Assembly: GCF_002163855.1 (NCBI RefSeq)
Contig: NZ_CP019332.1
Span: forward strand, 2,025,145 to 2,089,144
Direction of reading: 5' to 3'
DNA: 64,000 bases
From: Winogradskyella sp. PC-19
GTDB taxonomy: Bacteria > Bacteroidota > Bacteroidia > Flavobacteriales > Flavobacteriaceae
Below, piece by piece: positions 1 through 64,000 of this stretch. Under the pieces are notes generated by a model. That model was not told where the DNA came from, did not search any database, and worked only from the letters and a program-made list of their open reading frames with translations. How positions within the stretch are numbered: position 1 is the stretch's first letter; each line of letters starts with the position of its first letter. Position numbers and translations under genes: made by a program.

Positions 1-14
1 ACTTTATATAATTT

Positions 15-1226
15 ATGTTAGAAAAAAAAGATATCAACCTCGAAAAGGTTGTACTTATAGGAATTGTTACCAAAGAACAAGATGAACAAAGCTCTAAGGA
101 ATACTTAGACGAGCTTGAGTTTTTGACGTTTACAGCAGGTGGAGAAGTGGTAAAACGCTTTACACAAAAACTAGATATGCCTAATCCAAAAACGTTTATT
201 GGTACAGGTAAGATGAATGATGTGCAGGATTTTGTAAAAGAAAACGAAGTAGGTACTGTTATTTTTGATGACGAATTATCGCCTGCTCAAGAACGAAACA
301 TTAGTAAAATACTTAATTGTAAAATTTTAGATCGTACAAATCTCATTCTAGATATTTTTGCGCAACGTGCACAAACCAGTTATGCACGTACGCAAGTAGA
401 ATTGGCGCAATGTCAATACCTATTACCAAGATTAAAGGGTATGTGGACTCACCTTGAAAGACAAAAAGGTGGTATCGGTATGCGTGGACCGGGAGAAACA
501 GAGATAGAAACAGATAGACGTATTGTACGTGATAAAATTTCGCTTCTAAAAAAGAAAATCAAGACCATTGACAAGCAAATGGCTGTGCAACGTGGTAACC
601 GCGGAAAGCTAGTCAGAGTGGCTTTAGTTGGTTATACCAATGTTGGTAAATCTACTTTAATGAATGTGATTAGTAAGTCAGAGGTTTTTGCCGAAAACAA
701 ACTATTTGCAACGTTAGATACTACTGTACGTAAAGTGGTTATTGGTAATTTGCCATTCTTGGTTAGTGATACCGTTGGTTTTATTAGAAAATTACCAACG
801 CAATTAGTAGAATCTTTTAAAAGTACTTTGGATGAAGTGAGAGAAGCTGATTTATTATTGCATGTTGTAGATATTTCGCATTCTAATTTTGAAGAACATA
901 TTGAATCAGTAAATCAAATTTTAGACGAAATTGAAAGTAAAGACAAACCAACCATTATGGTTTTTAATAAGATTGATGCATACGAAGCTGAGCCTTACGA
1001 TGAAGAAGATTTAATTGTTGAGCGTACACCAGCCAATTATTCTATTAATGAGTGGAAACAAACATGGATGTCTAAAATTGGTGATAATGCGTTATTCATT
1101 TCGGCATTAAACAAAGAAAACTTAGACGAATTTAAAAAACGTGTGTATAAAGAAGTCCGTGAAATTCATGTGACACGCTTCCCGTACAATAATTTTTTGT
1201 ATCCTGATGTTGAGGATATTCGGTAA
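15..1226 (+). CDS. hflX: GTPase HflX
   Basis: Ribosome-associated GTPase of the Obg-HflX superfamily; family members split or rescue stalled 70S ribosomes under stress. The N-terminal HflX domain holds the family signature GMRGPGE (residues 156-162). The G domain follows, with the P-loop GYTNVGKS near 206-213, DTVGF near 252-256 and NKID near 322. The 403-residue length is normal. The ATG lies 14 bases from the window edge, so its promoter is not visible. It converges on the DUF3078 gene, with a strong bidirectional hairpin between them. Confident identification. Confidence 0.95.
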   Translation: MLEKKDINLEKVVLIGIVTKEQDEQSSKEYLDELEFLTFTAGGEVVKRFTQKLDMPNPKTFIGTGKMNDVQDFVKENEVGTVIFDDELSPAQERNISKILNCKILDRTNLILDIFAQRAQTSYARTQVELAQCQYLLPRLKGMWTHLERQKGGIGMRGPGETEIETDRRIVRDKISLLKKKIKTIDKQMAVQRGNRGKLVRVALVGYTNVGKSTLMNVISKSEVFAENKLFATLDTTVRKVVIGNLPFLVSDTVGFIRKLPTQLVESFKSTLDEVREADLLLHVVDISHSNFEEHIESVNQILDEIESKDKPTIMVFNKIDAYEAEPYDEEDLIVERTPANYSINEWKQTWMSKIGDNALFISALNKENLDEFKKRVYKEVREIHVTRFPYNNFLYPDVEDIR

Positions 1227-1228
1227 AT

Positions 1229-1260
1229 AAAAAAGGCGTCTTAATGAAGACGCCTTTTTT
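1229..1260. terminator. bidirectional intrinsic terminator between hflX and the DUF3078 gene
   Basis: Stem AAAAAGGCGTCTT with its exact complement around a 4-base AATG loop. It is A-rich on one flank and T-rich on the other, so it can end transcription on both strands. Confidence 0.9.
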
Positions 1261-1277
1261 ATTATTTTTCTATTTGT

Positions 1278-2186
1278 TTAGAAATTATAACTCATACCAA
1301 TAGTATAATATGATTGTAGGTCGTTATCTGCATCGGGTAATGTTGTGCCTTCAAAATTAGCAGCTTCCTGTCTGTTGTTACGTAATCCAAAATCAAAACC
1401 AACACCAATACCTTTCCAAAGTGTATAACTAAAAGAATTTATCCATGTCCAGTTAGATAGGTCACTATCTTTATAGCTCTGAAACGCAGATAAGTTTGTT
1501 TTAAAGTTTACTTTACCGATCTGTTTTGTATAATCTGCGACGATTTTTGCACCAAAAGAAGAATCGAAAACAGTATCGCCAGAAGAAAATACAAAGTTGT
1601 AGTTAGCAGGGTGAATAACAACTACTAAATCCGTAATTGGTGTCCATGTAAAACCAACACCAACATCTAAATATCCAGGATCATTGAAGTTGTTTAAAAT
1701 TGTTGTTCTGTATTCTACAAGACCTGAAACAGCCCATTTATCGTTTAATCTTTTACCATAAAGTGATGTTAAGTTAAAAACATCTGTTGTTGGCTCAAAA
1801 TCGTCACTATCAGTGTCAATATCTTTGTTGTCTAATTTTGTCCAGTTTAAATTTACATTCAAACTATTTCTCCAAAAGTATTTGTCTTCAATTTTATTAG
1901 CGAAAGCATTTACTGTAAAACCAATACTACCTGAAGCGTTATTAGGAGCACCTTGCGCATACCAATTGCTAAAGTTAGATAAACTACCACCAATAGTACC
2001 AAAAGCACCTGTGCGCCAACCTGGTAGAGCATCTATTTCTGCTTGCAATGCATCAGCTTCTCCTTGATATTTGTCAGCTTCTGCTTGCTTTTCAGCTTTT
2101 TTTGTTTCTAATTCTTCTTTTGTTTGAGAGTACCCAAAGCTAATAGCAAACACCATGAGTAATGATAAAATAAATCTAGTTTTCAT
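1278..2186 (-). CDS. DUF3078 family outer-membrane protein
   Basis: A 302-residue exported protein that matches the DUF3078 family of Bacteroidetes, whose function is unknown. It has a signal peptide (cleavage after about residue 20, ...FGYSQ) and a short charged coiled segment (residues 22-52). From the GWRTGAFGTIGGSLSNFSNW region onward it is rich in alternating aromatic/polar strands and ends in SYNF, as outer-membrane barrels do. The ATG is supported by the signal peptide. A -7 box lies about 28 bases upstream. It appears monocistronic. Confidence 0.82.
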   Translation of the reverse strand: MKTRFILSLLMVFAISFGYSQTKEELETKKAEKQAEADKYQGEADALQAEIDALPGWRTGAFGTIGGSLSNFSNWYAQGAPNNASGSIGFTVNAFANKIEDKYFWRNSLNVNLNWTKLDNKDIDTDSDDFEPTTDVFNLTSLYGKRLNDKWAVSGLVEYRTTILNNFNDPGYLDVGVGFTWTPITDLVVVIHPANYNFVFSSGDTVFDSSFGAKIVADYTKQIGKVNFKTNLSAFQSYKDSDLSNWTWINSFSYTLWKGIGVGFDFGLRNNRQEAANFEGTTLPDADNDLQSYYTIGMSYNF

Positions 2187-2214
2187 ATGTATAAGTTGTT
2201 TATAAATTGATATG

Positions 2215-2222
2215 CAAATATA
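2215..2222 (-). promoter_or_regulatory. -7 promoter box for the DUF3078 gene
   Basis: On the minus strand this reads TATATTTG, an exact match to the Bacteroidetes TAnnTTTG box. I see no clear TTG at the -33 position. Confidence 0.5.
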
Positions 2223-2283
2223 TGCAATACTGTATTATTAGAATTTATTTAATGCCATTCGTATTTTAAAAAAACAGACGAAA

Positions 2284-2793
2284 CTATCTTTTTTTTCGAT
2301 AAAGAGGCACAGATGAGCAAGCTTCGCCAAACATCAAAGATTTTGCAATTGGTTTTAGTCTTTGAATGAGTAAGACTAAAGCATTTGAAGGAACAGGTTT
2401 GTTTGAACAGCCTTTTATAATTACTGGTAAATCTTTGTATGTTGAAACGTCTAAGTCAGAAATTATTTGGCTGTAGACTATAGATTCTAGATGCTCTAAA
2501 TTACCAATAACACTCAATTTTGCTATATCTTGAAGTTGAACTGCAATAAGCATATATGCCCAATCTGGTACTATAGCATCAGTTGAACAATATAAAGCGA
2601 CATAATTATCCTTGTATTGAGACCAATCATGATTAGAAACTGAAGCTCTAAAGTCTTTTTCAAGAAGGACAAGACCTTCTAGCAGCCAGTCTTTGATATC
2701 AAAAAGTACACGCTTGCCTTCAGGATAGAAATCCTCTAAATCAATAACTTGAAGTTTACTGCTCGCAACTCTATTTATAATTTCGCCTGCCAT
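2284..2793 (-). CDS. DUF2480 family protein
   Basis: A 169-residue soluble protein that I recognise as DUF2480, a Bacteroidetes family of unknown function. It has no signal peptide or membrane segment. Its start overlaps the last base of the DUF59 gene stop (TAATG), so the two are probably translationally coupled. It is third in a sufE-DUF59-DUF2480 operon, which suggests a link to Fe-S metabolism; that link is inference from position only. The C terminus is basic (YRKKR). Confidence 0.82.
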   Translation of the reverse strand: MAGEIINRVASSKLQVIDLEDFYPEGKRVLFDIKDWLLEGLVLLEKDFRASVSNHDWSQYKDNYVALYCSTDAIVPDWAYMLIAVQLQDIAKLSVIGNLEHLESIVYSQIISDLDVSTYKDLPVIIKGCSNKPVPSNALVLLIQRLKPIAKSLMFGEACSSVPLYRKKR

Positions 2794-3119
2794 TACAGCA
2801 TTCCTAATTCGAGTTTTGCTTCTTCACTCATTAATTCGTTAGACCATGGCGGGTCGAATGTTATTTCGACTTCAGCACCCTTTACTTCATTGATAGATTT
2901 TACTTTTTCTTCAACTTCTAATGGTAAGGTTTCTGCAACAGGACAGTTTGGAGATGTTAATGTCATTAATATTTTAACATCATAATCTTCGTTTACAAAT
3001 ACATCATAGATGAGTCCTAATTCGTATATATCTACTGGGATTTCAGGATCGTAAATAGTTTTTATAACCTTAACTATTTTTTCTCCTAATGCATTTGTAT
3101 CTATAGTTGTATCGCTCAT
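2793..3119 (-). CDS. DUF59/MIP18-family Fe-S assembly protein (SufT-like)
   Basis: A 108-residue protein of the MIP18/DUF59 family, whose members help mature Fe-S proteins. Family hallmarks are the DPEIPVDIYELGLIY stretch near residues 24-38, the SPNCPVA motif carrying the conserved cysteine near residue 59, and the FDPPWS motif near 88. It lies one base downstream of the sufE stop and overlaps the next gene by one base. The neighbouring sufE supports the role. Confidence 0.88.
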   Translation of the reverse strand: MSDTTIDTNALGEKIVKVIKTIYDPEIPVDIYELGLIYDVFVNEDYDVKILMTLTSPNCPVAETLPLEVEEKVKSINEVKGAEVEITFDPPWSNELMSEEAKLELGML

Positions 3120-3120
3120 T

Positions 3121-3543
3121 TTAGTTTAATTGAGTTTGGTATGCGATAGCATACATTTTTAATTGTTTTATCATACTGACCAAGCCATTTGCTCTGGTAG
3201 GAGATAAATGTTCTTTTAATCCAATCTTATCTATAAAATCGGTATTTGCTTCAATGATAGCAGTAGGGTGTTGATTTGAAAACGCACGAATTAAAATGGC
3301 AATAATACCTTTTGTAATTATAGCATCGCTATCAGCAGTAAAAGCAATCTTATTGTCGTTCATATTGGCATGCACCCATACTTTACTTTGACACCCTTTA
3401 ATAATATTATCTTCAGTTTTATGATCATCGTCAATAAGTGGTAAAGTTTTGCCTAAATCAATCATGTATTGGTAACGTTCTTCCCAATCCTCAAACATTG
3501 AGAATTCGTCAATAATTTCGTCTTGTATTTCCTGTATGGTCAT
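3121..3543 (-). CDS. sufE: SufE sulfur acceptor protein
   Basis: SufE takes persulfide sulfur from the SufS cysteine desulfurase and passes it to the SufBCD scaffold. The active-site cysteine is in the GCQSKVW motif (C51). I place the start at the ATG giving MTIQEIQDE (140 residues). A longer reading would need a TTG that sits inside the predicted -7 box, so it is unlikely. sufE is the first gene of a three-gene operon about 2 kb away from the rest of the suf genes, and both are read from the minus strand. Confidence 0.92.
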   Translation of the reverse strand: MTIQEIQDEIIDEFSMFEDWEERYQYMIDLGKTLPLIDDDHKTEDNIIKGCQSKVWVHANMNDNKIAFTADSDAIITKGIIAILIRAFSNQHPTAIIEANTDFIDKIGLKEHLSPTRANGLVSMIKQLKMYAIAYQTQLN

Positions 3544-3558
3544 CTTCAAAATTTGGTG

Positions 3559-3566
3559 CAAAGGTA
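3559..3566 (-). promoter_or_regulatory. -7 promoter box for sufE
   Basis: The minus strand reads TACCTTTG, matching TAnnTTTG. The predicted RNA start is about 12 bases before the ATG at 3543. The -33 region would fall in the 3' end of the lipoprotein gene upstream. Confidence 0.6.
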
Positions 3567-3577
3567 CAAAATCACTC

Positions 3578-4093
3578 TTATTTTTTATCCATATTAGCCA
3601 TGGATAACAGTTTATTAACTAATTCTGATATCTCTTTTGGTGGGTTGCCATGATCAAATGTTGGTGTGAATTTTTCGACATCACCATTTCTTATAGTTAA
3701 AGTTGCGTGAGGTGCACCGTCGAAAGTATGTTTTTTTGATGGCGGTTCAATTTTTTGTAGACTTACTTTTTCTAAATCATTAAGCATGATTTTAATTTGA
3801 TTCAAGTCTTCAGAGTTACATTTTACAGTAGTCATGTTTTTTAGATTACGATCATCACTGACTGAAATATTGCCATTAGATATAGATATGTGTCTAAAAA
3901 AACCTCTTGATATGGCTTGGTAAGTTATTGAACTGGTTTGATAATGTTTGCCAATATTAGATACTTTATCTGTTTGTTTTATTTCAGACATCTTTTCTTT
4001 TGTAACAGCCGTTTTAGATTTGTCAATTGATTTTTGTTGAGAATCACACGATGTACTAAGAAATACAATTAACAAGCTATATAAAATTTTCAT
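3578..4093 (-). CDS. hypothetical lipoprotein
   Basis: A 171-residue protein of unknown function. It begins with a short hydrophobic leader ending in a lipobox (STSC, lipidated Cys near residue 16), so it is probably membrane-anchored and periplasm- or surface-facing. The mature part starts with a Ser/Lys/Thr-rich linker. A compact domain follows, containing a stretch near residue 125 (GAPHATLTI) with no motif I can assign. It stops 11 bases before the sufE promoter box. Confidence 0.7.
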   Translation of the reverse strand: MKILYSLLIVFLSTSCDSQQKSIDKSKTAVTKEKMSEIKQTDKVSNIGKHYQTSSITYQAISRGFFRHISISNGNISVSDDRNLKNMTTVKCNSEDLNQIKIMLNDLEKVSLQKIEPPSKKHTFDGAPHATLTIRNGDVEKFTPTFDHGNPPKEISELVNKLLSMANMDKK

Positions 4094-4151
4094 ATTGATT
4101 TGATTTTAAGTAAATATATTACAATTTGAATATATCAGAGATTATGCCAAA

Positions 4152-4179
4152 AAAAAGAGTGCCAATTGGCACTCTTTTT
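4152..4179. terminator. intrinsic terminator after the M43 protease gene
   Basis: A perfect 28-base palindrome centred on GTGCCAATTGGCAC, flanked by A and T runs. It sits just past the protease stop on the minus strand. Confidence 0.85.
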
Positions 4180-4197
4180 AATTCATATAAAAAATGA

Positions 4198-5271
4198 TTA
4201 ATTTCCTACTAATGCTGCACGAGCTCCACCTGGAGCAAAAACAGAACGCATTCTTGCTTTTTGCCCTTCGGTAAATAAGCCCATACAATCATCATCAGAG
4301 TAATCCATATAGTTTTCTACCATATCTGTAGACTTACAACTTCTTTCACTTAAATCACAACCATAGTTTGGTGCATCAGAAGAAGGTGTATCAGACACAA
4401 AATCATCTTGACGACATCTTCCATCTCCCCAAATATGACGTAAGTTCATCCAGTGACCTACTTCATGAGTTGTAGTACGACCACCATCAAAAGGTGCAGC
4501 AACAAAACCTGTAGTTCCAAAATATTGAGGAGACATCACAACACCATCCGTAGATGCATTTCCTCCAGGGAATTGTGCATAGCCTAAGATACCACCTCCA
4601 ATATTAGCAATCCACATTGTTAGGTAACCTGGTTGTGCAGGATATGCTGCTTTTACAGCATTGTTTGTACCCCAAGCAGATGTTGAATTTGCTTGTCTGT
4701 CAACAACTTGTAAGTCAAAATTAATGTCAACGTCAGCACCTAATCCTTGAAATTCAGAACGAACGTCACTAAAATTAGTGTCATTAAAATCTGCATTCAA
4801 TACTGCCATTTGAGAGTTAATCTGAGCAGAACTAATGTTTTGCTGACTGTTAGAGTATATTACGTAAATGTAAACAGGGATATTAAGTGTTCCTAAACCA
4901 TCATCAATTGGCTCTCCACCGCCATCACCGCCGCCGTCACCACCACCTGGTCCACCGCCGTTTCCGTTTCCGCCGCCGTTTCCGCCTTTTGGTTTAGCAT
5001 TAGCCATAAATTTTCTAGAACTTAACTCTATATCATACATTTTTTTGTACAATCCAGGATTTTCATCCAGTTGTCTGTTTAATACTTCCATAGAGCTACA
5101 ATTTTTACCGTTTGCAACTCTAGCCGTTGTTCCATCATCGGTAGGATTTGTATACAGATAAAAATCGCTCATATCTACTTTTGCTTGCTCTTGCTCTAAA
5201 CTGTTGTTGTCATCATTACAGCTAGTAAAAAGAAGAGCTAAAACAGCCATTCCAAAAATTGTTTTTTTCAT
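4198..5271 (-). CDS. M43 (pappalysin-family) zinc metalloprotease lipoprotein
   Basis: A secreted zinc endopeptidase of 357 residues. It starts with a lipoprotein signal (TSC, Cys18). A propeptide-like segment follows, then a Gly/Asn/Asp linker of about 24 residues (96-119), then the catalytic domain. Zinc ligands are visible in HEVGHWMNLRH (H269, H273, H279; E270 the base), followed by the Met-turn NYMDY and the conserved cysteines of the family. Cytophagalysin-type M43 proteases are common in Bacteroidetes. It appears monocistronic with its own terminator. No T9SS sorting tail is seen. Confidence 0.9.
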   Translation of the reverse strand: MKKTIFGMAVLALLFTSCNDDNNSLEQEQAKVDMSDFYLYTNPTDDGTTARVANGKNCSSMEVLNRQLDENPGLYKKMYDIELSSRKFMANAKPKGGNGGGNGNGGGPGGGDGGGDGGGEPIDDGLGTLNIPVYIYVIYSNSQQNISSAQINSQMAVLNADFNDTNFSDVRSEFQGLGADVDINFDLQVVDRQANSTSAWGTNNAVKAAYPAQPGYLTMWIANIGGGILGYAQFPGGNASTDGVVMSPQYFGTTGFVAAPFDGGRTTTHEVGHWMNLRHIWGDGRCRQDDFVSDTPSSDAPNYGCDLSERSCKSTDMVENYMDYSDDDCMGLFTEGQKARMRSVFAPGGARAALVGN

Positions 5272-5380
5272 TTTTTTGAGTGTTTTTTGTTAAAATTTTA
5301 ACGAATATAAAAGAATTTGTTAATTTTTTAACAAATTAGTAGTGTTTATTTTAATTTTTCGATGAAATTCTAAAGGGTAT

Positions 5381-5404
5381 AAAAAAAGCACCTCGAAAGG
5401 TGCT
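5381..5404 (-). terminator. intrinsic terminator of the suf operon
   Basis: Stem AGCACCT/AGGTGCT with a CGAA loop. On the minus strand it is followed by seven T residues, 28 bases past the sufS stop. Confidence 0.85.
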
Positions 5405-5431
5405 AAACATAATCGTATGTTAATCATTGAG

Positions 5432-6670
5432 TTAAGACAACATCATTACAGATTTTTTTAGTGCAGTAATAAAACTATCAATTTCCTCTTTAGTATTATA
5501 AAACATAAATGAAGCACGAACAGTACCTGGAATTTGGTAGAAATTCATGATTGGTTGGGCACAATGGTGTCCTGTTCTTACAGCTATACCCATTTTGTCT
5601 AAAATGGTCCCAATATCGTAAGGATGAATATTACCTACATTAAAAGAAATAACTGACGTTTTTTCTTTTGCTGTTCCGTAAATTTTTAAGCCTTCAATTT
5701 GCTGAAGTTGGTTTGTAGCGTATTCTAAAAGCTCATTTTCATAAGAAGCTATGGTGTCAAAACCAATGGCATTCATATAATCTAATGCAGCTCCGAAAGC
5801 AATACCACCACAGATATTTGGTGTTCCAGCTTCAAACTTATGAGGTAAGTCTGCATAGGTTGTTTTTTCGAAAGTAACCTCGGCAATCATTTCGCCACCA
5901 CCTTGATATGGTGGTAATTTTTTTAGCCATTCTTGTTTTCCGTAAAGCATACCAACACCTGTTGGGCCACAAATTTTATGAGCAGAGCAGACATAGAAGT
6001 CGACATCTAAAGCTTGCACATCTGGTTTTATATGAGGACAAGATTGTGCACCATCAATTAAGACTGCTGCGCCTATAGCATGTGCTTTCTCAATGATATA
6101 TTCTATGGGATTTATGGTTCCTAATGCATTAGATATATGATTGACAAAAACAAGTTTAGTATTCTCGTTTAAAAGCGCATCAAATTCACTTAAAATTAAG
6201 TCGCCATCAGTGTTCATCGGAATGACTTTCAATGTCGCTCCTGTACGTTCGCAAAGCATTTGCCAAGGCACAATATTACTATGATGCTCTAAAGCCGAAA
6301 CAATAACTTCGTCACCTTTTTTTAATAAAGACGAAAAGCCATTAGCAACTAAATTAATACCATGAGTTGTCCCAGAGGTATAGATAATTTCGTGACTGTG
6401 AGCAGCATTAAAATGCTTTTGAATCCTTATTCGTGCTTGCTCGTAAGCGTCTGTTGCTTCTTGACTTAATGCATGTACACCACGATGAATATTAGCATTA
6501 TAGTTACTGTAATAATCTACAATAACATCAATAACCTGTTGTGGTGTTTGAGATGTTGCAGCATTATCAAAATAAATAAGAGACTTGCCATTAATTTCTC
6601 GATTGAGAATAGGGAAGTCTTTTCTTATGGCTTCTACATCAAAAGTTATATGTTTTTGAGTGGTACTCAT
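5432..6670 (-). CDS. sufS: cysteine desulfurase SufS
   Basis: A PLP enzyme (412 residues) that removes sulfur from L-cysteine as an enzyme-bound persulfide for Fe-S assembly. The PLP lysine is in SAHKICGPTG (K232). The catalytic cysteine is in RTGHHCAQP (C370), the group II/SufS arrangement. It is the last gene of the suf operon, and its ATG directly abuts the sufD stop. SufE, its partner, is encoded 1.9 kb downstream on the same strand. Confidence 0.96.
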   Translation of the reverse strand: MSTTQKHITFDVEAIRKDFPILNREINGKSLIYFDNAATSQTPQQVIDVIVDYYSNYNANIHRGVHALSQEATDAYEQARIRIQKHFNAAHSHEIIYTSGTTHGINLVANGFSSLLKKGDEVIVSALEHHSNIVPWQMLCERTGATLKVIPMNTDGDLILSEFDALLNENTKLVFVNHISNALGTINPIEYIIEKAHAIGAAVLIDGAQSCPHIKPDVQALDVDFYVCSAHKICGPTGVGMLYGKQEWLKKLPPYQGGGEMIAEVTFEKTTYADLPHKFEAGTPNICGGIAFGAALDYMNAIGFDTIASYENELLEYATNQLQQIEGLKIYGTAKEKTSVISFNVGNIHPYDIGTILDKMGIAVRTGHHCAQPIMNFYQIPGTVRASFMFYNTKEEIDSFITALKKSVMMLS

Positions 6671-7984
6671 TTACAAATCAAACCCAATATTAACGCCTAG
6701 TTTCTGAGCGATTAATTTTGTTATTCTACTTTTTATTTCTGGTATTGCAACAGAATCTAAAACGTTGTTACTAAACGCATACATTAATAATCCGCGTGCT
6801 TCTTTTTCAGGGATACCACGAGAACGTAAGTAAAACATGGCGCTTTCGTCGAGTTGTCCAATAGTACAGCCATGTGTACATCTAACGTCATCAGCAAAAA
6901 TTTCGAGCTGAGGTTTTGTGTTTATTGTTGCTTTATCGCTAATTAAGATATTGTTATTAGCCTGAAAAGCATTTGTCTTTTGAGCTTCTTTTTCTACAAC
7001 TACTTTACCATTAAAAACACCAGTAGAGTTAGCATCATAAATACCTTTGTAATCTTGGTGACTCTCGCAGTTAGGTTCTATATGGTGAACTAAAGTATTA
7101 TGGTCTACATGCTGCTTGTCTCCTATGATTGTAATACCTTTCATAGTAGAGTCGATTCGCTCACCGTTTTGATAAAAATTAAGGTTGTTACGTGTTAATT
7201 TTCCACCGAAAGAAAAGGTTTGTACTTTGGCTAAACTTTGATCCTTTTGATTAACAAATGTACTATCTATAAGTGTCGCTGATTGTTTGTCATTTTGAAT
7301 TTTGTAGTAATCTACAATTGCACGTTTATTGGCAAAAATTTCAGTAACGCTATTTGTTAAAACAGGATTTTCAGTTAAACTTTGATGACGCTCAATAATT
7401 TGAACATGAGAGTTTTCATCTACCACAATTAAGTTTCTTGGTTGAAGCATTAATGCTGCTTCTTTACCTGTCGAAAAATGAATGATTTGTATAGGTTTTT
7501 CAACAACTTTATTTTTTGGAATATGTATGTAAGCACCTTCAGAACAAAATGCAGTATTTAATGACGATAAGCCGTCTTTTGTAGCTATTTTATTGAAGTA
7601 ATTATCAATAACTGGCTTGTATTTTGGCTTACTTAATGCAGATGACATTAAACAAACATCGATACCATCGTGAGTAGTCGCAGATAAATGCGAAGAATAC
7701 TTGCCATCTACAAATATGATTTTATAGGCATCAATATCGTGAATAAAGTATTTTTTTATGTCCTTGTAATCTAAAGCACCAGTTTCTTCAGGAAATAATT
7801 TAAAATCATTTTTTAAAATAGATTTTAAAGAGGTATACTTCCAAGCTTCTTGCCTTTTATGAGGAAACCCTTCAGCTTCAAACGTTTTAATAGCATCAAT
7901 TCTAATATCATGTATTGGCGAATCTACATCGATTGTATTTTCGAAAGCCATGAAAGACGATACTAATTTTTCTTTTAATTCCAT
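6671..7984 (-). CDS. sufD: Fe-S assembly scaffold subunit SufD
   Basis: A 437-residue member of the SufB/SufD family. It partners SufB and the SufC ATPase in the Fe-S scaffold. The beta-helical core is recognisable in the NILISDKATINTKPQLEIFADDV region. The conserved C-terminal signature CTHGCTIGQLDE is followed by the helical LRSRGIPEKEARGLL tail. It is separated from sufC by 77 bases, a wider gap than elsewhere in the operon, and abuts sufS directly. Confidence 0.95.
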   Translation of the reverse strand: MELKEKLVSSFMAFENTIDVDSPIHDIRIDAIKTFEAEGFPHKRQEAWKYTSLKSILKNDFKLFPEETGALDYKDIKKYFIHDIDAYKIIFVDGKYSSHLSATTHDGIDVCLMSSALSKPKYKPVIDNYFNKIATKDGLSSLNTAFCSEGAYIHIPKNKVVEKPIQIIHFSTGKEAALMLQPRNLIVVDENSHVQIIERHQSLTENPVLTNSVTEIFANKRAIVDYYKIQNDKQSATLIDSTFVNQKDQSLAKVQTFSFGGKLTRNNLNFYQNGERIDSTMKGITIIGDKQHVDHNTLVHHIEPNCESHQDYKGIYDANSTGVFNGKVVVEKEAQKTNAFQANNNILISDKATINTKPQLEIFADDVRCTHGCTIGQLDESAMFYLRSRGIPEKEARGLLMYAFSNNVLDSVAIPEIKSRITKLIAQKLGVNIGFDL

Positions 7985-8061
7985 ATAAATAGTTGTTAGT
8001 CGTTTACTTTGTAGTCTTCAGATGCGTACTGCATACAAATGACCGTGTCTTGCAAACGGAC

Positions 8062-8814
8062 TTACGCGTTTATTTCTTCTTTAATCCAATCGTAACCTTT
8101 AGCTTCTAACTCATGAGCTAATTCTGCAGTCCCTGATTTTACGATACGTCCATTGTGTAATACGTGAACGTAATCAGGTACGATATAATCTAACAAACGT
8201 TGGTAGTGTGTAATAACGATTGTTGCGTTATCTTCAGATTTTAGTTTGTTTACACCATTTGCTACAATACGGAGTGCATCGATATCTAAACCAGAATCAG
8301 TCTCATCAAGTATAGCTAATTTAGGCTCAAGCATGGCCATCTGAAAAATCTCGTTACGTTTTTTCTCACCACCAGAAAACCCTTCGTTTAATGAACGTGA
8401 TAAAAACTTACGATCGATTTCTAATAGTTCAGATTTTTCGCGGATAAGCTTCAGCATTTCGTTAGCTGGCATATCTTCTAGACCTTTGGCTTTACGTGTT
8501 TCGTTAATTGCAGTTTTCATAAAGTTAGTGACAGACACTCCAGGAATCTCTACAGGATACTGAAATGACAAAAAGACACCTTTATGAGCACGCTCTTCGG
8601 CGCCTAACTCCTCAATATCTTCGCCTTCTAGAAAAATTTCTCCTTCGCTAACTTCGTAATCTTCTTTACCTGCAATCACAGATGCCAAAGTACTTTTGCC
8701 AGAACCGTTTGGTCCCATAATAGCGTGTACTTCTCCGGGTTTTACTTCGAGGTTGATACCTCTTAATATTGGTTTGTCCTCAACACTTGCATGAAGGTTA
8801 TTTATCTTTAACAT
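8062..8814 (-). CDS. sufC: Fe-S assembly ATPase SufC
   Basis: A 250-residue ABC-type ATPase of the SufBCD complex. Walker A is GPNGSGKST (34-42). The ABC signature is FSGGEKKR, and Walker B ([12 protein letters not shown]) follows it. There are no membrane segments, as expected for the soluble SufC. It lies four bases after a small lipoprotein gene. Confidence 0.96.
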
Positions 8815-8818
8815 AGTC

Positions 8819-9238
8819 TTAATTTTCTATTTTAATAACGTCGTTTTGTTCTGGGTTAGGTGCTTCGACCTTAATTATTTCTTTTATTTCCACATGAAAT
8901 TTCCATGTGTTTTCTTTATTACTTTCAAAGCGTCTTACTCTTACAGTAACAGGAATCATATCGGTATCTTCTTTTTTGAAAGCCTTTACTTTTTCGTTTA
9001 GGGCTTTCATGTTGTCATCGACAACTACACCGTAAATTGTATTATTTGCTGTTTGTATTACCGCGGCGTTTTGACCTTGGTCATATATAAAGTCACCTTT
9101 TAGAGTAACTAAACCATCATTTTGGTCGTAAGATTTTGATTCAGATTCTTCAATAGTCGAAGCCTCAGTTTTTGAATCATTTTTACATGAAATAAAAACG
9201 CTTGCACAAATCAAAAGGGTAAAAACTTTTTTCATCAT
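8819..9238 (-). CDS. small lipoprotein inserted in the suf operon
   Basis: A 139-residue protein that I cannot assign to a named family. The N terminus is a lipoprotein signal with a lipobox (FISC) around Cys18, followed by an acidic Ser/Glu linker. The mature part looks all-beta: [18 protein letters not shown], then a short helix, then [11 protein letters not shown]. This could be an OB-like fold, but that is inference. Its ATG overlaps the stop of the upstream MBL gene (TAATGATG), so it is probably co-translated with it. A lipoprotein among cytosolic Fe-S genes is unusual. Confidence 0.72.
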
Positions 9239-10119
9239 TAGTCTAGGTACTTTGGGTATTTTGGTAATCTATTAAAATCATCTTGGCTATGCTGAATGTA
9301 AACATCAGCATCGTTTTCTTTTGCAAAAGCTTCAAAAGCATCCATGCTTTTTAAAGTCATGTCTACATCAAAGTTAAAGCTAGGGACACCACGCGAATCT
9401 CTATTTTCTTGGAAGTGATACAAATCACCAGTTAGCAAAATGTTACCGGCATTCTCTAGCTTTAAAAACAATACCTGATGTCCTGGCGTATGACCAGGCA
9501 TTGACTTGATGATAACTGACCCATCACCAAAGACATCGTAATCACCATTAAGCTTTTTTACTTTACTCAAAGGTGCAATTGCTGGGTAATTATCTCCATT
9601 TTTTTGTTCTTCGCTAGTTATGAAGTTGTATTCTGTTTCCTGAACCAACCAAGTCGATTCCGTAAATTTTGAAGCAGAACCAGTGTGGTCAAAATGAGTG
9701 TGTGAAACTGCAATAAAATCGAAATCTTTAGGCGTTAATTTCAGTTCTGCTAATTGAGAGACTACAGAGTCTTTTCGTGACACAGTAAAGGCACCATTTG
9801 GTGTTGTAAAAGGCTCTTGACCAACAAGACTTTCAGCTAAACCAGCATCCCATAATAGTCGTCCTTTTGGATGTTCAATAACATAATATGCATCTGCAAA
9901 TGTCTTTGTTTGACCTGTGTAAGTTGTGTCTTGAGAGAATACCTCAAGCATATTTACCTTTACAGTTCCGCCATCAAGAGCATAAAGTTTCACACCTTGC
10001 TTCTTGTTAGCTTCAGCTTCTTTTTGAGCTTCATTATAGCCGTCTTTGTAACCTTCTTTAAAGTCTTTACAAGAAGAGAAAATTAGTAAAACTAAGAGTA
10101 GAACGATTACTTTTTTCAT
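9238..10119 (-). CDS. metallo-beta-lactamase-fold lipoprotein, N-acyl homoserine lactonase-like
   Basis: A 293-residue MBL-fold hydrolase with a lipoprotein signal (FSSC). The metal motif HTHFDHTG is complete. It is followed by the second-site histidine in MPGHTPGHQ and the aspartate in LTGDLYHF. The layout resembles AttM/AiiA lactonases, whose family hydrolyses acyl homoserine lactones, but the substrate is not established. I use the ATG giving MKKVIVLLL; a TTG seven codons upstream is less likely. It lies between sufB and sufC, 13 bases after sufB. Confidence 0.82.
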   Translation of the reverse strand: MKKVIVLLLVLLIFSSCKDFKEGYKDGYNEAQKEAEANKKQGVKLYALDGGTVKVNMLEVFSQDTTYTGQTKTFADAYYVIEHPKGRLLWDAGLAESLVGQEPFTTPNGAFTVSRKDSVVSQLAELKLTPKDFDFIAVSHTHFDHTGSASKFTESTWLVQETEYNFITSEEQKNGDNYPAIAPLSKVKKLNGDYDVFGDGSVIIKSMPGHTPGHQVLFLKLENAGNILLTGDLYHFQENRDSRGVPSFNFDVDMTLKSMDAFEAFAKENDADVYIQHSQDDFNRLPKYPKYLD

Positions 10120-10132
10120 AATTATAAATGTT

Positions 10133-11581
10133 TTATCCAACAGAACCTTCTAAAGAAATTTCCAATAATTTTTGAGCCTCAACAGCAAATTCCATTGGTA
10201 ATTTGTTCAATACCTCTTTACTAAATCCGTTAACAATAAGTGCAATGGCCTTTTCAGTATCGATGCCTCGTTGATTACAATAAAAAATTTGGTCTTCACC
10301 AATTTTACTTGTTGTTGCTTCATGTTCTATTTGTGCTGACTTGTTTTTTGCTTCGATGTACGGGAATGTATGAGCCCCACATTCGTTACCCATTAATAAA
10401 CTATCACATTGTGAGAAGTTACGAGCATTTTCTGCACGAGAGCTAATTTGTACCAATCCACGATAAGAGTTTTGAGATTTACCAGCAGAAATTCCTTTTG
10501 AGATTATAGTCGACTTGGTATTTTTACCCAAGTGAATCATTTTTGTTCCTGTATCTGCTTGCTGGTAATTGTTGGTTACTGCTATCGAATAAAATTCACC
10601 TATAGAGTTGTCTCCTTTTAATACACAAGACGGATATTTCCATGTTACTGCGCTACCTGTTTCTACTTGTGTCCATGATATTTTTGCGTTTTTTTCGCAA
10701 AGTCCACGCTTAGTTACAAAGTTAAAAACACCACCTTTTCCTTCTGCATTTCCTGGATACCAGTTTTGCACGGTACTGTATTTTATTTCGGCATCATCAA
10801 GAGCAATAAGCTCTACAACGGCAGCATGTAATTGGTTTTCATCACGACTAGGTGCTGTACAGCCTTCTAAGTACGAGACATAACTACCTTCGTCAGCAAT
10901 AACTAAGGTTCTTTCGAATTGACCTGTACCGGCTTGATTAATTCGGAAATACGTAGATAATTCCATTGGGCAACGCACACCTTTTGGTATATAGCAAAAA
11001 CTACCATCAGAAAAAACAGCAGAATTTAAAGCAGCATAGAAATTATCTTTTGTAGGAACTACAGTACCTATGTGTTTTTTTACTAATTCTGGATATTCTT
11101 TAATAGCCTCGGAAATACTCATAAAGATAATTCCTTTTTCAGCAAGTGTTTTTTTGAATGTTGTTGCAACAGAAACTGAATCGACAACAACGTCCATTGC
11201 TACATTAGCTAGTTTTTTTTGCTCGTCAATTGAGATGCCGAGTTTTTTAAAAGTGGCTAAAAGTTCTGGATCAACTTCGTCTAGGCTATCGTATTTAGGT
11301 TTGCTGTTTGGTGCAGAGTAGTATGAGATAGATTTAAAGTCTGGCTTTTCGTAATTTACATTGGCCCATTCTGGCTCAATCATTTCTTTCCAAACTTTAA
11401 AAGCTTCAAGACGCCATTCGGTCATCCATTCTGGCTCTTCTTTCTTTTTAGAAATTGCTCTAACTATATCTTCGTTAAGACCAACAGGGAAAGTTTCAGA
11501 ATCGATATCTGTATAAAAACCATATTCGTATTCTTTGGTTTTTAATTCTTCTCTTAAATCGTCTTCAGTATATTTTGACAT
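10133..11581 (-). CDS. sufB: Fe-S assembly scaffold SufB
   Basis: The 482-residue core scaffold subunit on which the SufBCD complex builds the cluster. Recognisable blocks include the [19 protein letters not shown] region, the EGCTAP block and the C-terminal [16 protein letters not shown] region carrying a conserved cysteine. The length is normal. It is the second gene of the operon, 44 bases after sufA. Confidence 0.96.
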
Positions 11582-11625
11582 AATGTTTTTTTTAAAGTCT
11601 TCCTTATTGGAAGTTTTATAAAAGG

Positions 11626-11955
11626 TTACAATGAAAATGATTCACCACAACCACAAGTTCTGTTGGCATTAGGATTATTAAACACAAAACCGGTTCCGTT
11701 AAGTCCTCCGGAATATTCTAGAGTTGTGCCGATGAGGTATAAAAAGCTTTTTTTGTCTACAATGATTTTTACACCATTGTCTTCAAAAACTTTATCACTT
11801 TCGTCTTGACTTTTATCAAATTTTAAATCGTAAGATAAGCCAGAACAACCACCACTTTTTACGCCAACTCTTATGTAATCTGTAGAAGCATCAAAGCCGT
11901 CTTCTTGCATTAATTGCACGACTTTTTGCTTTGCTGTGTCAGAAACTTTTATCAT
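11626..11955 (-). CDS. sufA: A-type Fe-S carrier (HesB/IscA/SufA family)
   Basis: A 109-residue A-type carrier that binds and delivers Fe-S clusters. The three conserved cysteines are present: C37 in GGCSGLSY, and C101/C103 in the C-terminal CGCGESF. First gene of the suf operon. Whether it should be called SufA or ErpA cannot be settled by sequence reading, but its position favours SufA. Confidence 0.93.
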
Positions 11956-11986
11956 ATCCTTATATAGATTTTCTCTAAATAGAGTG

Positions 11987-12016
11987 CAAAGATACGATAT
12001 AGCTGCAGTCTTACAA
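11987..12016 (-). promoter_or_regulatory. consensus promoter of the suf operon
   Basis: On the minus strand TTG (12016-12014) and TATCTTTG (11994-11987) are separated by 19 bases, an excellent Bacteroidetes -33/-7 pair. The predicted leader is about 28 bases. I see no clear operator such as an IscR-like palindrome. Confidence 0.8.
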
Positions 12017-12113
12017 CATTTGCTAACATTATATTAAGATATGATTTGATAGTATTTAGCTATACTAAAATGCAAACAAGCTAAGCGAATGCTTATTAAA
12101 AGTATTTTAGAAA

Positions 12114-12332
12114 TTAAGCGATTTTTCTTTTTAATAAAAATAGAGCACGAAGCGTACTTTCGAATGTTTTGTCGGCACCACTTGTATTAAAGTTTCCATG
12201 CTTATCTATTATAGTAGAAGAGTTACAATTTTTACATTTTAAATGGTCAGTATCACTTTCACCTTCTTGGGGTTTGTAAAAGTTATGACCAAAAATAATA
12301 CATGATATATTATCAGTGTTAGTAGGTTTCAT
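12114..12332 (-). CDS. small putative zinc-ribbon protein
   Basis: A 72-residue protein starting MKPTNTDN. I prefer this ATG over an upstream TTG. It contains C-x-IFGHN followed by KCKNC, four potential zinc ligands (Cys, His, Cys, Cys), and a basic C terminus (LLKRKIA). It resembles the protein encoded at 18385-18648, which has the same IFGHN and CxxC layout. Function unknown; the spacing also recalls the phage DUF1660 zinc-ribbon family. Confidence 0.6.
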   Translation of the reverse strand: MKPTNTDNISCIIFGHNFYKPQEGESDTDHLKCKNCNSSTIIDKHGNFNTSGADKTFESTLRALFLLKRKIA

Positions 12333-12440
12333 ATTTTCTATTTGGGGAATTACCAATATAAAAAACTACACAGTAAAATAAGTTGAAACACGTATTTTTT
12401 CGATGAAATACATAAATTTTATGGATTATGACCTTGAATT

Positions 12441-13499
12441 TTAATTCTGAAATGAAGGATTATTTATAAAAGAAGGGTCAGAAAGTGTTAGTAAAAATGC
12501 CTTTAAATCTGCTTTGTCTTGTGATGAAAGTTGTACACCGCCTTGATCTATATTTTTCATTAATGGATCGATAGTTGCTGAATTTTGTAAGCCTTCGCTG
12601 TAGAAATCAATAACTTCATTTATAGTTGCAAAACGACCATCGTGCATATATGGTGCTGTAAATGCTAAATTTCGAAGTGATGGCGACCTAAATTTTCCAT
12701 TATCATTTGGGTCACCAGTGACAGCACCCAAACCTAAATCCGTAAATGTAGCATCAAGACCGTTGTTATGAAAGTCATTATCTGTCCATAGTGGATTATT
12801 AGGGTTACCATGACAATGAAAACAGTCGCCTTTATCTTCCCTCAGAAAAACATCTAAACCATTTAGCTCTTGAGGTGTTAAAGTTGCTTGATTAAGAGAA
12901 TATCTGTCAAATTTAGAATTTGCTGAAATCAATGTTCTTTCAAACTGAGCAATAGCCTTTGTAGTTAACTCTTTTGTTATGTCTTCGGTATTAAAAGCAC
13001 GTCTAAATAATTCTGGGTATTCAGGATGATTTGACAATCTATCAACAACATCACCCCAATCACTATGCATTTCTATAGGATTTTCTACTGGTTCTAAGGC
13101 TTGTCTTTCAAGGCTTAATTCTTTACCATCCCAAGAAAAACGTTCGTTGTAATTCCAGGCCAAATTAAAAAGCGGCATTGAGTTTCGGTTTCCTAATGTA
13201 CCGTTGACTCCAGCACTCACGATTCTTTCGTCAGTAAATGCATTTTGTGGACTGTGGCAACTTGCACAAGCTATAGATTGATCACTAGATAAAATTCTAT
13301 CAAAAAACAAGCGTTTTCCTAAAGCGACACCTTCAACGGTTTGAGGATTATCTACCGGAATTACTGGAGGAATGATATTGTTGGAAAATATCTCAGGAAT
13401 TTCTAAATCTAATGCAACAGGTGTGTAACCATCATTATCATTATTTGAACAAGAGCTAAAAATTATACTAATAACTAATATGTAGATGGTTTTTTTCAA
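12441..13499 (-). CDS. di-haem cytochrome c peroxidase/MauG family lipoprotein (MbnH-like)
   Basis: A 352-residue di-haem protein with a lipoprotein leader (FSSC). There are two c-type haem sites: CASCH (78-82) and CFHCH (226-230). The family's PYMHDGRF region lies near 283-290. It sits 2 bases after an MbnP-like gene, the pairing known for MbnH/MbnP, in which the di-haem enzyme oxidises a tryptophan of MbnP to kynurenine. The start must be TTG, since no ATG precedes the signal peptide. Plain peroxidase activity remains an alternative. Confidence 0.88.
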   Translation of the reverse strand: MKKTIYILVISIIFSSCSNNDNDGYTPVALDLEIPEIFSNNIIPPVIPVDNPQTVEGVALGKRLFFDRILSSDQSIACASCHSPQNAFTDERIVSAGVNGTLGNRNSMPLFNLAWNYNERFSWDGKELSLERQALEPVENPIEMHSDWGDVVDRLSNHPEYPELFRRAFNTEDITKELTTKAIAQFERTLISANSKFDRYSLNQATLTPQELNGLDVFLREDKGDCFHCHGNPNNPLWTDNDFHNNGLDATFTDLGLGAVTGDPNDNGKFRSPSLRNLAFTAPYMHDGRFATINEVIDFYSEGLQNSATIDPLMKNIDQGGVQLSSQDKADLKAFLLTLSDPSFINNPSFQN

Positions 13500-13501
13500 A
13501 T

Positions 13502-14272
13502 TTATTGTGAGACAGATTCTAGGCTAAAAACATTACGACCATTTTCAGACATTAATATTTGAGCTGCAGAATTTGGCATAAGAAAAGTATTCAACTGATT
13601 TAAGTCCCAAGTGTTTGGACCTTTAAACCATTCAGCAATGTTCATTTCAATATTAAAAGTTGTATTATCGCCGATAGCGACTGCACCAAGATTAACTGTA
13701 AAAAAAGTATCCTGTGGAAAAGTAGGGTCAGCTCCTGGATTATCTACAGCTCTAATTGCATGATAGTTAAAGCCTAGCTGATTGTTGTTTGCGTCTAAAT
13801 ATTCCCCATCGAATTGCATGTAGTGGTAACCGCCACCTAACATATCAGGCACATTAAATGATGCAGAATTTAAATCTATATAATTTTCGCTATTGTCTTC
13901 ATTATCAAAACCAAAAGTAAAAGAGACATTTCTGTAATCTCCTGTTGGTATTTGAGAGCCTAAGTCAAAACTTAGATTAGTGTCGTTTGTAAGATTTATT
14001 AAGTTATAGACATCTAGTTCTATGACTTCGTTATCTGAATTCGTAAAAGTGACATCAGAAATTAAATACCGAAGCCGTTCGATACTAATCGTTTCTCCAT
14101 TTTCGTTGGTATACTGAAAGGTATTAAAATCTGAGCTCGTTACAGGAGTGCCATCCCAATTATGGCTAAAGTTAAAAGTTGCATTTACATTTGTTTCTCC
14201 TGGAGCGTCATCATCACTACAAGAATAGAAACATAAAGATGCTAAGATTAAAAGGGCAAAAATCTTTTTCAT
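13502..14272 (-). CDS. MbnP-like lipoprotein
   Basis: A 256-residue lipoprotein (lipobox FYSC) with the MbnP-type layout: an immunoglobulin-like beta fold with an IERLRYLISDVTF block (64-76) and the LGGGYHYMQFDGEY block (145-158). Characterised MbnP proteins bind Cu(I) after a tryptophan is converted to kynurenine by the partner MbnH. The tryptophans available here are W39, W215 and W222. Histidines are few (H37, H150, H171), which makes them good ligand candidates. The next gene is the di-haem partner. Copper binding is inferred from family and context. Confidence 0.78.
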   Translation of the reverse strand: MKKIFALLILASLCFYSCSDDDAPGETNVNATFNFSHNWDGTPVTSSDFNTFQYTNENGETISIERLRYLISDVTFTNSDNEVIELDVYNLINLTNDTNLSFDLGSQIPTGDYRNVSFTFGFDNEDNSENYIDLNSASFNVPDMLGGGYHYMQFDGEYLDANNNQLGFNYHAIRAVDNPGADPTFPQDTFFTVNLGAVAIGDNTTFNIEMNIAEWFKGPNTWDLNQLNTFLMPNSAAQILMSENGRNVFSLESVSQ

Positions 14273-14276
14273 AGTT

Positions 14277-15611
14277 TTAATTTATTTTCAATATCATGAG
14301 GTCTGTAAAGCCTCTATTTTCTATAATATCTAAATCATCGCTTGTAGTGTCTCCGACGGCTACAACAGATAGGTCATTTAATTCAGTAACGCCGTAAGCA
14401 AAGTCAATATTGCTTCCACCTGCAGAAGCTTCCCACTGAATATTTGCATTGCTATCAATTTTTACAACCCAAACATCATTTTGTCCTTTGTTCTCTGATA
14501 CATCACCGTCACTACTTCTGGAACTTCCTGTTAGTAGAAAACCATTATCTTCAGTTGTGCTTATGTCTCTGGCGACATCAAATCCACTACCTCCAAATGT
14601 TTTTTGCCAAATAAGATTTCCGTCTGGAGAAATTTTAATTAACCAAAAGTCAGCAGCACCATTATTTCCAGAAACATCTAAGTCGTTACTTCTCGTTTCT
14701 CCTACGATTACAATATTACCATCAGTAGCTTTTACCATGGCTCGAGCCTCTTCTGTTTGTGTACCACCAAACGATTTTTCCCAAACTAAAATTCCGTTTG
14801 AGTCAATACGAATCACCCAAAAGTCATAGGTTCCTTTATTGCCTGAAATATCAGTATCTATACTATCTGAGCCACCAGCTATTATAAAATCGCCGTTGTC
14901 AGTTTCTATAATACCTTCTGCTGTGTCAGTGAAATTACCACCAAAGAATTTGGTCCATTCCATATTACCTGATACATTGAGTTTAATAGCCCAGTAATCG
15001 CCACCAGCATGTCTAGTTGTGTTTGTTCTTGTATTTCCTTGTCCATTAGATGATGTGACGTCTAAAACACCTGTCAGCAGATAACCAGAATCTGAGGTTT
15101 GTATTACCGAAAGTCCCATATCATCACCTTGAAAACCAAATGACTTTTGCCAAGAGATGTTGCCAAAGGCATCTAATTTCGCAATCCAAAAGTCTTGTGA
15201 ACCATTGTTTTCAGTGACATCAAAATCGTCACTTGCACTAGTGCCAATTATTGCATAGCCGCCATCTAAAGTTTGAATGATATCGCGACCTCTATCGTCG
15301 TCTAATCCACCATAAGTTTTTTGCCACTCAATAGCGTTTTGAGCACTAAATTTTATAACCCAATAGTCAAAACTATCATCTTGTTTATCAGTAATATTAC
15401 CATCATTACTTTGTGTGAAGCCTAGAATAGCGTAACCGCCATCTGCAGTTGCAACTACAGATTGCGCACTATCATTATTGGTGCCGCCTAGAGTAGAAAC
15501 AGTAGAAATATTTCCATTATTAGCACTTGGGTTGCTCAAGTCTTCAACACCAGTACAACTTGTAATGAAGCTAATTAGTAGGATATATAAAAAAGACTTT
15601 TGGGTTTTCAT
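14277..15611 (-). CDS. seven-repeat beta-propeller lipoprotein
   Basis: A 444-residue lipoprotein (lipobox ITSC) with almost nothing but repeats after its leader. I count seven units of about 57-65 residues, each starting near GG(S/T/N) and running through DGGY-type turns and DGDVSEN-type loops to a D(F/Y)W(V/I)IK strand and a W(Q/E)K(T/S)F end. Seven such units are what a closed seven-bladed propeller needs. Function unknown; probably a surface or periplasmic binding scaffold. Second gene of the four-gene operon, 11 bases after the first. Confidence 0.8.
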   Translation of the reverse strand: MKTQKSFLYILLISFITSCTGVEDLSNPSANNGNISTVSTLGGTNNDSAQSVVATADGGYAILGFTQSNDGNITDKQDDSFDYWVIKFSAQNAIEWQKTYGGLDDDRGRDIIQTLDGGYAIIGTSASDDFDVTENNGSQDFWIAKLDAFGNISWQKSFGFQGDDMGLSVIQTSDSGYLLTGVLDVTSSNGQGNTRTNTTRHAGGDYWAIKLNVSGNMEWTKFFGGNFTDTAEGIIETDNGDFIIAGGSDSIDTDISGNKGTYDFWVIRIDSNGILVWEKSFGGTQTEEARAMVKATDGNIVIVGETRSNDLDVSGNNGAADFWLIKISPDGNLIWQKTFGGSGFDVARDISTTEDNGFLLTGSSRSSDGDVSENKGQNDVWVVKIDSNANIQWEASAGGSNIDFAYGVTELNDLSVVAVGDTTSDDLDIIENRGFTDLMILKIN

Positions 15612-15622
15612 CTTTTTAGACT

Positions 15623-17215
15623 TTACATACTCTTTCGGACAATAATAAGACCACGCTCGATATCTCCTATTACTATATTACCACTACTAAAATAAGGGTA
15701 TACACTCCATACTCCGTTAAATTCTGAATCATCATTTGGCAGGTAAGTATCTATAAAATGAGTTTCAGTCATTGGATTTGTAGGGGAAGCAATATTAGAA
15801 ATATCTAGTATACGCATACCTGCACGATAATTTGACAAGTAGTATTCGTTACCCAAAACATAGCCATTATGATCTATTGCAGCTGTCGGGCCAAAATAGT
15901 TTGCTGATGGAACTGGGTTATCTAAATCAGAAAAATCAAATATCAAAGTTTTAGTATTGAATCCAAACTGGCGTTCATCAATCTCATCACCTAATATAAA
16001 ATAACGTTGATCTTCGGTAAACCAACCTTGGTGTGCATATGCAGTTTGAGGATAAGTGAATTCGCTTATAGGAATAACATTAGATTTATCTGTAACATCT
16101 AAAATCACAACTTTATCAGTATTTCCGTTACTTCCTACATAGATTTCTTTACCTTGATAATCCTGATCAGGGCCATTATAAGTAATAACTTGTGCATCGT
16201 GAGAATAGCCACCAGCTGTATAGTCTCCTAAAAAAGTCGGATTAAGTGGGTTTGAAATATCAACAAAGATTGGACCACCACCATTAGTAGATGTGCAACC
16301 AACTAAGTAGGCAACAGCTTCACTTTCGTTAATTACAATATTATGACAGCTACCAACGCCGTTGTAAAGTGCGTCAACTGTAAAAGTTTGTGGAGTAGTA
16401 ACGTTTCTTAATCGTGTAAGGTCAAAAACTTGCATACCATGATTACCTACGTTATCAGCAACGATAAAAGCATAATTATCATATACTTTTACATCTCTCC
16501 AAAAATTTGTGCCTGCACTTGAGTTTAATCGACCGAGAAACACAGGGTTTATTGGATCTGTAATATCTACAAAAGCGGTCGTATTTGTTAGACCAACTAA
16601 AGCATATTCTTTGTTTGTGGTTGGGTCAGTCCAACCCCAAATATCACTACCTTCTATGTTAGAAGCAGTACTGCCGCCGAGTGTAGCGACATCTATAGTT
16701 CCCATAACATCAATACCATCACAAGGAAACGGACCAGCCATTCCGCCTTCACATGGAAACAATGGGCTATCTGAGTCATCACAAACATCACCAATACCAT
16801 CGTTGTCAGCATCTTCTTGTCCTGGATTAGCTATTAAAGGGCAATTATCGTCAACGTCTAAAACGCCATCATTATCATCATCAGAATCACAGACGTCACC
16901 TTCTCCATCACTATCAGTATCTAGTTGGTCTGGATTTGCGTTAATAGGACAGTTGTCGTTATCATTTAAAACACCATCGTCATCTAAATCTTCGTCACAA
17001 ACATCACCTATACCATCGTTATTTGCATCGGCTTGGTCATTATTAGGTGTATTGGGACAGTTATCTACATCATCATCAATACCATCATTATCTGTATCTA
17101 CTCCAGAGCCATTTGTAGGTGGTGGCGATGCAGGAGATTCTTCATCATTACAACTCAATGTAAAGAGAGTCATCAAACATAGTAGTAATCCAAGGGTAAG
17201 TTTTGTGATTTTCAT
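15623..17215 (-). CDS. choice-of-anchor B family lipoprotein with thrombospondin type 3 repeats
   Basis: A 530-residue lipoprotein (lipobox TLSC). Residues about 38-150 are Asp-rich calcium-binding thrombospondin type 3 repeats (three DNCP units with DGxGDxCD loops). The remainder is a beta-propeller-like choice-of-anchor B region with LVIVD-type units (AFVDITDPINPVFLG, FVDISNPLNPTFLG, RILDISNIASP). It is first in an operon with the propeller, MbnP-like and di-haem genes. The calcium repeats probably form a rigid stalk lifting the propeller off the membrane; that is inference. Confidence 0.85.
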   Translation of the reverse strand: MKITKLTLGLLLCLMTLFTLSCNDEESPASPPPTNGSGVDTDNDGIDDDVDNCPNTPNNDQADANNDGIGDVCDEDLDDDGVLNDNDNCPINANPDQLDTDSDGEGDVCDSDDDNDGVLDVDDNCPLIANPGQEDADNDGIGDVCDDSDSPLFPCEGGMAGPFPCDGIDVMGTIDVATLGGSTASNIEGSDIWGWTDPTTNKEYALVGLTNTTAFVDITDPINPVFLGRLNSSAGTNFWRDVKVYDNYAFIVADNVGNHGMQVFDLTRLRNVTTPQTFTVDALYNGVGSCHNIVINESEAVAYLVGCTSTNGGGPIFVDISNPLNPTFLGDYTAGGYSHDAQVITYNGPDQDYQGKEIYVGSNGNTDKVVILDVTDKSNVIPISEFTYPQTAYAHQGWFTEDQRYFILGDEIDERQFGFNTKTLIFDFSDLDNPVPSANYFGPTAAIDHNGYVLGNEYYLSNYRAGMRILDISNIASPTNPMTETHFIDTYLPNDDSEFNGVWSVYPYFSSGNIVIGDIERGLIIVRKSM

Positions 17216-17313
17216 TTGGGTATTTTTTGCAATTTAATTAATAATTAGTAATTGCTCTAAACACTTAACTGAAATTAGACCAATAAATTATGTGTTAATT
17301 GCAAAAAGCATAA

Positions 17314-17321
17314 TATTTTTG
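17314..17321 (+). promoter_or_regulatory. -7 promoter box directly before thiL
   Basis: TATTTTTG matches TAnnTTTG. Its last base is five positions before the thiL ATG, so RNA should start at or next to the start codon. Confidence 0.6.
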
Positions 17322-17325
17322 CAGC

Positions 17326-18384
17326 ATGATAGAAGATAAGAATCCACAACGTACACCATTGAGCGAACTAGGTGAGTTTAAATTAATTGAACATTTAACA
17401 CAAAACTTTAAGATAAATCATAAATCTACAGTTTTGGGAATTGGAGATGATGCTGCTATTTTAAGTTCAGAGAAAAAGCAAATTGTGGTTTCAACAGATT
17501 TATTAGTTGAAGGTGTTCATTTTGATTTAAGCTATGTACCGTTGAAACATTTAGGGTACAAAGCTGTTATGGTCAACTTATCTGATGTTTGTGCGATGAA
17601 TGCTTTACCAACCCAGATTACTGTTTCTATTGCGGTATCTAATCGTTTTCCGTTAGAAGCTTTAGAAGAATTATATGCAGGTATTGAAACCGCTTCGCGA
17701 ATGTATAACGTTGATGTTATTGGTGGTGATACAACATCATCTACATCGGGTTTGATTATTTCTATTACAGCCATCGGCGAAGTTGAGGCAGAAAAAGTTG
17801 TAAAACGTTCTGGAGCAAAACCAAATGATTTATTAGTGGTTACAGGAGATTTAGGAGGTGCTTATATGGGTTTACAAGTTTTGGAGCGCGAAAAAGAAGT
17901 TTTTAAAGTCAATCCTCAAAGTCAACCAGATTTATCAATGTACACTTATATTGTTGAAAGACAATTAAAACCTGAGGCTCGAAAAGACATCGTTGATTTA
18001 TTAAAAGAATTGAAAGTGAAACCTACTAGTATGATTGATATTAGTGATGGGTTATCATCAGAAGTCATGCACTTATGCAAACAGAGTAATGTGGGTGTTG
18101 ATGTTTATGAAAACAAAATTCCTTTAGACCCACAAGTTATTTCTACTTGCGAAGAATTTAATATAGACAGTACAACAATAGCGTTAAATGGAGGAGAAGA
18201 TTATGAGTTATTAATGACAATTTCTCAAGAAGATTTCCCTAAAATAAAAGGCAACCCTAATCTTACTGTAATTGGTTATATGACTGAAGCGGATAGAGGT
18301 ATGCACTTGGTAACTCGAGGAGATACGAAGATACCAATCATAGCAAAAGGTTGGAAAAATTTTAATGAAACCGAAACGGAATAA
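17326..18384 (+). CDS. thiL: thiamine-monophosphate kinase ThiL
   Basis: Phosphorylates thiamine monophosphate to thiamine diphosphate, the last step of cofactor synthesis. 352 residues. Family motifs: the LGIGDDAAIL Mg-ATP motif near 45-54, STDLLVEGVHFDL, IGGDTT, and the late LNGGEDYEL. The N terminus (LSELGEFKLIEHL) is typical of flavobacterial ThiL, which supports the ATG. The stop abuts the stop of the convergent zinc-ribbon gene. Confidence 0.95.
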   Translation: MIEDKNPQRTPLSELGEFKLIEHLTQNFKINHKSTVLGIGDDAAILSSEKKQIVVSTDLLVEGVHFDLSYVPLKHLGYKAVMVNLSDVCAMNALPTQITVSIAVSNRFPLEALEELYAGIETASRMYNVDVIGGDTTSSTSGLIISITAIGEVEAEKVVKRSGAKPNDLLVVTGDLGGAYMGLQVLEREKEVFKVNPQSQPDLSMYTYIVERQLKPEARKDIVDLLKELKVKPTSMIDISDGLSSEVMHLCKQSNVGVDVYENKIPLDPQVISTCEEFNIDSTTIALNGGEDYELLMTISQEDFPKIKGNPNLTVIGYMTEADRGMHLVTRGDTKIPIIAKGWKNFNETETE

Positions 18385-18648
18385 TTAGGCTGCAGAAGGA
18401 TTGAGACGTTGTGCTCTCATGCGAGCTAATTTGTTTGAATAGATACGGGACAAAACCGCATTGATATCTTTAAATTTTGGAGTCAGTTCTGTCAACTTAC
18501 CATTACTATTTGTAGTTAATTCTTTTTTACAGCAAGAGCATTTATATTCTTTGACATGGTGAGTCACTTCTTTTGTGACTTTGTAGTTATGTCCAAAAAT
18601 ATCACAATACAGTTTTTGTGGCATAGGTTTGTTAGTAGAGGTTTTCAT
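18385..18648 (-). CDS. small putative zinc-ribbon protein
   Basis: An 87-residue protein with CDIFGHNY (residues 15-22) and a CSCC pair near 43-46 providing CxxC. The C terminus is basic and helical (YSNKLARMRAQR). It is related in layout to the protein at 12114-12332. It has no signal peptide and its function is unknown; a zinc-binding regulatory role is only a guess. Its stop codon directly follows the thiL stop. Confidence 0.65.
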   Translation of the reverse strand: MKTSTNKPMPQKLYCDIFGHNYKVTKEVTHHVKEYKCSCCKKELTTNSNGKLTELTPKFKDINAVLSRIYSNKLARMRAQRLNPSAA

Positions 18649-18709
18649 AAGTCATTAGATTTGGGACAACTAACTTAAATAAAAAAACCATTTAAAACGC
18701 TAAAGAGTA

Positions 18710-19486
18710 TTATTTTTCGCTAAAACGTTTTAAAAAGTAAGATAACTCTGATTTATTATCAATATGACTCATATGTCCACCTGATAGTAATAGGATTTCT
18801 GTATCGGTAGATTTTGTTTTTTTCTCTAATAATTCTTGGTCTACAATCCAGTCTTGTTCGCCAATGACTATTGCTTTTTTTCCTTTTACAGATTTAAAAA
18901 CAGCTAACCTATTAGGTCTTATGGCCATACCTTTATGTCCAGCAATAAATCCTTGTCGACTTGTTTTTAATGCTATTTTTAGCGCCTTATCAAAATCCGT
19001 TTTGAACTCTACTTTACTTTCTGCAGGAAAAAGGTTGGTAAAAGACATTCTAACTAAGTTCTCATAATTAGTTTCAGCCAATCGAGCAGCGCGAGCACGA
19101 AGAACTTTTCGTTCGTTATCATCTGCTTCAAAGGTCGAATTCATAAGACATAAATCCTCGACCAATTCGGGATATTTTTCAACCAAAGCCAAAGCCACAT
19201 AACCACCCATAGAGTGTCCTATGCATGCTATTTTTTCAATTTTTAAAGCTTTTAAGACAGAAAATACAGCATCAGCCATATCTCCCATACCATGTATGTA
19301 TCCAATAGAATCTGTTTGGCCATGACCCAATAAATCGATACAGATGACCTGGTTATTTTCAGAAAGTTGAGGTATAAAAGCCTCCCACATTTCCGAAGTT
19401 TCTAAAAAACCATGAAGTAAAACAATTGCGTTTCCTTTTCCGACCGTATTGTAATAAACCTGACTATTTTTATGAGTAACAAACAT
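18710..19486 (-). CDS. alpha/beta-fold hydrolase
   Basis: A 258-residue alpha/beta hydrolase. The oxyanion motif is LHGFLET, the nucleophile elbow GHSMGG (S92), the acid probably in the GEQDWIVD loop, and the histidine in GGHMSHID near 238. There is no signal peptide, so it is cytosolic. The substrate is not evident; the fold covers esterases, lipases and MenH/BioH-like enzymes. A -7 box lies five bases before the ATG, suggesting a leaderless transcript. Confidence 0.88.
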   Translation of the reverse strand: MFVTHKNSQVYYNTVGKGNAIVLLHGFLETSEMWEAFIPQLSENNQVICIDLLGHGQTDSIGYIHGMGDMADAVFSVLKALKIEKIACIGHSMGGYVALALVEKYPELVEDLCLMNSTFEADDNERKVLRARAARLAETNYENLVRMSFTNLFPAESKVEFKTDFDKALKIALKTSRQGFIAGHKGMAIRPNRLAVFKSVKGKKAIVIGEQDWIVDQELLEKKTKSTDTEILLLSGGHMSHIDNKSELSYFLKRFSEK

Positions 19487-19491
19487 GTTTA

Positions 19492-19499
19492 CAAAGATA
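19492..19499 (-). promoter_or_regulatory. -7 promoter box directly before the alpha/beta hydrolase gene
   Basis: TATCTTTG on the minus strand, an exact TAnnTTTG match only five bases from the ATG. No strong -33 match is seen. Confidence 0.55.
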
Positions 19500-19545
19500 A
19501 ATTTCTTGTAGACAGATACACACTAATTCATCAATAAGTATTTAC

Positions 19546-19553
19546 TATATTTG
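19546..19553 (+). promoter_or_regulatory. -7 promoter box for the serine hydrolase gene
   Basis: TATATTTG matches TAnnTTTG and would give a leader of about 27 bases. The -33 element is not clear. Confidence 0.5.
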
Positions 19554-19584
19554 AAATCATTCAATATAAAACACAACATATCTT

Positions 19585-21135
19585 ATGGCAATTAAACGCT
19601 GGTTTTTACTAATCCTTTTCGCTATTTCATTAACAGCTACAGCTCAGATTGATGAAGCTAAGCTAGATAAACTTGTTCAAGAAACTCTAACGACTTTTGA
19701 TGTTCCTGGTATTTCTGTTGGTATCCTTAAAGACAACCAAATTATCTATTCACGAGGTCATGGGGTACGTTCTCTGACAACTAAAAAGGCTATGAATGCA
19801 GATACCAAAGTTGGTGTTGCTTCAAATAGTAAAGGGTTTACTTGTTTTGCTTTGGCGATGATGGTTGATGCTGGTAAGCTAAATTGGGATGACAAAGTGC
19901 GAAAACACATCCCAGAATTTCAATTAGCAGAACCTTGGGTGACTGAAAATTTTACGGTCAGAGATTTGGTAACACATCGGAGTGGCATGTCACTTGGTGC
20001 AGGAGATTTAATGTTTTTTCCTGAAGGTAGTGATTTTACAACAGCCGATGTGATTGATAACGTTAAGCATTTAGAACCAGAATCTTCATTCCGAAGTACA
20101 TTTAGATACAACAATAATATGTACATCATTGCAGGCGAAGTTTTAAAACGTGTTAGCGGCATGTCTTGGGAAGAGTTTATTGAAACCAAGATTATGAAAC
20201 CAGTCGGAATGGTCAACAGTAAAGCCTCTTACAATCGTGTTACGGATAAGTCAAATATTATTGATGCACACACTTTGGCAGATGGCGAAGTTGTACAAAT
20301 TCCTCATGATTGGTCACCTTTAGCAAATCCTGCTGGAGGAATAGTAAGTAATGTAAAAGACATGCTAACATGGGCACAATTTTTAATGAATGATGCTGTT
20401 ACAAAAGACGGTACACGATTATTAGATAAAGATTTGTTTCACGAGTTGTGGCAACTACAAACACCATTACGTGTTAGAGCAAATGATGCATACAATAGTA
20501 ACTTTAGAGGTTACGGATTGGGTTGGTTCTTGACGGATGTAAAAGGTGGACACAAGCAGGTGTATCATACAGGTGGATTATTAGGTACAGTAACACAATT
20601 TACTATGATACCTGATTTGGATTTGGCAATAGTAGTATTAACCAATCAAATGGTGGGCTCTGCATTTAATTCCATTACAAATACCATTAAAGATAGTTAC
20701 TTGGGTTATAATGATAGAAATTGGTTATCGCGTTATGGTAAAAACAGAAAGGATTATTTAAACCGAATTGAAGCACAAAAGAAAGATATTTTTGCACAAG
20801 TTGAAGCTGCTAAAAAAGACAATAGTTTACCAAAACCAAATCAAATTGTTGGCACTTATAACGATGCTTGGTTTGGGAATTTTATTATCTCTCATGATGG
20901 CAATACATATACAATTAAGAGTGAACGTTCGTCGCAGCTTGTAGGTGAGTTATTACCATATAATCAAACCACATATATAGCCAAGTGGAATAACCGCAGT
21001 TTTGATGCCGATGTGTTTGTCAATTTTGTGTTTGATGAAGACGGAAAAACGACTGGTGCAACCATGAAATACATTACTTCTATCACAGACTTTAGTTTCG
21101 ATTTTGGAGATTTAGAACTTAAACGCGTCGACTAA
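19585..21135 (+). CDS. class C beta-lactamase-family serine hydrolase with C-terminal DUF3471-like domain
   Basis: A 516-residue exported penicillin-recognising hydrolase. The signal peptide ends near residue 20 (LTATAQ). Active-site motifs: SNSK (S80-K83), YNN (175-177) and HTG near 332. An extra C-terminal beta domain (about 410-516) resembles DUF3471. Relatives include beta-lactamases, esterases and D-aminopeptidases, so the substrate is open. brnQ follows after two bases, so the two are probably co-transcribed; an amino acid or peptide substrate would fit that pairing. Confidence 0.9.
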   Translation: MAIKRWFLLILFAISLTATAQIDEAKLDKLVQETLTTFDVPGISVGILKDNQIIYSRGHGVRSLTTKKAMNADTKVGVASNSKGFTCFALAMMVDAGKLNWDDKVRKHIPEFQLAEPWVTENFTVRDLVTHRSGMSLGAGDLMFFPEGSDFTTADVIDNVKHLEPESSFRSTFRYNNNMYIIAGEVLKRVSGMSWEEFIETKIMKPVGMVNSKASYNRVTDKSNIIDAHTLADGEVVQIPHDWSPLANPAGGIVSNVKDMLTWAQFLMNDAVTKDGTRLLDKDLFHELWQLQTPLRVRANDAYNSNFRGYGLGWFLTDVKGGHKQVYHTGGLLGTVTQFTMIPDLDLAIVVLTNQMVGSAFNSITNTIKDSYLGYNDRNWLSRYGKNRKDYLNRIEAQKKDIFAQVEAAKKDNSLPKPNQIVGTYNDAWFGNFIISHDGNTYTIKSERSSQLVGELLPYNQTTYIAKWNNRSFDADVFVNFVFDEDGKTTGATMKYITSITDFSFDFGDLELKRVD

Positions 21136-21137
21136 AA

Positions 21138-22421
21138 ATGAACAGAACTAAAGAAATTTGGATGAGTGGCTTTGCGCTATTCTCAATGTTTTTTGGAGCA
21201 GGCAACCTTATTCTGCCACCACTTTTAGGATTCAAAGCTCTAGATCAATGGTTTATTGTAGCTGCTGGTTTTGCGATTACCGCAGTAATTATTCCAATTA
21301 CGGCGATTTATGCACATGCACGATTGCAAGGCACACTTTATGACTTTGGCAAAAAAGTATCACCAGATTTTAGTGTCGTCTATTGTGTCTTGATTTATAT
21401 CATCGCCATTGCATTACCTGCACCTCGAACCGCATCGGTAACTCATGAGATGGCTATCCAACCTTTTTTTGAAACCCCCACATTATTAACCAGCACGATT
21501 TACTTTGCTTTGGTATTGGTCTTTGTACTTAATCGCTCAAAAGTATTGAGTATTCTGGGTAAGTTCTTAACACCATTAATTGTCATTATACTGTTGCTTA
21601 TTATTGGTATTGGCATGACATCAGATGTACCAAGTATAGCTTCAGGAATTTCAGAAGCACCTTTAGTTAATGGTATTTTAGAAGGCTATCAAACCTTTGA
21701 TGCTATTGGCGGTGTTGTGGTTGGTGCTGTTTTAATTATATCATTAAACCTTCGTGGTCATAACACGTTTCAAGATAAAAAAGAACTCATTATCAAATCT
21801 GGCCTTATTGCTGGTGGTGGATTATTTATCATTTATGCAGGACTTATTTTTGTTGGTGCTTTATATGGCAGCAGCTTTAGCGCAGATATTGACCGTACAG
21901 CATTACTATCTGGTTTAAGCTTACAAACTTTAGGTAGTATTGGTACTACTTTTTTAAGTGTTTTGGTGGCCTTAGCTTGTTTTACAACAGCAGTCGGAAT
22001 TATTACAGGTACAGCAGATTATTTTAAAGGCTTATTTAAAGAATCGCAATTGGCATACATTATAACTGCCGTTTTAGGAAGCGTTATTGGTGTTATTGTT
22101 GGTAGCTATAATGTTGGCTTTATTATAGACATTGCCTTACCAGCTTTGATGTTTATTTATCCGATTACTATTGTATTAATTATCCTAAATGTATGTCCAG
22201 AACGATGGACTTCTGGTTTGGTTTTTAAAGCAGTAGTCATCACAACATTTGTATTTAGTATACCAGATTTTTTAAAGTTTTTTATGAATGCCGAAAAACT
22301 ACAACCTATCATCGAAGCTGTACCAATGGCAGAGCATAGTTTGGGATGGGTTTTACCAGCTTTAGTGGTATTTGTATTGGTAAATGTATTACAGAAGTCT
22401 AGACCGCATTCAGATTCTTAA
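21138..22421 (+). CDS. brnQ: branched-chain amino acid carrier BrnQ
   Basis: A 427-residue integral membrane carrier with about 12 hydrophobic segments. It is recognised by the N-terminal SMFFGAGNLILPP motif and family blocks further on. It imports Leu, Ile and Val with a cation. It starts 2 bases after the serine hydrolase stop. Its last 23 bases overlap the end of the convergent ACT-like gene. Confidence 0.93.
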   Translation: MNRTKEIWMSGFALFSMFFGAGNLILPPLLGFKALDQWFIVAAGFAITAVIIPITAIYAHARLQGTLYDFGKKVSPDFSVVYCVLIYIIAIALPAPRTASVTHEMAIQPFFETPTLLTSTIYFALVLVFVLNRSKVLSILGKFLTPLIVIILLLIIGIGMTSDVPSIASGISEAPLVNGILEGYQTFDAIGGVVVGAVLIISLNLRGHNTFQDKKELIIKSGLIAGGGLFIIYAGLIFVGALYGSSFSADIDRTALLSGLSLQTLGSIGTTFLSVLVALACFTTAVGIITGTADYFKGLFKESQLAYIITAVLGSVIGVIVGSYNVGFIIDIALPALMFIYPITIVLIILNVCPERWTSGLVFKAVVITTFVFSIPDFLKFFMNAEKLQPIIEAVPMAEHSLGWVLPALVVFVLVNVLQKSRPHSDS

Positions 22422-23052
22422 TCGCAGAAAATGCTTGATCTACCAAATGACTTTCCACCAAAACGGTAAATTCATTGGTGGTCGAAATCACTTCGTGAAG
22501 CGAAATACCTTCCCAAGCAAAACGTTTAAAAATTTGATAATACAAACCCGAAATCCGCTGATTGTTTTTTGGTAATCGGATGCTAATTGCCGACAATTCA
22601 TCTTGCGAATCAATCATCTTTTCATTTTTAAAACCTTCTAAAATGATACGTTTTTCAGAAGCCGAAACCACAATATTACTCTCGTATATACCACGCGAAA
22701 ACCCATAGAAAGATTTGGTATCTAAAGTTTCCATAACAGTAGAATGGCTTTTAATCAAGGTGTCCGAATTTTGAAACGTATAATCAATCAAATTACTACG
22801 TACGGTAATATCACCCAATTGTTTTAGCACCGCTTTTAGCTGGTGCGATTGACGCAAATGTACTGGTGGCGAATAACGACGCAATGCCATCATTATGGCA
22901 CCTGTTTTCACAGGTTTTCCCAACATGTTGCTTACAGGCGTTTGTAATTCTTCTGATAAGGCAGAAAAATTTATGATTTCTCTAAATAAAGCTTCCTCTA
23001 AAAAGGGTTGCTTTACCAGTATGTCTTCGACACAAGATGCTATAGTTCTCAT
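22399..23052 (-). CDS. ACT-like regulatory protein next to aspartate kinase
   Basis: A 217-residue soluble protein of uncertain family. The second half contains blocks that read like ACT ligand-binding units: ELSAISIRLPKNNQRISGLYYQIFKRFAWEGISLHEV and EFTVLVES. The first half is helical. It is transcribed divergently from aspartate kinase (about 100 bases apart), with back-to-back -7 boxes. An amino-acid-sensing role is inferred from ACT-like structure and position; no catalytic motif is seen. It overlaps the 3' end of brnQ. Confidence 0.68.
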   Translation of the reverse strand: MRTIASCVEDILVKQPFLEEALFREIINFSALSEELQTPVSNMLGKPVKTGAIMMALRRYSPPVHLRQSHQLKAVLKQLGDITVRSNLIDYTFQNSDTLIKSHSTVMETLDTKSFYGFSRGIYESNIVVSASEKRIILEGFKNEKMIDSQDELSAISIRLPKNNQRISGLYYQIFKRFAWEGISLHEVISTTNEFTVLVESHLVDQAFSAIKNLNAV

Positions 23053-23076
23053 CTGTTATATAATTAACAATATGTG

Positions 23077-23084
23077 CAAATATA
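23077..23084 (-). promoter_or_regulatory. -7 promoter box for the ACT-like gene
   Basis: TATATTTG on the minus strand, about 24 bases before the ATG. Confidence 0.5.
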
Positions 23085-23127
23085 AACTATTTCTTCAAAA
23101 TATTCGTCATCAAGAAACCTGTCCACT

Positions 23128-23135
23128 TATTTTTG
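23128..23135 (+). promoter_or_regulatory. -7 promoter box for aspartate kinase
   Basis: TATTTTTG, an exact TAnnTTTG match. The predicted leader of about 16 bases is too short for a lysine riboswitch. Confidence 0.55.
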
Positions 23136-23155
23136 CACTCTAAAATCTAAATAAC

Positions 23156-24484
23156 ATGTTAGTATATAAATTTGGTGGTACATCTGTAGGTTCGGTGGTT
23201 AATATCAATCACGTTAAAGACATCATCGATAACAATGATAGAAAGATAGTGGTCTTGTCAGCAATGTCTGGTACCACAAATGCTTTGGTCGACATCTCAG
23301 AGTTTATAAAATCAAATCACACTGAAGCCGCTATCGCGCGCATCAATACGCTTAACGAAAATTACAATACTGCGGTTTACGATTTGTTGCATGACAAAAC
23401 GCTAAGACAAGAGGTAAGTGATTACGTAAATCGTATTTTTAAAAATTTAGTCGAAGCGACTCAAAAAGAGTACTCAACCCAATTATACAATTCTATTTTA
23501 GCAAATGGTGAGCTACTATCCACTTATATGTTTAGCCGGTTTTTGCAACAAGAAGGTTTTAATGTGGCCTTATTACCAGCATTAGATTTTATGCGTATTG
23601 ACCGCAATAACGAACCTGATAATTTTTACATCAAACAAAACATAACACGACTTATCAATAGCCAACCAGTGGCAGACATCTATATTACGCAAGGTTTTAT
23701 TTCTCTTGATGCCGATGGTTACATTACCAACTTGCAACGTGGTGGTAGCGATTATACGGCAACTATCATTGGCGCTGCAATCGAAGCCGATGAGGTACAG
23801 ATTTGGACCGATATCGATGGCTTTCATAACAATGACCCACGATTTGTAAACGATACCAAAGCCTTATCGCATTTGTCTTATGACGAAGCTGCGGAGCTGG
23901 CGTATTTTGGTGCTAAGATTTTACATCCGCAAACGGTAATGCCTGTACGCAGTTTAGATATCCCATTACGATTAAAGAATACGATGGCACCAGATGCACA
24001 TGGCACATTAATTACCAACCAAATTCATGGCGATGGTATTAAAGCCATTGCTGCCAAAGATGGTATTACAGCGATAAAAATAAAGTCGGTGCGCATGTTA
24101 TTAGCACACGGTTTTTTAAAGAAAGTTTTTGAGATTTTCGAAACCTACGAAACCGCTATTGACATGATTACAACCTCAGAAATTGCAGTATCCTTAACGA
24201 TTGATGATACCACAAATTTAGATGCGATTGTCACCAAGCTGCAAAAATTTGCCCAAGTAGAAGTCGAAGATTATATGAGTATTGCTTGTTTGGTTGGTAA
24301 CAATATTATTTACCATCCAGATACGCCAGAACTCTTCCAAGTATTGCAAGATGTTAATGTACGTATGATTGCTTATGGCGGAAGCAATAATAACATATCC
24401 TTGCTCGTTAATACCAGCGATAAGCTAGAAACCTTACAAAAGCTACAGCGTTACGTGTTTAATGGTTATTCCGTATTAGCTTAG
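23156..24484 (+). CDS. lysC: aspartate kinase
   Basis: Phosphorylates aspartate, the first step toward lysine, threonine and methionine. 442 residues: an amino acid kinase domain (KFGGTSVG at 5-12; RGGSDYTA near 196) followed by two ACT units. There is no fused homoserine dehydrogenase, so it is the monofunctional form. The symbol lysC is by function; isozyme type and feedback ligand are not determined. A strong terminator follows. Confidence 0.92.
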   Translation: MLVYKFGGTSVGSVVNINHVKDIIDNNDRKIVVLSAMSGTTNALVDISEFIKSNHTEAAIARINTLNENYNTAVYDLLHDKTLRQEVSDYVNRIFKNLVEATQKEYSTQLYNSILANGELLSTYMFSRFLQQEGFNVALLPALDFMRIDRNNEPDNFYIKQNITRLINSQPVADIYITQGFISLDADGYITNLQRGGSDYTATIIGAAIEADEVQIWTDIDGFHNNDPRFVNDTKALSHLSYDEAAELAYFGAKILHPQTVMPVRSLDIPLRLKNTMAPDAHGTLITNQIHGDGIKAIAAKDGITAIKIKSVRMLLAHGFLKKVFEIFETYETAIDMITTSEIAVSLTIDDTTNLDAIVTKLQKFAQVEVEDYMSIACLVGNNIIYHPDTPELFQVLQDVNVRMIAYGGSNNNISLLVNTSDKLETLQKLQRYVFNGYSVLA

Positions 24485-24497
24485 TTTTTAGTTGAAG

Positions 24498-24520
24498 AAA
24501 GCGCCGAAAGGCGCTTTTTT
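24498..24520 (+). terminator. intrinsic terminator of aspartate kinase
   Basis: Stem AAAGCGCC/GGCGCTTT with a GAAA tetraloop and a T run, 14 bases past the stop. Confidence 0.9.
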
Positions 24521-24544
24521 ATTTTATAGTATCTGCCATACGCT

Positions 24545-24676
24545 TCATTGTATCTCAACTATGATTTTATGTAATGTTTTAATGGTGTTAGCACTATTGG
24601 TAATGCTCATTAAATGTTTAAGTCCATCAAGGAGTACAATTGCTTCGGACTTATCAACTTCAAATTCAATTTTCAT
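24545..24676 (-). CDS. possible 43-residue protein
   Basis: A short open frame in the 362-base gap between aspartate kinase and the TPR gene. From its ATG it reads MKIEFEVDKSEA..., an alternating beta start followed by an amphipathic helix. The composition looks like a folded small protein rather than noise. It is preceded by an A-rich leader and, 55 bases up, a perfect palindrome. I have no family for it. A longer TTG-started version would add an unconvincing hydrophobic stretch. Confidence 0.4.
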   Translation of the reverse strand: MKIEFEVDKSEAIVLLDGLKHLMSITNSANTIKTLHKIIVEIQ

Positions 24677-24730
24677 AATTCGTTGGTTTTGGTTGGTTAA
24701 TAAAATTAATAGCAAGCACCATAGCAAAAC

Positions 24731-24748
24731 ATACCCAATATTGGGTAT
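24731..24748. promoter_or_regulatory. 18-bp perfect palindrome, operator-like
   Basis: ATACCCAATATTGGGTAT is its own reverse complement. It overlaps a -7-like TATGTTTTG on the minus strand (24733-24725; three bases instead of two between TA and TTTG) and lies upstream of the 43-residue frame. Its symmetry suggests a dimeric repressor site. The rest of the 24749-24846 gap shows nothing I can name. Confidence 0.5.
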
Positions 24749-24846
24749 TTACTATCGTGCGTAAACAACGAATTAATCGGTAAGCAATTGGTAATTAAAT
24801 AGCTATGTTAAAACTATATAAAAATTCTTACAGCGCCAAATTAATT

Positions 24847-25791
24847 TTAAAGCGTTTGCATGCGTAAGAGTTCTGCCTCTGCGGCAATGTAACCAAAGCC
24901 AGACCAATTGCCATTAGCAACTAAGTATTGGTACATGGCTACAGCTGTTTCTAACTGGTCATTGTACTGGTGCCAATGTGCAATACCGTAATGGACAGCT
25001 TCTTTTGCACCACCAGAATTGTTGGCGTCCAAATCGTTATCATTAAGCTCGCCTTTATAGTATAACAACAGCATGTGGTAGGCTTCATTTTCTATAATGG
25101 TCATGGCATCGGCATCAACGGACATAATAAGTGTTTTTGCATCTTGGGGTTGGTCTAGACGCTGTAAAATCATATACAGCCAATGCAGAGACGCCACACG
25201 CATATCGTCATTGGTAGACGCATCCAAACATTTTTGAAAATTGGATTGTGCTTTTGACCAATTGGCTTTGAGATAATACGCCAAACCCAAGTGGTAATAA
25301 ATGTTGGTATGTAAACTAGATACGGGTTGGTTAAGACGGTTAGGTATCCCATCTGGTTCTATAACATCTTCTGTGTCTTGTATAATTTTTGCTGCGGTTT
25401 CGAGATGTGAAATGGCTTTATCAAACGCTCTAACTGTAATGTAGCGATGACCAATATGTCTATAAAAACGAGCATCGTCAGGGAATTTTGAGATACCTTC
25501 TTCAAAAATGGCAATAGCCTTTTTGTAATCGCCCAAATATGCGGTGCGTCGCCCAAGCCAAACTATAAAATCGGCGTTTATAGGATTGCTATTGTAGGTA
25601 TCTAATGCTTTAAGGTATTTGCTGACTTTGGCAGAATCTTTAGCTTGCAACTGCGAGCTTAGCAAAGGTGTTTTTAACAAGGATTGCCCTTGCAAAGTGT
25701 CAATTTTTACGGTATCGGTTGGTATGGATTTCCACCGTTCTTGGCAACTAAAAAAGCTTGCCGCTATTATAATAAGAATGAGCTGTTTCAT
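24847..25791 (-). CDS. tetratricopeptide-repeat lipoprotein
   Basis: A 314-residue lipoprotein (lipobox FFSC). TPR-type helical pairs cover much of its length (for example LGRRTAYLGDYKKAIAIFEEGI, YRHIGHRYITVRAFDKAISHLETA, YHLGLAYYLKANWSKAQSNFQKCL). It is probably a periplasmic or surface scaffold, with no catalytic motif. I choose the ATG giving MKQLILII, two codons after a weaker TTG. Upstream is the aminopeptidase/DUF2188 pair, but no functional link is evident. Confidence 0.83.
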   Translation of the reverse strand: MKQLILIIIAASFFSCQERWKSIPTDTVKIDTLQGQSLLKTPLLSSQLQAKDSAKVSKYLKALDTYNSNPINADFIVWLGRRTAYLGDYKKAIAIFEEGISKFPDDARFYRHIGHRYITVRAFDKAISHLETAAKIIQDTEDVIEPDGIPNRLNQPVSSLHTNIYYHLGLAYYLKANWSKAQSNFQKCLDASTNDDMRVASLHWLYMILQRLDQPQDAKTLIMSVDADAMTIIENEAYHMLLLYYKGELNDNDLDANNSGGAKEAVHYGIAHWHQYNDQLETAVAMYQYLVANGNWSGFGYIAAEAELLRMQTL

Positions 25792-25831
25792 GACCAAAAG
25801 TTAGTAAAAACCTAGAAACAGCTATTATTTT

Positions 25832-26131
25832 TTAGTCACTATAATCAATCCGTTCGCGAATGCCACCACTTTCGCGATGGATAATCACCGCTGCTTTTTT
25901 GCGTTTGGCAATGGTTTTGGCTTTTCGGATTGCAGTAGATTGCTTACGATGTTTAGAGCTAATACGTTTATTACCTTCGCGACGGACAGCCCAACCATCT
26001 TCGTAAGGCACAACATGTTGGTGCCATGTCCTTGTTTTGGTTGCTGAGCCTGTCGAAGTGCCAAAAGCCTCAAGAATGACTCTAAAAATTTCGAGTAAGG
26101 CTTCGGTCCAAGATTTGTTTTTGTTAGCCAT
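25832..26131 (-). CDS. DUF2188 domain protein
   Basis: A 99-residue basic protein with the DUF2188 pattern: WHQHVVPYEDGWAVRREGNKR followed by the STAIRKAKTIAKRKKAAVIIHRESGGIRERIDY block. The function of the family is unknown. Its ATG overlaps the stop of the aminopeptidase gene by one base (TAATG), so they are coupled. There is no signal peptide. Confidence 0.8.
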   Translation of the reverse strand: MANKNKSWTEALLEIFRVILEAFGTSTGSATKTRTWHQHVVPYEDGWAVRREGNKRISSKHRKQSTAIRKAKTIAKRKKAAVIIHRESGGIRERIDYSD

Positions 26132-27423
26132 TAGCTGTTCATAATCTCTTCAATCTCTTCTGCTTCGATTGGGATATTTTGCATCAAATTAAAAGGTGCT
26201 CCTGTTTCTTGTACAACTACATCGTCTTCTAGTCGGATGCCAAAACCTTCGTCTGGGATATAAATACCAGGTTCTACCGTAAAGACTTGGTTGGCTTGCA
26301 TTGGTTCGTGTAACAATCCATAATCGTGGGTATCTAAACCAATATGGTGGCTTGTGCCATGCATAAAGTATTTTTTGTAGGCTGGCCAATCTGGGTTTTC
26401 GTTTTGCACATCGGCTTTGTCTAGTAATCCTAAACCTAATAACTCTGACGTCATCAGTTTACCAACTTCGACATGGTATTCCGCCCAAAGTGTGCCTGGA
26501 ACTAATAATTTTGTAGCGTCATTTTTAACACGATTTACAGCATTATAGACGGCTTTTTGGCGGTCAGTAAATTTTCCTGAAACAGGAATTGTACGCGTTA
26601 AATCACTAGAATAATTGGCATACTCTGCGCCAACATCCATAAGGATTAAATCACCAGCGTTGCATTGCTGATTGTTTTCGATATAATGCAGTACGTTGGC
26701 ATTGTTACCTGAAGCAATAATCGGTGTGTATGCAAAACCTTTAGAACGGTTATTTAAAAACTCGTGCATAAACTCGGCTTCGATATTGTATTCCCAAACA
26801 CCAGGCTTTACAAAGTCCAAAACGCGACGCACGCCTTTTTCTGTAATATTACAGGCGTGTTGCATGAGGTCTAATTCTATCTGGTCTTTTACAGAACGTA
26901 AACGTTGCAAAATAGGATTGCTTTTGGCAACTGCATGTGCAGGATATTTGTCTTTGAGCCATTTTGTAAAACGGTCTTCGCGCGTTTCTGTAACCACACT
27001 AGCACGGTAATGTTCGTTGGTGTTGATATATACAGTCTCGCATTGTGTCATAAGCTCAAACATGACTTTTTCCATATCCTGAAGCCAATATACCGTCTTG
27101 ATACCAGAAGTTTCAAAAGCTTTTGCTTTGGTTAGTTTTTCACCTTCCCAAACTGCAATATGTGCGTTGGTTTCTTTTAAAAATAGAATTTCACGATTTT
27201 TTGGATTTGGACAATCTGGGAAAATAACCAGAATACTTTCTTCCTGGTCAACACCACTTAAATAAAAGATATCGCGATGCTGTGCAAATGGTAATGTGCT
27301 ATCTGCACTTACCGGATAAATATCGTTTGAGTTAAATACTGCTAAACTGTTTGGCTGCATTGCTGAAGCAAAGTTTTTACGGTTTTTTATAAAGAGGTTG
27401 CGGTCAATTAAATCGTATTTCAT
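26131..27423 (-). CDS. M24 aminopeptidase P family protein
   Basis: A 430-residue metallopeptidase that removes N-terminal residues before proline (Xaa-Pro aminopeptidase class). The pita-bread catalytic domain shows its metal ligands: Asp in LMDVGAEYANYSSDLTRT, His in GTSHHIGLDTHD, Glu in TVEPGIY and Glu in RLEDDVVV. The start is the ATG giving MKYDLIDRN; an upstream TTG lies next to the -7 box. It looks cytosolic and co-transcribed with the DUF2188 gene. Confidence 0.92.
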   Translation of the reverse strand: MKYDLIDRNLFIKNRKNFASAMQPNSLAVFNSNDIYPVSADSTLPFAQHRDIFYLSGVDQEESILVIFPDCPNPKNREILFLKETNAHIAVWEGEKLTKAKAFETSGIKTVYWLQDMEKVMFELMTQCETVYINTNEHYRASVVTETREDRFTKWLKDKYPAHAVAKSNPILQRLRSVKDQIELDLMQHACNITEKGVRRVLDFVKPGVWEYNIEAEFMHEFLNNRSKGFAYTPIIASGNNANVLHYIENNQQCNAGDLILMDVGAEYANYSSDLTRTIPVSGKFTDRQKAVYNAVNRVKNDATKLLVPGTLWAEYHVEVGKLMTSELLGLGLLDKADVQNENPDWPAYKKYFMHGTSHHIGLDTHDYGLLHEPMQANQVFTVEPGIYIPDEGFGIRLEDDVVVQETGAPFNLMQNIPIEAEEIEEIMNS

Positions 27424-27446
27424 AATCGAAAATAAGTTGTGAGTTT

Positions 27447-27454
27447 CAAAAATA
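27447..27454 (-). promoter_or_regulatory. -7 promoter box for the M24 aminopeptidase gene
   Basis: TATTTTTG on the minus strand, giving a leader of about 20 bases to the ATG at 27423. This supports the shorter start. Confidence 0.5.
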
Positions 27455-27474
27455 AACAATCAATTTATAAAGCA

Positions 27475-27504
27475 TAAAAAAAGAGCCTAAAAATAGACTC
27501 TTTT
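27475..27504 (-). terminator. intrinsic terminator of the glycine-rich protein gene
   Basis: Stem AAAAGAG/CTCTTTT with a 12-base loop; on the minus strand it ends in a T run. The stem is weak, and the gene stop is 22 bases upstream. Confidence 0.6.
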
Positions 27505-27525
27505 CATTTTTATGTTGCTACCTAT

Positions 27526-27825
27526 TTATTTAGCCATGGCTTTTTTGACAACTCCAACAATAGCCATTAAGATTCCACCACCGACACCACCGCCAGCAAC
27601 GCTACCTAAAATGCTAGTGACGTCCATGCCTGTTGAAGCTTCAGCAGCTGCAGCGCCGCCAAGCCCAAGCATTCCCAGGACTTTTCCGCCAAGTCCACCA
27701 CCAAGAATACCTGCGACAGAATTCCACAATGTGCCTAAGTCTAAATTTTTAGCAAGTTTTCCGACAACATTTCCACCGACAGCTCCACTGACTAGTTGAA
27801 TAATTAAAGGTAAATACTCTTCCAT
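27526..27825 (-). CDS. small glycine-rich hydrophobic protein
   Basis: A 99-residue protein very rich in Gly, Ala and Val, with a GGGLGGKVLGMLGLGG segment (42-57) and a second glycine cluster (GGGVGGG, 78-84) ending in a basic tail (VKKAMAK). It probably associates with membranes through its glycine-zipper-like helices. I have no named family. It is conserved-looking rather than random, and it has its own terminator. Confidence 0.65.
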   Translation of the reverse strand: MEEYLPLIIQLVSGAVGGNVVGKLAKNLDLGTLWNSVAGILGGGLGGKVLGMLGLGGAAAAEASTGMDVTSILGSVAGGGVGGGILMAIVGVVKKAMAK

Positions 27826-28029
27826 TTTTATAATATTTTATTAGTTAATTAACATAAATGTAATTAAAATGATTAAATAAATGTTAAAAAATTATATTAT
27901 TAATAGTTTAGAATGTGTAAATCGGTGATTAAATAATAGCATACGTCGCGTAACTTTTGTTAAACTTTAGTTTATATCTGGGCGAATTATGTGTTTATTT
28001 TTAACTTGAATTCCTAAAACCAACTAACC

Positions 28030-30873
28030 ATGAATTATTCCAAATTATTAGGCTTTATCTTAAGTCTAAGTTCAGTGTTTGCAATAGCACAACAACCAGC
28101 GACTTCTGCAGAAACAGTTAAGAATGCTTTAATACAAAAACGACAATTAACTGAAAGCTCACTAGTAAAAAATGTGCCTTTCAAAAATATTGGACCAACG
28201 ATAATGAGTGGTCGTGTGGTCGATGTTGATGTTAATCCTGATATGCCTTCAGAATTTTATGTCGGTTATGCATCTGGTGGTGTTTGGTACACAACGAATA
28301 ACGGAACAACATTCGAGCCTATTTTAGACAGTTCTGATACACAAAATGTCGGAGATATTGCTGTGCATTGGCCAACCAGAACTATTTATGTTGGTACCGG
28401 AGAGAATAATGCGTCGCGTTCGTCTTACGCTGGTATTGGAATTTTAAAGTCTACAGATAACGGAAAAAACTGGACGAATGTTGGCCTGATGGATGCCCAT
28501 CATTTTGCACCTATATTAATTCACCCAGAGAATCCTGACGTGGTTACTGTTGGTGTTACTGGACACTTATATTCTGCAAACAATGAACGTGGAATTTACA
28601 AAACTACCGATGGTGGTAAAACATGGAAACAAACTCTTTTTGTTGATGACATGAGTGGTATCATTGATTTACAACACAGCCCAAAAAACTATGATGTTAT
28701 GTTTGCAACATCTTGGACAAAAGACCGTAAAGCATGGAACTTTACAGGAAATGGAAATAATTCTGCCATATATAAAAGTACTGATGCTGGTGATACTTGG
28801 ACGAGAGTATCGACCAAATCTAGTGGTTTTCCGACAGGTGAAGGTGTTGGTCGTATTGGTGTAGCTGTATTTGATGATAATACTATTTATGCTGTTCATG
28901 ATAGCCAGTTTAGAAGACCAGACGAGAAGAAAAAATCTGACCGACGCGGATTGACTAAAGATGATTTTAAATCAATGTCTAATGGAGATTTTTTAGCCCT
29001 TGAGGATAAAAAACTAAATGCTTTTTTAAAGACAAACGGTTTTCAAGAAAAATACCGTGCCGAAAATGTAAAACAAATGGTACGTAGCGGAAATGTTAAG
29101 CCTATTGATTTGGCAAAATATTTAGAAGATGCCAATTCGATGTTGTTTGATACACCAGTAGTTGGTGCCGAAGTTTATAAAAGTACAGATGGCGGAAAAA
29201 CTTGGAAAAAAACGCATGACGATTATTTGGATGGTATCTATTTTAGTTACGGTTATTATTTTGGACATATCCACGTATCTCCAGTAAATGCAGATGCTAT
29301 TTATATTTATGGTGTGCCAATCGTAAAATCTAAAGATGGTGGAAAAACGTTTACCTCTATTAGTGCCGAAAACGTACATGCCGATCACCACGCGCTTTGG
29401 ATAAATCCAAAAAACCCAAACCACTTGGTCAATGGAAATGATGGTGGTGTTAATATTACTTATGATGATGGCGAGAATTGGATTAAAAACAATTCGCCTT
29501 CAGTAGGTCAGTTTTACGCGATTAATGTCGATAACGAAAAGCCATACAATGTTTACGGCGGACTGCAAGACAACGGTGTTTGGAAAGGCGCTAATAATGC
29601 TCGCGAAAATAAAGCATGGCACCAGCAAGGCCAATACCCATGGAAGTCTATTATGGGTGGTGATGGTATGCAGATTCAGATAGATAATCGCAATTCGGAT
29701 ATCGTTTACACAGGGTTTCAGTTTGGAAATTATTATCGATTAAATTTAGAAACAGGCGATCGTAGATACATTCAGCCAAAGCATACTTTAGGTGAAAACC
29801 CATATCGTTTTAATTGGCAAACGCCAATTTTATTGTCACCGCACAATCAAGATATCCTGTATTTAGGCGGAAATAAATTAATGCGCTCTATGAATCAAGG
29901 TAATGATTGGGAAGCTATTAGTGACGACTTAACCAATGGTGGTAAAAAAGGAAACGTGGCTTATGGTACATTGGCTTCAATCAGTGAAAGTCCATTTCAG
30001 TTTGGATTAATCTATACCGGAAGTGATGATGGTTTAGTACACGTGACTAAAAACGCTGGTGGTAGTTGGACAAATATTTCAAGTTCATTACCAAAGGATT
30101 TATGGGTGAGTCGCGTTGTAGCATCAGAGCACAAAAAAGAACGCGTATATGTCACACTAAATGGGTATCGTTGGGATGATTTTAGTGTTTATGTATATAT
30201 GAGTGATAACTATGGGCAGACGTGGGAAAATATTAGTGGTAACATTCCAGCGTCGCCAGTAAATGTTATTCGTGAGGATTCAGAGAACGAAAATATTTTA
30301 TATATAGGAACAGATAATGGTGCCTATGTGTCATTCAATCAAGGTGAAACTTGGGACGTGTTTTCAAACGGTGTTCCTAATGTTGCAGTGCATGATATTG
30401 TTCTTCAATCAGACGCAAAAGATGTGTTATTAGGAACGCACGGAAGAAGCATTTATAAAGCCAGTATTGCGCCTTTACAAAAGATGAATGCCGATATGAA
30501 TTCAAAAGCTATTACGCTGTTTGATATGAATCCTATGCGCTATTCTAGCCGATGGGGAAGTTCTTGGAGTCAATGGTTAGATGCTTACGAACCAGAAACG
30601 ACGATTCAGTTTTTTAGTAATGCTTCAGGAGAAAAAGCCATCAAAATCTTATCGGAAAAAGGTGCAGAGTTAAACAGTATGAAAGTTATTGTCGACAAAG
30701 GTTTTAATTACGTAGACTATAATTTAGAATTAACAAATAAAGGTAGAAAAGCCTTAATGAAAGAAAATACAAGCTTAGATATTAACCAAGCGAGTAACGG
30801 AAAATATTATTTACCAAAAGGAGAGTATACTGTTGAAATAGATGGTGCAATAACAAAACTAGAAATTAAATAA
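28030..30873 (+). CDS. BNR/VPS10-like repeat exoprotein
   Basis: A 947-residue exported protein with a signal peptide (cleavage after ...VFAIAQ). It carries about ten BNR/Asp-box units such as STDNGKNW, TTDGGKTW, STDAGDTW, STDGGKTW, SDNYGQTW and FNQGETW, the layout of sortilin/VPS10-like propellers. Asp-boxes are structural and no sialidase active site is seen, so an enzyme activity is not claimed. A shorter beta domain closes the C terminus. The 204-base upstream gap contains a TAAACT-TT-AGTTTA dyad at 27961-27974. Confidence 0.88.
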   Translation: MNYSKLLGFILSLSSVFAIAQQPATSAETVKNALIQKRQLTESSLVKNVPFKNIGPTIMSGRVVDVDVNPDMPSEFYVGYASGGVWYTTNNGTTFEPILDSSDTQNVGDIAVHWPTRTIYVGTGENNASRSSYAGIGILKSTDNGKNWTNVGLMDAHHFAPILIHPENPDVVTVGVTGHLYSANNERGIYKTTDGGKTWKQTLFVDDMSGIIDLQHSPKNYDVMFATSWTKDRKAWNFTGNGNNSAIYKSTDAGDTWTRVSTKSSGFPTGEGVGRIGVAVFDDNTIYAVHDSQFRRPDEKKKSDRRGLTKDDFKSMSNGDFLALEDKKLNAFLKTNGFQEKYRAENVKQMVRSGNVKPIDLAKYLEDANSMLFDTPVVGAEVYKSTDGGKTWKKTHDDYLDGIYFSYGYYFGHIHVSPVNADAIYIYGVPIVKSKDGGKTFTSISAENVHADHHALWINPKNPNHLVNGNDGGVNITYDDGENWIKNNSPSVGQFYAINVDNEKPYNVYGGLQDNGVWKGANNARENKAWHQQGQYPWKSIMGGDGMQIQIDNRNSDIVYTGFQFGNYYRLNLETGDRRYIQPKHTLGENPYRFNWQTPILLSPHNQDILYLGGNKLMRSMNQGNDWEAISDDLTNGGKKGNVAYGTLASISESPFQFGLIYTGSDDGLVHVTKNAGGSWTNISSSLPKDLWVSRVVASEHKKERVYVTLNGYRWDDFSVYVYMSDNYGQTWENISGNIPASPVNVIREDSENENILYIGTDNGAYVSFNQGETWDVFSNGVPNVAVHDIVLQSDAKDVLLGTHGRSIYKASIAPLQKMNADMNSKAITLFDMNPMRYSSRWGSSWSQWLDAYEPETTIQFFSNASGEKAIKILSEKGAELNSMKVIVDKGFNYVDYNLELTNKGRKALMKENTSLDINQASNGKYYLPKGEYTVEIDGAITKLEIK

Positions 30874-31004
30874 TTGACATTTCTTTTGCATTTTTTTCAC
30901 ATTATTTGAGGTATTAAGTTGTAGTTTGGACCTGTAAACGAGCTGTTAATACTAAAACGTCTTTTTCGCGTTAAGTATAAAAAGAGCTTTTAGTTCACTA
31001 AACT

Positions 31005-31050
31005 AATCATCAATCATCAATCATCAATCATCAATCATCAATCATCAATC
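31005..31050 (+). repeat. heptanucleotide tandem repeat AATCATC x6.6
   Basis: Six perfect copies of AATCATC plus a final AATC, ending three bases before the ATG at 31054. A pure 7-base microsatellite in a 5' leader can change length by slippage and so change expression. Confidence 0.95.
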
Positions 31051-31053
31051 GTT

Positions 31054-32304
31054 ATGTTAAACCGCTTTTTACTACTGGCATTTTTATGCCTTTCTATTAC
31101 TGTATTTTCACAAGAAGAACAAACTGAACAAGTCAAGATTTTTTTGGATTGTGACCGTTGTGATGACGAGTTTCAACGGCAAAATTTAGGAAACGTTCAA
31201 TTTGTGAGAGATCAAGATTTAAGTGACGTTCATATTTTTGTAGTGACTCAAAGAAACGGTGCTGGTGGTCAAAGTTATGAAATGGATTTTATTGGTAAGA
31301 ATGAGTTAGAAGCCATTAATTATAAACTAACTTTTTCTACAGATGCAAATATGACAAATGACGAGGTCAGAAAGCGTGTTTTAGAATATTTAAAGCTTGG
31401 TCTAGTGCGTTTTTGGATTGCAAAAGGAACTACTTCGGAAGTTGCAGTAAATGTGCCAACTCCAGAAAATGAAGAAGAAGAGGTAGAGGAAGAAGATCCT
31501 TGGAATTATTGGTTATTTCGTGTCGGAGCCAATGGCTTTTTTAATGGTCAGGAGTTAAATAGTAGAAGTAACTTTAATGTGAATGCTTCTGCAAGACGTG
31601 TCACAGAGAAAAATAAATTTTCACTCTTTTTGCGTTATGGAGAAAATAGATCAACTTTTACTTTTGTGAATGACCAAGACGAAGAGGAAGACTTTAAAGT
31701 TTTTAATAATAATAAACGTCTAAATATTAATGATGTTTTAAGTATTAATGATCATTGGTCTTACGGTTTTTTCGGAAGTTTAGGGACTTCAACTTTTAGT
31801 AATTTTGATTTATTTGCAACTTTTAGACCTGCTTTAGAATATAGCTTTTTTGATTATGTAGATTCTGCTAAAAAGCAATTAACGATTTCTTACCGAAATG
31901 GGATTCGTTATAATGAATATATCGAGCGTACCGTTTTTAATGAAACGGAAGAATTTCTTTGGGAACATGGGCTACAGCTTGGAGGTCGTATTAATCAAGA
32001 ATGGGGAACTGTTAATGCAGAAGTGTCTTTTAATCAGTTTTTAAATGACCCAACTTTAAACGCAACAAACTTCTTTCTAAGTACCAATGTCCGCTTATTT
32101 AAGGGCTTTAATTTTAATGTAAGCGGTAGTTATTCTATTACAAGAAATCAAGTTAATATTCCAGGTGGCGACTTAACGGTCGAAGAATTATTACTACAGC
32201 AACAACAATTACAATCTGGATTTAATTATTTTGTTAGCGTTGGATTTAACTATTCGTTTGGGTCTATTTACAATACAATTGTAAATCCACGTTTTGACTT
32301 TTAA
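31054..32304 (+). CDS. unrecognised exported barrel-like protein
   Basis: A 416-residue protein with a signal peptide (cleavage after ...TVFSQ). An N-terminal soluble domain (about 25-125) has a DCDRCDDEFQ motif and a VHIFVVTQRNGAGG strand pair that recalls TolB-like N-terminal folds, but I cannot assign it. An acidic linker (EEEEVEEEDP, about 140-150) leads into a C-terminal region (from WNYWLFRVGANG) of alternating aromatic strands that looks like an outer-membrane barrel ending in PRFDF. The start is controlled by the heptamer repeat just upstream. Confidence 0.75.
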   Translation: MLNRFLLLAFLCLSITVFSQEEQTEQVKIFLDCDRCDDEFQRQNLGNVQFVRDQDLSDVHIFVVTQRNGAGGQSYEMDFIGKNELEAINYKLTFSTDANMTNDEVRKRVLEYLKLGLVRFWIAKGTTSEVAVNVPTPENEEEEVEEEDPWNYWLFRVGANGFFNGQELNSRSNFNVNASARRVTEKNKFSLFLRYGENRSTFTFVNDQDEEEDFKVFNNNKRLNINDVLSINDHWSYGFFGSLGTSTFSNFDLFATFRPALEYSFFDYVDSAKKQLTISYRNGIRYNEYIERTVFNETEEFLWEHGLQLGGRINQEWGTVNAEVSFNQFLNDPTLNATNFFLSTNVRLFKGFNFNVSGSYSITRNQVNIPGGDLTVEELLLQQQQLQSGFNYFVSVGFNYSFGSIYNTIVNPRFDF

Positions 32305-32343
32305 GTAAAACGATTCTAAATAAGCAATTAGGTATTGGCACAG

Positions 32344-32374
32344 TTGTCAATACGCCAATTGCACCGTATCTTTG
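32344..32374 (+). promoter_or_regulatory. promoter of the sdh operon
   Basis: TTG (32344-32346) and TATCTTTG (32367-32374) with a 20-base spacer. The predicted leader is about 25 bases. Confidence 0.75.
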
Positions 32375-32402
32375 TTAGACTAACAAAAAGATTTATTCGA
32401 CA

Positions 32403-33077
32403 ATGAGCGGAATTTTAAATTCTTCGATTGGAAGAAAGTTTGCCATGGCGCTTTCGGCACTCTTCCTAATGGTTTTTTTACTTCAACATTTTGCTATCAA
32501 CATCTTATCTGTATTTAGTGCAGATGCTTTTAATACAGCATCACACTTTATGGGTACGTTTTGGGCAGTACAGTTTATTTTACAACCTATATTAATTTTT
32601 GGTGTTATTTTTCACTTTGTGATGGGTTTTGTTTTAGAAATCAAAAACAACAAAGCACGTAAAGTAAGTTATGCCAAAAATAAGGGTAGTGCAAACTCGA
32701 CTTGGATGAGTCGTAATATGTTGCTGACTGGTGCCGTTGTATTAGCATTTATGGTGCTTCACTTTATTGATTTTTGGATTCCAGAAATTAATACCAAATA
32801 TATCGTTGGCGATATGAGTGGTATGCACAATGGTGAGTTTAGATATTTCCATGAGTTGGTCGAAAAGTTTCACAGTCCACTTCGTGTTGGTGCTTACATA
32901 GTTTCATTTGTATTGCTTAGTCTACATTTATTACACGGATTTAACTCAGCATTTCAATCTATTGGAGCAAATAACAAGTACACTAAAGGACTCAAAGGTT
33001 TTGCAAAAGTATATTCTATTGGTATTCCTTTAGGATTTATTTTCATTGCATTATTTCATCATTTAACAGGACACTAA
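32403..33077 (+). CDS. sdhC: succinate dehydrogenase cytochrome b subunit SdhC (b558 type)
   Basis: The 224-residue membrane anchor of complex II, of the single-subunit di-haem b558 type found in Bacteroidetes and related phyla. Five membrane helices are seen, with histidines placed to bind haem ([25 protein letters not shown]). No separate sdhD is expected in this type. It is the first gene of the operon, 11 bases before sdhA. Confidence 0.93.
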
Positions 33078-33088
33078 AAACATATAAT

Positions 33089-35086
33089 ATGGCTTTAGAT
33101 TCAAAAATACCTCAAGGTCCACTTGCAGATAAGTGGACTAATCATAAAAATAAAATCAACTTAGTAAACCCAGCAAACAAGCGTCTAATTGATGTCATTG
33201 TTGTGGGTACTGGTTTAGCTGGGGGTTCTGCCGCAGCAACTTTAGCAGAGTTAGGCTATAATGTAAAAGCATTTTGCTTTCAAGATTCTCCAAGACGTGC
33301 GCACTCTATTGCAGCACAAGGTGGAATTAATGCGGCTAAGAATTACCAAGGTGATGGCGACTCGACATACAGATTATTTTATGATACTGTAAAGGGTGGT
33401 GATTACCGTTCGCGTGAAGCAAACGTTCACCGTTTAGCTGAAGTGTCTACAAATATCATTGACCAATGTGTTGCTCAAGGTGTGCCTTTTGCAAGAGATT
33501 ATGGTGGATTATTAGATAACCGTTCATTTGGTGGTGTGTTAGTATCACGTACGTTCTATGCCAAAGGACAAACAGGACAGCAATTATTATTAGGTGCTTA
33601 TTCTGCTATGAATCGTCAGATTGGTCGTGGTAAAATAAAAATGTACTCACGTCACGAAATGTTAGACGTTGTGATTGTCGATGGAAAAGCAAGAGGTATT
33701 ATTGCTCGTAACCTAGTTACTGGTGAGATTGAAAGACATTCTGGTCATGCTGTAGTTGTTGGTACTGGAGGTTATGGAAATGCATTCTACCTTTCAACTT
33801 ATGCTATGGGTTCTAATGTAACAGCTGCATGGAAAGTACACAAACGTGGTGCTTATTTTGCAAACCCATGTTACACACAAATCCACCCAACATGTATTCC
33901 TGTTTCTGGAGATCATCAATCTAAATTAACATTGATGTCAGAGTCTTTAAGAAATGATGGACGTATTTGGGTGCCAAAACATAAAAAAGATGTCGAAGCT
34001 ATTCGAAACGGGAGTTTAAAGCCTACTGACTTAGCTGAAGAAGATAGAGATTACTACTTAGAGCGACGTTATCCAGCATTCGGTAACTTAGTGCCTCGTG
34101 ATGTAGCATCAAGAGCTGCAAAAGAGCGTTGTGATGAAGGTTACGGTGTTAACCAGACAGGCGAAGCAGTTTACTTAGATTTCGCGTCCGCTTTTATGCG
34201 TTACGGAAAAGAACAAGCTCACGTTAAAGGATTAGATGAAAATGACGATGCTTTAGTAAAAAAATTAGGTCAAGAGATTGTAAAGAATAAGTATGGAAAT
34301 TTATTCCAGATGTATGAAAAAATCGTTGATCAAAATCCATACGAAACACCAATGATGATTTATCCAGCGGTTCACTATACAATGGGTGGAATTTGGGTAG
34401 ATTATAACTTAATGACTACAGTTCCTGGATTGTATGCAATTGGTGAGGCAAATTTCTCTGATCATGGTGCTAACAGACTTGGAGCATCTGCATTGATGCA
34501 AGGTTTAGCTGATGGTTATTTTGTATTACCATATACAATTGGTGACTATTTAGCGGATGATATTAGAACAGGACCAATCCCAACAGACACAAAAGAGTTT
34601 GAAGAGGCTGAGAAGAATGTTAATGAAACTATTGACAAACTCATTAATAACAATGGTTCAAAATCTGTAGACCATTTCCATAAGCGTTTAGGAAAAATTA
34701 TGTGGAATAAATGCGGAATGGCCAGAAATGAAAAGGACCTTAAAGAAGCAATTGATGAAATTGCTGAGTTAAGAGCAGAATTCTGGAAAGAGGTAAGAGT
34801 TCCTGGTGAAGCTAACGAGTATAACGAAGAGTTAGCAAAAGCAGGTCGTGTTGCAGATTTCCTAGAGTTAGGAGAATTATTTGCAAAAGACGCATTGGTA
34901 AGAGAAGAATCTGCTGGAGGACATTTTAGAGAAGAATATCAAACTGCCGAAGGTGAAGCGACGCGACGTAAAGAGTTTCAGTTTGTTTCTGCTTGGGAAT
35001 ATAAAGGAGAACCAAAAGATGCAGTATTACATAAAGAGGATTTAGTGTACGAAAACATCGAAGTAAAAGAAAGAAGTTACAAGTAA
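33089..35086 (+). CDS. sdhA: succinate dehydrogenase/fumarate reductase flavoprotein SdhA
   Basis: The 665-residue FAD subunit that oxidises succinate to fumarate. The N-terminal dinucleotide fold is [19 protein letters not shown]. The flavin-attachment region reads [15 protein letters not shown], and the active-site block LSEYA-like [17 protein letters not shown] is present. The length is slightly greater than in proteobacterial SdhA, as usual for the Bacteroidetes type. It is separated from sdhB by two extra genes. Confidence 0.95.
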
Positions 35087-35089
35087 TCA

Positions 35090-35644
35090 ATGAGGCTTAT
35101 AATTTCCATAATACTAATATTTAGTACCCTAAATAGCTTTTCTCAGGTTTTAGATAAACCATCAGAAGGCAAAGTTTTAGTCTATATCACTCGAAGTAAT
35201 GATTTAGGCGGAGCTATGAATTTTAGAGTATATGATAAAGACTTGTTTTTAGGAGCATTACCTTCAAGAGCTTATTTCAAATACGAGTGTGAGCCAGGAG
35301 AACATCTTTTTTGGGCAGCTTCTGAAAATAGAGATTTTGTTGAAGCAAATCTAGAAGCAAACAAAACCTACGTTATAGATTTAAGAGCTAAGTTAGGGAT
35401 GTTTATCGCTGCTGTTGGTGTTGAACCATATTCACCAGATAATAAAAGACACGTAAAGAGAGTTAATAAAGTCTTAAAAAAGCATATCAGTGCTAACATA
35501 GTCGATAGTAGGAAAACTGAAGAGAAAGTAGAGAATATAGCTAAGGCTATGGAAGCTTATGAAAGAGTGAAGAGCCGTCAAGCAAACAAAATCAAAAAGC
35601 TTTTGCCAAATATGAATTTTAAAAACACCGATAGTGATGAATAA
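35090..35644 (+). CDS. DUF2846-like exported protein inside the sdh operon
   Basis: A 184-residue protein with a signal peptide (cleavage near LNSFSQ). The mature part has a beta-sandwich-like region (GKVLVYITRSN, FRVYDKDLFLGALPSRAYFKYECEPGEHLFWA) typical of DUF2846-like domains, then a helical, Lys-rich tail (about 120-184). No catalytic motif. It starts three bases after sdhA and its end overlaps the next membrane-protein gene by 11 bases, so it is part of the operon. Its role in complex II is unknown. Confidence 0.75.
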   Translation: MRLIISIILIFSTLNSFSQVLDKPSEGKVLVYITRSNDLGGAMNFRVYDKDLFLGALPSRAYFKYECEPGEHLFWAASENRDFVEANLEANKTYVIDLRAKLGMFIAAVGVEPYSPDNKRHVKRVNKVLKKHISANIVDSRKTEEKVENIAKAMEAYERVKSRQANKIKKLLPNMNFKNTDSDE

Positions 35645-36014
35645 TAATATTCTAAAATTGAAACTAAAAAGAATTGATCCAGTTAAGTATGCTTTAATAG
35701 CATCTATACTTACGGTACTAATAATGCTAATTGTTTTTGTACCAATGATGTTATTGTTTTCTGCAATAGGTCTTGGTGCAGCTTCTTCTGAATACGGAAG
35801 TGGTGCAGGTGTTTTTGGAGCATTGTTAGGTAGTGGTGTTTTTATAATACTTGTGCCTATATTTTATGGAGTTCTTGTATTTATAATTACGCTAATATCA
35901 AGTTCATTATTAAATTTTATTTTAAAGAAAACAGGTGGTTTAGATATTGATTTTGAAAAAGCAGGTTTAGACATTTCACAACCTGAATCTTTTCTAAAAC
36001 AAATTGAACAATAA
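35634..36014 (+). CDS. small membrane protein inside the sdh operon
   Basis: A 126-residue protein with two strong membrane helices (about 19-45 and 62-90) and a C-terminal soluble tail. Its layout resembles DUF3566-like membrane proteins, but the match is by shape only. It starts inside the DUF2846-like gene (ATGATG; the second ATG three bases later is an alternative) and ends 15 bases before sdhB. Confidence 0.68.
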   Translation: MMNNNILKLKLKRIDPVKYALIASILTVLIMLIVFVPMMLLFSAIGLGAASSEYGSGAGVFGALLGSGVFIILVPIFYGVLVFIITLISSSLLNFILKKTGGLDIDFEKAGLDISQPESFLKQIEQ

Positions 36015-36029
36015 AAAAAAGAGAGTGCT

Positions 36030-36776
36030 ATGAATTTAACGTTAAAAATATGGCGTCAAAAAGGCGCAAATGACAAAGGAAAAATTGTAGACTATCCAAT
36101 GAGCGATGTGTCTCCTGACATGTCTTTCTTAGAAATGTTGGATGTCTTAAATCAAGACCTTATTGAAAAAGGAGAAGAGCCAGTAGCTTTTGATCATGAC
36201 TGTCGCGAAGGTATTTGTGGTTCTTGCTCGATGTATGTCAATGGACAAGCACATGGACCAGATTCGATGGTAACAGTTTGTCAATTACACATGCGTAGTT
36301 TTAGTGATGGTGATACAATTTTTATAGAGCCATGGAGAGCAACTGCATTTCCTGTAATCAAAGATTTGATTGTAGACAGAAGTGCATTTGATCGTATACA
36401 ACATGCTGGAGGATTTATTTCAGTAAATACTTCGGGTAATACTCAGGATGCAAATGCTATTCCTATTGAGAAAGAAAATGCAGATAAAGCTTTTGATGCA
36501 GCAACATGTATTGGTTGTGGTGCTTGTGTAGCAAGTTGTAAAAACTCATCGGCGATGCTATTTGTATCGGCAAAAGTGTCTCAGTTTGCATTATTACCAC
36601 AAGGCCAAGTTGAAGCAACAGACCGTGTTTTAAATATGGTTAAGCAAATGGATGAAGAAGGTTTTGGTAACTGTACAAATACAGGAGCTTGTGAGGTAGA
36701 ATGTCCTAAAGGCATTTCGCTAGAAAATATTGCACGTATGAATCGTGAATACCTTTCAGCAAGTTTTAAAGGTTAA
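36030..36776 (+). CDS. sdhB: succinate dehydrogenase iron-sulfur subunit SdhB
   Basis: The 248-residue electron-transfer subunit. The 2Fe-2S ferredoxin part carries C58-x4-C63-x2-C66 (CREGICGSC). The C-terminal part has [11 protein letters not shown] and later [14 protein letters not shown] for the 4Fe-4S and 3Fe-4S clusters. All expected cysteines are visible. It is the last gene of the sdh operon, followed by a repeat fragment and a terminator. Confidence 0.95.
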
Positions 36777-36806
36777 TGTCATTCAGAGCGAAAGCGAAGA
36801 ATCTCA
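36777..36806 (+). repeat. interspersed TGTCATTC repeat, half copy
   Basis: Begins right after the sdhB stop with TGTCATTCAGAGCG and ends in GAAGAATCTC. It is nearly identical to the left arm of the copy at 39632-39700. Only one arm is present here. Confidence 0.8.
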
Positions 36807-36819
36807 AATAATATTAATT

Positions 36820-36850
36820 ATCCTAAGATAAATTTTATCTTAGGATTTTT
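36820..36850 (+). terminator. intrinsic terminator of the sdh operon
   Basis: Perfect 11-bp stem ATCCTAAGATA/TATCTTAGGAT with a 5-base loop, followed by a T run. Confidence 0.85.
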
Positions 36851-36881
36851 TATTTATTTTAATGCTAAATCAACATCAATC

Positions 36882-37775
36882 ATGAAATATATAGTAAAAT
36901 CTATCATCTGTATCTTATTAGTTCTTCAAATAGGATATGCTCAGGATAATAAATTTAATGAAGACAAGCTTTTAGATAGATTGGAGGTTTTAAGCTCAGA
37001 TAAATTTGAAGGAAGAAGAACAGGAGAAAAAGGGAATGATTTAGGAAGAGCTTTTATTATAAAAGAGTTTAAAGATTTAGGAGTGGACGCCTTTAATGGA
37101 AGCTATGAGCACGCCTTTTCCTTCGATTCAAGAGTAGGAAGCTTTAGTGCAAAAAACGTTTTAGGAATAGTAAAAGGTACAGAATTTCCTGATAAATATA
37201 TTGTCATTAGTGCACACCATGACCATTTAGGAAAGTCTGGTGACAAAATATTCAATGGAGCTGATGATGACGCTTCAGGAGTTTCGGCATTATTTGCATT
37301 TGCTGAGTATTTAAAAAAGAATCCACCAAGACATTCTATAATATTAGCTGCTTTTGATGCAGAAGAATTAGGACTCAGAGGTGCAAAATATTTTGTTGAA
37401 AAAATGAAAGAATCTAATATTGTAGCTAACATAAATATGGATATGATTAGCCGAAGTGCTAAAAACGAATTGTACGTAGTTGGAAGTCGATACAATAAAG
37501 GCTTAAAAGCTATAATTGAAGAATTTAAAAACCCAACAGATACAAAGTTATTAGTTGGTCATGATGGGACAGATGGTAAACAAGATTGGACTTTTTCTTC
37601 TGACCATGGTCCTTTTCATCGTGCAAAAATCCCATTTTTGTATTTTGGAAATGAAGACCATGCAGCTTACCATAAACCTTCTGATGACTTCAAAGACATA
37701 ACACCTAAGTTTTATAAAAATGCAGTTTCGATAATTATTTCAGTATTTAGAGATTTAGATGCTAAAGGATTATAA
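36882..37775 (+). CDS. exported M28-family aminopeptidase
   Basis: A 297-residue zinc metallopeptidase with a signal peptide (IGYAQ). The M28 ligand series is complete: His in HHDHLG, Asp in NGADDDASGVSAL, the Glu pair in DAEELG, Asp in NINMDMISR and His in AAYHKPSDD. It is probably a periplasmic aminopeptidase of about 30 kDa with no extra domains. It has its own transcription unit after the sdh terminator. Confidence 0.92.
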   Translation: MKYIVKSIICILLVLQIGYAQDNKFNEDKLLDRLEVLSSDKFEGRRTGEKGNDLGRAFIIKEFKDLGVDAFNGSYEHAFSFDSRVGSFSAKNVLGIVKGTEFPDKYIVISAHHDHLGKSGDKIFNGADDDASGVSALFAFAEYLKKNPPRHSIILAAFDAEELGLRGAKYFVEKMKESNIVANINMDMISRSAKNELYVVGSRYNKGLKAIIEEFKNPTDTKLLVGHDGTDGKQDWTFSSDHGPFHRAKIPFLYFGNEDHAAYHKPSDDFKDITPKFYKNAVSIIISVFRDLDAKGL

Positions 37776-37838
37776 TTGCACGTTAATATTAAGTTTCAAA
37801 GATTTTGTTTTTAGTATATTTCGGCAATAGAAATAACG

Positions 37839-39611
37839 ATGCAGAATCCTTCAGAATTTTACAAAAGTCAACTAGAAAGTCACAACAATAAATCTAAAGC
37901 CTTATTTAAAACTTTAAGTCTTTATAGTGTTCTAAGGCTTTCTGTTTTTGTCTTAACTAGTATCGGGATTTACTTTACTTTCAAGCAATGGCAACTTGCA
38001 GTTGCTATTGGAATTATAGGAGTTATTATTTTTTTATTCCTACTCTCAAAGTATACCGATTTAAAACTCGAAAGGCAGCGTTTTAAACGTTTAATAAAAA
38101 TAAACGAAGAAGAAATTGCGATTGCTTCAGGAAATTTCCATGAAAGAAGTGATGGTTCAGAATTTCAGAACCCCAAGCATTTTTACAGTTTAGATATTGA
38201 TTTATTTGGTGTAGGCTCTTTTTTTCAGTTTACAAATAGGACTACGATAAAAGAAGGTACCCGAAAGTTTGCTCAAAGCCTTTTAGCTAACCAAATTAAA
38301 GATATACCTAAACGTCAAGAAGCTATAAAGGAGTTGGGGAAAAATCCAAAGTGGTATCAAAATTATAGAGCCATAGCCCAAGGTGTTGAAGCAGAATATT
38401 CTGCAAAGTCCATAATAAAATGGTTAAAGGACTACAAACCATTTTTAAGCAAAACATGGTTTTATATAACGTTAGCATTTAGTTTGCTGTCATTAGTGAT
38501 AGCTGGTCTTGCAATTGCCGAAATTATTCCGGTAGGATTTTTAGGGTATTGGCTTATTTTGGGCTTAGGAATCACAGTAAAATTCCTCAAAAAAATAAAT
38601 GAATTATCACAACACTCATCAAAAGCAAAAGATACTTTTAGACAATATGCTTTGCTTCTTAAGCAGATTGAAATAAAAGAATTTTCTTCGCAACTATTAC
38701 AAGAACAACAGTGTAAAATTCAATTAGAAGGTCAGAAGGCTTCAGCAATTTTTGCAAAGTTATCAAAACGCATAGATACTTTAGACAATAGGAATAATTT
38801 GATTTCTGCAATTTTTGGAAATGGTTATTTTCTATCAGACATTAGACAAACTTACTATATTGAAAACTGGATAAAAACCTACGCTGATAAAGTTGAAGAT
38901 TGGTTTGAAGTCGTGACGTTTTTTGATGCATATAATAGCTTGGGAAGTTATGCGTTTAATCACCAACAATTCTGCTATCCTAAAATCTCCTCAGAATCAC
39001 ATACGATTTTAGCCTCTGAACTGGGACATCCTTTATTAGCCGAAGAAAAACGTATTAATAGTGATTTAGAGCTAAAAGAAGAGGAGTTTTTCATAATAAC
39101 TGGGGCAAATATGGCAGGAAAAAGTACGTTTTTAAGAACTGTAGCTTTGCATATAGTTATGGCTAATGTTGGATTACCCGTTTGTGCAAAACAAAGCAAG
39201 TATAAACCGATTAAACTTATAACAAGTATGCGTACTACAGACTCATTAACTGACGATAGCAGTTACTTTTTTAGTGAGTTAACACGCCTAAAATTTGTTG
39301 TAGATACCATTGAAAAAGATAATAATTACTTTATCATCCTTGACGAAATTTTAAAAGGTACAAACAGTACAGACAAAGCTATTGGCTCAAGGAAATTTGT
39401 AGAAAAATTAGTAAAGCTTAATGCTACAGGTATTATCGCTACACATGATTTGAGTCTCACAGAAATTGAAAGCCAATTAGATGCGGTTAAAAATTACTTC
39501 TTTGATGCGCAAATTGTAAACGACGAGCTCTACTTTGATTATAAACTTAAGCAAGGTGTTTGCCAGAACATGAACGCTAGCTTTCTCTTGAAGAAGATGG
39601 AGATTGTTTAA
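37839..39611 (+). CDS. membrane-anchored MutS-like ATPase
   Basis: A 590-residue protein whose C-terminal third is the MutS ATPase: Walker A GANMAGKST near 422-430, then the DDSSYFFSELTR block, Walker B FIILDEILKGTNSTDK and the ATHD switch. It lacks the mismatch-binding domain I. Instead it has two N-terminal membrane helices (about 31-49 and 53-70) and a second pair (about 206-228 and 232-250). Classical mismatch repair is therefore unlikely. The function of such membrane MutS homologues is not established. Confidence 0.85.
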   Translation: MQNPSEFYKSQLESHNNKSKALFKTLSLYSVLRLSVFVLTSIGIYFTFKQWQLAVAIGIIGVIIFLFLLSKYTDLKLERQRFKRLIKINEEEIAIASGNFHERSDGSEFQNPKHFYSLDIDLFGVGSFFQFTNRTTIKEGTRKFAQSLLANQIKDIPKRQEAIKELGKNPKWYQNYRAIAQGVEAEYSAKSIIKWLKDYKPFLSKTWFYITLAFSLLSLVIAGLAIAEIIPVGFLGYWLILGLGITVKFLKKINELSQHSSKAKDTFRQYALLLKQIEIKEFSSQLLQEQQCKIQLEGQKASAIFAKLSKRIDTLDNRNNLISAIFGNGYFLSDIRQTYYIENWIKTYADKVEDWFEVVTFFDAYNSLGSYAFNHQQFCYPKISSESHTILASELGHPLLAEEKRINSDLELKEEEFFIITGANMAGKSTFLRTVALHIVMANVGLPVCAKQSKYKPIKLITSMRTTDSLTDDSSYFFSELTRLKFVVDTIEKDNNYFIILDEILKGTNSTDKAIGSRKFVEKLVKLNATGIIATHDLSLTEIESQLDAVKNYFFDAQIVNDELYFDYKLKQGVCQNMNASFLLKKMEIV

Positions 39612-39631
39612 TAGCAATAGCAGAGTATAAA

Positions 39632-39700
39632 TGTCATTCAGAGCAAAGTGAAGAATCTCTTTTCAAAACTTAAAGATTCTTCATCCCATTCAGAATTACA
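39632..39700. repeat. interspersed TGTCATTC repeat, full imperfect palindrome
   Basis: Left arm TGTCATTCAGAGC...GAAGAATCT. The degenerate inverted right arm runs AGATTCTTC...ATTCAGAATTACA. It lies in the gap between the MutS-like gene and rpmA and could fold as a long RNA hairpin. Confidence 0.75.
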
Positions 39701-39705
39701 AAAAC

Positions 39706-39738
39706 AAAAAACCCTTTCTAATTTAGAAAGGGTTTTTT
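39706..39738. terminator. bidirectional terminator between the MutS-like gene and rpmA
   Basis: Stem AACCCTTTCTA/TAGAAAGGGTT flanked by A and T runs, serving the two convergent genes. Confidence 0.85.
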
Positions 39739-39759
39739 AATTCTTAAAAGAAAGGTCTA

Positions 39760-40020
39760 CTAAGCTTCAAAAGGCTCAATAGAAACATAAGATCTGTTGT
39801 CTTTTTTCTTTGTAAATTTCACTAAACCATCAACCTTTGCATGCAAAGTATGGTCTTTTCCTTGATATACATTTTCACCTGGGTGATGTGTATTACCACG
39901 TTGTCTTAAAATGATGTTTCCAGCGATAGCAGCTTGTCCACCAAAAATCTTAACACCTAAGCGTTTCGATTCTGATTCTCTACCGTTTTTAGAACTACCA
40001 ACTCCTTTTTTATGAGCCAT
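39760..40020 (-). CDS. rpmA: 50S ribosomal protein bL27
   Basis: An 86-residue L27 recognised by [20 protein letters not shown] and the RQRG/HPGENV blocks. L27 lies near the peptidyl-transferase centre. There is no N-terminal prepeptide as in Firmicutes. It follows rplU by 40 bases, the standard order. Confidence 0.97.
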
Positions 40021-40060
40021 TGTCTTAAGGTTTTATATTGTTATACTTAAGTGATTGCAA

Positions 40061-40759
40061 TTAAGCTTTACCACCATCTAATTCGTCTTGCCATTTTTTA
40101 AGCTCGTCCCAATTACCATCTGCAGCTAATTTAGCTTGCTTTGGCCAAGTATCAGTAACATGGTTACCACGAACTCCAGCGATAATTTCGGAAATTGCGG
40201 CTGGCTTAGTTTTAGCTAAATCAGCAAAAGTAGCGATACCTGCTTCTACTAAAGTAGATGCGATTTTTGGTCCAATACCTTCAATTTTCTTTAAATCATC
40301 AGCTTTACCTGTTGCTTTCTTAGCAGCTGGTTTTGCAGCAGCCTTCTTAGGAGCAGCTTTCTCAGCTTTAGGAGCAGCAGCTTTTGCTTCTACTTTTTTA
40401 GGTTCAGCCTTCTTAGTTTCTTTTTTTGGAGCAGCTTTTTTAGCTCCAGAAGCTTTAATGCTTTCGATTACGATTTCTGTTAAAGATTGTCTGTGTCCAT
40501 TTTTAACACGGTAACCTTTACGTCTTTTCTTTTTGAAAACAATAACCTTGTCACCTTTAAGGTGCTTTAAGACTTTTGCACTTACTTGTGCTCCGTCTAT
40601 AGCTGGGGCGCCTATAGTTGTATTGTCACCATCACCAATTAAAAGAACGTTATCGAAATTTACTTTCTTACCTTCTTCTGTTTGCAAACGGTTAACAAAA
40701 ACTTTTTGGTCTTTTTCAACTTTGAATTGATGCCCTGCTATCTCTACAATTGCGTACAT
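40061..40759 (-). CDS. rplU: 50S ribosomal protein bL21 with a C-terminal helix-hairpin-helix extension
   Basis: A 232-residue protein, more than twice the usual L21 length. Residues about 1-103 are L21 (MYAIVEIAGHQFKVEK...; VFKKKRRKGYRVKNGHRQ). Residues about 104-150 are a Lys/Ala/Pro linker. The rest (LKKIEGIGPKIASTLVEAGI...) is a helix-hairpin-helix-type domain ending in an acidic tail. The extension probably adds an RNA-binding element and is known to occur in L21 of Bacteroidetes. It has a perfect promoter and a leader hairpin. Confidence 0.95.
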   Translation of the reverse strand: MYAIVEIAGHQFKVEKDQKVFVNRLQTEEGKKVNFDNVLLIGDGDNTTIGAPAIDGAQVSAKVLKHLKGDKVIVFKKKRRKGYRVKNGHRQSLTEIVIESIKASGAKKAAPKKETKKAEPKKVEAKAAAPKAEKAAPKKAAAKPAAKKATGKADDLKKIEGIGPKIASTLVEAGIATFADLAKTKPAAISEIIAGVRGNHVTDTWPKQAKLAADGNWDELKKWQDELDGGKA

Positions 40760-40798
40760 AGCGTAACGTTTTTATTAATTTGTTTTTATATCAAAATA

Positions 40799-40816
40799 GC
40801 CTTCTTCTCAGAAAGC
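40799..40816 (-). promoter_or_regulatory. 5'-end hairpin in the rplU leader
   Basis: On the minus strand GCTTTCT pairs with AGAAGGC around a GAGA tetraloop of GNRA type, within about five bases of the predicted RNA start. It is a possible autoregulatory or RNA-stabilising element. Confidence 0.45.
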
Positions 40817-40821
40817 GGATG

Positions 40822-40852
40822 CAAATATACGCTTAAATTCCTAATTCACAAA
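40822..40852 (-). promoter_or_regulatory. perfect consensus promoter of rplU-rpmA
   Basis: TTTG (40852-40849), 19 bases, then TATATTTG (40829-40822) on the minus strand. This is the textbook Bacteroidetes promoter. Confidence 0.85.
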
Positions 40853-40948
40853 CGTTTTAAATGATTTGACAAGCTTTTAAATACTTAAATAATAACGATG
40901 ATAAGTACGTCATATTCACTAATAAGATTATTTCACATTTTATTTAGA

Positions 40949-40977
40949 TTGAAAAGTGTATTTGTTCACTATTTTTG
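40949..40977 (+). promoter_or_regulatory. promoter of the M16 peptidase pair
   Basis: TTG (40949-40951), 18 bases, then TATTTTTG (40970-40977). The predicted leader is about 65 bases. The 288-base gap between rplU and this gene holds the two divergent promoters. Confidence 0.65.
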
Positions 40978-41047
40978 TAAGACTTGCTGTAACAAATAGT
41001 TGTTTGGCAAGACAAACACTTGAAACTTTTATTAAAAAACACTAAAA

Positions 41048-42364
41048 ATGAAAAAAAGCTTATTAAGTCTAGCGCTTTTGATGTTTGTAGGATACTCTTC
41101 TACGGCCCAAAAGGTAGAGTTTGAAGAATTTGATTTAGATAACGGACTGCATGTTATCTTACATCAAGATAATACAGCACCTGTTGTCATTACATCTGTA
41201 ATGTATGATGTTGGAGGAAAAGACCGTGAAAAGAATCGTACTGGTTTTGCACATTTTTTTGAACACCTTTTATTTGAAGGCTCAGAGAATATTGAACGTG
41301 GGGAGTTTATGAAAATTATACCAGCCAATGGTGGAACCTTTAATGCTAATACCTCCCAAGATAGAACTTACTACTACGAAATATTCCCTTCTAACAAATT
41401 AGAATTAGGATTATGGCTAGAATCAGAGCGTATGTTACATCCTGTAATAGACCAAGTTGGTGTTGATACACAGAATGAAGTTGTAAAAGAAGAAAAACGT
41501 CAAAGTTATGATAGACCTTATGGCAAAATATTAGAAGAGATAGGTCTAAATTTATTTGAGGTACATCCTTATAAAGACCCGAATATTGGCTATATGAAGG
41601 ATTTAGATGCTGCTACTCTGGATCAGTTCAATGCTTATTTCGATAAATATTATGGCCCTAATAATGCTGTGTTAATTGTAGCAGGAGATATTGATACTGC
41701 CAAAACTAAAGAGATGGTTAAGGAATACTTTAGTGAAGTAAAAGCTAGACCAGAAGTGGTTAGAAATTTTCCTAAAGAAACACCTATAACAGAAACAAAA
41801 AAGGTTAAAGCTTATGATGCTAATATCCAGATTCCTGCTATCATTGCAGCGTACAGATTACCAGGACAAGCAACCAGAGATGCTTTTGTATTAGATATGA
41901 TTTCTACATATTTAAGCGGTGGAAAAAGTTCTGTATTGTATAAAAAAATTGTCGATCAACAAAAACAAGCATTACAAGTACAAGCGGTAAATCTTGGACA
42001 GGTAGACCATAATATTTTTGCTCTTTTTGCTTTACCTCAAGGAGATGTTCCATTAGATACATTACTTTCTGAAATGGATGAGGAAATCAAAAAAATGCAA
42101 ACCGAATTAATTTCTGAGCGTGATTATCAAAAACTACAAAATCAATTCGAGAATCAGTTTGTAAGCTCTAATTCTAGTGTTGCAGGTATTGCAAGTTCAT
42201 TAGCAACATATTATATGTTATATGGAGATGTTAATTTAATAAATACACAATTAGATTTATACAAGTCTATAACTAGAGAAGAAATTAGAGATGTAGCGGC
42301 TAAGTATTTAAGCCCAAATCAACGCGTAGAAATTCAGTATTTACCTAAAAAAGATGACAAATAA
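41048..42364 (+). CDS. M16 family zinc peptidase (catalytic partner)
   Basis: A 438-residue exported peptidase with a signal peptide (SSTAQ). The inverted zinc motif HFFEH (H69, E72, H73) is intact, and a downstream Glu (NEVVKEEKRQ) supplies the third ligand. Two M16 halves follow the pitrilysin/processing-peptidase fold. It is paired with a second M16 protein that lacks the motif, so it is the catalytic half of a two-subunit peptidase. Confidence 0.92.
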   Translation: MKKSLLSLALLMFVGYSSTAQKVEFEEFDLDNGLHVILHQDNTAPVVITSVMYDVGGKDREKNRTGFAHFFEHLLFEGSENIERGEFMKIIPANGGTFNANTSQDRTYYYEIFPSNKLELGLWLESERMLHPVIDQVGVDTQNEVVKEEKRQSYDRPYGKILEEIGLNLFEVHPYKDPNIGYMKDLDAATLDQFNAYFDKYYGPNNAVLIVAGDIDTAKTKEMVKEYFSEVKARPEVVRNFPKETPITETKKVKAYDANIQIPAIIAAYRLPGQATRDAFVLDMISTYLSGGKSSVLYKKIVDQQKQALQVQAVNLGQVDHNIFALFALPQGDVPLDTLLSEMDEEIKKMQTELISERDYQKLQNQFENQFVSSNSSVAGIASSLATYYMLYGDVNLINTQLDLYKSITREEIRDVAAKYLSPNQRVEIQYLPKKDDK

Positions 42365-42365
42365 G

Positions 42366-44453
42366 ATGAAGACATTAAAACTAAAATTAGCTGCGTTTAT
42401 AGGTATGGCTCTATTGTCATTTGGAGTAAACGCACAATTAGACAGGTCTCAAATGCCAGAAGCTGGACCAGAACCAGTAATTAATTTAGAAGACCCGCAA
42501 GAGTTTAAACTAAAGAATGGGATTACCGTAATGGTAGTCGAAAATAACAAGCTACCAAGAGTATCTTACCAATTAAGTATAGACAATAAGCCTTATGCTG
42601 AAGGTGATAAAGCAGGTGTTGCAAGCTTACTTTCTGCAATGTTAGGAAATGGAACAACTAATATTTCTAAGGATGATTTTAATGAAGAAGTAGACTTCTT
42701 AGGAGCCAATATTTCTTTTGGATCTAGTGGAGGTTTTGGTAGTGGGTTAGTTAAATATTCTGACCGTATTGTAGAGTTAATGGCAGATGCAACAATCAAT
42801 CCTTTACTAACCGAAGAAGAGTTTAAAAAGGAAAAGGATAAATTAATCGAAAATTTAAAATCGAATGCCAAAAGTTCGGATGCTGTTGCAGGTCGTGTTG
42901 TAGGTGCTTTAGCTTATGGTAAAAATCATGTTTATGGAGAGTTTACTACTGAAGAAACTGTAAATAACGTAACATTCCAAGATGTTTTAGATTTTTACAA
43001 AATTAGATTTGCACCAAACAATGCTTACATTGTTGTTGTTGGAGATATTTCTGTAAAAGACGCCAAAAAGCAAATGAAAAAATATTTTGGCAAGTGGGAA
43101 AAAGTAAATTTAAAAGAGTTACCAGCGCCAGAATTAACAGCAAATGTATCTTCTCCAGAAATCAATTTTGTAGATATGCCAAATGCAACGCAGTCAAACA
43201 TATCAGTAACTAATAATGTAGACTTAAAGCAAAGTGATAAAGATTATTTTGCAGCATTAATGGCAAATAACATCCTTGGTGGTGGTGGTGAAGGTTATTT
43301 ATTTAAAAACCTTCGTGAAGACAAAGGTTATACATATGGCGCATATTCTAGTTTAGGAGCTAGTCGTTATGGTGTATCTCGTTTTAATGCAAGTGCAAAA
43401 GTACGTAATGTTGTTACAGATAGTGCTGTAGTTGAGTTTTTAAAAGAAATTAAGCGTATCCGTACAGAACCAGTTGAAGCACAAACCTTAGACAATGCAA
43501 AGGCAAAATATGTTGGTCGTTTTGTGATGGCTTTAGAGCGCCCTCAAACTATTGCTAACTACGCTCTAAACAAAAGAAGAAATAATTTACCAGATGACTT
43601 TTATTCAAACTATTTAGAAAACATTAATAATGTTTCTGTTGAAGATGTTCAACGTGTTGCAAACAAATACTTTAGTTTAGATAACTCAAGAATTGTTGTT
43701 GTAGGTAAAGGAAGTGAAGTTTTAGATAATCTTGAGAAAGTTGGTATACCAATTAAATACTATGACAAGTATGCAACAGCCACAGATAAACCAGTATTTT
43801 CTAAGCCATTACCAGAAGGTTTAACAGCGTCTGATGTAGTTAAAAATTACGTAAAAGCTGTTGGTGGTGAAGCTAAATTAAGAGAGGTAAAATCTACGTT
43901 ATCTGTTGCAGAAGTTACTATTGCAGGAGCACCTTTTAAGCCAAAAGCAGTTATAAAACAGATGGCTCCAAATATGTATTCTATGGAAATGTCTGTAGAA
44001 GGTATGGGTACATTATACAAGCAAAAGTTTGATGGTAAGTCAGGTTTCCAAGAGCAGCAAGGACGAAAAATTCCTATGTCAGATGATGATGTATCTTCTA
44101 GAAAAAAGACACAAGGACTTTTTCCTGAGATATATATGGAAGCTTCAAATATCGAATTAGAAAGCTTAACTGATGTAGATGGTGTAGACGCCTACAAAAT
44201 AATCTCTACAGAAGACGGTAAAAAAACAACACGATTTTATGCAGCAGATTCTGGTTTATTAATCAGAACTGAAAGTGTGACTGAAGTTCAAGGACAGTCT
44301 ATAACATCTATCACTGAATACTCAAATTATAAAGAAATTAAAGGTGTTATGATGCCAGGTAAAATGAAGATTACAAATGGTCCTCAAGTTATTGAGATGG
44401 ACATTACTGAAATTAAAATCAATGAAGGTGTAACTGCCGAGGATTTTAATTAA
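42366..44453 (+). CDS. M16 family peptidase-like protein, non-catalytic half with C-terminal lipoprotein-sorting-like domain
   Basis: A 695-residue exported protein (signal peptide ends ...FGVNAQ). Residues about 25-450 are two M16 domains without HxxEH; at the expected place it reads SLLSAMLGNGT. Residues about 490-695 form an added beta domain (GEAKLREVKST..., VIKQMAPNMYSMEMS) resembling the LolA/LppX lipid-binding fold. The start is taken at 42366, one base after the previous stop; an ATG at 42354 is possible. It is co-transcribed with the catalytic M16 gene. Confidence 0.88.
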   Translation: MKTLKLKLAAFIGMALLSFGVNAQLDRSQMPEAGPEPVINLEDPQEFKLKNGITVMVVENNKLPRVSYQLSIDNKPYAEGDKAGVASLLSAMLGNGTTNISKDDFNEEVDFLGANISFGSSGGFGSGLVKYSDRIVELMADATINPLLTEEEFKKEKDKLIENLKSNAKSSDAVAGRVVGALAYGKNHVYGEFTTEETVNNVTFQDVLDFYKIRFAPNNAYIVVVGDISVKDAKKQMKKYFGKWEKVNLKELPAPELTANVSSPEINFVDMPNATQSNISVTNNVDLKQSDKDYFAALMANNILGGGGEGYLFKNLREDKGYTYGAYSSLGASRYGVSRFNASAKVRNVVTDSAVVEFLKEIKRIRTEPVEAQTLDNAKAKYVGRFVMALERPQTIANYALNKRRNNLPDDFYSNYLENINNVSVEDVQRVANKYFSLDNSRIVVVGKGSEVLDNLEKVGIPIKYYDKYATATDKPVFSKPLPEGLTASDVVKNYVKAVGGEAKLREVKSTLSVAEVTIAGAPFKPKAVIKQMAPNMYSMEMSVEGMGTLYKQKFDGKSGFQEQQGRKIPMSDDDVSSRKKTQGLFPEIYMEASNIELESLTDVDGVDAYKIISTEDGKKTTRFYAADSGLLIRTESVTEVQGQSITSITEYSNYKEIKGVMMPGKMKITNGPQVIEMDITEIKINEGVTAEDFN

Positions 44454-44475
44454 GAATCTTTAAATACATAAAATC

Positions 44476-44508
44476 AAAACCGAAGCCAATTAATTGGTTT
44501 CGGTTTTT
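44476..44508. terminator. intrinsic terminator after the M16 pair
   Basis: A stem of about 15 pairs (AAAACCGAAGCCAAT with ATTGGTTTCGGTTTT, one wobble), followed by a T run. It serves the plus-strand pair and perhaps the convergent DMT gene. Confidence 0.85.
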
Positions 44509-45387
44509 TTATTTCCTTTTTCTGTTAGCAATATAAACGCCAGCTAAGATAATTGCGGTTGCAATGGCTTGAAGAGGTGTAAAAGTTTCGCCGTCAGTTA
44601 TTCCCCAAATAACTGCAACAATAGGCATTAGATATGTGACAGAAGTTGCAAATACAGGTGTTGAAATTTGTACGAGTTTAAAAAAGAAAACTTTAGCTAA
44701 TGCCGTCCCAAATATGGATAAAATACAGATATAAATAAGAGATTCATAGAATGCTTCAGATTCAAAAGTCTTAGCAGTAAAAAAGTCCGTAAACAATAAG
44801 ACTACAAACGCCGGAACAACAATAAACACATAATTACCTGCAGCAATGGTTAATGGTTTTACACTTTGTAAGTGTCGTTTAATAATATTTACGTTAGCAG
44901 CATACATTAGCGTAGCTATGATAATGTAAGCTGCATAGAGATAGTTTTGGTTTGGGTTAATATCTGCACCTTTTAGAATTAAGATTGCTGTACCAATAAA
45001 ACCAATTATAACACCAAGAACTTGACGTTTAGTAGAAGCGATTTTAAAAATCGCAGCACCCATTAAAACAGTATTTAAAGGTACAAGAGAATTTAATATA
45101 GAGGTAATTGCACTGTCGATTTCAGTTTCGGCAATAGCAAACAAAAAGGCAGGAAAAAAAGAACCCAAAAAACCAGAAATGATAATCCATTTCCACTTAG
45201 CCTTATCAATTTTCTTTAAGCCTTTGTAAGCAAATGCAATTAAAATAATTCCGCTTAAAACGTTACGCAAACCCCCAATCTGATATGCTGTTAATCCTAA
45301 TAAAGACTTTTTAATCAGAATGAAAGAACTACCCCAAATTATAGATAAAATAATGAGATAGAACCACTTAATGTTAACGTTTTTCAT
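44509..45387 (-). CDS. EamA/DMT family transporter
   Basis: A 292-residue membrane protein with ten predicted helices in two EamA halves; WGSSFILIKKSL near the start is typical of the drug/metabolite transporter superfamily. The substrate cannot be read from sequence; many relatives export amino acids or metabolites. I use the ATG giving MKNVNIKWF; a GTG seven codons upstream is less likely. Confidence 0.88.
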   Translation of the reverse strand: MKNVNIKWFYLIILSIIWGSSFILIKKSLLGLTAYQIGGLRNVLSGIILIAFAYKGLKKIDKAKWKWIIISGFLGSFFPAFLFAIAETEIDSAITSILNSLVPLNTVLMGAAIFKIASTKRQVLGVIIGFIGTAILILKGADINPNQNYLYAAYIIIATLMYAANVNIIKRHLQSVKPLTIAAGNYVFIVVPAFVVLLFTDFFTAKTFESEAFYESLIYICILSIFGTALAKVFFFKLVQISTPVFATSVTYLMPIVAVIWGITDGETFTPLQAIATAIILAGVYIANRKRK

Positions 45388-45447
45388 ATAATGCTGGTTA
45401 GCGGTCACAAAATTCGTTAATTATTTTTCAAGAAACTGTGTATTTCT

Positions 45448-45455
45448 TAGATTTG
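45448..45455 (+). promoter_or_regulatory. -7 promoter box for the HMA lipoprotein gene
   Basis: TAGATTTG matches TAnnTTTG. The leader would be about 22 bases. No clear -33 or metal-regulator palindrome is seen. Confidence 0.5.
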
Positions 45456-45480
45456 TTTCAAACTTAGAATCAATATAGTT

Positions 45481-46005
45481 ATGAAAATATTTAAAAGTGT
45501 TATAGTTATTATCGCAGTTGCTTTTTCAGTTATTGCTTGTAAAAATAATGCAGAGCCAGAGGTGAAAACTGTATCAGTCGAAACATCGAAAAAAGAAACA
45601 GTGAGTCAGTTAGACCCAAATGCAACTTATGCTAAAGTTGAGTTTAATATTAAAGGAATGACTTGTGCCGTTGGTTGTGCGAAAACTATAGAAAAGAAAA
45701 TGGCTAAGCTAGAAGGCGTAAAAATGGCTAAAGTCGATTTTGATAAAGAACTTGCTATGGTAGAGTTTGACGAAGCTAAAGTGACACCAAAAACCCTAAA
45801 AGAAGCTGTTGCTAAAGTAAGCGACATCTACAAGGTTGAAGAAATTAAAACAGTTGATGTATTCTCAACAGAAAAAAAACAAGAAGCTAAAATGGCTTGT
45901 AAGCCTGATTGCAAAATGGACTGCTGTAAAGATAAAGCAGAAAAGTCAAAAATGAGTTGTGCTAAAGATTGTGAAAAAGAATGTTGTAAAGCTGAAAAAG
46001 CTTAA
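45481..46005 (+). CDS. HMA-domain lipoprotein with a duplicated cysteine-rich tail
   Basis: A 174-residue lipoprotein (lipobox VIAC, Cys20). The heavy-metal-associated domain (about 50-125) carries GMTCAVGC (59-66), with Cys62 and Cys66 spaced CxxxC instead of the usual CxxC. The tail has two repeats of C-x3-C-x3-C-C: C140/144/148/149 and C160/164/168/169. It is probably a periplasmic metal chaperone or buffer, with copper or another soft metal likely. The context gives no partner, and the metal is inference. Confidence 0.83.
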   Translation: MKIFKSVIVIIAVAFSVIACKNNAEPEVKTVSVETSKKETVSQLDPNATYAKVEFNIKGMTCAVGCAKTIEKKMAKLEGVKMAKVDFDKELAMVEFDEAKVTPKTLKEAVAKVSDIYKVEEIKTVDVFSTEKKQEAKMACKPDCKMDCCKDKAEKSKMSCAKDCEKECCKAEKA

Positions 46006-46030
46006 AAGACTCGAAAGAAAATAATTATAT

Positions 46031-46058
46031 AAACGCTATCCTCATGGGTGGCGTTTTT
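46031..46058 (+). terminator. intrinsic terminator of the HMA lipoprotein gene
   Basis: Stem AAACGCTATCC/GGGTGGCGTTT, 11 pairs with wobbles, loop TCAT, T run. Confidence 0.8.
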
Positions 46059-46093
46059 TTTACACTTATAATTAAAGAATTATACTCTAAGGA

Positions 46094-46456
46094 TTATATA
46101 GCTTGAAAGAAAACATAAGCAAGAACAATAAAAGCAACAGGAACAACGACAAGTTTCCATACTTGTAGTTTTTGCTTTTTTGACTTTGCGTTTAAGACAT
46201 TTCGGCGTTTACCATTATACCGCATCCAATTTTTTAAGTAAATAAAAAGGATACACAATACAGAAAGGGTAATCGCTTTTTCTAAATTCACTTTACCTAT
46301 GTTAAGTTGACTAGAAAAAGCAGCGAAGAAACACGCTAAAAGTGCATAAAAAGCAATTTCAGTTATACAGATATACTGTAGGGCTAAAGACATAGCTTTT
46401 CTACCAAACTTAGGTTTAGTAACATTAAGAAACGTAATATAGAAAGAGTCAAACAT
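46094..46456 (-). CDS. small membrane protein
   Basis: A 120-residue protein with three hydrophobic segments (about 28-49, 60-76 and 100-118) separated by basic loops (KNWMRYNGKRRN, KSKKQKLQVW). Function unknown. It lies downstream of the DUF5689 terminator and so has its own transcription unit. Confidence 0.65.
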   Translation of the reverse strand: MFDSFYITFLNVTKPKFGRKAMSLALQYICITEIAFYALLACFFAAFSSQLNIGKVNLEKAITLSVLCILFIYLKNWMRYNGKRRNVLNAKSKKQKLQVWKLVVVPVAFIVLAYVFFQAI

Positions 46457-46470
46457 AATGATAAAAATAA

Positions 46471-46503
46471 AAAAACCGCATCTAGTTTAGATGCGGTTTT
46501 TTA
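46471..46503 (-). terminator. intrinsic terminator of the DUF5689 gene
   Basis: Stem AAAACCGCATCTA/TAGATGCGGTTTT with a three-base loop, flanked by A and T runs, 17 bases past the stop. Confidence 0.85.
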
Positions 46504-46519
46504 TCAAACTTTATAATGT

Positions 46520-47920
46520 TTATTGAACGCTGATTTTTACATCATCAATATCAATAGTCATATTTTGATTAGCAGTATCACTACCTGTATACTTAAATGC
46601 TATGTAAGCATTTCCAGTAACAGCAGATAAGTCTATCTCTCCAGAGTTAACGAACGTAAACCAGTTACCAGAATCTACAATATAACTTTTTGTAAATGGC
46701 ATAGATGTCCAAGTTGCAGTTAATACACCAGCTTCGGTACCATCAAAATCATTAGAATATAAAACTTCCATTGGGTCATGACCTGCATCTGGGAAAGCGT
46801 GTTGCATTTCAAAAGTCAATACTTCACCAGTTTGCGCATCCATATCAATACTTGGTGTAATTAACCAACCAATGTTAGAAGAATCACCTGAACTAAAGGC
46901 AGAGAATCTTGCAGTTCCGTTTCCACTAAATACATCTTCAGACCATAATCTAGATCCAGCTTCTGCAAAGTTAATCCAACCTGGAGTATCAAAAGTAGTG
47001 TTATCTGTAGCCTCTTGGAAATCTGCTCCAAATACTGGGTCACAACGTTGACCAGTCATATCAATTGTTTCTGGTGTATTTACAACAACGTTAAATTCGT
47101 CACCAAAAAAGTTTTTCTGTAAAACAGCTATCATAGAACCTTTACCTTCAGGTAATGATAAGGCTTTAAAATCTGCAAAAGTACTAGTTGCAAACGTAGT
47201 TGATGTACCAGTAGAACAATCTTCTAAAGTACGCTCACCATCAAATTGGTCAAAACCTTCTGACGCATAACTTAATGCATTTGGGCCAACAGCTTGAGAT
47301 TTTAGGAACTGTACATCATTTAATTTAATAAGTAAGTTTGTTTTATCATCAGTAAAGTCAGCAACACCAATTTCAAGAGGTGTCATAGTAGCTACTTCAG
47401 CAGATCTAAGAATAAAGTCGTTTTCTGAAGGTGCAGGTATTTTACCAATACGGTCTCCGTCTTTTGGTCCAATAGTTAAAACACCATTAGAAATTGCAGT
47501 AGATAAACCATTTACTTTTACATATACTTTACGACCTACTTCGTAACGGATAAATAATGGGTTGACATCAACAAGTACTCTAATTCCATCAGTTGGGTTT
47601 TCTGTAGCATTCTGAAGTATTATTTCTTCAAAATAATTCCCTCCTTCGTCAGAAGAGATTACATAACCAGTAACAAATTGGTCAGGACCATCAGTAGGGT
47701 ATGTATAAATTGTATCGTCATCAGAATAGTCTAATGCAGTGTTACCTTGTTCTTGAGCTAATTGGCCAGCTACAGAACTTATTTCTATGGTACTACCTGT
47801 TAATACTGGTTCTACAACAGCAGTATTAGGGATACTAAAATCGTCATCCTCTACACAACTATTAAATACGACTAAACCTATTAGTAAAAGGATTAATTTG
47901 TTAATTTTTAAAGTTTTCAT
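46520..47920 (-). CDS. DUF5689 lipoprotein with choice-of-anchor J-like C terminus
   Basis: A 466-residue lipoprotein (lipobox FNSC). The N-terminal half is DUF5689-like beta structure (YVISSDEGGNYFEEIILQNATENPTDGIRVLVDVN...VGRKVYVKVNGL). The C-terminal part (about 310-466) resembles the choice-of-anchor J domain (WLITPSIDMDAQTGEVLTFEMQ; AYIAFKYTGSD). It follows the TonB-dependent receptor gene, as a substrate-binding lipoprotein would. It may serve the receptor as SusD does for SusC; the ligand is not known. Confidence 0.83.
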   Translation of the reverse strand: MKTLKINKLILLLIGLVVFNSCVEDDDFSIPNTAVVEPVLTGSTIEISSVAGQLAQEQGNTALDYSDDDTIYTYPTDGPDQFVTGYVISSDEGGNYFEEIILQNATENPTDGIRVLVDVNPLFIRYEVGRKVYVKVNGLSTAISNGVLTIGPKDGDRIGKIPAPSENDFILRSAEVATMTPLEIGVADFTDDKTNLLIKLNDVQFLKSQAVGPNALSYASEGFDQFDGERTLEDCSTGTSTTFATSTFADFKALSLPEGKGSMIAVLQKNFFGDEFNVVVNTPETIDMTGQRCDPVFGADFQEATDNTTFDTPGWINFAEAGSRLWSEDVFSGNGTARFSAFSSGDSSNIGWLITPSIDMDAQTGEVLTFEMQHAFPDAGHDPMEVLYSNDFDGTEAGVLTATWTSMPFTKSYIVDSGNWFTFVNSGEIDLSAVTGNAYIAFKYTGSDTANQNMTIDIDDVKISVQ

Positions 47921-47949
47921 TTTTATATATTTTATTTTTCTTTTTTCAA

Positions 47950-50811
47950 TTAAAATCTTACGTACATATTAAAATAGTACGTTGTGCCATTTCCGAAGAA
48001 GTAACGTGAACCAAAAACAGGGCCATTATCTCTAGATTTATCATCTCTTATCCGTCTAAAGTTAGCTAATCTTGATTGTTCAAAACCACCCGTTCTATAT
48101 TGTTGATTAAATACATTATTAATAGTAGCAAAGAAACCAATGAAATAGTCATTAATTTTCCACGATTTACCACCAATTATGTTAACTAGCATATAATCAT
48201 CAAATTGTTCTTGCTTTAATAACTCTTTCGCTAAAATAGGGTCATAGTCATTAAATGTATTACCATCAAAGTCTGACGTAAAGTTAGCAGATCTTGCTAA
48301 GTTACTTACATCTATATACGCATTTGAAAAGAAGTTTGTTGTAAGTCCAAAATTCCAATAATCAGGATCTCTATATTCAAAACCTAATTGGAAAGCACGC
48401 TCTGGTCCACCTGCGACATGCACATCTTTAAGATTTGTTGTACCATCACCAAAAGTCAATGGGCCATTAATATCTACACTTGTCAAATATAAATTTGGAT
48501 TATTCTGAAATGTATATTGTCCTACCGAAGCAGCACCTTTTAATTTAATTGTCGGGGTTACTTGTGCTTCAACACCTAATTCAACACCAACGTGACGTCT
48601 TTCAACATTAGTTAGTATTTCTTGAACAAAAGCATCACCATTATCAACTCCTAATCCAGCTAAGTCTTCTGTAAAATAGAATCCAATATCTGTTCCGTTT
48701 TCAAATCCTGAATAAAAACCAGTAACTCTCGCTTTTAATATTGGAGATCTGTAAATATAACTTACGTCAACAGATTTGATGTCTTCGCTATCTAAACCAA
48801 TAACTGAAGCATTTGTTTGACGTGCATTACTGTAAGAACTTCTGATTCCTGGTGCTTTAGAAAACATACTACCGTTAACATCAACAAGATGTTTTCCTGT
48901 AATTTTATATGTAAATCCGGCCTTCACACCATAGTTAGTAAAATCTAATTCATCACCTTTACCAAACGAACCATTGTTTCCACCACCTTGGAAGTTTCCA
49001 TTCTCATAAAGTCCATTTCTTTGGTAGCTAGTTTTGGATAAGTTAGCACCTAAATAAAAATCTATTTTATTGTACTTAAATTGTGCTTGAGCGAATGCAC
49101 TAGCAACAGTGGCGTTTAATTCGTAATTGTATTTGTAACGGTCACCTTCTCTTACTATTCGGTTTGGATTACGCAAATCACTCTGAGCAACTTCTTCAAG
49201 AGTTGCACCGGCAGTATTTGGAGTTTCTTCTGCAAAGAAATCTACATCTAAATATCCAGTACCACCTAATAAATCTTCGATACGTGCATAGTTTTGACTA
49301 TTTAGACTTCTGTAGTTTAAAGCTGCGTTTAAACGAATATTGTCTGCTAAGTCGGCATCTAGAATAGTATTGAAACTTAATTGCTTGTCTTCAATCACGT
49401 CCGATTGAATAGCATATAATGAGTTGCCTCCTTGATTTCTCAAAGTTGCATTGGCTTCATAAAGTTGGTTCCAATTTAACTGACCATCATTTACGAAAGC
49501 CTCTTGTGCAACAAATGCTTGTTGGTAATCAAATGCCGTTGGGTTAGCGTCTTGTAAAAAGAAACTAGGTAAGTTTTGATAATATTCAGGAGTTGGGTTA
49601 CGTGCACCACCAATATAAACACTTTCGTTGCCTATAGTTACTAGTCTTGTACCGCCATTATCAATACGTGTATTTGCAATTTCTCCGAATTGGTAAGCCA
49701 CATTTGTGTTTAAACGTACCTTGTCAGAGATATCCCAAAAGTGGTTAAGCATTAATATTGGTTCTTCAATTTCTCTAATCCTAGAGTTACGTTGTTCACC
49801 ATTTAATTCTCCCCAAAAAGGGTTATATTCTCTTCCTTTTAAATCAAAAACTTCTTGCGTGATTGCCGTAGAACGACCACGTCTGTTTTGAGCATAAATC
49901 CCTGTGAAGTTAATACTGTGTTTCTCGTTAATACGTTTTTCAACGGCAGCAAAAAATGAGTTAGAGTCATAAAGTGTACCATCTACAAAACCTTCATCGC
50001 CAAAACGTCTAGATGCAAGAACAGAATAAGACCATCCATTTTTTACTAAACCAGAACTATAACTTGCCATAACTCTACCGGTATAACTTCTATTTGCAGA
50101 AGCATAAGATATACGGCCACCTTTACGGTATTTAGAGGCGCGCATTACAATATTATTTGTACCTGCAAGATCACCAAAATTGTAATCATTTGCAGACATA
50201 CCCATTGTAAATTCTTGATTACGCTGTACATCATTTAAGCCACCCCAGTTTCCCCATTGTGGGCGACCGTTGAATTGTTTGTTCATTTCAATACCATTGA
50301 TAAGAACTTTACCATTGGCATTATCTAAACCTCTTGGTCTAAAAAATGTTGCACTAAAATCAAAAGCTGCAGCGCTTAAAAAAACATCTCTAGAGGCCTG
50401 TAAAAGACCAGAAATATTATCTGTAAGCCCATCGTCTTCACTATTTAAGTTGTCATCAGAGATAGAAATGGTGTACAAATCTTTCTTGTCTGTCGGGTCA
50501 TAATCCATAGTCATTCCTGAAATGTCAACAGTTTGACCTTCATTAACAACAATAGGATAACGCTTTGTTTCGTAACCCACTTTTTCAATTTTAAGCATTT
50601 GTTCTCCCAAGGGAACATTTGATGAAAAGCTGAATTCACCTTTTGCATCTGTAATCATACTTAATTCTGTACCTTCAATAGTTACAGTAACATCAGGAAT
50701 AGGTTCTCCTGTTGTTCCGTCCAAAACGCTACCTTTTACAAGTGTTTGCTGTGCAAAACTTGAAAGAGAAAAAGCTATTCCAAACAGAAATAATAAAAAA
50801 CTTTTTTTCAT
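47950..50811 (-). CDS. TonB-dependent receptor with carboxypeptidase-regulatory-like N terminus
   Basis: A 953-residue outer-membrane active transporter. It has a signal peptide (SLSSFAQQ), a carboxypeptidase-regulatory-like domain (about 25-105: VKGSVLDGTTGEPIPDVTV), a plug domain (GLLQASRDVFLSAAAF..., NGKVLINGIEMNKQ) and a 22-strand-type barrel ending in NMYVRF. It is not a plain SusC: the partner is a DUF5689 lipoprotein, not SusD. The neighbouring secreted phosphodiesterase-like enzyme suggests uptake of a nucleotide or phosphate compound; that is inference. Confidence 0.92.
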   Translation of the reverse strand: MKKSFLLFLFGIAFSLSSFAQQTLVKGSVLDGTTGEPIPDVTVTIEGTELSMITDAKGEFSFSSNVPLGEQMLKIEKVGYETKRYPIVVNEGQTVDISGMTMDYDPTDKKDLYTISISDDNLNSEDDGLTDNISGLLQASRDVFLSAAAFDFSATFFRPRGLDNANGKVLINGIEMNKQFNGRPQWGNWGGLNDVQRNQEFTMGMSANDYNFGDLAGTNNIVMRASKYRKGGRISYASANRSYTGRVMASYSSGLVKNGWSYSVLASRRFGDEGFVDGTLYDSNSFFAAVEKRINEKHSINFTGIYAQNRRGRSTAITQEVFDLKGREYNPFWGELNGEQRNSRIREIEEPILMLNHFWDISDKVRLNTNVAYQFGEIANTRIDNGGTRLVTIGNESVYIGGARNPTPEYYQNLPSFFLQDANPTAFDYQQAFVAQEAFVNDGQLNWNQLYEANATLRNQGGNSLYAIQSDVIEDKQLSFNTILDADLADNIRLNAALNYRSLNSQNYARIEDLLGGTGYLDVDFFAEETPNTAGATLEEVAQSDLRNPNRIVREGDRYKYNYELNATVASAFAQAQFKYNKIDFYLGANLSKTSYQRNGLYENGNFQGGGNNGSFGKGDELDFTNYGVKAGFTYKITGKHLVDVNGSMFSKAPGIRSSYSNARQTNASVIGLDSEDIKSVDVSYIYRSPILKARVTGFYSGFENGTDIGFYFTEDLAGLGVDNGDAFVQEILTNVERRHVGVELGVEAQVTPTIKLKGAASVGQYTFQNNPNLYLTSVDINGPLTFGDGTTNLKDVHVAGGPERAFQLGFEYRDPDYWNFGLTTNFFSNAYIDVSNLARSANFTSDFDGNTFNDYDPILAKELLKQEQFDDYMLVNIIGGKSWKINDYFIGFFATINNVFNQQYRTGGFEQSRLANFRRIRDDKSRDNGPVFGSRYFFGNGTTYYFNMYVRF

Positions 50812-50867
50812 ACTTAATTTAATATGGTTTTAATTTAAGAAAGCCTTAACAATATTTTAAAGGCGCA

Positions 50868-50875
50868 CAAAGTTA
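50868..50875 (-). promoter_or_regulatory. -7 promoter box for the TonB-dependent receptor
   Basis: TAACTTTG on the minus strand, leader about 53 bases. It sits back to back with the box at 50896-50903, with 20 bases between. Confidence 0.55.
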
Positions 50876-50895
50876 CATTATTTATCGAATTTACA

Positions 50896-50903
50896 TACTT
50901 TTG
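50896..50903 (+). promoter_or_regulatory. -7 promoter box for the endonuclease/exonuclease/phosphatase gene
   Basis: TACTTTTG on the plus strand, leader about 40 bases. Divergent from the receptor promoter and close enough for shared control. Confidence 0.5.
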
Positions 50904-50947
50904 GCATCTAAATTGCTTTAAGCTTTACAATTAGATAATATATACAA

Positions 50948-52009
50948 ATGAGACCAGTAAAACTACTTTTAATATTAATTACACTTTCTTTAACAATAGG
51001 CACTTTTGCTCAAGGAGAAAAACGTTTTAAGATTCACACTATAGCTTTCTATAATTTAGAGAATCTATTTGATACTATCAATGACCCCTTAAAGTTTGAT
51101 GAGGCAAGTCCAATGATGGAGATGGAAGCGTCTAACAGAGGCGAAGTTTACAAAAAGAAGGTGAAAGGTATGGCACGTGTAATTGCAGATATTGGACGTG
51201 ACCAAAGTAAAAACTCTCCAGCTATTATCGGTGTATGTGAAATTGAAAATCGTAAAGTTTTAGAAGACATAGTAAACGATCCATTATTACTTGGTAAAGA
51301 TTACGGTATTATTCATATTGATGGCCCAGATGCAAGAAGTATTGATGTAGCGTTATTATATCAGAAAGCATTGTTTCAGCCGATAGATACAAGTTCTCAC
51401 GAGTTAAAAATTTATGATGACAAAACACGTAAACGAAAATATACAAGAGACCAGTTATTAGTTAGTGGAAAATTAGATGGAGACTTAATACATTTAATAG
51501 TCAACCACTGGCCGTCTAGAAGTGGTGGCGAAGCTCGAAGCAGACCAAAACGTGTTGCAGCAGCAAAACTAAATAAACGCATAATAGATTCCTTACAGTC
51601 TAATGATCCGTACGCAAAGATTTTTACAATGGGAGATCTTAATGACGATCCTACAAACGAAAGTGTAAAAAAGGTACTTAAAGCAAAATCTAAACAAGGC
51701 AGAGTAGGTTTAAAAGGTATTTATAATCCTTTTGAAACGATGTTTAAAGACAAGGGTTATGGTACCACTGCATACCGAGATGCATGGAGTTTATTTGACC
51801 AAATAATGGTAACAAAACCATTATTAGAAAAAGATTACTCCTCTTTTATGTTCTACAAAGCAGGAATTTATAACAAGCAATACTTAACAAACAAACGTGG
51901 TCGATACAAAGGTTATCCATTTCGTAGTTTTGCTGATGGTGGATACACAGGTGGTTTTAGTGATCACTTTCCGGTTTATGTGTATGTTATAAAAGAGGTT
52001 GAGGAATAA
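50948..52009 (+). CDS. exported endonuclease/exonuclease/phosphatase family protein
   Basis: A 353-residue metal-dependent phosphoesterase with a signal peptide (TIGTFAQ). Family motifs: FYNLENLFDT (34-43), catalytic Glu in GVCEIEN (E98), NHWPSRSGG, MGDLNDDP and the terminal SDHFP. The family includes DNases, sphingomyelinases and phosphodiesterases, so the substrate is open. It lies divergent from the TonB-dependent receptor and DUF5689 genes, suggesting that it frees the substrate that the receptor imports. Confidence 0.9.
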   Translation: MRPVKLLLILITLSLTIGTFAQGEKRFKIHTIAFYNLENLFDTINDPLKFDEASPMMEMEASNRGEVYKKKVKGMARVIADIGRDQSKNSPAIIGVCEIENRKVLEDIVNDPLLLGKDYGIIHIDGPDARSIDVALLYQKALFQPIDTSSHELKIYDDKTRKRKYTRDQLLVSGKLDGDLIHLIVNHWPSRSGGEARSRPKRVAAAKLNKRIIDSLQSNDPYAKIFTMGDLNDDPTNESVKKVLKAKSKQGRVGLKGIYNPFETMFKDKGYGTTAYRDAWSLFDQIMVTKPLLEKDYSSFMFYKAGIYNKQYLTNKRGRYKGYPFRSFADGGYTGGFSDHFPVYVYVIKEVEE

Positions 52010-52032
52010 GATTCTTTTAGTTTGAAACATTG

Positions 52033-52064
52033 AAAAGGCTTCAAAATTAATTGAAGCCTTTTTT
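52033..52064. terminator. bidirectional terminator
   Basis: Stem AAAAGGCTTCAA/TTGAAGCCTTTT with a six-base loop, between the exported phosphoesterase gene and a convergent membrane protein gene. Confidence 0.88.
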
Positions 52065-52076
52065 ATTTTGTAAGCT

Positions 52077-52538
52077 TTATTTATTTAGAAATTTATCAAT
52101 CCGCCTTTTATTTTCTTGTTGTAATAAAGAAGGATATAAATTCATTAAAACATTAGGAATCATTATTGAAATTGCAAATACTAAACTTACACTAAAGGAT
52201 TTATAGATGGCAAAAACTGTAACAAAAACGAATCCGATTAAATGACTTATTTCGGAGAGTGTCATTTCATGTCGTAGGTCTATAAAATCTACTTTTTTGT
52301 TTTCTATTTTAAGCTTCTGATTAAAAAACCTAAAAAAAGTGTTTTTCACAATCCATTTAAAGTATGTGATTCCGATTGCTTTATTCAAGCTTTTACTTCT
52401 AATAAAATTTAAGTTTGATAGTTTTTTATAATACTCTGTTTTCATAAGAATGCTGTTTATTATCATTCCGACTATCCATGAAATAAATGACATTGATATT
52501 CCAAAGACAAAACCTAATATTACGTGTTTTGTAATCAT
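52077..52538 (-). CDS. small membrane protein
   Basis: A 153-residue protein with an N-terminal membrane helix (about 6-30), a basic middle region and a hydrophobic stretch near 100-135. I recognise no family. It may share a transcript with the next gene (26-base gap). Confidence 0.6.
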   Translation of the reverse strand: MITKHVILGFVFGISMSFISWIVGMIINSILMKTEYYKKLSNLNFIRSKSLNKAIGITYFKWIVKNTFFRFFNQKLKIENKKVDFIDLRHEMTLSEISHLIGFVFVTVFAIYKSFSVSLVFAISIMIPNVLMNLYPSLLQQENKRRIDKFLNK

Positions 52539-52563
52539 ATCTTAGAACTGCGACTAAGATATT

Positions 52564-52989
52564 TTAAAACCAAAGATTCCAAGGAATCATATATAAAACT
52601 AATGCAAGAGCTATTGAGTAGAAAATAGCGAGCATCTTAAATTTTGGTTTTGATACTAATTTCTTTTTATGTTTGGAATACCCAATTGTTACCAAAGCAA
52701 CAGCTATTAGCATTGTTGTTGGATGCTCAATAGCTAACTTTCTTACAGCATCATTTTTCATGACTTCTCCAACACTTAACTCGTCAAAATACCCTTTGGT
52801 AAACCATAATACGATACCAATTAGCAACTGAATGTGCATTGTGATTAATGCAAAAAGCGAAATTCTAAAATCTTTAGGGTTAAATTCTTTACCTCCAAAA
52901 AATTTTAAAAGAGCATTGAATGTGGCTAGAACTAAAACTAAAAGCACTAAATAAGCCCAATAAGAATGTATAAACTGAACAACTTCCAT
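52564..52989 (-). CDS. four-helix membrane protein
   Basis: A 141-residue protein with about four membrane helices (8-29, 45-65, 89-104, 117-135). Two histidines in or near helices (H52, H89) recall small cytochrome b-like proteins, but there is no firm family assignment and no haem motif. The C terminus is aromatic (WNLWF). Confidence 0.62.
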   Translation of the reverse strand: MEVVQFIHSYWAYLVLLVLVLATFNALLKFFGGKEFNPKDFRISLFALITMHIQLLIGIVLWFTKGYFDELSVGEVMKNDAVRKLAIEHPTTMLIAVALVTIGYSKHKKKLVSKPKFKMLAIFYSIALALVLYMIPWNLWF

Positions 52990-53044
52990 ACGTATATAAT
53001 TAATTTAGATAAGCAAAAATACACATTTAGAAGCGTACAAGTAA

Positions 53045-55393
53045 TTATTCCGAAATAGTTATTTTATGCTTTAATTCGTTTCCGAGCTCATCTACTACAG
53101 TAATAACATGTTCACCAGGTTGAGGTAAGATAGCTATATCATGAATGTCTTTTGTAGCGCCAACATATTTAGTATCAACATACCAGAAGAGTTTTAATTC
53201 AGGTTTTGAGTGTGCTACTTTTAAGATTAAGTCGTTGGTGTTTCCATTAAAATCTTTAGGTAAAAAAATAGTGCTTTGTTGACTAGGATAGATAAATTCC
53301 ATCGATGCTAAAGAAGATTCTACACAATCATTTCTAAAAGCAGGTAGTGCTTTATAAAATGGGTTTTTTGATTTGTAATAATAGGCTTGCAAAGGCGGTA
53401 GTGAAAACCAAGCCTTAGCTTTAATATTTGAAATATCTTCACAAGAAGAATTGACTTGATAACGCCCAGAAGTATCTAAATGAATTAATTTATGGTATGG
53501 ACAAGGTGCTGTTTTTTGCCCACTAATCTGAATAAATTCTGAAGATACATCATCACAAACTGAAGACGCTCGATAACCACTTTTTTTGCAAATTTCGACT
53601 TCTAGCATTTCATCATATGGTTTTGCAAACCAATCACTTTTTGGCAATACGTTATAGATGTCAAATAGAATTGGTGCCGCAGTTTGTACGCCGACCAAAC
53701 CTGGACGACCTTCGCCATCAGCGTTGCCAACCCAAACGCCAACAACATAATCTGAAGTTGTACCAATCGCCCAAGCATCTCTAAAACCAAAACTAGTTCC
53801 TGTTTTCCAAGCAATGTCTTGAGAAGAATCATAAAACTCCCAACTGTCATCATCTTCAGGTCTGTTAACTTGTTTCATACTTTCAAAAGTGAGATACGTT
53901 GACGCCGCATCAAAGATTGTTTTCTCGTTAGAGAGCTTTCCGAAATCAACAGGCGTTGTATCAGTGATAATTGGTTCAGTAAACTCATCAGTATAATATT
54001 GACTACTGTTTTCATTAAAATGATTTAATGTTGATGCCATTGCCGCATAGCTTTTGCATAAGTCCCAAAGATTACTCTCAGCACCGCCCAATACCAAAGA
54101 CAAACCATAATGATTGGCATTATATTTTAAATCTTTAAGCTCTAGTTGTTTTAAATATTGATAAAATCGATCTAGCCCAAAATCTTTTAGCATTCTAACA
54201 GCAGGAACATTTAATGAGCGTGACAAAGCTTTATTGGCAGAAACTGCACCATCATATTCTTTATTGAAGTTTTCTGGTTGGTAACTCCCAAATTGTGTTG
54301 GTATATCTGGCACCAAAGTATTCGGTAGTAAATCACCTGCATCTAGCATCGATGCAAATAAAAAGGGTTTTAAAATACTACCTGTACTTCTAGGCTTGTC
54401 AATTATGTCTACCTGATTTTGATGCGCATTGTCTGTTGGCGAATTACCAATGTAAGTCAAAACCTTACGAGATTTTACATCCAAAACTAAAACAGAAATA
54501 TTATAAATTTCATTTTGTTTTAATTGATTATAATGCTGTTTGACTATTGTATTTGATTGTTCTTGTAATGCAACATTTAAGGTTGTTTTTATGCGTTTGC
54601 CTTTTTGTTTTTTTGCAATTTTCTGAAGTAAATGCGGTGCAACTTGAGGCAATGGATAGGGTTTTTGAGGTAAACCCTCAGAAATTGCTAATTGGTATGT
54701 GAGCTTATCGATTGTACCGCTATCAAATAATTTCTTTAGTAACCGATTCCGTTTTTTAAGTAAGCGTTCTTGGTTTTTTCCAGGATAAATAAGGCTTGGT
54801 GCATTTGGTAAAACTGCTAGTGTTGCACTTTCTGCCCAAGATAAATCCGAAGCATTTCTATTAAAATAGCGCCAAGAAGCTGCATCAATACCTACCACAT
54901 TTCCGCCAAAAGGTGCATGACTTACATAAAGGTTTAGTATGTCTTCTTTTGAAAGTTTAAATTCTAGCCGAGTTGCTAAAACCAATTCTTTTAATTTTTC
55001 TAAATAGGTACGTTTCTGTCCTTTTCTAGATAAACGAATGACTTGTTGCGTAATGGTGCTTCCACCACGTTTTACTTTACCAGAACTAATATTTTGCTTT
55101 AATGCTTTGAAAATTGAGATTGGATTAAAGCCTGGATGATTGTAAAAATAATCGTCTTCAAACTGAAGAATACAGGTTTTAAATTTCTCAGGAATACTAT
55201 CCGTTTGTGGAAATCGCCATTGCCCGTCATCGGCTATCAATGCACCAATTAATTTATTAGAATTATTAGTGATTACTGTTGCTGTTGGGTCTTTAAAGAG
55301 TTGTTTGGGCAAGCAGAAGTAATACGCAATCAAAGTAATAGCCATGATTGCGCTTTTTATTTTATTGCGTTTTATGTAGCGTATTAACTTCAA
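53045..55393 (-). CDS. pbpC: penicillin-binding protein 1C
   Basis: A 782-residue bifunctional peptidoglycan synthase. After a membrane anchor (about 13-28) comes a family 51 transglycosylase (EDDYFYNHPG, E79; GGSTITQQV). A transpeptidase follows (SILK, SLN, KTGTS), then a BiPBP-type C-terminal domain (about 700-782). The start is TTG, directly after the preceding stop, because no ATG lies before the basic N terminus. It forms an operon with alpha-2-macroglobulin, a known pairing. Confidence 0.93.
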   Translation of the reverse strand: MKLIRYIKRNKIKSAIMAITLIAYYFCLPKQLFKDPTATVITNNSNKLIGALIADDGQWRFPQTDSIPEKFKTCILQFEDDYFYNHPGFNPISIFKALKQNISSGKVKRGGSTITQQVIRLSRKGQKRTYLEKLKELVLATRLEFKLSKEDILNLYVSHAPFGGNVVGIDAASWRYFNRNASDLSWAESATLAVLPNAPSLIYPGKNQERLLKKRNRLLKKLFDSGTIDKLTYQLAISEGLPQKPYPLPQVAPHLLQKIAKKQKGKRIKTTLNVALQEQSNTIVKQHYNQLKQNEIYNISVLVLDVKSRKVLTYIGNSPTDNAHQNQVDIIDKPRSTGSILKPFLFASMLDAGDLLPNTLVPDIPTQFGSYQPENFNKEYDGAVSANKALSRSLNVPAVRMLKDFGLDRFYQYLKQLELKDLKYNANHYGLSLVLGGAESNLWDLCKSYAAMASTLNHFNENSSQYYTDEFTEPIITDTTPVDFGKLSNEKTIFDAASTYLTFESMKQVNRPEDDDSWEFYDSSQDIAWKTGTSFGFRDAWAIGTTSDYVVGVWVGNADGEGRPGLVGVQTAAPILFDIYNVLPKSDWFAKPYDEMLEVEICKKSGYRASSVCDDVSSEFIQISGQKTAPCPYHKLIHLDTSGRYQVNSSCEDISNIKAKAWFSLPPLQAYYYKSKNPFYKALPAFRNDCVESSLASMEFIYPSQQSTIFLPKDFNGNTNDLILKVAHSKPELKLFWYVDTKYVGATKDIHDIAILPQPGEHVITVVDELGNELKHKITISE

Positions 55394-55395
55394 GA

Positions 55396-55704
55396 TTATT
55401 TTTCAAAATCATATTCTCGTTCTACTTTACAAATTCTGACCTTATACCAGTTATACCATAATTCCCGCCCTTTTTGTTGTGCAAATAAATGCTCTGTATT
55501 AGCTTTCCATTTTTTTATAACGTCTAAATTTTCCCAGTAACTAACTGTTATTGCAACTGAACTTCTAGCGCTTTCAATACCTAAAAAACCATCTTGTTTT
55601 TTTGCTAATGCTTCCATTTGGTCTGCCATTTCAGAATAGCCTTCAACGGTTTCTGTTTGCATTGAGGTAAAAATGACTGCGTAGTAAGATTTTTGATTAT
55701 TCAT
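55396..55704 (-). CDS. antibiotic biosynthesis monooxygenase-fold protein
   Basis: A 102-residue ABM-fold protein (YYAVIFTSMQTET..., EALAKKQDGFLGIESA..., VSYWENLDVIKKWKANTEH). Relatives are small dimeric monooxygenases or haem-degrading proteins; no substrate is indicated. It starts five bases past the macroglobulin stop and ends two bases before the pbpC start. A longer TTG start would overlap the macroglobulin end and is rejected. Confidence 0.85.
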   Translation of the reverse strand: MNNQKSYYAVIFTSMQTETVEGYSEMADQMEALAKKQDGFLGIESARSSVAITVSYWENLDVIKKWKANTEHLFAQQKGRELWYNWYKVRICKVEREYDFEK

Positions 55705-55709
55705 AACTA

Positions 55710-58700
55710 TTATTTTTCTACTGTAACCCAACGTCCTTTATTTCTAACCAAATAGTCATTGTCATACATGGCTTCAGCTTGTGTTCCAGGTAAATAGTAG
55801 GTTCCTAAATAAGATGCATTTAATAAAACAGTAAATGTTTTAGTTCCATTTTTACCACGACGATTCATATCAAAATAGAAATTAACGCGATCATCCCTAA
55901 TATCAGTATATCTTGCTTGACTCACGGTTGTATCTCCAAAATCTGTAAATCTAGTATTCACAATATCCCAACCTGAAGGGAAAATTTGAGTCAAAGCTAC
56001 ATCTTTTACAATTTCATTATTTAAATTAGAAATGCTAACATTAGCCACAAAATCCTGACCTTGTTGTAATTTTGAAACATCTATTTTGTTGCCTTGTAGG
56101 TCTTTGTAAATTGTAGAAATTGAGAAACCTCGTTTTACGGAAAGCTCTTCTCCAAGTTTCAACTTACCAGAATTTAAAACCCGTACATAAACTAAGTTGC
56201 CGTCTTTGTTTTCAATATTGATTTTATTTAAACCATCTATAACCGGGATTTCTCGTTGCGCAATACCGTTTTTAGTATTTATAGTTTCGGATTTTCCATT
56301 TACAGAATAACTTAGATTTAAATCTTTACCACCATTTTTAGATATGAGTTTACCTATAGATAGTAAACTATAAGCTGTTGTCTGCGTACTCATCCAATCG
56401 TCACTAGATAATGATTTTCCGATAGCTTTGGCTAAATCAACTGCTTTTGGGTTGTCTATAATTAGCATTGTTTCTAGTGCCATAGCACGATTTCTATTTA
56501 AAGAGCCATACGTGTAATAGTTAGATTTTGGAGGCTGAAAATCAATATTTGCTGTTTTTGAAATAGCAGCACTAGCTTCTTTTTGTCCCGCTAAAGCATA
56601 AGCTGCAGCTAATCGCCATTTGGCTTCATTAGAAATTTTTGTAAACTCTCTAAGTCTATTCATACTGGCTAAATCTGGACTACCAGCTAAAGCTAACGTG
56701 TATAGCCTGTAGGCTTGTGCTAAGTCACTATTGTAATTTCTATAGCTTGGTCTCCAATTTCTAGCAGCTTGTTTTTGATAAGCTAACCAATTGCTCTTAA
56801 AAGTAAGCGGAAGGACAAACCCCTTTTTCTCAGCTTCTATCATGAAATGACCAGAATAACTTGTACCCCAATCATTGGCTGTGTTTTCGCCAATCCAATA
56901 ACTCATGCCACCATTTGGTTGTTGAAAATGTGATAAGCGATTGATACCATTTTCGATATTAGACTGGATTTCTTTTTTCTTTTTTGAGTCTAAATCAAAG
57001 ATATCTGCTAAGAATAATTGCGGGAACACACTCGATGTGGTTTGCTCTACACAACCATGAGGATAGCGAATAAGATACGCTATGCGCTTTGTAAAATCCA
57101 TTGGAGGCAGCGTCGAAAACTCGACCGTTGCTGTGTTTGTTCCTGGTACCCCAAATGTTGTAAATGAAACGTTTTGTGTCGCATTAGCCTGCAACTCGTT
57201 ATCAATAATTTTTGATGATATTGGATTCGGATTTTCGACATCAATCTCGACTTTGTAAGTGGATTTTTCGCCATGACCAGAAGCGATAACTTCAATTGTA
57301 TTTATGCCTTTAGCTTTAGAAACATCCAATTCAAAATACGCCATCTTTTCATCCGGATTATCAAATTTAAGAGTTTGTAATTTATTTCCTTTTACGGTTA
57401 CACCATCACTTAATTTTACCTCTAAGTTGACGTTTTTTATTTTATTTTCCATTGCAAAAACTGTAACAGGTAATGTGACCTTTTCTCCTGGACTTAATTT
57501 GCGAGGTAAGGTTGCTAAAACCATTAAAGGTTGTTTTACAGGAACAGTCTTTTCTGCATTTCCATAAGATTCATTGGCGTTATCACCAGCTATCACCATA
57601 GTGCGAACTGAGCCTACATAATTTGGCATTTTAAGTTGATGTATTTTAGTTTCCTCAGCGTCTAAAATAAAAGGTCCTAAATAGGTAACAACAGGTTTAA
57701 AGCGATTTGCTTTTTTGTTTTTTCCTTTAGCAGCACTACCATCACCACCAATCGCAAATACTTGGTCAATGCTACCTGAATAAGCACCAATGACATCATG
57801 GAAAATATCCCATGTTTTCACGCCAAGAGCTTCACGAGAATAAAAACTATCCCAGACATTAGGTGTTTTAAAACGCGTTAAGTCTAGTAAACCTTCTTCG
57901 ACAACAGCTATAGTATATGTCATCGGCTTTGCGTTCTTTTCTGAAACTTTTATTTCGTAGGAGGTTTCAGGTCTAATTTTATTTGGCATTGAAATCTCAG
58001 GTGTTATTCGTGTTTCAGGATTTTCAACCAACATCAGAATCACACCATATAATCGAATAGGTAAATCATTTGAGGTTACATCGTGTGGTTGCAATAACGA
58101 GATATTAATAAACACATTTGGTGCCATAGCTTCCGTTATAGGAATATCTATTGTTGTCTCACCAGGTTTGGTCTCAACCCATTGATAATCTACAACTTCA
58201 GTACCATTTTCAATACTTACTAATGCGCGACCTTCACTTCCTGAAGGAAACGTTAGTTTTGCTGTTTCACCAACATTATAGTTGTCTTTATCAGTTGAAA
58301 AAACGAGCATTTTCGCTGCGTCCTTATCTGATGATGGCGCACTTTGCCACCAATTTTTATAGAAATATGCAGTGCGACCAGTTGCATGACCACTTTTTGG
58401 ATCAAGAATTCGGATTAAATATCGACCTCGTTGGTTATCTGGTATGTTAAGCTTAAAATTAGCCTTACCATTTTTATCGGTGTTAATATTAAATTGCTTA
58501 ACAGGTCTGTGATAACTACTAGAGACATAGCTCGCCAAATCGTCGTAAGACGAATTCCACCACCAACGCCATTCGACTTTATAGACTTTGACTTCAAGAT
58601 TTTTACGCTCAAGAGGTTTTCCGTCAGAAGTTAGTGTTGCAATATCAAACGTGTGATTTTCATCTGTAAAATAAGAACCATAGTTATTACCTTCAGGAGA

Positions 58701-61283
58701 TTGAAGACCAACAAAACTTTCGTAAGGTGCATATGGTACCGTAAACGCATCGAGTGAAAAATCACCACCATTTTCGAAAGCTCTCACTAGGAATTGTGCA
58801 TTAAGCATACCTGGTGCATTTTTTCCGATATTGAGTTTACTATTAATTTTCGTATTGCCTTTTGCATCTAAATTGCCTTCAAAAACTATAGTTTCTTCAC
58901 TTGTAAAATTTCGAGTTGGGTCATTGAAGACGTAATTTTTATAGCCTTTAAAACTTGTTCTTTTTGTTGCGAATTTGGCCTTAACTTCAGCTTTAATATT
59001 TTTAGCTGGTGCGCCATGTAACCAAGCTACATTTAGGTCACCTTTAAGCGGTGTACTGTTGGTGAGAATCTTGTCTTCAAAATCTATTTTAATTTTCAGA
59101 CGATTAGGCTTAACAGTTTCAATTTTAAGTGTTTTGCTAAATGTGGCACCACCAACTGAAACCTTAGCGTAATAGTTTCCTGTTTTATAATCTTGCGAAG
59201 TAGGAACAGTAAAGTTGTAGAAATGATTTACATTATCAATAGATACATGACGATGTACCAATTTGCCGACTGGATCTGTAATTTCTAGTTTAACAGGATG
59301 TCTATTTGGTAGTTTATTGGCTTTGTCATTAAGTACAAAAGTTAGAAATAAACTATCTCCTGGTCGCCAAACGCCACGCTCGCCATAAATGTAGCCTTTA
59401 AGTCCTCGTTGTAAACTTTTTCCGGAAACATCAAACTTAGAAAGTGATAAAGAATTGCCGTCTAAAAGTTTTACATAGCTAGTACTCTGTCCTTTAGCTA
59501 CGATAGCAAAAGTAGCACGTTTATCGGTTTCAATTTCTGTAATACCCTCAATATTTGTTAACCCTTTTACAAGTAGTTGCTGTTGAAAATTATAAAGGCT
59601 AATACTAACACCAGCTTCTGGCTCAGTATTTAAAATGTTAGTAACTGCAAATAAGTATTTATTGGCATTCCCTTTTTTTGCAATGACTCCTAGGTTAGAA
59701 CCAATTAGGTTTTGAGCAACTACACGATTTGAATAATTGTAATAGGAATCTGTACATGGATTATCTTTATCTCTCCAGCGGTAATTGGTATTTCTATAAT
59801 TATAAGTAATGTTGTCCCAGTATTCTTCTTCTAAGCGATTCTGTTCTTCTTCTGAATTATTATCAGAAGCATAGTAGTCGTCTTCGTAATAATCCTCGTA
59901 ATAATCGTCTTCTTCAGAAGATTCTGAAGATGAATTTGCTTCACAGTCATATAAGGAATAGTCTTTTGTGAAACTTAATTCTACACGATAGATAGCGCCA
60001 ATATCAGCTGTGAAATAGTTTGACAAATCAATACTGTAAGCTTTCCACTTTCCAGTGTTTTGGACTGTGTCTTCAATTAATGTAATTGTTTGTTTTGCGA
60101 TGCGCCTACCAACATTTTTAATCCCATATTGGTTATTACTATTAATGTTATTGGTTTGCAAAAATTGAAGCACATTATCTTCAAAAATCTTAATAACGCG
60201 TACATCAACTTTACTTAAGTTGACAGCTTCAAAGTTGAATTTTAGTTCCTTTGAATTAGGAAGAATTGTTCCATTACTTAACAGACGTACTTGAGGTTTT
60301 AAAGACTCGAAAGTCAAGCGCTCTGAGAGGCTGTTTTTTAATTTAAAGCCTTCTGTATTAATTATTCCGGTAAAGATATCGACTTGTATGTCACCTACTA
60401 ATTTTGTGTCTGGATATACTTTAAGGACATTACCATCAACTACATATTTAGGATTTTTAGCTTTTTGAACACTCACCAATCCTGAAAAATTTTGCTGTTT
60501 CTTTAATGGGTCTGAAAAATTAATCGACAAGTATTGTTCAGGTGATTGATGCACTTCAGTATTAGTAATTATAAAATTGTTTTTCCCAGGAATACTAATT
60601 GAGTTTTCACCTTCATTATCTGCGTCAATAGCATCACCGTCCCATTTTATGTCGACTTGACTATCTTCTACAAAACGCTGTACACTGTCTATTTTAAATT
60701 CAAAATATTTTGAAATCTCATTGGCTTCATTCCAAACAAGCTTTAAGCCATTTCCCTTTTGAGATGCGGAAACTAATTTTTTTGCATCCTCTAGTTTGAT
60801 GACATCTGCAGTTCTTAAATACCCTAAAACGTATTGCCATTCTTTGTTATATGATTGTAAATCGGCAGTATTTATATTAAAACTTGGGGTAATTGTTTTA
60901 AACTGAAATGTATACGATTTATACTCTTTAGAACTATTTTTAAAAATATCACCTATGTTAACTGTAACAGAATATTCTTTATCACTTTCTAAAATTTCGT
61001 CTGGTGTAAAAAGAAGTGTTGTTTTATTTAAAGCTTGTAATTTTCCTTGTACGTAGGGTTTTAGTTTTACTAAATCTGTATCTAAGTCTTGCCCAATTTC
61101 CCATGCTTCAACTTCATCTGCGAGCATAATTTTAATAGGCTCTGCTACAGAGACTCTTCCTGTTGTCGTATAGCTTATATAATCTCTAAACTTAAAGATG
61201 TTGTCAGTTTCCGTTGATTTCTCTTTACAAGAGAATGCCATAAAAAAGATGGTAAAAAGAGCAAAGACTTTATTGATGTTCAT
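55710..61283 (-). CDS. bacterial alpha-2-macroglobulin lipoprotein
   Basis: An 1857-residue periplasmic protease trap. The lipobox is FSC (Cys19 or nearby). Macroglobulin-like domains run through the N-terminal two thirds (MG2 region RGVWRPGDSLFLTFVLND). The thioester motif CVEQ is intact (C1411), so covalent trapping of proteases is plausible. A Tyr/Glu/Asp-rich insertion lies near 445-490. Pairing with PBP1C matches the known bacterial A2M/PbpC arrangement, thought to guard the envelope when the cell is breached. Confidence 0.93.
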   Translation of the reverse strand: MNINKVFALFTIFFMAFSCKEKSTETDNIFKFRDYISYTTTGRVSVAEPIKIMLADEVEAWEIGQDLDTDLVKLKPYVQGKLQALNKTTLLFTPDEILESDKEYSVTVNIGDIFKNSSKEYKSYTFQFKTITPSFNINTADLQSYNKEWQYVLGYLRTADVIKLEDAKKLVSASQKGNGLKLVWNEANEISKYFEFKIDSVQRFVEDSQVDIKWDGDAIDADNEGENSISIPGKNNFIITNTEVHQSPEQYLSINFSDPLKKQQNFSGLVSVQKAKNPKYVVDGNVLKVYPDTKLVGDIQVDIFTGIINTEGFKLKNSLSERLTFESLKPQVRLLSNGTILPNSKELKFNFEAVNLSKVDVRVIKIFEDNVLQFLQTNNINSNNQYGIKNVGRRIAKQTITLIEDTVQNTGKWKAYSIDLSNYFTADIGAIYRVELSFTKDYSLYDCEANSSSESSEEDDYYEDYYEDDYYASDNNSEEEQNRLEEEYWDNITYNYRNTNYRWRDKDNPCTDSYYNYSNRVVAQNLIGSNLGVIAKKGNANKYLFAVTNILNTEPEAGVSISLYNFQQQLLVKGLTNIEGITEIETDKRATFAIVAKGQSTSYVKLLDGNSLSLSKFDVSGKSLQRGLKGYIYGERGVWRPGDSLFLTFVLNDKANKLPNRHPVKLEITDPVGKLVHRHVSIDNVNHFYNFTVPTSQDYKTGNYYAKVSVGGATFSKTLKIETVKPNRLKIKIDFEDKILTNSTPLKGDLNVAWLHGAPAKNIKAEVKAKFATKRTSFKGYKNYVFNDPTRNFTSEETIVFEGNLDAKGNTKINSKLNIGKNAPGMLNAQFLVRAFENGGDFSLDAFTVPYAPYESFVGLQSPEGNNYGSYFTDENHTFDIATLTSDGKPLERKNLEVKVYKVEWRWWWNSSYDDLASYVSSSYHRPVKQFNINTDKNGKANFKLNIPDNQRGRYLIRILDPKSGHATGRTAYFYKNWWQSAPSSDKDAAKMLVFSTDKDNYNVGETAKLTFPSGSEGRALVSIENGTEVVDYQWVETKPGETTIDIPITEAMAPNVFINISLLQPHDVTSNDLPIRLYGVILMLVENPETRITPEISMPNKIRPETSYEIKVSEKNAKPMTYTIAVVEEGLLDLTRFKTPNVWDSFYSREALGVKTWDIFHDVIGAYSGSIDQVFAIGGDGSAAKGKNKKANRFKPVVTYLGPFILDAEETKIHQLKMPNYVGSVRTMVIAGDNANESYGNAEKTVPVKQPLMVLATLPRKLSPGEKVTLPVTVFAMENKIKNVNLEVKLSDGVTVKGNKLQTLKFDNPDEKMAYFELDVSKAKGINTIEVIASGHGEKSTYKVEIDVENPNPISSKIIDNELQANATQNVSFTTFGVPGTNTATVEFSTLPPMDFTKRIAYLIRYPHGCVEQTTSSVFPQLFLADIFDLDSKKKKEIQSNIENGINRLSHFQQPNGGMSYWIGENTANDWGTSYSGHFMIEAEKKGFVLPLTFKSNWLAYQKQAARNWRPSYRNYNSDLAQAYRLYTLALAGSPDLASMNRLREFTKISNEAKWRLAAAYALAGQKEASAAISKTANIDFQPPKSNYYTYGSLNRNRAMALETMLIIDNPKAVDLAKAIGKSLSSDDWMSTQTTAYSLLSIGKLISKNGGKDLNLSYSVNGKSETINTKNGIAQREIPVIDGLNKINIENKDGNLVYVRVLNSGKLKLGEELSVKRGFSISTIYKDLQGNKIDVSKLQQGQDFVANVSISNLNNEIVKDVALTQIFPSGWDIVNTRFTDFGDTTVSQARYTDIRDDRVNFYFDMNRRGKNGTKTFTVLLNASYLGTYYLPGTQAEAMYDNDYLVRNKGRWVTVEK

Positions 61284-61325
61284 GATTTAGAATATTAATG
61301 TGATACAGTTATATAATATATGTTA

Positions 61326-62147
61326 CTAGCTCTTTAAAGGTAATTCAAAGATTACAATTTTTTCTGTCTTGTAGCCATCAATATCTGTCATGATAACTTT
61401 GAGTTCAATTTGACTTGGTGTTATATGTGACCAAACTTGTTTTTTATTTTTTAAATAAGTGTTCAAATTAGCTTTATCTATGGTTCCAAATCGTTTTTGG
61501 TCTTTTTCAGAAAATGCAATTGTTTTAAAGATGTTACCATTAGAAAATAATAGCTTTAAAGGTTTCCAACTCGATGTATAATGTTGGAAATCTGAAATCT
61601 GGGTTTCTCCTTTCTCAGAGGTTACTACTATGCTATTTTTGTAGCGTTGGAATACCTGTATGGTTCTATAATTTTCATGGTGTTTAACCTTAAGATATCT
61701 GTCTTCGGGAGACTTGTCTTTTTTCATTTTAAATAAAGTCGCTGCGTCATTATCTACAGATATATTCTGTAATTCGGTATCTGCATTGAGTTTATCTATA
61801 AAAACAGTAAACGCATCAAAAGGTATTTTAAGTGGGCGTTCTATTTTTTCTTTGGTTAAATAGCCGTTAAAAACATAGGCGTCTTCAAAATATTCGCCAA
61901 CTGCAGGGCCTTTTATTTTAACCCATTCGCCAGTTACTTTTTTCTTTTTGTCTTTTACATCTAATGATAAATCGGTGTACTCAATAATTTCTACGGGTGT
62001 ACCATAATCTAATATACCGACTTTGGTGGCGCCTTGATTTGGTTGTTCTCTTATTACTAATCCGTTTTCTGCTGAAACGTATTGGATGTCTTGGGCTTGT
62101 GCTATGCTAGCCGCAAAGCAAACCACTGCTAAAATTCTTAAAAACAT
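61326..62147 (-). CDS. exported SH3-domain protein
   Basis: A 273-residue protein with a signal peptide (IAQAQ). It begins with a bacterial SH3-type region (ENGLVIREQPNQGATKVGILDYGTPVEIIE, about 26-55) often found in cell-wall-binding proteins. The rest is an unassigned mixed domain. It lies upstream of the macroglobulin operon on the same strand (42 bases), so they might share a transcript. Confidence 0.78.
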   Translation of the reverse strand: MFLRILAVVCFAASIAQAQDIQYVSAENGLVIREQPNQGATKVGILDYGTPVEIIEYTDLSLDVKDKKKKVTGEWVKIKGPAVGEYFEDAYVFNGYLTKEKIERPLKIPFDAFTVFIDKLNADTELQNISVDNDAATLFKMKKDKSPEDRYLKVKHHENYRTIQVFQRYKNSIVVTSEKGETQISDFQHYTSSWKPLKLLFSNGNIFKTIAFSEKDQKRFGTIDKANLNTYLKNKKQVWSHITPSQIELKVIMTDIDGYKTEKIVIFELPLKS

Positions 62148-62174
62148 AATATTTTTGGATTTTAATTAATACTG

Positions 62175-62195
62175 ATTCTCATCGTGTATGAGAAT
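62175..62195. promoter_or_regulatory. 8-bp inverted repeat in a divergent gap
   Basis: ATTCTCAT and ATGAGAAT around a CGTGT centre, in the 236-base gap between the SH3 gene and the aldehyde dehydrogenase gene. It could be an operator; otherwise nothing clear is seen except a degenerate -7-like TATCTTCG at 62343-62350. Confidence 0.35.
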
Positions 62196-62383
62196 TCCTT
62201 AAAATCAAGATGTAGGCCTATTCTTGTTAATATAGTTACGTTACTATTTTAACATTTAGATTTTAGCCTGTTGTTAAACTGTTCTTAAATTTTATTAATC
62301 TATATCAAAAGAGAAGACCGTTTTAAAACAACAATTTATTATTATCTTCGCGAAAAATAATCAGACTAAAAAATCAATATAAT

Positions 62384-63937
62384 ATGGGAACAGTAGCTAC
62401 TGATTTCGGAATAAAGGAAGCGCTTGAGCAATTGGGTGTAAAAGCTGTAAATGAAGGAACGTCTACAGGTTCTGATAATTTCTCTAATGGAGATATAATT
62501 GAATCATATTCGCCAGTAGATGGTCAACTTATTGGAAAAGTAAAAACAACGACAAGAGCAGATTACGACAAAGTAATGGACGCTGCTACCAAAGCATTTT
62601 TATCATGGAGAGATGTACCTGCACCAGTTCGTGGAGAAGTGGTACGTCAGTTTGGTAATAAACTAAGAGATTTAAAAGAGCCATTAGGAAAACTAGTGTC
62701 TTATGAAATGGGAAAATCTCTGCAAGAAGGTTATGGTGAGGTTCAAGAAATGATTGATATCTGCGATTTTGCTGTTGGTTTATCACGTCAGTTGAATGGG
62801 CAGACTATTCCGTCTGAAAGACCAGGACACGTTATGAGAGAGCAATGGCATCCAATTGGTGTTGTTGGTATTATCTCAGCGTTTAACTTTCCTGTAGCCG
62901 TTTGGGCTTGGAACACTGCTTTAGCTTGGATTTGTGGTGATGTTTGTGTTTGGAAAGGTTCTGAAAAAGCACCTTTATGTTCAATAGCTTGTCAAAATAT
63001 TATTGCTGAAGTTTTAAAAGAAAACAACTATCCAGAAGGTATTTCTTGTATCGTTAATGGCGATTATAAAGTTGGAGAATATATGACGACAGACACTAGG
63101 ATACCTTTAGTATCTGCAACAGGTTCTACCAGAATGGGACGTGTTGTTGGTGCAACAGTAGCAGAGCGTTTTGGTAAATCTCTTTTAGAATTAGGCGGTA
63201 ATAATGCTATTATCATTACACCATCTGCTGATTTAAAAGTGGTTGTTCCGGGAGCTGTATTTGGTGCTGTCGGTACTTGTGGTCAACGTTGTACGTCAAC
63301 ACGTCGTTTAATTATCCACGAATCGGTTTATGATAAAGTACGCGATGCTATTGTTGGTGCATACGGACAATTAACAATTGGTAATCCTTTAGATGAAACC
63401 AATCACATCGGTCCATTGATAGATAAAGATGCTGTAAATACCTATTTGTCAGCTATTGAAAAAGCAAAAGCCGAAGGAGGAAACGTTTTAGTTGAAGGTG
63501 GTGTTTTAGAAGGCGAAGGTTATGAATCTGGATGCTATGTTAAACCAGCAATCATAGAAGCAGAAAATCATTTTGAAATTGTACAACACGAAACATTCGC
63601 TCCAATCCTATATTTAATGAAATATTCTGGAGAGGTAGAAAATGCTATTGCAAAACAAAACGGTGTAGCACAAGGATTATCTTCGGCTATAATGACTAAC
63701 GAAATGAAAGAAGCCGAAAAATTCTTATCATACGCAGGTTCTGATTGTGGAATTGCAAATGTAAACATAGGTACATCTGGTGCCGAAATCGGTGGTGCCT
63801 TCGGTGGTGAAAAAGAAACAGGTGGTGGACGTGAGTCTGGTTCTGATGCTTGGAAAGTTTATATGCGACGACAAACAAATACTGTAAATTATTCTGACGA
63901 ATTGCCATTGGCGCAAGGGATTAAGTTTGATTTGTAG
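62384..63937 (+). CDS. aldehyde dehydrogenase, ALDH7/antiquitin-like
   Basis: A 517-residue NAD(P)-dependent aldehyde dehydrogenase. The oxyanion asparagine is in ISAFNFPVAVWAWN. The general-base Glu is in LELGGNNA and the catalytic Cys in GQRCTSTRRL. The NFPVAVWAWN block and the R-C-TSTRR context fit the ALDH7 group, whose members oxidise alpha-aminoadipic semialdehyde in lysine breakdown. The specific substrate is inferred from that likeness. Monocistronic, with a terminator. Confidence 0.9.
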   Translation: MGTVATDFGIKEALEQLGVKAVNEGTSTGSDNFSNGDIIESYSPVDGQLIGKVKTTTRADYDKVMDAATKAFLSWRDVPAPVRGEVVRQFGNKLRDLKEPLGKLVSYEMGKSLQEGYGEVQEMIDICDFAVGLSRQLNGQTIPSERPGHVMREQWHPIGVVGIISAFNFPVAVWAWNTALAWICGDVCVWKGSEKAPLCSIACQNIIAEVLKENNYPEGISCIVNGDYKVGEYMTTDTRIPLVSATGSTRMGRVVGATVAERFGKSLLELGGNNAIIITPSADLKVVVPGAVFGAVGTCGQRCTSTRRLIIHESVYDKVRDAIVGAYGQLTIGNPLDETNHIGPLIDKDAVNTYLSAIEKAKAEGGNVLVEGGVLEGEGYESGCYVKPAIIEAENHFEIVQHETFAPILYLMKYSGEVENAIAKQNGVAQGLSSAIMTNEMKEAEKFLSYAGSDCGIANVNIGTSGAEIGGAFGGEKETGGGRESGSDAWKVYMRRQTNTVNYSDELPLAQGIKFDL

Positions 63938-63961
63938 AAAACATTTAAAATAGAAAACAAG

Positions 63962-63995
63962 AAAAACCGTTTCAGAAATGAAGCGGTTTTTTTAT
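63962..63995 (+). terminator. intrinsic terminator of the aldehyde dehydrogenase gene
   Basis: Stem AAAAACCGTTTCA/TGAAGCGGTTTTT (one wobble), GAAA loop, T run, at the window edge. Confidence 0.85.
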
Positions 63996-64000
63996 GCTCC

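Follow-up and report, generated by a model that had tools for sequence, protein, structure and literature searches.

A lipoprotein operon around an MbnP/MbnH-type pair in Flavobacteriaceae, with an altered candidate metal site in Winogradskyella sp. PC-19

The marine flavobacterium Winogradskyella sp. PC-19 (GCF_002163855.1) carries, in the 64,000-nt stretch of NZ_CP019332.1 that was analysed (the window), a row of four lipoprotein genes in which a divergent MbnP-family protein and a MauG/MbnH-type di-heme enzyme are encoded together with two beta-propellers (Table 1). We read the row as a dedicated copper-handling module of the MbnP/MbnH type in Flavobacteriaceae (rough probability 0.5): the family would make a Kyn139 site in MbnP, and the window lineage would work without kynurenine there, most likely still handling copper through two His. 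With MbnH and MbnP it was recently elucidated how an enzyme can create a metal site through the conversion of an amino acid. In the operon, two propeller lipoproteins accompany an MbnP pair, a combination on which no paper was found among the open-licence papers listed.

Table 1. Genes of the row and codons of the candidate metal site in gene 3 (positions within the window)
Feature	Position	Strand	Description
Gene 1	15623..17215	-	TSP3 calcium-repeat stalk and TIGR04312 (choice-of-anchor B, LVIVD-type) beta-propeller lipoprotein
Gene 2	14277..15611	-	SBBP-like beta-propeller lipoprotein
Gene 3	13502..14272	-	MbnP-family (PF20243) lipoprotein, divergent subclade, GGGYH motif
Gene 4	12441..13499	-	MauG/MbnH-type di-heme lipoprotein enzyme
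Phe139 codon (TTT)	13856..13858	-	Opposite first Trp of WxW
His150 codon (GGGYH)	13823..13825	-	Invariant in subclade; candidate new metal ligand
His171 codon	13760..13762	-	Aligned with conserved His of WxW-type MbnP

The four open reading frames are separated by gaps of 11, 4, and 2 bases, and each product has, as read from the sequence, a hydrophobic N-terminal segment ahead of a lipobox-type Cys (C22, C19, C18, and C17 in genes 1–4), confirming the lipoprotein row of the preliminary description. This Cys never varies among the aligned sequences of gene 2 (81/81), gene 3 (81/81), and gene 4 (79/79), and is present in 65/95 copies of gene 1, a count that includes duplicates and truncated copies. 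In surface-exposed lipoproteins of Bacteroidetes, the lipid Cys is followed by a polar and then by acidic residues; from this Cys onwards, the window proteins read CNDEES, CTGVED, CSDDDA, and CSNNDN. At least two acidic residues at +2 to +6 were found in 58/79, 58/79, 72/79, and 50/79 sequences, respectively, using a Cys-picking rule that is sometimes wrong and under which sequences left without a Cys were dropped (16/95 choice-of-anchor B (ChB), 2/81 SBBP, and 2/81 MbnP). The outer membrane is the probable shared location of the four lipoproteins, which may face the outside. Promoter and terminator scans stayed at chance level, and Rfam gave no match in the window.

Among 80 loci picked by MbnP similarity, the order of genes 1, 2, and 3 is kept in all 80 and MbnH is attached in 78; one of the remaining two ends inside MbnP (L055) and the other has its MbnH elsewhere (L072). 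All four genes also occur together in 60 of the 61 genomes of the family that have this type of MbnP. Because the arrangement recurs in both samples, the gene row is not a product of chance, and the co-occurrence anticipated from the window alone is borne out. Against a module, the two propellers can exist apart from the MbnP/MbnH pair: an SBBP-like neighbour stands at 3 of the 20 best TIGR04312 loci (L258, L260, and L261), whose genomes have no PF20243 match.

That the pair is of MbnP/MbnH type, as first described, is upheld by family models. Gene 3 scores 101.3 bits against PF20243 (cut-off 27) and 13.1 bits against TIGR04052, the WxW-type MbnP copper-binding equivalog (cut-off 140), whose cut-off was reached in none of 296 Bacteroidota genomes. 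Its predicted structure has an MbnP fold, with low confidence (pLDDT 60–64) at residues 131–150, the stretch leading up to His150. Methylosinus MbnP (7l6g) was linked both through a WxW profile search and through a fold match; sequence searches of the PDB gave no match with the subclade profile A1 and a single chance match with the window MbnP alone.

Gene 4 matches CCP_MauG (194.7 bits) and has two CxxCH heme sites (78–82 and 226–230). The MbnH family model TIGR04039 is the best among NCBIfam models (269.9 bits, cut-off 362.85), and the MauG model gives 182.1 bits (cut-off 443.85). MauG and MbnH have a Tyr in place of the Met ligand of classical peroxidases, and Tyr300 of gene 4 lies opposite both the Met of the classical di-heme peroxidase 1iqc and the Tyr of 6e1c. 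Two observations weigh against the module reading: the window pair falls below the cut-offs of both TIGR models, and in the enzyme tree the operon clade has as its nearest row an enzyme paired with a WxW-type MbnP (L183), joined at 93. In this tree, the partner of L232 is labelled W and that of L179_6692 is labelled N, although the MbnP of the latter is WxW.

Gene 1 matches TSP_3 (100 bits) and TIGR04312 choice-of-anchor B (510.6 bits, cut-off 100). The calcium-repeat stalk plus propeller proposed earlier thus holds for the window protein but not for the conserved core, which excludes the stalk: by a simple pattern, at least two TSP3-like repeats occur in 33/95 copies and none in 56/95. In each of four consecutive blades, the first strand begins at or beside a His (H291, H339, H395, and H449). 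These four and H259 show no variation among the operon copies (95/95). The same holds in a second alignment (21/21 rows) made of the window and the 20 best TIGR04312 loci, at least three of which (L262, L264, and L266) belong to the operon set; WGW is likewise found in 21/21 rows of the second alignment. Gene 2 matched only an SBBP/LipL53-like model (41 bits, under its cut-off of 400).

In characterised MbnP, the first Trp of WxW is the kynurenine site and the Met two residues before it is a metal ligand. Manesis et al. (2021) are said to have found that this Trp is turned into kynurenine. The window MbnP has Phe-x-Val where WxW is expected; the published Trp-to-kynurenine reaction is therefore impossible at its usual place there, and kynurenine formation as initially described is not supported for the window. 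The refuting condition set in the preliminary description, no Trp in an alignment with characterised MbnP, applies to the window protein, although Trp is retained by the majority of family members. Across a family-wide sample of 61 genomes, position 139 is Trp in 54 and Phe in 7, with WxW at 139–141 in 11; in the 81-sequence set, which is biased to close kin of the window, Phe139 is found in the window and 54/80 relatives. At least four changes at position 139 were counted on the enzyme tree, which was built quickly and whose outgroup branches are long, and their direction appears to run from Trp to Phe, judging from the outgroup and the wider sample. The MbnH enzyme is kept in all 16 Phe-variant genomes searched, in 15 of which no other MbnP-family protein was found.

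The window MbnP subclade has also lost the Met of MxWxW (the window has Ala at position 137, where Met occurs in 0/61 and 0/81), has four residues inserted, and has gained the invariant His150, alongside which His171 is kept in 61/61 and 81/81; this altered site is new here. Carriers can be arranged in a natural series from Met-Trp-His in other Bacteroidota, through an intermediate with the added His and two His plus Trp in most Flavobacteriaceae carriers, to Phe with the enzyme kept. The intermediate includes L184, counted as such by alignment and enzyme tree only, whose GGGYH motif carries an insertion. The series makes testable both the need for kynurenine and the existence of other targets of such enzymes.

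Under the module reading, the di-heme enzyme of the family at large would most likely oxidise Trp139 of MbnP to kynurenine, and Kyn139, His150, and His171 would then complete a predicted Cu(I) site. The copper site of Methylosinus MbnP is His/Met/Kyn, and the predicted site would be chemically nearer to the two His plus Kyn of CorA and MopE. Since Trp139 is replaced by Phe in the window lineage, the site there would have to use His150 and His171 without kynurenine at this place, and the retained enzyme would need a different target or a different mode of action. Met152 and His37 are further candidate ligands, neither of which is universal (residue 37 is His in 45/61 and Gln in 12/61, and residue 152 is not Met in 9/61), and a clustering of H37, H150, and H171 is suggested by sequence position and predicted strands. 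We dropped a subclade-wide replacement of the lost WxW by H37-x-W39: given the family-wide counts of Trp139 and of Gln at position 37, W39/H37 cannot be the general site. The two propellers may act as docking or delivery partners, and the ring of invariant His in gene 1 could itself hold a metal.

The closest known pair is the MbnP/MbnH of methanotrophs (TIGR04052/TIGR04039; 7l6g and 6e1c). Compared with it, the window MbnP lacks WxW and the Met of MxW and has the four-residue insertion and His150; the window pair consists of lipoproteins, shares one operon with two propellers, and lies under both TIGR cut-offs. In a search confined to MbnB and to the genomes of 24 relatives, models TIGR04159 and PF05114 had no match, in agreement with the absence of a methanobactin gene noted from the window. 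Methanobactin independence is not a novelty: according to PMC3621798, conservation of the pair extends well past the methanobactin producers studied there, and WxW types make up 85 of the 100 MbnP-like frames inspected in Bacteroidota, all adjoining an MbnH-like gene. CorA/CorB and MopE/SACCP likewise place a surface or outer-membrane copper protein beside a di-heme peroxidase-like gene, with a two-His plus Kyn site (PMC3912023) that resembles H150/H171/W139 of most family members; the window, however, has no Trp139, and the likeness is one of site composition, no sequence relation having turned up.

It is unlikely, on our assessment, that the kynurenine-less MbnP of the window lineage still needs MbnH with the enzyme re-aimed at another MbnP Trp or at the gene 1 propeller, building an undescribed protein-derived cofactor or metal site. 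The former target, which we consider doubtful, would have MbnH oxidise W39, W215, or W222, the only Trp left in the window MbnP, and so keep the kynurenine copper site in a new form. All three are conserved (80/81 each; 55/61, 56/61, and 61/61, respectively), MbnH is strongly constrained, and H37-x-W39 mirrors the Kyn-x-His spacing of CorA in reverse order (PMC3912023). W39 is present in 61/62 Phe139 sequences drawn from two overlapping sets, and the five members of the 61-genome set with Phe at position 39 all have Trp139; yet W39 is also present in 48/54 Trp139 sequences (one gap) and therefore shows no specific response to the loss, and one sequence (L001) has neither Trp. The latter target seems quite improbable: MbnH would make or repair a cofactor or metal site in the gene 1 propeller, with MbnP as metal donor. 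The invariant blade His, H259, and WGW would suit such a site, as would the best Foldseek match of gene 1, the metal-dependent propeller hydrolase 5hrm (E 8e-14), the Sphingobium sp. TCM1 phosphotriesterase, whose metal centre is binuclear; gene 1 shares 17% identity with it, and in the VIA ranking it ties with unrelated WD40 propellers. The same His and WGW are kept in TIGR04312 proteins of genomes without the operon, and TIGR04312 is found in 110/296 Bacteroidota genomes (92 above cut-off), so the motif seems not to need MbnH. None of the 20 best TIGR04312 loci has an MbnH-like neighbour within 1.5 kb, and none of 85 WxW-type MbnP frames has TIGR04312 nearby.

The methanethiol oxidase of the mtoX operon is presumably also a propeller; selenium-binding protein/methanethiol oxidase was absent among the 50 fold matches listed for gene 1, a WD40-filled and uninformative set. 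PMC5739008 describes an operon-like arrangement that joins a gene for a Cu enzyme to SCO1 and mauG, which offers a parallel for a propeller served by MbnH in that a Cu enzyme and a MauG-like enzyme are encoded together. For the MauG-like gene beside this copper-dependent methanethiol oxidase, a part in making or repairing such a cofactor or metal site has been proposed. The window row differs from mtoX-SCO1-mauG in having no SCO1, a TIGR04312 rather than an SBP56 propeller, and an MbnP-family partner. We also hold little expectation that gene 4 is a plain di-heme peroxidase detoxifying surface peroxide, with the MbnP-like protein of the Phe lineage reduced to a relic or to a structural part. 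That several lineages have lost the kynurenine Trp would fit such a role, whereas Tyr300 replaces the Met ligand in 79/79 enzymes, and MbnP is conserved (dN/dS ∼0.08, with dS near saturation and 17/126 pairs dropped as saturated), keeping His150 and His171 throughout.

The gene arrangement stands as first described. ORF coordinates put all four genes on the minus strand, separated by 11, 4 and 2 bases, and matches to TIGR04312, PF20243 and CCP_MauG bear out the reading of gene 1 as a TSP3 stalk plus propeller, gene 3 as an MbnP and gene 4 as a MauG/MbnH-like enzyme. The nearest solved structure to gene 4 is 6e1c, "Di-heme enzyme" (E 1.5e-57), which we take to be the Methylosinus MbnH.

Features of the operon and of other genes in the window
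Feature	Position	Strand	Assignment
Gene 1	15623-17215	minus	TSP3 stalk + TIGR04312 propeller
Gene 2	14277-15611	minus	Weak resemblance to SBBP-repeat propeller lipoproteins
Gene 3	13502-14272	minus	MbnP, PF20243
Gene 4	12441-13499	minus	CCP_MauG; closest to MbnH model TIGR04039, below cut-off
Zinc-ribbon-like frame	12114-12332	minus	72 residues (MKPTNTDNISC...CKNCN), between gene 4 and IscA/SufA gene
Alpha-2-macroglobulin	55710-61283	minus	Bacterial type
Penicillin-binding protein	53045-55393	minus	PBP1C type

The genomes nearest to the window locus are Winogradskyella. Among 129 matched stretches, 118 were relatives, and in the best 80, chosen by MbnP similarity, the order gene 1, gene 2, MbnP is invariant (80/80) and MbnH follows in 78; in the other two, the contig ends before MbnH (L055) or MbnH is found on a separate contig of that genome (L072). 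Median gaps are 5, 3 and 6 bases (81, 81 and 79 gaps, window counted in). thiL lies upstream on the opposite strand in 77 of 80 loci (L021, L053 and L067 end upstream), and an IscA/SufA-type gene plus sufB lie downstream in 77, this pair being absent within the DNA examined at L055, L067 and L072. Because these loci were selected on MbnP similarity, a second sample was drawn without that selection: 61 of 199 Flavobacteriaceae genomes carry the subclade-type MbnP (≥ 241 bits; next match 78, except a second fragment in one carrier genome at 141 bits). The full set of four genes is present in 60 of the carrier genomes; in the last, L317, the contig end cuts the locus. The co-occurrence that the preliminary description named as a check is found in both samples.

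Some loci depart from the standard layout. L072 is a natural split, with MbnP and both propellers on contig C5 of genome G020 and, on C18, an MbnH that shares 64% identity with that of the window; a different gene follows MbnP there. Gene 1 is tandemly duplicated upstream of gene 2 in some relatives (L005, L024, L026, L027, L036, L066, L069, L078 and others), with two copies above 300 bits in 10 of 81 rows, three in one (L026) and four in one (L069). The zinc-ribbon-like frame, which has a similar counterpart at the same place in 48 of 78 rows (simple pattern, window counted in), may be an unannotated operon member or neighbour.

In characterised MbnP the first Trp of the usual MxWxW motif is the kynurenine site, and the preliminary description proposed the same modification here. 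Profile alignment of 61 family sequences and the window with 84 WxW-type MbnPs (E 5.7e-33) places Phe139 of the window opposite this Trp, though Trp occupies the position in 54 of the 61 family members (Phe in 7), and Val141 opposite the second; four extra residues and GGGYH follow. Trp141 occurs in 11 of 61, so the WxW motif persists in part of the subclade, while Met is absent at position 137 (0/61) and His150 and His171 are conserved (61/61). The window MbnP has only His37, His150 and His171 and only Trp39, Trp215 and Trp222. Since it falls below the cut-off of the copper-binding MbnP equivalog and lacks the Trp and the Met, all defining features of that group, we assign it to the wider MbnP family as a divergent protein and not to the kynurenine-copper MbnPs; a copper-protein pair remains reasonable in the sense of one that works like MbnP/MbnH.

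Among the window and its 80 relatives, 55 have Phe139 and 26 Trp. In the intermediate loci L159-L161, Met and Trp are still present (NMEWP) alongside GGGYHYM, suggesting that His150 would have been gained first, Met and the second Trp then lost, and Trp139 finally replaced by Phe; position 139 changed at least four times on the enzyme tree. Phe139 lineages keep His37 (61/62), Trp39 (61/62) and Met152 (62/62; two overlapping sets), and in the wider sample position 37 is Gln in 12 of 54 sequences of Trp139 lineages and position 152 is Leu or Gln in 9 of 54. Such strictness would fit compensation, although the Phe lineages are mutually related.

Both CxxCH sites, Tyr300 and Trp123 are kept in 79 of 79 enzymes. 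A quick tree was built from 117 partner enzymes (24 operon, namely 22 chosen from the window set's 79 plus L158 and L163; 4 intermediate; 84 WxW; 5 other). The operon enzymes group in a single clade (SH-aLRT 99) and the four intermediates in another (96). Their join is not strongly supported (85) and includes two further rows, one of which, L183, the partner of a WxW-type MbnP, is the row nearest the operon clade (93). Sixteen of 24 relatives' genomes searched carry the Phe139 type; all 16 keep the enzyme, and 15 gave no other PF20243 match (genome completeness not stated). Median enzyme dN/dS is ∼0.06 in Phe versus ∼0.07 in Trp lineages (14 and 20 pairs, 7 loci each; 7 and 1 saturated pairs excluded). 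Retained and constrained without the known target residue, the enzyme thus seems still to have a task in these lineages. As far as the searches could show, three things are new: a subclade whose site has changed, the constant association of that subclade with two propellers, and a natural Trp-to-Phe lineage in which the enzyme is retained.

PF20243 matches occur in 78 of 296 Bacteroidota genomes, at 101 places. All but that of G003 were examined, giving 100 regions and 100 distinct MbnP-like frames (two frames came from each of three regions, none or a repeat from three others; some regions were cut by contig ends). An MbnH-like gene lies no more than 400 bases from each of the 85 WxW types, and neither gene 1 nor gene 2 was found near any of them, some regions being cut by contig ends. 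The other 15 comprise two of the window's type with both propellers, four intermediates without propellers and nine others. Thus, in this sample the propeller pair accompanies solely the window's MbnP subclade. It can also exist in the absence of MbnP, since an SBBP-like gene neighbours the propeller at three of the 20 top-scoring TIGR04312 loci (L258, L260 and L261), whose genomes gave no PF20243 match. The idea of a methanobactin-independent pair holds in that pairs outside methanobactin producers exist, but these were already known, as PMC3621798 reports.

Four genomes (G015, G016, G018 and G019) carry the operon and a second PF20243 protein adjoining its own MbnH-like gene, 40–41% identical to the window enzyme, so the pairs seem dedicated. 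Tandem MbnH-like genes follow one WxW-type MbnP at seven loci (L171, L173, L175, L178, L186, L191 and L194). In the MbnP relatives L162, L164, L166 and L168 the second Trp is shifted (W-x-x-W), not lost; in L162 and L166 another MbnP-like frame, more divergent, sits immediately upstream.

The predicted gene 1 model, from an alignment of 44 of 95 copies, is good for the greater part of the propeller (overall pLDDT 88.1, dipping to 55 in one block; pTM 0.74). His291, His339, His395 and His449 lie within two residues of the first-strand start in four consecutive blades, with His259 nearby; the set does not vary in any of the 95 copies from the operon, nor in a second, 21-row alignment that joins the window to the 20 top-scoring TIGR04312 loci, of which at least three are operon copies. 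As first strands of β-propellers in general line the central channel, a candidate metal site there is plausible. Foldseek places a metal-dependent propeller phosphotriesterase first, and the VIA ranking puts it level with many WD40 propellers. The mtoX-SCO1-mauG operon, in which a copper enzyme is encoded together with a MauG-like gene, is a published parallel (PMC5739008).

From the lipid Cys, the four lipoproteins read CNDEES, CTGVED, CSDDDA and CSNNDN (genes 1 to 4), resembling export signals described in Bacteroides fragilis and Flavobacterium johnsoniae (SDDDD and SDDFE; PMC5080379). These residues are suggestive of surface export for the products of genes 1 and 3, and more weakly so for those of genes 2 and 4.

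Elsewhere in the window, the alpha-2-macroglobulin gene adjoins that of the PBP1C-type protein, a pairing already known.
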